Origin: a virus
Direction: 5' to 3' (one strand)
DNA: 25,242 nt
IMG/VR virus record: IMGVR_UViG_3300015265_000017
Location: 1 to 25,242 of that record
The notes beneath the pieces were generated by a model. That model was not told where the DNA came from, ran no database searches, and was given only the letters and a program-made list of their open reading frames with translations. This document shows positions 1 through 25,242 of the stretch, piece by piece (positions within the stretch are counted from its first letter, which is position 1; every line of letters starts with the position of its first letter). The translations under genes were made by a program, and so were the position numbers.

Positions 1-15
1 AATATCACGAACAAC

Positions 16-44
16 AAAAAAGGGCCCACCTTTCGGTGAGCCCT
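16..44 (-). terminator. Intrinsic terminator downstream of tRNA-Val (host side)
   Basis: On the minus strand a perfect-length 10-bp stem (AGGGCTCACC / GGTGGGCCCT, one T-G wobble) closes a GAAA tetraloop and runs straight into a run of T. It lies about 30 bases beyond the tRNA 3' end, where a tRNA operon terminator is expected. This supports positions 1-74 being host chromosome rather than phage. Confidence 0.85.
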
Positions 45-74
45 TCTAGACCGCCCAGCAGAGCGGATTTTGTT

Positions 75-123
75 TGGTAGGCGCGATTGGACTCGAACCA
101 ACGACCCCCACCATGTCAAGGTG
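75..123 (-). other. Phage attachment core: 3' half of tRNA-Val(GAC)
   Basis: Read on the minus strand, the segment holds the end of the anticodon stem-loop (loop TTGACAT, anticodon GAC, 3' stem strand GGTGG), a variable loop, a complete T-arm with GGTTCGAGTCC, the acceptor strand and an encoded CCA. It matches what I know of Pseudomonas tRNA-Val(GAC). Beyond position 123 the match stops: the D-arm and 5' acceptor strand are missing and unrelated sequence follows. A truncated tRNA 3' half beside phage genes is the usual trace of integration by a tyrosine recombinase, which duplicates the 3' end and restores the gene at the other prophage end. The exact crossover boundaries cannot be seen without the second junction. 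Confidence 0.85.
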
Positions 124-371
124 ACCTCTGAATGATCGTAAGCTACTGATATAAAAGATAAATAGCCCTAAAATTGCAGGGTAAAAAATCGCCATTACTA
201 CCCATAAGAATCAACAACTTAGCGCTGTATTTTCCTACAGTGCTTTGCCCTCCTACGGCGTTCTGCCGACCGAACATCAATTCAAAATCCTACAGCTCGT
301 CGCCTCACCCTCGCCCACACGCACGACCTAGATTACTGTATATCCAAACAGTACAAAGCAAGGCGCCTTCC

Positions 372-755
372 GTGGATCCCTCCGATATCGAAAACACCGA
401 CGACTGGCTCGGCTGCCCGACGCCGCTCGAAACTTGCCGGCACCAGCTGGCCCTCTACGAAAATGAGTTCGAGGAGCTGAACCTTCAGCTGCAACAGTCC
501 AGGGAGCGGATATTCAAGCTGGTTGAGATGCACGCTGCCGCGTCGGCCGAGTGCGAAACCCTCCGCTCTCAATTGAGCGCTGCGAAGTCAGAAGCCTCGG
601 ATGCAAGCCGGCGAGCTACCGATATCGAGACCAAAAGCAACTGGGAGCTGATGGCGAACGACAAGCACATAGCTGAGTTGCGAACCAAGATTCGGATCCT
701 CAGCGGAGACAATCCATTCAAAGACCCCTTCCCCCATCAGCGTAGCGATACGTGA
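372..755 (+). CDS. Hypothetical coiled-coil protein at the prophage end
   Basis: This is the only + strand gene I support, and I do not recognise its family. The 127-residue product begins with an acidic stretch (DPSDIENTDDWLG), then has a long heptad-like helical region from about residue 30 to 105, with many Leu, Glu, Gln and Ala and no membrane segment. The open frame extends upstream to an ATG at 174, but residues encoded by 174-371 are Pro/Ser/Arg-rich and look non-coding. I chose the GTG at 372, which has a weak AGG upstream. The gene converges on the acyltransferase with only 7 bases between them and no terminator visible in the gap. Position next to the attachment site and opposite orientation suggest an independently expressed cargo (moron) gene. 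The start is uncertain. Confidence 0.5.
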   Translation: MDPSDIENTDDWLGCPTPLETCRHQLALYENEFEELNLQLQQSRERIFKLVEMHAAASAECETLRSQLSAAKSEASDASRRATDIETKSNWELMANDKHIAELRTKIRILSGDNPFKDPFPHQRSDT

Positions 756-762
756 CAGTTTG

Positions 763-2166
763 CTATTCGATATAAATCTTGTTGGGGTAGCCATCCCCCT
801 CCCCATTCAGAAGGTCTCCACTCAAGAAAACATTTATGTAAGCTGGTGACTTATCAACTCTGACGATTTCTCGCACGCCAGAGGCGCCGAATTTAACCTT
901 TGCACCAACTGTATATGCTTTCAGATTGGCGTCCGTTCTCTTTATAAAAAAGGCTGGTGTATTCTTGTTGATGCCGCCACTCCAGTTGGAATCGGTAAGA
1001 TTGTACGGCGTGCTAGACGGGGTGCTGATCACCTCATGCTGAGAGATAATTATGTATGCCGTTACGACTACTGGGACAATCATGTAAGCGACGGCAAGCA
1101 ACTTAGTCGCCTTGTAATGCAGATAGGATCTTGATAGTTTCTCTGAGAATATAAACCCATCAGAATGGCGAAAGTTAGAAACTTTGCGCTCTACAAAATA
1201 ATAAACAGCAGCGCCAAGTATTATGGAGACAATCGCAACAAGCGTACCAGTGCTTACCATTGAGACTATTTCCGGCTGCGCCGACGAATATCTTTTCACA
1301 AGGATAAGAATAGGAAAGTGAAGAATATAAACAGGGTAGGAAAGCTCGCCAATAACCCTATCAACTTTGTTATTAGCCGTATATTTAAACAGAACAGGGA
1401 TTGCCAAAGAAAAAAACAAGAGATGCCAAAAAGGCATTATTGTCTGCGACATAGACAGAACAATAAGCGCGCCAACTGCCGCAAAATAATTAGGTTCGTC
1501 ACTATTTTTTGACAGATGGTACGCGAGCGCGCCACCACCAAAAAAGGCAAATGAAGACGGATAGAAATAATATGTATAGGCCCAACTTTCAGCGGGCTTT
1601 AGCGCCCCCAAATGGCTTATTGGGAACTCTATGAAATTTAGAATTCCAAGATATACCGCCCCCGCCAGAACAAATAGGAATGTTTTCTTTTGGCTTTTTA
1701 GAATAAATGGAGCGACAAGATAAAAACCAAGCTCAACCGCAAGCGACCATGCTGGCGGATTTATCGTAAGGCCAACAGAATCCGCACAAACTCCCGAATG
1801 TGTTTCTAAACAAAATAGATAAGACAGATCCTGACCAACTATGAACAGGTTCTGAAAAACGTAGATTATTTTTGACGTGATGGTGAGACTGCTAAATAAA
1901 CCTGAAACAGCAGCATAGGAGACCAGCAAGGCTAATCCTAAGCCAATATAATAAGCCGGAAAAAGTCGCAGGACCCTACTCTTATAAAACTGATAGTTAC
2001 TAACATCTTTATATTTTCCATTCAAGACCATCGCCATGTAAAAACCGGAAATTATAAAAAAGAAATTAACCGCGTACCAAGCTCCAATGCCATTGGCACC
2101 GAAGATAGTGGTTTGAGCGTGTCCAGCGATAACCGAAAGCGCTAGAAAAAGTCTTAACAGCCCCAT
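763..2166 (-). CDS. Acyltransferase family 3 membrane protein (O-antigen acetylase-like)
   Basis: This 467-residue protein resembles the OafA/acyltransferase-3 family of inner-membrane enzymes that O-acylate surface polysaccharides. Family signs are the early membrane-embedded His (AGH, residue 16), the RVLRLFP motif after the first helices and the PPAWSLAVE motif near mid-protein, within about ten hydrophobic helices. After the last helix (about residue 375) comes a soluble tail of roughly 90 residues ending GYPNKIYIE, probably periplasmic. The start has an AGGGA ribosome site seven bases upstream. The gene is visibly AT-richer than the tail genes, a common sign of a recently acquired cargo gene. 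Lying between the lysis genes and the attachment site, it fits a serotype-converting gene that alters the lysogen's O-antigen and so blocks superinfection. Substrate and acyl group are not shown by sequence. Confidence 0.88.
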   Translation of the reverse strand: MGLLRLFLALSVIAGHAQTTIFGANGIGAWYAVNFFFIISGFYMAMVLNGKYKDVSNYQFYKSRVLRLFPAYYIGLGLALLVSYAAVSGLFSSLTITSKIIYVFQNLFIVGQDLSYLFCLETHSGVCADSVGLTINPPAWSLAVELGFYLVAPFILKSQKKTFLFVLAGAVYLGILNFIEFPISHLGALKPAESWAYTYYFYPSSFAFFGGGALAYHLSKNSDEPNYFAAVGALIVLSMSQTIMPFWHLLFFSLAIPVLFKYTANNKVDRVIGELSYPVYILHFPILILVKRYSSAQPEIVSMVSTGTLVAIVSIILGAAVYYFVERKVSNFRHSDGFIFSEKLSRSYLHYKATKLLAVAYMIVPVVVTAYIIISQHEVISTPSSTPYNLTDSNWSGGINKNTPAFFIKRTDANLKAYTVGAKVKFGASGVREIVRVDKSPAYINVFLSGDLLNGEGDGYPNKIYIE

Positions 2167-2312
2167 CTAAAATCCCTGCTTATTGTTTTCTCAAGGCTTA
2201 GTGATTTAGATATCGACCGGCCTCCCTTTGAAGGCTGATTCTACATTCAAATTCCAGGTTCGGCATTCTTCCTGTTCGAATCAGAATCATGGTTCACCGG
2301 TGCGCGCCTCGT

Positions 2313-2332
2313 AAAAATGGCTCTGCGCCATT
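2313..2332 (-). terminator. Terminator at the end of the late operon
   Basis: On the minus strand a 6-bp stem (AATGGC / GCCATT) with loop GCAGA is followed by a run of T. It begins within the Rz stop codon and lies before the AT-rich acyltransferase. It probably ends most late transcription and separates the cargo gene from the phage operon. The stem is short, so leakage is plausible. In 2167-2312 I see only the acyltransferase ribosome site and no convincing promoter. Confidence 0.55.
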
Positions 2333-2837
2333 AGTGTTGCAGTTCCTTCACGTAAGCCTGGCACGCTTGCAGCGCGATCAACCCCCGGTCGCCGGTGTCG
2401 GTGATGGCGATAATTCGTTGAGCATGCGCCGGGTCAAGTCGGGCGCGTACGGTTGCATGATCCACGCCGCCGGTGCCGGGGGTGGCTGGCACGTCGCAGC
2501 CTTTGGCAATGTCGGTTGCGTCGATGAGGACTGACAGCCGGACATCAGCAGTGGCAAGGCGATCGCGCAGACGATCCTGGTTTTTTTGGGCATCGGTCAT
2601 TTTCTCGAAGTGGGTTTTCTCGCTGGCAGCCAGCCGCTGCTCGAGCGCCAGCCGCTTGTCCTGCTCGGCCTGCTGGGCGGTCGCTGCAGCCTGGGTCATT
2701 TGATTGAGGGTTTCAGCATGCAGCTTGTCCTGCTCGGCAAGCTGCTGGCCGTATCGCCAAGCCTGAAACTGCCAGGCGCTGCCGAAAGCGGCGAGCACCA
2801 GTGCCAGCACACCGACAGTTCTCCACGGCACGGCCAT
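2331..2837 (-). CDS. Rz-like inner-membrane spanin (DUF2514-like)
   Basis: The 168-residue product has one N-terminal membrane helix (about residues 8-25), then a long Gln/Glu/Ala-rich coiled coil (30-100) and a Cys-containing C-terminal part (KGCDVPATPG ... LQACQAYV) typical of i-spanins in Pseudomonas phages. Rz proteins pair with an outer-membrane lipoprotein to fuse the two membranes in the last step of lysis. The start chosen (2837) gives a TGATG overlap with the endolysin stop codon; the longer open frame (to 2903) runs into the endolysin gene. The matching Rz1-like lipoprotein is nested in another frame. Confidence 0.82.
   Translation of the reverse strand: MAVPWRTVGVLALVLAAFGSAWQFQAWRYGQQLAEQDKLHAETLNQMTQAAATAQQAEQDKRLALEQRLAASEKTHFEKMTDAQKNQDRLRDRLATADVRLSVLIDATDIAKGCDVPATPGTGGVDHATVRARLDPAHAQRIIAITDTGDRGLIALQACQAYVKELQH
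2378..2593 (-). CDS. Rz1-like outer-membrane spanin lipoprotein, nested in Rz
   Basis: This 71-residue frame lies entirely inside the Rz gene in a different frame. It starts with a basic/hydrophobic signal (MPKKTRIVCAIALPLLMSGC) with lipobox LMSGC, predicting lipidation at Cys20. The mature part is short and Pro-rich (PPPAPAAW, SPSPTPATGG), as usual for o-spanins. The nested Rz/Rz1 arrangement is well known from lambda and many other phages. Its partner is the i-spanin encoded around it. Confidence 0.8.
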   Translation of the reverse strand: MPKKTRIVCAIALPLLMSGCQSSSTQPTLPKAATCQPPPAPAAWIMQPYAPDLTRRMLNELSPSPTPATGG

Positions 2838-3259
2838 CACGGCACATCCCTGAAGAAGACGTGACCGCCCAGCTTGAGAGTCTGCTTTGCCTTCGTCGAC
2901 CAAGCCGGTGCTTTGATGCTGGTTGCGTAGTAGTGCGTAGCGCCGCCGGTAGGATCCGGCACCTTACCGTCGATCACCTGGTCGGCAGCGATCCGACATT
3001 GCGCCAGCTCGCGAAACGGGATCTCCTTCACGCCGATCATGGACTGATAGTTCGGGTCGTTCTTGTTCCAGCAGCTGAACTGGTACGGCTTCTGGCAGAC
3101 GCCGGCATAGCCTTCGCCCCACCACGATTTGGTCTTTCCATCGAACACGCGGTTGCGGATGGTCCAGGCCACGGCGATTTGGCCGGCCAATGCTTCGCCG
3201 CGTGCCTCCCCCCAGAGCGTGCGAGCGAGGACGTCACGGTCTCTATCGGTTACAGGCAT
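2837..3259 (-). CDS. SleB-type cell wall hydrolase, probable endolysin
   Basis: The 140-residue product carries the signature of the SleB/CwlJ hydrolase family: ARTLWGEARGE near the N terminus with the putative catalytic Glu, AVAWTIRNRV, a KPYQFSCW segment, and the GGATHYYA motif near the C terminus. Enzymes of this family cleave peptidoglycan glycan strands. No signal peptide or SAR helix is seen, so export through the holin is expected. The start at 3259 has a strong GGAGA ribosome site; a longer open frame to 3364 has no support and collides with the upstream stub ORF. The stop overlaps the Rz start (TGATG), giving an endolysin-Rz-Rz1 cassette. The upstream 30-codon frame suggests this gene replaced a GH19-type endolysin. 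Confidence 0.85.
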   Translation of the reverse strand: MPVTDRDRDVLARTLWGEARGEALAGQIAVAWTIRNRVFDGKTKSWWGEGYAGVCQKPYQFSCWNKNDPNYQSMIGVKEIPFRELAQCRIAADQVIDGKVPDPTGGATHYYATSIKAPAWSTKAKQTLKLGGHVFFRDVP

Positions 3260-3342
3260 AACTTTTCTCCAAACACAAAAACGCCGACTTGTTTGCCGGC
3301 GTTCGGGAGTATCTGCAGCAACTGCTGCGCGGTGATGGGCAT
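3250..3342 (-). pseudogene. 30-codon remnant of a GH19-type endolysin N terminus
   Basis: A complete small frame with a good ribosome site (GGAGAG five bases before ATG) encodes 30 residues starting MPITAQQLLQILPNAG and continuing VGVFVFGEKLCL. The first 23 or so residues match the highly recognisable N terminus of the GH19 (chitinase-like) lytic enzymes of Pseudomonas phages and pyocins, which typically read M-IT-QQLLQILPNA--AGVFV. The rest of that enzyme is absent; the frame ends 10 bases inside the SleB-type hydrolase gene (overlap ATGCCTGTAA). It may now act as a translational leader for the new endolysin or simply be debris. The family match is from memory, not from a search. Confidence 0.65.
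3270..3303 (-). terminator. Weak hairpin/terminator-like element before the endolysin
   Basis: On the minus strand AACGCCG and CGGCGTT form a 7-bp stem with a 10-base loop, followed by TTTGTGTTT. It lies inside the stub ORF and ends about 10 bases before the endolysin start. It could reduce or time endolysin expression, but the T run is interrupted and the same bases encode the conserved stub peptide, so it may be incidental. Confidence 0.3.
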
Positions 3343-3360
3343 GTCTGCTCTCCGGGATAA

Positions 3361-4377
3361 TCACATGAACTGGATTTTCTTCAGGCCACCTGGCGTCATT
3401 GTGTAAAAACCACCGAAGGCATCGGCGAAAACACTGGCTAGACGGAATGAGAGTTGCGGGTCTTGTAGCTGTCCAAGCACTGCGGCAGCGGCCTTAAGAT
3501 GCCCCAAGTCGTTCCAGTGGACATCATCATGCATATCGTCAGGCAGCTTCAGCAGACTGGTAACATCTGCCATCAGTACCTTAAGCCCAGCCGCCTGCAA
3601 CTCTGCAACCATGGCAGAAAGCACGGCGTTGTATTGCGCTACGTTCGAGTCCGATCCGCCGCCGGTATACGCGATAGCGCGCGAAACACTCATGACACAA
3701 GCTGTAGCCTTCGGTTCGCAGTCAGAGAAGAAGCGGAAATAGGTCGGCCAGTACCCATCACTATTTACGATCTCAATCTCCACAACATGCAAGCCGTCAC
3801 CAAGGCCGCGAAACACTAGGCACATTGGGCCGATGGTTTTTCCCTTGCGCGTTGTAATGTCGCCGCCTGAGGAGTAAACGCCCTTACTTGCGCCATCAAC
3901 CTTTACTCTGAAGGTCGATGTGCTGCCGGCCTGCCTGATAAAGCCAACGGCAAGGTTTGGCCCATTTGAACCAAATACAGCTTTTGAACCAACTACAACA
4001 GATCCGTATGTTCCATAGGAGTAGGAGTTCGACCAAGTACCAGAAAAGGCTACCGCATTCGCCGGAGTAGCGAGTTTTGTCACCGCCGAGGACAGTACTG
4101 CATAAGCGCGCATGGCATCCACGTAACAATTACGCTTGTTCGCGTCCATCAGGTACATGGCATGATCATTGGCGCCGAACCCGATCAGCGTAGTATCCCC
4201 ACACTCGAAGTTCTGGGCGTAGAACGACGCTTCCATGTCCATCGCCATGTGGCCTGGTACCGAAAGGTTTGTAATCGGCAAGCAAAGCGCGGCGCTGATC
4301 CGCGATACATATCCATTCGCCGCGATAGACGCCGCGGCGCCTGACATGATCGAGTCACCAAACGCGCGGATTGTCAT
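3361..4377 (-). CDS. SGNH/GDSL-family hydrolase, probable tail-associated esterase
   Basis: The 338-residue protein has all SGNH esterase blocks: FGDS (residues 6-9, nucleophile Ser9), a Gly at the block II region, FGAND (67-71, Asn70) and DDVH (284-287, Asp/His pair). A Ser/Gly/Thr-rich beta-type insertion of about 120 residues sits between blocks III and V and may bind carbohydrate. There is no signal peptide. Position between the tail-fibre assembly gene and the endolysin suggests a virion-borne enzyme, for example one that deacetylates the receptor polysaccharide, rather than a host enzyme. It follows the fibre assembly gene directly. Substrate is unknown; cargo esterase is the alternative. 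Confidence 0.82.
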   Translation of the reverse strand: MTIRAFGDSIMSGAAASIAANGYVSRISAALCLPITNLSVPGHMAMDMEASFYAQNFECGDTTLIGFGANDHAMYLMDANKRNCYVDAMRAYAVLSSAVTKLATPANAVAFSGTWSNSYSYGTYGSVVVGSKAVFGSNGPNLAVGFIRQAGSTSTFRVKVDGASKGVYSSGGDITTRKGKTIGPMCLVFRGLGDGLHVVEIEIVNSDGYWPTYFRFFSDCEPKATACVMSVSRAIAYTGGGSDSNVAQYNAVLSAMVAELQAAGLKVLMADVTSLLKLPDDMHDDVHWNDLGHLKAAAAVLGQLQDPQLSFRLASVFADAFGGFYTMTPGGLKKIQFM

Positions 4378-4381
4378 TGTC

Positions 4382-4777
4382 TTATATCCCCGGCCATTGC
4401 GGCCATTCTGGGCTCAAAATATTAGGATCAATCCTGCTTACCGAAAGGAGGTATTTCCCCCACATAATCAGTTCTTCTTCCTCTTCGGCAGTTGCCTCAG
4501 CTAGATCTTTTGCTAACTCCAGAGGCTTCATTGCCGCTGCGGCGTTAGACATCAAATTATATTTTTGTGTTTTGTTAGCCTGAAAAACTTCTTCTTCAGA
4601 AGGTTGATTTTTTACAGGCTCAAAAAATACGCCATTAGAATATGACCATCCTATAGCTGCGCAATCAGTTTCAATGGCAGAAGTTCCTGATGGCGGTTGC
4701 CATTCTTCAATCCCATCCCAAAGAATTGTGTTCTCAACAACGCCAGTTGAAGTGCGCACTATGGCAAAAACTTTCAT
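4382..4777 (-). CDS. Tail fibre assembly protein-like (Tfa-type)
   Basis: The product of about 131 residues opens with a small beta-rich domain (VFAIVRTSTGVVENTILWDG, then EWQPPSG) and ends with a helical segment rich in Ala and Glu (NAAAAMKPLELAKDLAEATAEE) leading to PNILSPEWPQWPG. This layout is typical of small chaperones encoded after phage fibre genes, which help the fibre fold or attach. The ATG at 4777 overlaps the fibre stop as TGATG; the ATG three bases upstream is equally possible, both served by GAGGAG. It is noticeably AT-richer than its neighbours, as host-range modules often are. The family call is moderate. Confidence 0.68.
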   Translation of the reverse strand: MKVFAIVRTSTGVVENTILWDGIEEWQPPSGTSAIETDCAAIGWSYSNGVFFEPVKNQPSEEEVFQANKTQKYNLMSNAAAAMKPLELAKDLAEATAEEEEELIMWGKYLLSVSRIDPNILSPEWPQWPGI

Positions 4778-5610
4778 CATACCCACTCCTCTACAATTAC
4801 AAACCCTTGAGTTCCGTTTCCGCCGGTTCTTGCGGACGCATTAGATGGTCCTGCGTACGCACCGCTGCCGCCAGAGCCATATCCAAATCCATTCTGACCA
4901 TTGGATGTCGAGTTCACCGCTCCGCCACCAGCGCCGAAAGCAGATGCTGCTCCAGATCCGGAATATCCAACACTGACGGTAAAAGCTAGGCCAATGGTGG
5001 AAAGCTGACCTACAGCATTCAAGTTGCCGCCGGAAGATGTCGCCGCCGACCCGCCATTACCATTTGAAATTGGTGGCGCTGCGTTACCTGCTGACCCTCC
5101 ACCAATACCACCAGCAGCGACAAGCAATGCCCCGAAACTTGTTGCACCGCCTGTAGCTCCGGTACCGGTCGAACCTGCGCCGCCGCCACCGACAGTCACG
5201 ACCTGCGAAGCTCCTATTTGTGCCGCAGTAAAGACCCCCTCAGCATAAGCACCGGCATGACCGCCAGCCCCAAGACCGACGTTACCTGCGGCTGTAATTG
5301 GTGCGCCGCCGCCACCGCCACCGCCGCCTAATTCACGGACACGCGCTTTTTTCATGCCCGCTGTCGGTATATAACTACCAGAGGCAAAAAAAACCTTGGT
5401 ACCAATGAAGCGACCGCTAATTGAATCCAGAAGATCCGCAGCGCGCCCTTTTGTCGGAGTAATACCGGCTGCCGCAAGCACAGCCATGATGTTTTCCTGA
5501 ACATCATTCAACCAGTCATCGGTGACAACCGTTGCCGGCACGCCGCCGACCGGATCACCATCAGTGAATTTGTTGTCGACCGTAGCTCCAGGCCCATCGA
5601 TTCTGTGCAT
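4777..5610 (-). CDS. Short tail fibre with glycine-rich adhesin domain
   Basis: The 277-residue protein starts with a short attachment-like region (HRIDGPGATVDNKFTDGDP, VTDDWLNDVQENIMAVLAAAG; residues 1-85) seen in phage tail fibres of Pseudomonas, followed by a domain with the pattern FFASGSYIPTAGMKKARVRE and then a run of eight Gly. From residue 94 to the end it is extremely rich in Gly, Ala, Ser and Asn, ending QGFVIVEEWV. This resembles the glycine-rich tail-protein family, in which Gly-rich strands may pack as polyglycine-II helices as in the gp38 adhesin of phage S16. It probably forms the receptor-binding tip. It follows the gp48-like gene after 3 bases. No long coiled shaft is present, so the fibre is short. 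Confidence 0.72.
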   Translation of the reverse strand: MHRIDGPGATVDNKFTDGDPVGGVPATVVTDDWLNDVQENIMAVLAAAGITPTKGRAADLLDSISGRFIGTKVFFASGSYIPTAGMKKARVRELGGGGGGGGAPITAAGNVGLGAGGHAGAYAEGVFTAAQIGASQVVTVGGGGAGSTGTGATGGATSFGALLVAAGGIGGGSAGNAAPPISNGNGGSAATSSGGNLNAVGQLSTIGLAFTVSVGYSGSGAASAFGAGGGAVNSTSNGQNGFGYGSGGSGAYAGPSNASARTGGNGTQGFVIVEEWV

Positions 5611-5613
5611 ACG

Positions 5614-6204
5614 TCAATCCCCATAAGCGAAGAGCGCGATCGTGTGCGCTGGCTTCAATTGATTTAATTTGCATTCGAGGGTGTCATTACCCCATGTGCG
5701 TAGGCGCTCGCCGGCAGCGGATCGGCCGGCACGGAAATCTGTGACGCTCACTTCGGGCGCCCTGATAAGCCAGGTAAAAATCCATGGTCCATTGGTCAGC
5801 AGGTCCCCTGCGCTTGAGCGACCCGCCCGGAACGGTCTGTATTCTTCGATCGTCACCGTGTATCCAAGTGAGGCGGCGAGCTGAATGAAATAGCCGGGCG
5901 ATTGACCACCGGTACTGGTGAGCTTTGTCAGAAGTGCACTCTTGCGTCCCTGCAGGGTTTCCTCCAGAACGCCTGAACACTTGTCGGGTAGACCCGCGAC
6001 TCGCTCCCAGTCAGGCAATAGCTCGTTGGTGCTGGACGGATTCGCCTCGATGGGCAGCGCTTCGCCGCGACTGTCTACTCGAGCAAGCTCGATTGACATG
6101 CCGTCCAAAAGATCATGCAAGGTGGTACCAGCTTCCCTTGGGAATGCCTGGCCCGGAGGTAGCAGCGTTTTCAGCTGCTCTAGATAGTCGGCAGCTGTCG
6201 GCAT
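5614..6204 (-). CDS. Mu gp48-like baseplate protein (YmfQ/DUF2313 family)
   Basis: The 196-residue product matches the Mu gp48/YmfQ family: the N terminus YLEQLKTLLPPGQAFPRE, the central ELLPDWERVAGLPD motif and the C terminus LKPAHTIALFAYGD are characteristic. The protein is thought to complete the baseplate and connect it to the fibre. A duplicated motif, FRAGRS(S/A)AG, occurs at residues 125-133 and 157-165. The gene lies 9 bases after the gp47-like stop, with a G-rich ribosome site, and precedes the fibre gene, the usual Mu order. Confidence 0.88.
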   Translation of the reverse strand: MPTAADYLEQLKTLLPPGQAFPREAGTTLHDLLDGMSIELARVDSRGEALPIEANPSSTNELLPDWERVAGLPDKCSGVLEETLQGRKSALLTKLTSTGGQSPGYFIQLAASLGYTVTIEEYRPFRAGRSSAGDLLTNGPWIFTWLIRAPEVSVTDFRAGRSAAGERLRTWGNDTLECKLNQLKPAHTIALFAYGD

Positions 6205-6213
6205 TACGCCCCC

Positions 6214-7278
6214 TTAAAAGCTGGAGAAGGTTATGGTTCCTGGTATCGCCATGTGCCCAGTGGCGTGCGCGACGTCGGCCGTCGGGCTGACGATGGCGTT
6301 GTCAGACTCACCAGCCGCAATCGAAACAGCCTCGCGCAATCGACTTATCAGGATTGGGGACCCGGGCTTGGAATCGCGGTCGATTAAGTCAGCGACTTCA
6401 GCCCGGACAGCAGCCTGAACGGCGGCCGTGTTGGGCGACAGCTTGACGGCCATGTTCAACGGATCCGCAATCGGGGCAGCCACGAACACCTCCGCCGTTA
6501 CTGGGCGCCTCCCCGGACCATCAATGTAGGCCTGCACCTCGGCGACCTTGGCGGGTGTTGGAATGATGTTGGCCTCGCCGTCGCACACGAACAGCACGGT
6601 TACTGTGCCGGCCCCCATTTGCAGCGGATATACCCAAACGCGCGTCACACCGGGAACCTCTAGCGCCCACAGTTCGTAATCCGCCGCCGCGCCACCGTGT
6701 GGGGGTTGGCGGATCCGCTGTAACAACCGGCTGAGCAATTGAGGGTCGGTTTCAACATCAAGCCCGCCATCGATATCGGTAGCGGCGGCGCCGGTAGATT
6801 GCACACCAGCAACGGGGGACAGGAGAAAAAGCGGGGTCCCCGCAAGGGAGTCACCCGCGGCACCCGCCTCAACAGCGACGACCGTCGGCTGGAGCGTAGT
6901 GCCCGTGAATGATCCGTCTGCCAGCACACGGTATTGAACGCCGTCCTGCCTCTGAAGAATCGTCCCGGCCAGCACCGTCGAACCAACAGCCCCGGTGAGA
7001 AGAACGGCGCCCGTCGAATAATCGGCGGCCTTGCGGAAAACTTTCCAGATCGCCGCCCAACGCTCGAGGTATTCCTTTTCGGCAGTATCAATGATCGCCT
7101 GCCTCGCCGCCCATTCGAGGAAGCCGTACAGCATGTGCACTGCACCCGCCTCAGACCTGCCGATTATCCCAAGCAGGGACCTGCGCAGCACAGCACTTTG
7201 AAGGCCAGTCACCCGGCCACTGATATCGGTGGTAACCCGGTCAATTAGCTCCGGTAATGTGGGTCTTGCAAATGGCAT
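6214..7278 (-). CDS. Baseplate J-like protein (Mu gp47 family)
   Basis: The 354-residue protein opens PFARPTLPELIDRVTTDISGR, with typical baseplate J features: ALRRSLLGIIGRSEAGAVHMLYG-type helix early, the Gln-Arg-Arg-containing GTILQRQDGVQYRV segment, and the GGLDVETDPQLLSRLLQRI / PPHGG motif that marks this family. It forms the baseplate wedge of contractile tails. The start at 7278 gives a TGATG overlap with the gp46-like stop; the upstream extension to 7311 has no support. Confidence 0.92.
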   Translation of the reverse strand: MPFARPTLPELIDRVTTDISGRVTGLQSAVLRRSLLGIIGRSEAGAVHMLYGFLEWAARQAIIDTAEKEYLERWAAIWKVFRKAADYSTGAVLLTGAVGSTVLAGTILQRQDGVQYRVLADGSFTGTTLQPTVVAVEAGAAGDSLAGTPLFLLSPVAGVQSTGAAATDIDGGLDVETDPQLLSRLLQRIRQPPHGGAAADYELWALEVPGVTRVWVYPLQMGAGTVTVLFVCDGEANIIPTPAKVAEVQAYIDGPGRRPVTAEVFVAAPIADPLNMAVKLSPNTAAVQAAVRAEVADLIDRDSKPGSPILISRLREAVSIAAGESDNAIVSPTADVAHATGHMAIPGTITFSSF

Positions 7279-7745
7279 CAGGCAGCCCTCTTGCCGGCCT
7301 GAGCCGACCATTCGTAGTTGTATCGATAGCGAACCGATTGGCCGGTCGGCCGGTCGATGTTGATTTCCAGCAGCATTACACCCATGGAGTAGAACGAAGC
7401 CGCGACACTTATCGTGGTTGCGACCATGTCGTCGATCATCCAGGCCAGCGCCTCGCGACAGTACTGCTCTGCCCTGCTGAGGATCTGTGGCAACTGCTTC
7501 TCGCGGGCCAGCAGCCAGAGCAGCGAACCTGTCTGGTCAGTAGCTGATACGGCGGTGATGTCACCCCAGTACCCACGCAGATCATCCTGCGGGTACTCCG
7601 GTGGGATCTGTTCGGCACTCGCGCGGCGGTCAGTGAACAGGCTGATGATTACTGCTGTCTCCAGACCGTCATCGCGTTCCAAGTCAAACCCGAAAAGAAC
7701 GAGGTCGCCGCCGAACTCGCTCATTACCATTGCGGCATCGGCCAT
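7278..7745 (-). CDS. Mu gp46-like baseplate protein
   Basis: The 155-residue product shows the GP46 family pattern: an acidic N-terminal region (VLFGFDLERDDGLETAVIISLFTDRRA), the conserved DDLRGYWGD motif, LLWLLAREKQ and a C-terminal substrate-like strand (MGVMLLEINIDRP). In Mu-like tails it is a baseplate wedge component equivalent to T4 gp25. Both ends overlap neighbours as TGATG, consistent with tight translational coupling in the baseplate block. Confidence 0.9.
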   Translation of the reverse strand: MADAAMVMSEFGGDLVLFGFDLERDDGLETAVIISLFTDRRASAEQIPPEYPQDDLRGYWGDITAVSATDQTGSLLWLLAREKQLPQILSRAEQYCREALAWMIDDMVATTISVAASFYSMGVMLLEINIDRPTGQSVRYRYNYEWSAQAGKRAA

Positions 7746-8245
7746 CAGTTTGGTACTCCCGCGCCGCTATTCGAATGAGTGTGTGTGCTGTCGATGTGTT
7801 TGCCATTGTTGGTGATAGTGCCGGTCGTGGTGATGTTGCCGACCACCTCCAGATTCCCAATGATCTTGATCGTCGGCGCTTCGACTTCAACGTGCTGAAC
7901 GGCAGTCACCTTGATCATGTCGCGCAGCAGTTCGATCTTGTTTCCTTGGTCGTCGTACACAGCAACCTCGCCAGCTTCCAGCGGGATGCGGTACCGGCGG
8001 TCGTCAACAACAAGCACGATGCCCTGCTCCCGGTTTCCGCCGACGGCAGCGAAAGCTACGTCGCCTCCAGTCGGGTGACTGGTAAAGCCGTAGTTCTGCA
8101 TGCGCTCTACACCATCACGCAGTTCGTCCTTCAACAGCTCTACCTGCAGCTGCTGCCGACCATTGGAGTCATTTACGCTACGCAGCACACCGCGCGCGAA
8201 CATCATCATCACGCGGTTGCCGATTTCACGAACCGGGTTACCCAT
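7745..8245 (-). CDS. Baseplate spike protein (gpV / Mu gp45 family)
   Basis: The 166-residue product has an N-terminal OB-like region (VREIGNRVMMMFARGVL ... LQVELLKDELRDGVERMQNYGF) and a C-terminal repetitive beta part (PTIKIIGNLEVVGNITTTG), expected to form a trimeric beta-helix needle. It ends with HIDSTHTHSNSGAG: a His-x-His element like the metal-binding tip of P2 gpV and Mu gp45 spikes. The spike pierces the outer membrane. Its start overlaps the upstream hub gene stop (ATGGGTAA). Confidence 0.9.
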   Translation of the reverse strand: MGNPVREIGNRVMMMFARGVLRSVNDSNGRQQLQVELLKDELRDGVERMQNYGFTSHPTGGDVAFAAVGGNREQGIVLVVDDRRYRIPLEAGEVAVYDDQGNKIELLRDMIKVTAVQHVEVEAPTIKIIGNLEVVGNITTTGTITNNGKHIDSTHTHSNSGAGVPN

Positions 8246-9356
8246 CCTTCTTGTCCTCTTCCCCGATGGCCTCGGCCCAGATGTTTCGCCCGCCCTTCTT
8301 CCCAGCCTTCCCTTTTTTGGAATCAGGCGGCTCAGGCGAAAATGCCTGCGGGCTTACGATATCGAGCTTCGTTGTAGTGCCACCTTCGCCACGCTCATAG
8401 GTGGCCTGACGGATGATCATTTGCCCATCCAGACGCAACCACGATGACTTGACTTGGACCAACATTCCCGCCTCCCAAAGCGGGCCGCCGGGACTTTGGC
8501 GCCATCCTTGGACAGTGATGGACGCAGAAGCCGATTTCCCGAGTCGACTATTGGCTTCCCACGTAGCGCGCTCCTGGGCGCTGCTGCTCGACCCACCCGA
8601 CTCGGCGACGACGAGCAAGGGCCGGTAGCGCCTGATGCCGCTGTCATTGGCGCCCCCTTCAATATGGGCCTCGGTATCGCCTTCACTGTAAGGGCTGTAT
8701 GCGGCCTGACCTTTGACCAGGTAGCTGCTGAAGCGCTGGCTGTGATCGATGCTGCCTGAGGCGCTGAGAATGTTTTCGCCCTGAACCAACCCAACCGACG
8801 CACGCTTATTTCCGGCGCGAGTGATCAGCAGCCCGCCGGCGCCGTCCGGCATAAGCAAAAGTCGACGCTGCCTGGCGTAACGATCAATGGCCTCAAATGC
8901 CGTTTCACCCTGCTGCAACTTGCACACAGGGAAAACCTCACCCACTGCGACATCGGCAGAAACACCAACCCCGAACGGTTTAGCCAGGATCTGGGCGAAG
9001 CGAAGAAGATCAATGTTTTTCCACTCGTCCGGAGTATGCACAGCGCTGCAATCAATCAGGTCTGCCGTGCGGTCACGCCCCTGAATATTGATGGTGTGGT
9101 CGTTAGCGCTGAAAGACGGTTTAAAGATGTCGACATAGCCGATCACCAACGCCACCCCGCCCAGACGAACTTCGCATTTATCACCAGGCAGGATCGGCCA
9201 TGGCTCTTCCTGTGCAGCCGTCCCGTCTTGCCCTTCCCAGCGCTCGGTAAGCGTCACAGTGAACGCACCGGATGAAGCATCAACTGCACGAGTAACGCCA
9301 AGCTGAGTCCAGCCCGCGTAATTCATCCCGTTGACCAGCAGCTCAAGGTCATCCAT
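8238..9356 (-). CDS. Baseplate hub protein (Mu gp44 / gpD-like)
   Basis: The 372-residue product begins MDDLELLVNGMNYAGWTQLGVTRAVD and contains the hub-type segments KCEVRLGGVALVIGYVD, GRDRTADLIDCSA and LRFAQILAKPFGVGVS found in Mu gp44 and related T4 gp27-like hubs. It sits at the centre of the baseplate above the spike. I chose the ATG at 9356 because it overlaps the gp43-like stop (ATGGATGA), with GAGG upstream; a GTG at 9383 would add nine residues. The C terminus is basic (KKGKAGKKGGRN). Confidence 0.9.
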   Translation of the reverse strand: MDDLELLVNGMNYAGWTQLGVTRAVDASSGAFTVTLTERWEGQDGTAAQEEPWPILPGDKCEVRLGGVALVIGYVDIFKPSFSANDHTINIQGRDRTADLIDCSAVHTPDEWKNIDLLRFAQILAKPFGVGVSADVAVGEVFPVCKLQQGETAFEAIDRYARQRRLLLMPDGAGGLLITRAGNKRASVGLVQGENILSASGSIDHSQRFSSYLVKGQAAYSPYSEGDTEAHIEGGANDSGIRRYRPLLVVAESGGSSSSAQERATWEANSRLGKSASASITVQGWRQSPGGPLWEAGMLVQVKSSWLRLDGQMIIRQATYERGEGGTTTKLDIVSPQAFSPEPPDSKKGKAGKKGGRNIWAEAIGEEDKKDG

Positions 9357-10608
9357 TTGCAAGAACCTCAAGTTGTTGTCCACCCGCCAGAAAGCCCGGT
9401 CGACGCGGATCGTTGCGCTTCACGATGTCTTCGGCACGGCTGGCATCGCCATAAAGCTGATAGGCCACGACCAACGACGGAAGCGTCTGCCGTGGCGAAA
9501 AGGTCGCCAAGCGCGGCAGATCCTGCTCTGGGTCTGGCACGGCCTGAACAATGGCGGTACGCAGATCAGTGACCGCCACATAGACAAGGTCACTGCTCGT
9601 TGTCTCGCTCTCCTGATCCAGACTGTCTGCAAGCTCGGTCCGCACGGCAACGGCTGCCTCGTAGCTGTCGTACTTCGTCGGAGCCGATGTGGTTTTCGTG
9701 CCGCCTTTCGAGACATATTCAGTTGATTGGGTGACAACCGCCGCTACCGCTGCCTGCGAAATTGCGGCATGCCGCACCAACCCGGCAACTGCACTTGTGT
9801 TGGTGACTACCTGCTGACGACTCGGCGTCCTGTTGGTAGAGCTGCTGCTGGAACTGCTGTCGCTCGAAAAGTACTGGTTGTACAAACTCGTCAGCATTCC
9901 GAAAGCGCTTCCTCCGAAAGCGGACCGGATGCTGCTGATTGCATCGACGACCCGGTCGGCAAATTCAAAGGGTTGCTGAATCAGATCGAACGCTTCCGAA
10001 CCGATGCTTTTTACCTTGTCGTAATAGTCGGACACAGCCTGTATGTCACTGGAGACAATAAACTCAGGCGAACTTAGGAAATCGCTTAAACCCTTTATTT
10101 GCGACGTCGCGGCCTCTGCAACAAAAGACGGGTAGCCTTTGGTGAGGAAATCAGAAACGAAACTTTCTTTGCTGGCCTCCGTGACCGCGCCGGCCTTTTC
10201 ACTGATCGCGTTTACGTTGTCTACTTTCGCCGAAGGGTACGACGCCTCTCCAGCTTCGAGAAACGTCATCGCGACGGTGCACGTGCCACCCTCTTCCGAT
10301 GATTCACTCACCGTCAGCCCGCGGCAGACGACCGTCATTTCGCCACGATACGGGTGAACCAGAACGCCAGGGCCTGCTTGTTCGCAAGCCTTGATCAGTT
10401 CTTCCCGGGCAACGTCGTACTCCTTGCCCAGTAAATAGCCAGTGATGCCGAACTCCCTCGACTTGCGGCCGAGGTCTTCGGTGTACGGAATATCGCGCTG
10501 TGCTGTTTCGTGTACTGCTTGGCGCCGGCCATGACTGCTGTCCGCCGTGGCCACAAAAAAGCCCACGCCGCGAAAAGTCGCGGCGCGGTAGTTGTCTCGC
10601 CAGGCCAT
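9349..10608 (-). CDS. DNA circularisation protein N-like (Mu gp43 family)
   Basis: The 419-residue protein begins with the DNA_circ_N domain (WRDNYRAATFRGVGFFV, then ERDIPYTEDLGRKSREFGITGYL-type sequence, about residues 1-100). In Mu-like phages this protein is made between tape measure and hub and is associated with the tail tip or baseplate; the DNA-circularisation name is historical. A Ser-rich run lies near residue 250. The centre and C terminus are helical (EDIVKRNDPRRPGFLAGGQ). It starts 12 bases after the tape measure stop. Confidence 0.88.
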   Translation of the reverse strand: MAWRDNYRAATFRGVGFFVATADSSHGRRQAVHETAQRDIPYTEDLGRKSREFGITGYLLGKEYDVAREELIKACEQAGPGVLVHPYRGEMTVVCRGLTVSESSEEGGTCTVAMTFLEAGEASYPSAKVDNVNAISEKAGAVTEASKESFVSDFLTKGYPSFVAEAATSQIKGLSDFLSSPEFIVSSDIQAVSDYYDKVKSIGSEAFDLIQQPFEFADRVVDAISSIRSAFGGSAFGMLTSLYNQYFSSDSSSSSSSTNRTPSRQQVVTNTSAVAGLVRHAAISQAAVAAVVTQSTEYVSKGGTKTTSAPTKYDSYEAAVAVRTELADSLDQESETTSSDLVYVAVTDLRTAIVQAVPDPEQDLPRLATFSPRQTLPSLVVAYQLYGDASRAEDIVKRNDPRRPGFLAGGQQLEVLANG

Positions 10609-10620
10609 GGGAAACTCCGG

Positions 10621-12375
10621 TTATGGGGCCATCATCGAATAGCCGATATCGGTGTCGAAGGTTGCGCCCTGACTTCCCTCGGTTTTCACCTTTGAGCCTG
10701 CAGGCACATTGTTCAGGTCGACCTGCACCCTCACCGCCTGTGGCGGTGGTGCAATTTGCTGAGCGGCATCCCGCCCAATCTGGGCCGCACGACGACCGAG
10801 GTCTGTGTTTGCTGCGGCTGTGCCGGGCGCCGACAGAGTACTTTTAGGACTGCCAGTACCAACTCCCGACAGAGTACTTTCGGGGCTGCTGGTACCGCCC
10901 GCCGGCGCGGTGCCTTGCTCAATGGATACGCTAGCCCCATCAATCCCCAACAGTTCCTTGGCCCAATCAGGCAATCCGTTTTTTATAGCGGAAACTGCTG
11001 CGGTGATTTTCTCGCCAAGGATCGCCCCGAGATCCCAGCCAGTCAGATACTTAATGAGACCGTTAAAGGCCTCCATCATCAGCCTGACAGGGTTGTATTC
11101 CTGCCATACCTTCAAGATGCCATTGATGATCCCGTCAGAGAATGCGGCTTTAACGCGCCCCCACTTATCCTCGAAGAACTTCGCAATTGCGTCCCAGTTT
11201 TTGTAAACGATATAGGCGGCGCCTGCGATCGCCACTACAGCGGCAAGGAACCAGCCCACCGGGGTCAAGGTAATTGCCACGCCCAAGCCTTTCAAAGCCA
11301 CTGCGAGATTCAGGACCGCCATCACCAAACCACCGCCGATGTACAGACCCAGAGCAGTGAAGATGAGGTTGGCTGCCCCGAAGGTGTCCGACAGCGACTG
11401 AAAAACATCGATTACAGGCTGCACGCGATCATGCAGGTCACCCAGAAAACCGGTGACCTTCTCTATATTTTCGGGCAGGTTCTCAGCGAACGACGCTGCA
11501 AACGCCTCGATCTGTGGCCGGTATTTCACGATGGTTTCGATCAGTTGAGCACCAAGCTTGTTCAACTGAGGAACCAGGGCGCTACCGATGCTATTGCCGA
11601 CGCCGGTCAATGCTGCATGAATCGTGTCGAGCGTATCGCCGAAGGCTTCACCCTCACGCACAGCATCATCGGAAATGACCAGGCCGAGGCGGCGAGCCTC
11701 GTCCGACATTTCTTTAAGTCCTGCGCTACCGCCACGAATCAGGGGCAGCAACTCGGTGGCGCTTTTACCGAAGATCTTCACGGCGGCCTGCGCCTGCAGC
11801 GAGGGATCTTTGATCTTCGAAATGCGATCGACAAAAGTGTCGAACAGCGCGTCAGAACTTTTCAGTTTTCCGGACGCGTCCTTGATGTTGATGCCAAGCC
11901 CTTTGAACATTTCCTTAAGTTCTTTAGAGCCGGCCGTGGCTGCACCAACGTTGATCTGCATCTTCTGTAAGGCACCACCCAGCGTTTCCGCCGACGACCC
12001 CGTCAGCTTTGCCGCAAAGCCCAGCTCCTGGAATCGTTCGCGGCTGATACCGGTACGTTCGGCGGTATCGCCGATTGCGCCTGTCGCGTCAGCGAACCCT
12101 TGGAAAAACAGGTTCAATGCTGCACCTGTAATGCCGAGTGTCGCGCCAAGCCCAAGCAATCTCTTGGTGCTGGACGAAACCGCATTACCAATTCCGCCAA
12201 TGGCGCTGCCAACACCTTTCAAACTGTTGGTGAAGACTGGCAGCCCAACCCGATCAAGCGCCCCGGTGATGCCGGCACTTGCCGCCTTGACCTTGCCAAA
12301 GATTCCTCGCAAAGGAGCAGTGACCCGATCAACAGCCTTGATGATTAAGCTTAGGGAGTATCCTTTGTCTGCCAT
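10621..12375 (-). CDS. Tape measure protein
   Basis: The 584-residue product is a typical tape measure protein: an N terminus [19 protein letters not shown], then long Ala/Gly/Leu-rich helical and hydrophobic stretches, including two strongly hydrophobic segments near residues 340-400. It sets tail length and is probably ejected with the DNA. The moderate length implies a rather short contractile tail. Near residue 500 there is a P/S/T-rich linker with a 12-residue repeat (ESTLSGVGT / KSTLSAPGT). The start overlaps the end of the frameshifted chaperone frame by 25 bases, the usual chaperone/tape-measure order. Confidence 0.93.
10830..10880. repeat. Short direct repeat inside the tape measure gene
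   Basis: The 15-mer CCGACAGAGTACTTT occurs at 10830-10844 and 10866-10880, a 36-base period that gives two 12-residue units in the linker. It keeps the reading frame and looks like a small in-frame duplication. Confidence 0.8.
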
Positions 12376-12778
12376 TCAACCCATTCCTCGGTGCGCTCAA
12401 GCCACCAGTTCAGTTCCTCGAAATCCATTTCCATGACTTCCGATGGCTGAACACTCATGACCTTGACGACGACAGTCACTCCTGACTGCCACCCCCGAGG
12501 TGCTTCAGCAAAAAATCGCGAGCTTCCTGAATGACGGCGGCCTGGTCGTCCTCGCTTAACTCTTCAATGAGTGCCGGCGGATGGCCGATCATCTTCGCGC
12601 CGAGATCAATCAGCGTGGCGAAGTCAATGTCGACCCCGCCGCTACCCTTGCCGTCAGAGGTGACGCGCAGCGCATGGCCACGCAGGTACTTCAGCTTGCG
12701 GGTGACGGTCAGTTCGCTGAACGTGTCTTTGCCGAACGTGGCCTGCTCTACCAGTTGAATCGTTTTTTCCTTTGCCAT
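12351..12778 (-). CDS. Frameshifted tail assembly chaperone (gpE+E'-like product)
   Basis: This is the predicted -1 frameshift product. The chaperone is read in frame 0 for 90 codons, slips at T_TTT_TTG (12509-12515), then continues for 52 codons with no stop until TAA at 12351. The extension ends [18 protein letters not shown], closely like the P2 E' / gpE extension (LNWWLER type), which is the strongest evidence that the second frame is coding. Predicted length is 142 residues. In P2 and Mu, both forms are needed for tail assembly around the tape measure. The extension could also be made from ATG at 12434 or 12458, but neither has a good ribosome site. Confidence 0.8.
12476..12778 (-). CDS. 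Tail assembly chaperone, short form (Mu gp41-like)
   Basis: The 100-residue protein ([34 protein letters not shown], then [27 protein letters not shown]) matches the phage tail assembly chaperone family found between tail tube and tape measure in Mu- and P2-like phages. It is a scaffold for tail assembly and is not expected in the virion. Its start overlaps the tube stop (TAATG). The frame-0 product ends with [11 protein letters not shown] just after the slippery site. Confidence 0.88.
   Translation of the reverse strand: MAKEKTIQLVEQATFGKDTFSELTVTRKLKYLRGHALRVTSDGKGSGGVDIDFATLIDLGAKMIGHPPALIEELSEDDQAAVIQEARDFLLKHLGGGSQE
12509..12515 (-). promoter_or_regulatory. Programmed -1 frameshift slippery site
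   Basis: The minus-strand heptamer T_TTT_TTG is in register with the chaperone frame (gaT TTT TTG), so both tRNAs can re-pair one base back. It fits the X_XXY_YYZ rule and lies 10 codons before the frame-0 stop. The -1 frame beyond it is open for 52 codons and ends in a gpE-like sequence. Confidence 0.78.
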
Positions 12779-13146
12779 TACGCGACTTCCTCGGCAGACA
12801 TGCCTTCAAAACGGCAAGCAATGTTGCCTTCTTCAGTGTTGCCGGTGCCGTCGCCGGCGTACCAGGCCTCACTCAGGGTGATGACCTTGCCGTTGGCGAG
12901 TTCCAGCGTGATGGTAGCTTCGTCGAGCGTGACCAGATCCTCGAGGCTGAGCTCGTTGCGGTCAGTGATCTCTCCTTCAACGAAAGGAATCTGAGGGGTT
13001 TCTTTGTAGCCGTGTACGGTGTCGGCGCCGATAACGCCTTCACGCTTCGGCTTGCCGAGGTTGTAAGTAAAGTTGCCCTTGGCGAAGTAAATGTCGCCGT
13101 TGACCTTCAAGGCGATGGTGCCGCCAATACGGTTTTTGCCTGCCAT
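12778..13146 (-). CDS. Tail tube protein (Mu gpM-like)
   Basis: The 122-residue protein starts NRIGGTIALKVNGDIYFAKGNFTYNLG and matches the Mu-type tail tube family in length, position and this N-terminal beta pattern. It forms the inner tube inside the sheath. The start has a strong AGGAGA ribosome site six bases upstream, fitting a highly expressed virion protein. It follows the sheath gene after 24 bases. Confidence 0.92.
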   Translation of the reverse strand: MAGKNRIGGTIALKVNGDIYFAKGNFTYNLGKPKREGVIGADTVHGYKETPQIPFVEGEITDRNELSLEDLVTLDEATITLELANGKVITLSEAWYAGDGTGNTEEGNIACRFEGMSAEEVA

Positions 13147-13170
13147 GGTTTATCTCCTGGCGATTCGCCG

Positions 13171-14643
13171 TTACAGGCGGAACTGAATTTTGTTGGCGAC
13201 AATGCGCAGTTGATTGACCAGGTCCGGCGGCAGCAGCATATCCATCCGGTTCGGGTCGCTTTCGTTTCGCTCGCCGATCAGGTTGGCTTTGAAGTCAGCC
13301 ATGTTTTCGACCAAACCCAGGCGCTCCCACTCGCGAAATTTCGAAACGGCCTCGGCCTTCATCAGCACCGGCGTCACCACCGGTTGCCCAATGCCATAGC
13401 GAGTCCCGTCGTTCGCCAGTTTGTGGCGCGGATATTTACGCAGGATGTAGTCGCGCCAGTCGTGGCGGATGTACATCAGGGTGAACAACGTCTCGCTGTC
13501 CAGGTAACTGATATCAGCGCCCCCGGCGGTGTTCGTTTTGTAGGTCGTGATCAGACGCTCAACAACCATTGTGCCGTCGTTGTTGACCTTGCTGGTTGCG
13601 ATGCCATCAAACAGCAGCAGGTTGCGTTCCTGATTGGTGAACTTGTCGGCCGCCGCCGGCGCCAAGCACCAGGCGTACTGCAGATTCTGAATTGGGCGAG
13701 CCGGGTCGATTGCGGCGTAGAGCGCTGCAATCGCCATGGTTTCAGCGGCCTTCTCATAAGCCGGCATCGGCTCATCGTTGGCCATCATGATGACCAAGTG
13801 CTGGTTGTTATGGCTGTCTCCGAGAGTACCGAGCGAGCCTTGAGTACCGCGAGCGGCGGTGAAAGCGTGCGCTTCAATTTCCCGATCCCAAGCGAATCGA
13901 CTGTTGAGCTCAGCTTTCACGGTAGCCAGCGTTGCTGCATCCGAGTAAGGCAGACCCCATACCTGGAACCACTCATCACCCAAGGCGGCCAGTGCGGCGC
14001 CAAGATCCGGATTACCAGAGCCGCCGGTGAAGGCGCTGATGGTGACGGCGACGCCAGCCGGTAAGACTTGGCCGGTGTAGTAGTTCACCCGGGCATTCAA
14101 GCTGTTGCCGGCCTCTCCCTTGTGGCGACTGGTGATTGTGACAGTGCCGGTCGCTGCGGTGGCGGTGACTGGCATATCATCCGCAGCGGTGATAGCCGCG
14201 ACCACGGCAGTGGCGATAGCTGTCGCGGTATCGCCGCTGAGCACCCCAATAGACACCCGGCGACCTGCAATCATCAGCTCAACGGTGCCGGATGCAGTCG
14301 CTGGACCGGTGAAGGCCAGGGTGGCAGCGGCAGTAACGCCAGCGGGATTGTCGATCACCGGCATAACTTGCAGTTCGGTGTAGGTGTCGATGGCCATCAC
14401 GGCGCGGATCATGCCCGCCAACATCGAGCCTTTGCCAAACTGGACGTCGGCCTGCGCCGGGCTGGTGATGCGGATCAGGGTATTGGCGGCGGCCAGACCA
14501 CCAGCGAGCTTTTGGCCAATCAGCAAACGGCGATAGCTGACCGGCTGAGGCCCGCGAACTGCCTTACTGTTATCGATCTCGCTGTAGACACCAGGCTTGC
14601 GAAGGGCGCCGGCGCCAGGGATCGTATCCATTCCAATGGTCAT
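13171..14643 (-). CDS. Contractile tail sheath protein (Mu gpL-like)
   Basis: The 490-residue protein is a Mu-type sheath: N-terminal PGVYSEIDNSKAVRG strand, YRRLLIGQKLAGG, a large variable insertion domain (about 95-190, TATAIATAVVAAITAAD), and a conserved C-terminal part (TLFTLMYIRHDWRDYILRKYPRHKLA, GQPVVTPVLMKAE). Its presence shows a contractile, myovirus-type tail. The start overlaps the DUF2635 gene stop as ATGA. Confidence 0.95.
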   Translation of the reverse strand: MTIGMDTIPGAGALRKPGVYSEIDNSKAVRGPQPVSYRRLLIGQKLAGGLAAANTLIRITSPAQADVQFGKGSMLAGMIRAVMAIDTYTELQVMPVIDNPAGVTAAATLAFTGPATASGTVELMIAGRRVSIGVLSGDTATAIATAVVAAITAADDMPVTATAATGTVTITSRHKGEAGNSLNARVNYYTGQVLPAGVAVTISAFTGGSGNPDLGAALAALGDEWFQVWGLPYSDAATLATVKAELNSRFAWDREIEAHAFTAARGTQGSLGTLGDSHNNQHLVIMMANDEPMPAYEKAAETMAIAALYAAIDPARPIQNLQYAWCLAPAAADKFTNQERNLLLFDGIATSKVNNDGTMVVERLITTYKTNTAGGADISYLDSETLFTLMYIRHDWRDYILRKYPRHKLANDGTRYGIGQPVVTPVLMKAEAVSKFREWERLGLVENMADFKANLIGERNESDPNRMDMLLPPDLVNQLRIVANKIQFRL

Positions 14644-14828
14644 TGTTTTTCACCCTTGGTTTCGGCCGGTACCGCAGCCTTTTCGATAACGATGTCACCG
14701 GCCTTTTCCTTGCGCAGCCAGTAACTGTTGAGTTCCACAGTCTTGCCTGCTGGCTCGATCTGTTCGTAGGTGTCTGGATGTCTCACCAGGCGGCCCTCGG
14801 CCGGCTTCACGAGCACACGCGTGGTCAT
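14640..14828 (-). CDS. Small DUF2635-like protein (Mu gp38 position)
   Basis: This 62-residue product (RVLVKPAEGRLVRHPDTYEQI, then AGKTVELNSYWLRKEKAGDI) matches the DUF2635 family, found directly upstream of sheath genes in Mu-like tails. Function is not established. It overlaps both neighbours as ATGA. No membrane segment or signal is seen. Confidence 0.85.
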   Translation of the reverse strand: MTTRVLVKPAEGRLVRHPDTYEQIEPAGKTVELNSYWLRKEKAGDIVIEKAAVPAETKGEKQ

Positions 14829-15379
14829 GGGTTCAGGTCCTCGATGATGGTTTTGGCGCGGTCAGCCGAATCCGGCTGCGCGTTGTCCAAGCTGTACTCG
14901 GTCGCAACCGTGTTCAGGTCTGGAAGGCTTTGATTGAAAAGGTCGTCGGGGTGACGATCGAAGTACTCAGCCTCGAAGATCAGGCGGCACGCGCCGGTCA
15001 GATGCTCCGACTGATCGAGAAGCACCATTCGAGAGCGCACGTATTGCAAGTCGTTGACGGTGTCGCCAAGCGTGTCGTCCCTCAGTAGCAGCCGCTCGAC
15101 TTGCCGAGCTAGCGTATCCAGCGTGTCGTCCAATGCCTCGTTACCTTCGGCATGGATCTCCACCACCAACTCCACGCGGCGCCGGTATTCGCGCGGCGCC
15201 TGATTAAAGATTTCGCCGGCTTCGTCCATCGTGTAAACGATGATCGCCGGCAGCTCGCTCTGCCATCCGTTGGAAATCAGCGGTGCTACCCGGCTGGCAT
15301 AAACGCTTGCGGCCGCATTGGTGGCACCCATCAAGACCGCAACGGCCTGCTTGCGGATCAGTTCTCTTGGGTGAGCCAT
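14825..15379 (-). CDS. Tail terminator-like protein (gpU-type)
   Basis: The 184-residue product has a Leu/Ala-rich first helix (LIRKQAVAVLMGATNAAASVYAS), a strand with ELPAIIVYTMDE, then EYRRRVELVVEIHAEG and an alternating strand/helix region ending in LIFEAEYFDRHPDD. This fold pattern and position between head-tail joining gene and sheath fit the tail terminator family, which caps the tail tube and joins it to the head. Residues after about 165 are low-complexity. I am confident of role by context, less of exact family. Confidence 0.72.
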   Translation of the reverse strand: MAHPRELIRKQAVAVLMGATNAAASVYASRVAPLISNGWQSELPAIIVYTMDEAGEIFNQAPREYRRRVELVVEIHAEGNEALDDTLDTLARQVERLLLRDDTLGDTVNDLQYVRSRMVLLDQSEHLTGACRLIFEAEYFDRHPDDLFNQSLPDLNTVATEYSLDNAQPDSADRAKTIIEDLNP

Positions 15380-15381
15380 GC

Positions 15382-15729
15382 TCAGGCCTTCTGAAGAATG
15401 ATTGTTACGCCGGCGACGCCGTCGGCCTGAACGTCATTGATCTTGTACAAGACGCCACGCGCCCTGACACGATCTCGATTCGTCGGCTCGTTCGGCAGGT
15501 CGATCAGTCGCACACCGAGGACAGGCTTGTTGGTCGATACCGGCGCGCCAGTTTCAGGATCAACCGAAACGTGCGCGGTATCGAACACCGCCTGGGCCAG
15601 AGCAACGCCCGGTGCAATACCATCAGTCAGCCAATACACCGCGCCTTCAGGATCGGCAGCGGCGGTGGGTTCGCTGAAGGTTCGGATGGACACGCCGAGC
15701 ATGCGCTGGGCCATTGAGGCCCAGCCCAT
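15382..15729 (-). CDS. Head-tail joining protein (gpFII-like)
   Basis: The 115-residue protein ends with the short beta-barrel pattern PVLGVRLIDLPNEPTNRDRVRARGVLYKINDVQADGV-type sequence typical of lambda FII-like head-tail attachment proteins, where the RVxxRGxxYxI core is conserved. It would bind below the portal and receive the tail. It begins one base before the cement gene's stop region and is spaced 2 bases from the tail-terminator gene. Family call from pattern and order. Confidence 0.72.
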   Translation of the reverse strand: MGWASMAQRMLGVSIRTFSEPTAAADPEGAVYWLTDGIAPGVALAQAVFDTAHVSVDPETGAPVSTNKPVLGVRLIDLPNEPTNRDRVRARGVLYKINDVQADGVAGVTIILQKA

Positions 15730-16083
15730 TTACGCCACCGCTGCCGGTGCGGAGATGCCATTGAGCCGGCACGCGCCTGTAGCGGACGGGTTGGCTGCCA
15801 CTTCAGTAGCCATGCCCACCAGCACAAGGCCGGTAGCAGAAACGTTACTGAGCGCGCGACTGGTGGTGTTCATATACAACGGGTCACCAATTGCCCAAGC
15901 TTGGGCGCTGGTTTTGGTCAGGCCGAACACACCGTCGAGCTTGAGCACGACGGGATCACCCGCAACTTCAGTGGTGGCCGCTACGCCGACGATGGCGCCG
16001 ACTTTGTAGAGTTGGCCCGAGATGGTGCCGCCCGCGGGCGCCGGAACAGTGAGGCAATCGCCGTGTTGGATGAAAGTTTTCAT
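15730..16083 (-). CDS. Capsid cement/decoration-like protein (DUF2190)
   Basis: The 117-residue beta-rich product (MKTFIQHGDCLTVPAPAGGTISGQLYKVGAIVGVA, with VFGLTKTSAQAWAIGDPLY and GMATEVAA) matches the DUF2190 family, often encoded after major capsid genes and regarded as capsid decoration. A strong AAGGGGA ribosome site precedes the start. It lies downstream of a strong terminator and so may be expressed less than capsid unless antitermination is active. Start and family are clear; the exact role is inferred. Confidence 0.8.
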   Translation of the reverse strand: MKTFIQHGDCLTVPAPAGGTISGQLYKVGAIVGVAATTEVAGDPVVLKLDGVFGLTKTSAQAWAIGDPLYMNTTSRALSNVSATGLVLVGMATEVAANPSATGACRLNGISAPAAVA

Positions 16084-16118
16084 GCATGGTCCCCTTCAGA
16101 GACTGGAACTGGAAAGCA

Positions 16119-16144
16119 AAAAGGGCGCCACGCGGCGCCCTTTT
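16119..16144 (-). terminator. Strong intrinsic terminator after the major capsid gene
   Basis: An 11-bp perfect stem (AAAAGGGCGCC / GGCGCCCTTTT) with a four-base loop and flanking T/A tracts lies in the 83-base gap between capsid and cement genes. The stem is nearly symmetrical but downstream genes exist only on the minus strand. It probably tapers transcription or protects the capsid mRNA 3' end; Q-modified polymerase should read through. Confidence 0.85.
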
Positions 16145-16166
16145 AGGTTCTTGTCGAGCAGACGGA

Positions 16167-18176
16167 TTACGCGCCTGGGTTTTTGTAAGCGCCGCGGTAA
16201 TCGATCCAGCCCGCGCCGAACACCAGACGCGCCTTGATCTCCATGCCGTCGACTTCGAAGCCTTCGCGGGTCTCAGTGAAGACGCCTTGCTCACCTTCAA
16301 GGTAGGCGTATTCGAAAGTGTCGATCGAGCCCGGCGCGGCGAACAGGTACCACTGATTGCCGGTGATCCGCGCGTCAACGATGACGGTGAGTGAAGCGTT
16401 GCGAACATCGTTGATGTCCGCATTCTTGGCCGGCACGTAGTTGGAACTCGTGAACTGGTAGGCCTCCAGTTCCTTATCCGGACCGACAACCAGAAACTCT
16501 GGAGACAGGTTGAGGAACTCACCAGCCTTGGACTTCTGCTTGCGCAGCGCGGATCGGGCAGCGGCCAGGGTGGTGGTGTTGACCGCACCACCACTCGCGG
16601 CGACGTTGCCGTGGCTGGCGTCGTAAAACGGAACACCGTCGGTGAAGTTCGGGTTGCCCAGCAGCAGCGCCCACACCACGTTGGATTCCGTGGCAGCGGC
16701 CGCGTTGCCGAGTGCAGCAGGGATTCGAGTCAAAGCACCGAGGTCATCGTTCACGATGGTTTCCCAGGTGATAGCGATGATCTTACCGAACTTGGCGACC
16801 TTGATCGGCGCTCCGTCTTCGGACAGCGTGCCGTACTTGTACTCGCCGTGTTCTTTGACCTGCTCCAGCGCAGCGATGTCGCCCAGCGCGGCGCGCGTCA
16901 CGGCGCGGAAGTCTGGCACAGTGGTTTGGCGACCCAGCGGACGCCAGGTTTGCGGAGCGTTGGTGTACGCGTCACGCAGGGTGCGATTGACGGTACTGCC
17001 CAGCAGCAGCGGGAAATCACTGGTGGAGTGCATACCGGCAGCTCGAACAGCCTGACGATCGCAGCCCAGCGCAGCACGGGCCAGTTCCTGTGGGGTCATG
17101 CCGCGAGCGTTACCGCCAGCCATCTCGACGAACTCGCGAGCCATATCAACCAGGCGCATACCGCGGAACTCGCGGCCGGCTTCTTCCAGCTTTACGGTGG
17201 TATCGCAGCGGTGCAGTAAGGCATTCTGCATCGCAGAGCGCTTGGCGTTCAGGATGGCGACATCCTGTCCACCGTTAACAGTGGTTGGCTGGCTGCTGCG
17301 GGTTTGTGGCTGATCCTTGTTCTGGCGCTCAGCCACGGCATCAATCAGCGCGGCGCTCGCATCGCTCACGGAAACACCGCGAGCGATCAAGTCCTCGACT
17401 ATGGCTTCGTCATCGAGGCCAACCTTGCGGGCCATGGTGCGGATGGTCAGGCTGCGCTTACGCTCCTCTTCAGCCGACTCACGGCGAAGTTTCTCGTCGG
17501 CCGCGCGCTTCTCTTCTTCGGTCATTGCAACTTCCTCTTGGATAATAGGCACGGCGGCCGGTTCTACGATCGGCTCTACCGCCGACCGAACTTCAAAAAC
17601 TGTGGGGAATCGACGGCCCGTGTATTCGGCCGGGGTCGCGGCACTGCGGATATTGGCGCCATCGTCGAAGGCAATCGGCACCACCGAAAGCTCCAACGGC
17701 TCCCAGTCCACAGCCCGGTAAGTTGGAAGCTTTTCTTCGCTGTCTTCCGTGATCTGGTACCGGTGCACGACGTACTTGACGCTGATCTTTCGAAGAATTT
17801 TGTCTTGGACGTCTTGAAAGATTTTTTCAGCGTCATCGCGCTTGCTAAATCGAACGAGCGCGTGACCTTGCTCGCCTTCGAGCCAGGCGCGCTCAACAAC
17901 ACCAATAACGTCACCCAAGTCATCACACTTGTGGCTATTGAGAAGAGGAGCGCCATTGTTCAGCCTGTCCATTCGAACGGCTTCTGGACTAACCTCCAGC
18001 TCCTCCATGTAGCTGCCAACGTCCCAGTTCCATCGCGGCCCTTTGGCGCCGGTAGTCCAAGTCAGCTCGACGGTACGGGCTTCTACATCAATCGAGCCAT
18101 CGCGCACAGCAGCGCGCAGGCTCAGCACCGGAGTTTCATGGGTCTTGTTCGTCGTCGCCTGGTTCGGAATTGGCAT
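16167..18176 (-). CDS. Fused prohead protease, scaffold and major capsid protein
   Basis: The 669-residue product combines three functions. Residues 1-200 are an HK97-type prohead protease (S78/U35-like): GAPLLNSHK with catalytic His82 and RKISVKY with Ser132, then the WEPLELSVVPIAFD motif. Residues 210-300 are highly charged and helical (EEEKRAADEKLRRESAEEE), like a scaffolding/delta domain. From about 370 to the end is a Mu gpT-like capsid shell (RDAYTNAPQTWRPLGR, GKIIAITWETIVNDDLGAL, NLSPEFLVVGP). The protease would cut itself free during head maturation; cleavage probably occurs before the capsid core near residue 360. The start overlaps the portal gene by 41 bases. Confidence 0.88.
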   Translation of the reverse strand: MPIPNQATTNKTHETPVLSLRAAVRDGSIDVEARTVELTWTTGAKGPRWNWDVGSYMEELEVSPEAVRMDRLNNGAPLLNSHKCDDLGDVIGVVERAWLEGEQGHALVRFSKRDDAEKIFQDVQDKILRKISVKYVVHRYQITEDSEEKLPTYRAVDWEPLELSVVPIAFDDGANIRSAATPAEYTGRRFPTVFEVRSAVEPIVEPAAVPIIQEEVAMTEEEKRAADEKLRRESAEEERKRSLTIRTMARKVGLDDEAIVEDLIARGVSVSDASAALIDAVAERQNKDQPQTRSSQPTTVNGGQDVAILNAKRSAMQNALLHRCDTTVKLEEAGREFRGMRLVDMAREFVEMAGGNARGMTPQELARAALGCDRQAVRAAGMHSTSDFPLLLGSTVNRTLRDAYTNAPQTWRPLGRQTTVPDFRAVTRAALGDIAALEQVKEHGEYKYGTLSEDGAPIKVAKFGKIIAITWETIVNDDLGALTRIPAALGNAAAATESNVVWALLLGNPNFTDGVPFYDASHGNVAASGGAVNTTTLAAARSALRKQKSKAGEFLNLSPEFLVVGPDKELEAYQFTSSNYVPAKNADINDVRNASLTVIVDARITGNQWYLFAAPGSIDTFEYAYLEGEQGVFTETREGFEVDGMEIKARLVFGAGWIDYRGAYKNPGA

Positions 18177-19656
18177 CGTCTGGTTTCTCTTCGGTGGCTA
18201 GTGGCTGGCTCGGCGAACCGGCAGCCGCAACTCGGCGCGGGTCGCAATCCAGCACCAACCCGTATTCGTCGATCATTTCGTTTGCTTTTTTGATCTGCTC
18301 GGCGTGCCGCTTTGGGTCTGTGATGCCGAGCTCGCGCAAAGCATCAGGCCAAGTTGTCAGGCCGTTACGCACGCGGGTGATGACATTTTCTGTTTCTGAT
18401 TTTGGATCGACCATGTCGCGGCGCGGTGGAACCCAGTAAGCCTTGACGTCGTCGGTTACACCGCCGGGCAGGAGCACTTGTGCCTCCATGAACCAGCGCC
18501 AGACCTGATCGCAAAGCTGGGGAATCAGCATTCGCCATTGCCAAACGTCCACCCGACGGGCGAAGTTCAGCCAACCCATTCGCCCGCTGGAAAAGTTGAC
18601 TCCCTTGAGGTCACCGGTGAGCAACTCGTAAGGAACACCAAGACCAACAGCCATCGCATGCAGTTGCTGCCATGAATACGCGGTATATCCATTGAAAGTA
18701 GGAGGTGTGCCGAAAGTGACGCTTTCGCCAAACCCCAGCTCTTGCACCATCGCTGGCTCTACGCGATCAATGAGCGGTGGTTTTTTTCCAGCACCACTTC
18801 CACTGTTTTCATCCTTAGTCACGAACGCTGCAAAGCAGGATGCAATTTTCGCCTGCTCCATCACCGCATCTTCCATCTCGTCGAAGTTGCGCATGCGCTG
18901 GATAACTGGAGCCAGCCAGCTGTAACCACGAGCCTGCCCCGGTCGCTTGCGTAGGAAAACATGAATCACGTCTTCGGCTGGAACCCTGCGTGATTGCAGA
19001 GAACCCCACACAGCGTTCGCCCCGGGGTGCTCATCGAACAACCAGTAAGCGACCCGCCGGCCGAGAGCGTCAAACTCGACACCCTGGATAATCCGGTTGA
19101 GCCCGACGATGTCCGCTTTCGACTCATCGAGAAAGTCAGCTTCCAGAACCTGTAGCTGGACGGGTACCGGAAGGCCGTCAGAACTGAAGCGACGGCGACG
19201 GCGTACCAGGCATTCACCGCTTTCGGCAATGGCCTCCATAATCATGTGCTGGAGGCCGTAGAAATTATCCATGCCATCAGCATCACAAACGGTGGTCTCT
19301 GCCCAGGCCTTCCACAAATCCATCAGTCGCAATCCGTCGCGATCACGTTTCGCCAGGGGGAGTGGAACAATCCCGGCACCGACAGCGTTATCCGCAATAC
19401 CTGTGATTCCTCGCTCGCCGAATGGATTGTTGCGGCGCTGGTCCCGCGCGCGATTGCGAAGCTTGGCTAGAGCCGGAGCGTTCTCGACATTCGCGTCAGC
19501 ACCAGTTGCCCGCCAGCCATCGTTACGGCGACCACCAGCCGCCCCTTCAAACCGGCGCTCAATCATCTCCAACGCCATATCCGTGCGCGCTTTCTTCAAA
19601 CGCATCTCCGAACGCCTGGCCGCGTACCCTGGGAAAAGATCGTCAATCATTCCCAT
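18136..19656 (-). CDS. Portal protein (lambda gpB family)
   Basis: The 506-residue protein is a lambda-family portal: IDDLFPGYAARRSEMRLK, NAPALAKLRNRARDQRRNNPFGE, the DVIHVFLRKRPGQARGYSW segment and GLGVPYELLTGDLKGVNFSSGRMG near the centre are all typical. It forms the dodecameric ring through which DNA is packaged and ejected. I chose the ATG at 19656, with AAGGGG seven bases upstream and two bases after the gpW-like stop; the longer frame to 19710 runs inside gpW. The C terminus is acidic (ANSEPGDDEQDP). Confidence 0.93.
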   Translation of the reverse strand: MGMIDDLFPGYAARRSEMRLKKARTDMALEMIERRFEGAAGGRRNDGWRATGADANVENAPALAKLRNRARDQRRNNPFGERGITGIADNAVGAGIVPLPLAKRDRDGLRLMDLWKAWAETTVCDADGMDNFYGLQHMIMEAIAESGECLVRRRRRFSSDGLPVPVQLQVLEADFLDESKADIVGLNRIIQGVEFDALGRRVAYWLFDEHPGANAVWGSLQSRRVPAEDVIHVFLRKRPGQARGYSWLAPVIQRMRNFDEMEDAVMEQAKIASCFAAFVTKDENSGSGAGKKPPLIDRVEPAMVQELGFGESVTFGTPPTFNGYTAYSWQQLHAMAVGLGVPYELLTGDLKGVNFSSGRMGWLNFARRVDVWQWRMLIPQLCDQVWRWFMEAQVLLPGGVTDDVKAYWVPPRRDMVDPKSETENVITRVRNGLTTWPDALRELGITDPKRHAEQIKKANEMIDEYGLVLDCDPRRVAAAGSPSQPLATEEKPDDANSEPGDDEQDP

Positions 19657-19657
19657 G

Positions 19658-19861
19658 TCAGTACCCCTTCGAAAACGCGGCGTACCTTCTGCCGCCATCG
19701 TTACAGGCATTCAGTCCAAGCTCGGTGGCCATCAGCTTGAGTATCCGCATCATCTCGTCGAGTGATCGGTAGTTGACGCTCTTGTCGGCATAGCGGACCG
19801 ACAACGCCCCTTCGGCGATGGCCGCCTGCAAGGCGTTGTATTGCTCGATCGTGTAGGCCAT
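19658..19861 (-). CDS. gpW-like head-tail joining protein
   Basis: This 67-residue product (YTIEQYNALQAAIAEGALSV, YADKSVNYRSLDEMMRILKLM) matches lambda gpW in size, helical pattern and the V-x-Y-RSLDEM motif. gpW plugs the portal channel after packaging and forms the tail attachment base. It sits between terminase and portal as in lambda, overlapping the terminase stop (TGATG). Confidence 0.92.
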   Translation of the reverse strand: MAYTIEQYNALQAAIAEGALSVRYADKSVNYRSLDEMMRILKLMATELGLNACNDGGRRYAAFSKGY

Positions 19862-21807
19862 CAGTTTCTATTCCAGTGAGAGGATTTCTTGCGAGGCCGT
19901 TCTTCAGCGTCCGGTTCATTGCCACCGGTGACGGCAGCAACCAAAAGATCCAGATCAAGCCCGAACCGCTGCTGGCAGATTCGCAGTGCGGCGAGCGCGT
20001 AAACGAAGCAGTCGAGCGCCTCGTTTCGGCGGCCACCGCTGTCCCAGCGCATCACGCGTTTGCCTTTGGAAATGGCTGCTTTTTTCTTTTCGGAGGTGAG
20101 TTGCTTGACCTCAGATTCGTCGCAGATCACGTCATTGGCTGGCAGGTGAACCACGCCCGGCTGAGACATGCCCGCCTGTGACGCAGCCGTGTCGACCGGA
20201 AGCCCCATGCGGCTGTAGAGCAACTCTTTGGCGTTGTCGGTGCCGACTTCTGTCAGGAACACCTTGTGCACTTTGTTCTTCGTGCGCGGGAAGTTCGCGA
20301 TCGGCTTGCCGTACACGGTCGCGCCCCGGATCGGAACAACCCAGTGCACACCATGCTTGCGGCTCTCGGCGTAAACCTCGTCGGCGTAGTGTCCGCCGGC
20401 GTCCCATGTCCAGCGCTCCACCTTCATGATGGTGCCGTCAACACGCGTGAACTGCCGGTGCAACTCCAGCCCAACTTTGCGGCGCAACTCCTCGCTTGCG
20501 GGATCGCCCATCAGGATGAAGCGGTGAACAAGCCACGCCTCCTCGCCCGGCCCGAACGCCCAAACACGGCCCTCGAAGCGGTCGTCCTGTGTGTCGATCC
20601 CGCCGACCAGTACCAAGCCTAGAGCAGGAACCTGCGGATAAACTTCGCGGCGACCGTAGAGAACCTCGGAGTCGAGCTTCTCGCCCTGGTCGTCGTCCCA
20701 CGTTTCGCCGCGCGTGGTGTTGATGAAAGTAATCAGCTTCGATACGTCGCCTTTCACTTTTAGCCATTCTTCCGCCAGGCTGAGCCAAGTACTCCAGGTG
20801 CTGTAGATCGCCCAGATGCTGTAGCTGACCGAGCGCGGAGTGCGGATGATTTCATCATCAACACCAAACCAGTCCATGCCGTCGCGGGTCCAGATGCCTG
20901 TGTGTTCGCATATCCATCGGCCGGTCTTCGAAGCCTCGACCATCTCGTTGTGCCAGATAACGCAGGCCGTGTGCTCGCATACGTACCAGGCTTTCTCGGC
21001 TTCACCGAGCGCGTTCTTTTCCCACTTCAGTCCGAACTCGCAATCCTTTCCACCCCACTTGAGCGTCTGTTCCTGCCGGCAGTGCGGGCAGTTGATGTGG
21101 AACTTGAGCAGGTAGGGCGACTCTTCGACGGCCTTAGTGATCTGGCAGGAGCCAGTTCGTTTCGGCGTCGAACCGCGAATTGATTTCGGATAGATCGCAC
21201 CGTTGAGTCGCTTGTCGCCCAGGGTGATCGGCGCGCCCTCGCCTTCAACGCTTTCGTCAAAGTTGGAGAGTTCGTCGTAAATCACCTCGTCGGCGGATTT
21301 CTCACGGTAGTTACGCGAGGCTTTGCCGCCCCGAATCCACAGCGTCCGCCGGTTCGCGAATATCTTCTGGTCGAGCGTATTGTCGCTGTGCTTGCGACCG
21401 AACCACGGGGCCAGGTCGCCCAACACCGGCACGTCACGGATCATGCCGTTGACGTGGCTCTTGCTGATGTCCTCGGCGTCCGGATCCGTTGGACTCCACA
21501 TCATGACGTTGCGGCGCTTGTGCTGGATCTTGTAGCCGATGTTCGCCATCAACAACTTGGTGTAACCGATCCGCGCCGACTTGATGAAGTTGACGACGTT
21601 GATCAAGTCGTTGCCCATGCTGTTCAGGATCGCAACCTGGAACGGCTCGGTCGTCCACTTGCCCTCGTTGTAAGAGGATTCGGCGGACATGTAGAAATTT
21701 GCATCCGCCCACTCGACGGCAGTTTGCGGTGGTTCTTTATAGAGCGCCTGGAGTCCTAGCTTGATCGACTTGCGAAGATCATTCAGCCATGGACTCAACG
21801 TACTCAT
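19861..21807 (-). CDS. Terminase large subunit (GpA family)
   Basis: The 648-residue protein is a lambda GpA-type packaging motor. Visible are the adenine/ATPase region (TTEPFQVAILNSMGNDLINVV; the Walker-A-like KSARIGYTK at 76-84, as in lambda), Walker B VIYDE (175-179), a CPHC ... CEHTAC zinc-binding cluster, and a nuclease part with GGIDTQDDRFEGRVWAFG and TWDAGGHYADEVY. It cuts concatemers at cos and translocates DNA. Its start overlaps the small subunit stop by 29 bases. Use of GpA-type terminase predicts cohesive ends rather than Mu-like transposition. Confidence 0.95.
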   Translation of the reverse strand: MSTLSPWLNDLRKSIKLGLQALYKEPPQTAVEWADANFYMSAESSYNEGKWTTEPFQVAILNSMGNDLINVVNFIKSARIGYTKLLMANIGYKIQHKRRNVMMWSPTDPDAEDISKSHVNGMIRDVPVLGDLAPWFGRKHSDNTLDQKIFANRRTLWIRGGKASRNYREKSADEVIYDELSNFDESVEGEGAPITLGDKRLNGAIYPKSIRGSTPKRTGSCQITKAVEESPYLLKFHINCPHCRQEQTLKWGGKDCEFGLKWEKNALGEAEKAWYVCEHTACVIWHNEMVEASKTGRWICEHTGIWTRDGMDWFGVDDEIIRTPRSVSYSIWAIYSTWSTWLSLAEEWLKVKGDVSKLITFINTTRGETWDDDQGEKLDSEVLYGRREVYPQVPALGLVLVGGIDTQDDRFEGRVWAFGPGEEAWLVHRFILMGDPASEELRRKVGLELHRQFTRVDGTIMKVERWTWDAGGHYADEVYAESRKHGVHWVVPIRGATVYGKPIANFPRTKNKVHKVFLTEVGTDNAKELLYSRMGLPVDTAASQAGMSQPGVVHLPANDVICDESEVKQLTSEKKKAAISKGKRVMRWDSGGRRNEALDCFVYALAALRICQQRFGLDLDLLVAAVTGGNEPDAEERPRKKSSHWNRN

Positions 21808-22324
21808 CTAATAATTCCGGAAGTTGCTCACCGAAGCTGGCGGCAATATTTCGAGCAAGGGCGATCTCCCGCTCGACCGACTCGATCACCCGAGGGTCAA
21901 CCTCCGGGTGACGCCGAGTGACGGTCTTGCCAACGGTGTCCAGTTTCGAGCCAATCTGTGCGGCAATTTTGGCGAGGGCAAATGTGGCGAATGGGACCGG
22001 GACCAGCTGCTTGTCCAGCACCAGGTTCTTCTTCTCCTGGGCGATGCGTTGAGCGGCTGTGAGACCGCGGCGCTCTTCGAGCAGCTTGTACTCGATCAGC
22101 GGATCCAGACCTTCGGCTCCCTCACCTGCGGGTTGTTGTTTCCGAAGCGAGTGTTCGACGCGGTTTTCGACCACGTTCTGCACGGTGTAGAACGCCTCTC
22201 GACCAATGCGCGCGACAGGCGCAACTCCCCATTTGTCAAAGGCTTGCGGGGAAATCCCAAGGCTCGAAGCCATCTCGGATTTGTTCAACCACCCGCGCTG
22301 TTTGGTTGTTTCGTTTTTGGCCAT
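21779..22324 (-). CDS. Terminase small subunit (Nu1-like)
   Basis: The 181-residue product begins with a winged-helix-type DNA-binding domain (RGWLNKSEMASSLGISPQAFDKWGVAPVARIGREAFY), the Nu1 pattern, followed by a helical, charged region ending LLDEYVESMAE that should contact the large subunit. It would bind the cos-proximal sites. ATG at 22324 is my choice because it begins just before the conserved domain; an upstream ATG at 22363 lies in the G/C-rich putative cos region and has no ribosome site. The ribosome site for 22324 is weak as well. Confidence 0.88.
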   Translation of the reverse strand: MAKNETTKQRGWLNKSEMASSLGISPQAFDKWGVAPVARIGREAFYTVQNVVENRVEHSLRKQQPAGEGAEGLDPLIEYKLLEERRGLTAAQRIAQEKKNLVLDKQLVPVPFATFALAKIAAQIGSKLDTVGKTVTRRHPEVDPRVIESVEREIALARNIAASFGEQLPELLDEYVESMAE

Positions 22325-22363
22325 GATTAAACAACAACCAACCTCTGAAAAAAGGTCATACAT

Positions 22364-22447
22364 ATTTGATGGGCGGGGCCCGAATTACCCGCATGGGGTC
22401 GGGAGCCCGGGAAGGACCCAAAGGGGGGGTGCCCCCTACCCTGCCGG
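22364..22447. other. Putative cos region
   Basis: This non-coding gap directly upstream of the small terminase gene is where lambda-type phages carry cos. It contains GCGGG ... CCCGC with partial rotational symmetry (about 22372-22392), an inverted GGGTC ... GACCC pair (22396-22420) and a hairpin AGGGGG / CCCCCT (22422-22437). There is no T run, so it is not a normal terminator. The exact nicking positions cannot be assigned from sequence alone. Confidence 0.45.
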
Positions 22448-23191
22448 TCAGCCACGGGCTGACGACAGCGCCTGATCCATCGCACTGGCGAACTCTCGCT
22501 CTCGGTTCGCCTTCACGATGTTGTCTGCGATTTTGTAGAACGGAATGATCACTCGATACCCTGGCTCGCTGTCACTGAAGACAAAGACGGGACGGACTGC
22601 ATCGCCGAAGGCTGTTTTCCGCTTCTCCCAGATTCCCTGAGCCCCATCGACATCGCCAGCGAAATACTTGTCCGCGTTGCCCTTGCGCTTACTGCGCTTA
22701 CTGGTCGTGGCATTGGCCTGCACGCCGCTGACTGTCTCAGCTGCACCAAGACCGGAAAGAATCTTCATTATCGTGCCGCGCGGGACGTTGCCGAACTGGT
22801 TGAGCGCTGAAGGTGCCGGTATTGCGTATTGACCTGGCTTCATGAGGCCTTTTGCTATGAGAGCCTTCTCGAAACGTTTGTGTGGTCGGCGACCGCCCTT
22901 CACTGCCTGCTGAAGGTAGGTGTCAGCGGGAACACCAGATGTCCACGCATCCTTGAAGAAGGTTCGCGCCTCTGGTTTGCCCTTCTTCGCGACCTGCACA
23001 TAAAGGCTGTTCATGGTGGTTGTGGTCGGCTGATCCAGACGCTGCCGCATGACAGATAGTTCGCCTTTCTTCACCAGCACTGCCAGCCGAGTAGCCATCA
23101 GCGCATAAGCAAAAGGCAGTTGTTTTGCGCCCAATGTGCGCAGCGCTTTCGACAGCTCTTCCAAATTGGTGCTGGCATCAATTTTGACCAT
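22448..23191 (-). CDS. Hypothetical phage protein, possibly gpZ-like tail protein
   Basis: The 247-residue basic product is not confidently recognised. Its N terminus (LEELSKALRTLGAKQLPFAYALMATRLA) and C terminus (GYRVIIPFYKIADNIVKANREREFASAMDQAL) resemble the ends of lambda minor tail protein Z and its relatives, in which a helix begins the protein and an IPFYKIA-type helix ends it. The middle is rich in Lys, Arg and Gly (KGGRRPHKRFEKALIAKGLM; TSKRSKRKGNADKYF). If gpZ-like, it would help tail completion, but it lies upstream of cos, away from the tail genes. It starts 10 bases after the holin stop. Confidence 0.55.
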   Translation of the reverse strand: MVKIDASTNLEELSKALRTLGAKQLPFAYALMATRLAVLVKKGELSVMRQRLDQPTTTTMNSLYVQVAKKGKPEARTFFKDAWTSGVPADTYLQQAVKGGRRPHKRFEKALIAKGLMKPGQYAIPAPSALNQFGNVPRGTIMKILSGLGAAETVSGVQANATTSKRSKRKGNADKYFAGDVDGAQGIWEKRKTAFGDAVRPVFVFSDSEPGYRVIIPFYKIADNIVKANREREFASAMDQALSSARG

Positions 23192-23201
23192 TGCTCTTCA
23201 C

Positions 23202-23435
23202 CTATTCTGGCTGAGCCGGATCATCACTTGACTGATGCAGCCTTGACTGCTGAACCACCCTGGCCACAGCGACGGCGATACTAAGCCCCATATTCACCAC
23301 GGCAAAAACCAGAGGGTCCACCGCGCCTTGGAACACAGACCAACCGGCAGCGGCGGCATTCAGCACTGCGCCTGCAATTGCCAATTGAACACTGGTCATG
23401 CGCCAGAACTTTCGCCATTCAGGGATTAATTTCAT
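23202..23435 (-). CDS. Holin-like membrane protein (DUF7940-type)
   Basis: The 77-residue product starts MKLIPEWRKFWRMTSVQLAIAG, a hallmark of a small holin-type family of Pseudomonas and other phages, with two hydrophobic helices (about 14-32 and 40-60) and a charged C terminus (HQSSDDPAQPE). It would form the inner-membrane holes that let the endolysin out. The start overlaps the preceding lipoprotein frame by 17 bases. The endolysin itself is about 20 kb downstream in the same operon. The longer open frame to 23498 lies inside the lipoprotein gene. Confidence 0.75.
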   Translation of the reverse strand: MKLIPEWRKFWRMTSVQLAIAGAVLNAAAAGWSVFQGAVDPLVFAVVNMGLSIAVAVARVVQQSRLHQSSDDPAQPE

Positions 23436-23655
23436 GGTTCGACTTCGCTGCAGGCAGTTTCTCGAGGCTTTCGGCATAGCGCTTCCACTCTTTGGCACTT
23501 TTCAGGGCCTCACGTAGGCGCTCGTCTTGACCTGGCTGGCATTGTTCGCTGACGTATCGATAGACGGTTGTACGTTGAACCTTCAGGGGTTCGCGGATCG
23601 TTTCCTTGTGCGCACAGCCCGTGAGCAGAATGAGGACGATCAGCAGGCGATTCAC
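23419..23655 (-). CDS. Small phage lipoprotein, possible second o-spanin
   Basis: The 78-residue product (GTG start at 23655) has a clear lipoprotein signal: a short basic start, a run of Leu/Ile/Val and lipobox LLTGC with Cys14. The mature part has a strand-like region (LKVQRTTVYRYVSEQCQPG) and a helix (DERLREALKSAKEWKRYAESLEKL). The start overlaps the upstream membrane-protein stop (GTGA) and the end overlaps the holin start. Unlike the other Rz1-like protein it is not Pro-rich. Position beside a holin suggests a lysis or envelope role. Confidence 0.6.
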   Translation of the reverse strand: MNRLLIVLILLTGCAHKETIREPLKVQRTTVYRYVSEQCQPGQDERLREALKSAKEWKRYAESLEKLPAAKSNHEINP

Positions 23656-23969
23656 TTTGGTCTACCTGTTTGGACGAAGGCCTTCAGGCTCTCCCCTACC
23701 TGGTCGATCTTGAACTCCTGACGCTGGGTACTGACGCGAAGGGAGTCGACGAGCTTGTCGGTCGACTCCCTCGATCGCTCCAACGAGTCAACCCGCTGCC
23801 CGATCAGAGCCTGATTTGTCTGGTACGCCGCGAGTTGCACCTGGAGCGAACCGAGCGAACCTACGACATAAACAAAGGCACCAATGGCACCAGCCGACAG
23901 GATCGTTTGCAGTATCGGAACAGCGACCTTGAATGTGGTGCTGTCTGCAATGCGCGAAACTTCAGTCAT
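23652..23969 (-). CDS. Membrane-anchored coiled-coil protein, possible lysis protein
   Basis: The 105-residue product has a single hydrophobic segment (about residues 15-40, ILSAGAIGAFVYVVGSLGSL) followed by a long coiled coil (45-95, QVDSLERSRESTDKLVDSLRV-like heptads). This topology is like an i-spanin or a holin accessory protein. It is the first gene after the late promoter and tandem terminators and overlaps the lipoprotein gene (GTGA). I see no clear ribosome site. The family is not recognised. Confidence 0.6.
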   Translation of the reverse strand: MTEVSRIADSTTFKVAVPILQTILSAGAIGAFVYVVGSLGSLQVQLAAYQTNQALIGQRVDSLERSRESTDKLVDSLRVSTQRQEFKIDQVGESLKAFVQTGRPK

Positions 23970-24047
23970 TGGCGGTACCGTGCGAATTTAAGTCAGCTCC
24001 AACAGCACTCCCAGCTCGGAGCAATGGGTGTGGTGGAGCCGAAAACG

Positions 24048-24073
24048 AAAAAGCCCCGGCAAATGCCGAGGCT
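24048..24073 (-). terminator. Second of two tandem terminators (tR'-like)
   Basis: On the minus strand a 9-bp stem (AGCCTCGGC / GCCGGGGCT, one wobble) with loop ATTT is followed by TTTTCG. With the adjacent terminator it blocks late transcription in the absence of the antiterminator. Confidence 0.85.
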
Positions 24074-24091
24074 CTGTGAACTGTAGAAAGC

Positions 24092-24117
24092 AAAAAGCCC
24101 ATCTCGTAGACGGGCTT
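24092..24117 (-). terminator. First of two tandem terminators (tR'-like)
   Basis: On the minus strand a 9-bp stem (AAGCCCGTC / GATGGGCTT, one G-T wobble) with loop TACGA is followed by a T run. It begins about 30 bases after the late promoter -10 box, so an unmodified transcript would be very short. Confidence 0.85.
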
Positions 24118-24148
24118 TGCACGCGGAAAAACCGCAAAGTAACTGAAA

Positions 24149-24175
24149 TCTATAGTTAGACCCCGGCCCTGTCAA
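24149..24175 (-). promoter_or_regulatory. Late promoter (pR'-like)
   Basis: A perfect -35 box TTGACA (24170-24175) and a -10 box TATAGA (24149-24154) are separated by 15 bases. The -35 box overlaps the TGA stop of the Q-like gene. Promoter, then two intrinsic terminators, then all late genes is the classic arrangement for Q-dependent late expression. The short spacer is compatible with a promoter that needs help or pauses early. Confidence 0.65.
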
Positions 24176-24525
24176 GCTGCTTCGCGACGAAAATCCAGAG
24201 CACCGTCAATCCACGCAATACCAGCCTTCCAGAGCTGGCGAGTCTTCTCTTCGCCGAAGCCCATCTTCTTTCCGACATCGATCAGCGCCTTGTCCCGAGC
24301 GGTGTAGTACTTCATCAGCACATTGCCGCACTCCGGATAGCGCTTCAGCAATCGGCCCATCAAACCGTCAATCATCAGCGCGTCGTCATCCGTAATCATC
24401 GGCGACAGGATTGTGTTCTCACGAGATGCACAACAGGAAACGCCCGACCCTAGGACAACCCAGCGGCCCCAATGCTCAAGCAGATCCTCAGCGGCGCGCT
24501 CTTTAAACGATGGTGTGAAGGCCAT
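24172..24525 (-). CDS. Antitermination protein Q-like
   Basis: The 117-residue product has the pattern of the phage antiterminator Q family of Pseudomonas phages: LLEHWGRWVVLGSGVSCC, a conserved DDDALMIDGLMGRLLKRYPE segment and a helix-turn-helix-like ALIDVGKKMGFGEEKTRQLWKAGIAWIDGAL. Q-type proteins load onto RNA polymerase at the late promoter and let it pass terminators. The context agrees: a promoter starts within its stop codon and tandem terminators follow. A GGAGA ribosome site lies eight bases before the start; the gene begins 3 bases after its upstream neighbour. Confidence 0.82.
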   Translation of the reverse strand: MAFTPSFKERAAEDLLEHWGRWVVLGSGVSCCASRENTILSPMITDDDALMIDGLMGRLLKRYPECGNVLMKYYTARDKALIDVGKKMGFGEEKTRQLWKAGIAWIDGALDFRREAA

Positions 24526-24528
24526 GAC

Positions 24529-24843
24529 TCAATCTCCCTTATAAGACGAGCCACCCGGCCCGCGACGGTTGATGTCTTGGTATTGAGCGACGACCCCGTC
24601 GACCTTTACCGGCAGAGATGCAACGTGGCGCTCTTGGCGGATCAGCATGCCGAGCTGAACGACCAAGTCATCCACTGGCAGAGGCTCCAGCGTTTCGGCA
24701 TGCACCAGGCCGGAAGCGTGGCAACCGATGCAGTCGAGCTGATGAAATACGCCCTTGACCAACCCCTTCCCGGCACAAGATGGGCAGTCGGTGAGCGGGA
24801 TCTGGCGGCGCACAAAGGCGGGGCCATGCTGCTTTTTATCCAT
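24529..24843 (-). CDS. Small zinc-ribbon protein, function unknown
   Basis: The 104-residue product contains two CxxC knuckles, CPSCAGKG and CIGCHASG, about 13 residues apart, resembling half of the DnaJ Cys-rich zinc module. The rest is a Leu/Val-rich helix region (PLPVDDLVVQLGMLIRQERHVA) and a polar tail. It has no obvious enzymatic motif and I do not recognise a named family. The start at 24843 is supported by GAGG inside the stop region of the integrase gene, suggesting coupling. It precedes the Q-like gene, where nin-region type genes usually lie. Confidence 0.7.
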   Translation of the reverse strand: MDKKQHGPAFVRRQIPLTDCPSCAGKGLVKGVFHQLDCIGCHASGLVHAETLEPLPVDDLVVQLGMLIRQERHVASLPVKVDGVVAQYQDINRRGPGGSSYKGD

Positions 24844-24845
24844 TT

Positions 24846-25242
24846 TTAAACCTCGCCTATGGTTGATTCTTGAATAGGCCCGCAAGCCTTCTGTTCTGGG
24901 GCTTCCAGAGGATTACCCGAATTTCCGTTTCTACCGTCCTCCAACCCGTGAATCAGGGAAAAACCCTTGCCGTCTAAATGGCCGTGCCACAGCTCAAGAG
25001 CAGCGCGCTTGCGTTCTTCAACGGTCGTATGGATGTAGGCCTGCACGTTGTGGCCCATGGCGTGGTTGATCAGCATCTCGCCAATCAGGAAGTCGATCCC
25101 GAGGTCTGCCCAGCCGGTACGGGCCAACTTGCGCAGGTCGTGACTGCTCCACTCGCCCTTCCCCAACCCGGTGAACACAGCGCTGGCCTGGCCTTCGCTC
25201 ATGCCCTTTCCACTGTGGGAGCGAAACAGGCAATCGCCGTCG
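24846..25242 (-). CDS. Tyrosine recombinase/integrase, C-terminal part (open at right edge)
   Basis: The frame is open to the window edge, so only the last 132 codons are visible. They include the box-II signature HDLRKLARTGW (His and Arg of the active site), INHAMGH and the nucleophile region QAYIHTTVEERK with the likely catalytic Tyr. This is the C-terminal catalytic core of phage integrases. It would cut and join att sites. It lies directly upstream of the zinc-ribbon and Q-like genes, which is an unusual place for the main integrase of a lambda-like phage, so it may be a second recombinase. N-terminal arm-binding and core-binding domains are outside the window. Confidence 0.85.
   Translation of the reverse strand, partial: DGDCLFRSHSGKGMSEGQASAVFTGLGKGEWSSHDLRKLARTGWADLGIDFLIGEMLINHAMGHNVQAYIHTTVEERKRAALELWHGHLDGKGFSLIHGLEDGRNGNSGNPLEAPEQKACGPIQESTIGEV

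Follow-up and report, generated by a model that had tools for sequence, protein, structure and literature searches.

Known tail chaperone frameshifts and the present locus

Programmed -1 frameshifting in tail assembly chaperone genes is a textbook mechanism that has been known in phages P2 and lambda for decades. The E and E+E' genes of P2, part of the FETUD operon, were reportedly described by Christie et al. in 2002, and the P2 record contains the heptamer TTTTTTG with an annotated shift. The slippery sequence of lambda, a siphophage, is a different one. In P2, the E and E+E' products comprise 91 and 142 aa, and P2 and its relatives have no structure downstream of the site (PMC3091744). Lambda gpG and gpGT form a two-product chaperone made by a -1 frameshift in a gene between those for the tail tube and the tape measure (PMC5009743). 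The shift in Mu gp41 is reported to be -2 (PMC2628397; PMC5009743), and the Mu-like phage KS10 reportedly has no recognisable shift (PMC2628397).

The window considered here is an entire virus record of 25,242 bases in which the structural genes, like all features described below, are encoded on the minus strand. Its tail assembly chaperone gene very probably contains a programmed -1 ribosomal frameshift of the P2 type, since synonymous sites are constrained at a slippery heptamer, the -1 frame is under purifying selection before any internal start, and the two parts of the product are homologous to gpE and gpE'. These comparisons support frameshifting, which a sequence-only reading of the same DNA had offered as the best explanation. 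The locus resembles P2 in the heptamer T_TTT_TTG, the direction of the predicted shift, the position of the site just before the tape-measure gene and the length of the extended product (142 aa). It is also like P2 in that the extension runs briefly into the tape-measure gene and a downstream stimulatory structure is lacking, and the proteins are similar in both halves. However, sequence identity is low, the 0-frame product has 100 aa rather than the 91 aa of P2, and the adjacent tail genes are Mu-like. With Mu the locus shares its place in the cassette (sheath, tube, chaperone, tape measure, DNA circularisation protein), but the extension lies in the -2 (+1) frame in Mu and in the -1 frame here, and the scan that finds the -1 heptamer in the window finds none in Mu gp41. 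The likeness to lambda, likewise a two-product -1 frameshift chaperone between tail tube and tape measure, is one of arrangement.

The chaperone gene, its neighbours and its homologues

The 0-frame chaperone ORF extends from an ATG at 12778 to a stop at 12476 (minus strand) and encodes the gpE-like short product. The ATG is preceded by the Shine-Dalgarno (SD) sequence GAGGAAG and shares bases with the stop codon of the preceding gene (TAATG). That gene, on the 5' side, encodes the tail tube, or major tail protein (12778..13146, minus; PF10618 Tail_tube, E 7.5e-36), while the tape-measure gene lies on the 3' side (10621..12375, minus; PF10145 PhageMin_Tail, E 9.3e-10). The Pfam matches of the neighbours thus give the order tube, chaperone, tape measure, as for the E / E+E' genes of P2-type phages. 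Other neighbours match DNA_circ_N, a gp44/GpP-like baseplate hub and a sheath protein, and the tail genes around the chaperone constitute a Mu-type contractile tail cassette.

The homology of the chaperone is clearer in its family than in the window itself. PF10109 (E, 41 or 14) is matched by 15 of 20 family members (best E 2.3e-5), whereas the 0-frame protein of the window has no match. Similarly, 13 of 17 members match PF06528 (Phage_P2_GpE; best E 3.1e-4), while the 52-residue extension of the window gives E 0.18, which falls short of the cut-off. When family profiles were aligned to the P2 proteins with hhalign, each as a single comparison and not a database search, the 0-frame family aligned with gpE (26% identity over 43 residues, E 4.1e-6) and the extension family with gpE' (31% over 26 residues, E 4.2e-5). 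The predicted structure of the 0-frame protein is good (pLDDT 87). Its best named match in BFVD is a 'Tape measure chaperone' of Burkholderia phage Mica (probability 0.99, TM-score 0.59), and the BFVD models that resemble its fold are named tape measure chaperone or tail assembly chaperone, with weak E-values; Foldseek found no match for it in the PDB.

Conservation of the slippery site

The heptamer T_TTT_TTG, the predicted -1 shift site, lies at 12515-12509 (minus), where it is in register with the 0-frame codons GAT TTT TTG, as had been read from the sequence. Relatives were gathered first with the 0-frame protein and again with residues 1-84 alone, which kept the slip region out of the second query. 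The total came to 104 loci, many of which repeat a contig already collected; ten lie within genomes of Pseudomonas (among them P. viridiflava, P. cedrina and P. abietaniphila), and L043 is carried by P. cedrina DSM 17516. One contig supplies two loci that stop short of the full extension, and the remainder together with the window make up 62 distinct sequences, which form 22 clusters at 90% identity and have a minimum pairwise nucleotide identity of 54%. A tblastn search returned no cultured phage with this chaperone or extension, and no plasmid carrying the locus was found.

All 105 sequences (the 104 related loci and the window) have TTTTTT[G/A] at this position and in register. Loss of the heptamer in relatives that keep the extension had been named as an outcome that would refute the proposal, and the proposal survived this check: all 62 distinct sequences have the -1 extension and all retain the heptamer. 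The six T are invariant, and the last base (Z) is G in 54 sequences and A in 8. On a FastTree phylogeny, parsimony assigns no change to the six T columns and a single one, between G and A, to the Z column. By comparison, every one of the 81 upstream 0-frame wobble columns changes on the same tree, ten times on average. At these loci TTT serves for only 24% of Phe codons and TTG or TTA for 17% of Leu codons; the slip codons are thus held at less-used synonyms. Under local codon usage, the D-F-L triplet would be written GAT TTT TTR about 1.6% of the time, so that the presence of the site in every sequence exceeds chance. The sole variation seen at the site is T_TTT_TTA, confined to one sublineage (L017-L022, L024, L025, L036; locus position 1764).

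The same site is present, with no frameshift annotated, in at least two public phage records. Bordetella phage PY223 (L106, PP230461.1, 4774) and Chromohalobacter phage YPCBV-1 (L107, OP380511.1, 6114) both have a Mu-like cassette, T_TTT_TTG and an open -1 extension, which in YPCBV-1 reads FFAEAPSDW... The junction peptide suggested from the sequence of the window, ARDFFAEAPR, needs correction, as its fully tryptic form is DFFAEAPR; the corresponding 0-frame peptide is DFLLK.

The -1 frame and alternative explanations

The gpE'-like extension occupies 12351..12509 (minus). As the sequence-only reading had stated, the -1 frame is open for 52 codons, up to a stop at 12353-12351, and a -1 slip would give a product of 142 aa in total. 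The extension ends inside the tape-measure gene, overlapping its start by 25 bases. The -1 frame is free of stops in each of the 62 distinct sequences. Beyond the 0-frame stop, parsimony gives 1.3, 1.1 and 5.1 changes per column at the first, second and third -1 codon positions, and the pN/pS of the extension is 0.22 in the -1 frame versus 1.27 and 1.68 in the other two. The extension is therefore under strong purifying selection in that frame and in no other. From the slip to the 0-frame stop, a short overlap of 30 bases that serves both readings, pN/pS is 0.72 for the -1 frame versus 1.18 for the 0 frame, so that the -1 reading is already constrained upstream of any candidate internal start. 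In one relative (L028, on the contig that also gave L081), a change of the GTG/TGA overlap to GTC has shifted the 0-frame stop 18 bases downstream and lengthened the product to 106 aa; the length of its -1 extension is unchanged.

This upstream constraint bears on the possibility that the extension is translated separately as a small protein, by termination-reinitiation at a GTG at 12479 or by internal initiation at an ATG at 12458. The second-frame starts had been held to lack ribosome sites, a claim that stands for the ATG, where only AAGG is present, two bases away, but fails for the GTG. The latter (12477..12479, minus) overlaps the 0-frame stop (GTGA), is the only plausible reinitiation start and, in the window, is preceded by an SD-like stretch, GGGGGUGG (duplex -9.9 kcal/mol). 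Reinitiation is therefore disfavoured by comparison and not by the local sequence: the codon is GTG in only 28 of the 62 distinct sequences, elsewhere being mostly GTA and rarely ATA, GTC or CTG, and reinitiation at GTGA was rejected for this non-conservation. The ATG is more widespread (97% of distinct sequences), but its AAGG is a mere two bases away, and L033 and L092 have neither the GTG nor the ATG. Initiation at either codon would also leave unexplained the invariant T6 and the -1-frame constraint upstream of them, and a separate protein is accordingly very improbable.

Bacterial transcriptional slippage usually needs about nine bases in known cases, so that a run of six T is short. A fused product arising from slippage of RNA polymerase on the T6, and not of the ribosome, would be compatible with the invariance of the homopolymer, but none of the 62 distinct sequences has a longer run, and in each the run is completed by a Leu codon, TTG or TTA, as expected for tandem slippage on X_XXY_YYZ. 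Moreover, the same site in P2 has been attributed to ribosomal frameshifting (PMC3091744), and polymerase slippage appears slightly less probable still than a separate protein. That the open -1 frame is a functionless chance overlap is refuted by its pN/pS of 0.22: an open frame of 52 codons is by itself not rare in GC-rich DNA, but selection confined to the -1 frame, a conserved length and end, and homology to gpE' leave this reading next to no credibility.

Candidate stimulators

In the alignment of relatives, no conserved stimulatory RNA structure was found, and RNAalifold gave no compensatory pair. Downstream folding in single sequences is scattered (mean z -0.8, range -3.2 to +1.2). The window does have a downstream fold (z -1.1), but it is unshared and shows no compensatory change, and a stimulatory pseudoknot or hairpin was rejected. 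About 8 bases upstream of the slip there is an SD-like stretch, with a mean duplex energy of -5.8 kcal/mol versus -3.0 kcal/mol elsewhere in the gene. However, its wobble positions are unconstrained (8 changes at -9), so that the stretch is accounted for by Q/G-E-A codons, and its role as a 5' stimulator was likewise rejected. The lack of a conserved stimulator agrees with the report on P2 (PMC3091744) and with a review according to which some shifts of tailed phages seem to need none (PMC5009743).

Proposed mechanism and significance

In the ribosomal frameshift favoured here, most ribosomes would terminate at 12476 and release the 100-aa chaperone. A minority would slip back by one base on T_TTT_TTG, the peptidyl-tRNA-Phe re-pairing from TTT to TTT and the aminoacyl-tRNA-Leu from TTG to TTT, and would go on to make the 142-aa chaperone with its gpE'-like tail. 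If the analogy with lambda gpG/gpGT holds, the short form would coat the tape-measure protein and the extended form would recruit tail tube subunits, so that the ratio of short to long product would govern tail assembly.

Recognition of the shift corrects the gene models of a widespread family of Pseudomonas prophages, in which simple gene callers miss the long chaperone. With both G and A at the last base of the site and no conserved stimulators, the 62 sequences also form a tidy set for comparative work. The presence of a P2-type E/E' unit with a -1 T6G site in a Mu-type cassette might reflect a switch in the direction of the shift, or an exchange of the chaperone unit, among Mu-like tails, with the T_TTT_TTA sublineage providing a natural test of the Z base; this broader interpretation is less likely than not.

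Other genes of the window

Outside the tail cassette, the window contains a Mu-like gpT capsid match and a GpA terminase. The capsid matches (Phage_capsid_4, Mu-like gpT) fall in the C-terminal half of a 669-aa ORF (16167-18176, minus), and the N-terminal half of this ORF could be a fused protease domain like that in the PY223 gene annotated ClpP / gpT. An ORF for an Rz1-like lipoprotein (2378-2593, minus) lies within that of Rz (2331-2903, minus) in a different frame; both have Pfam scores just under the cut-offs. These ORFs adjoin a Hydrolase_2 cell wall hydrolase (2837-3364, minus), and the lysis genes are flanked by an Acyl_transf_3 acyltransferase and a GDSL/SGNH-type hydrolase (763-2166 and 3361-4377, minus), which possibly serve in O-antigen modification or removal.
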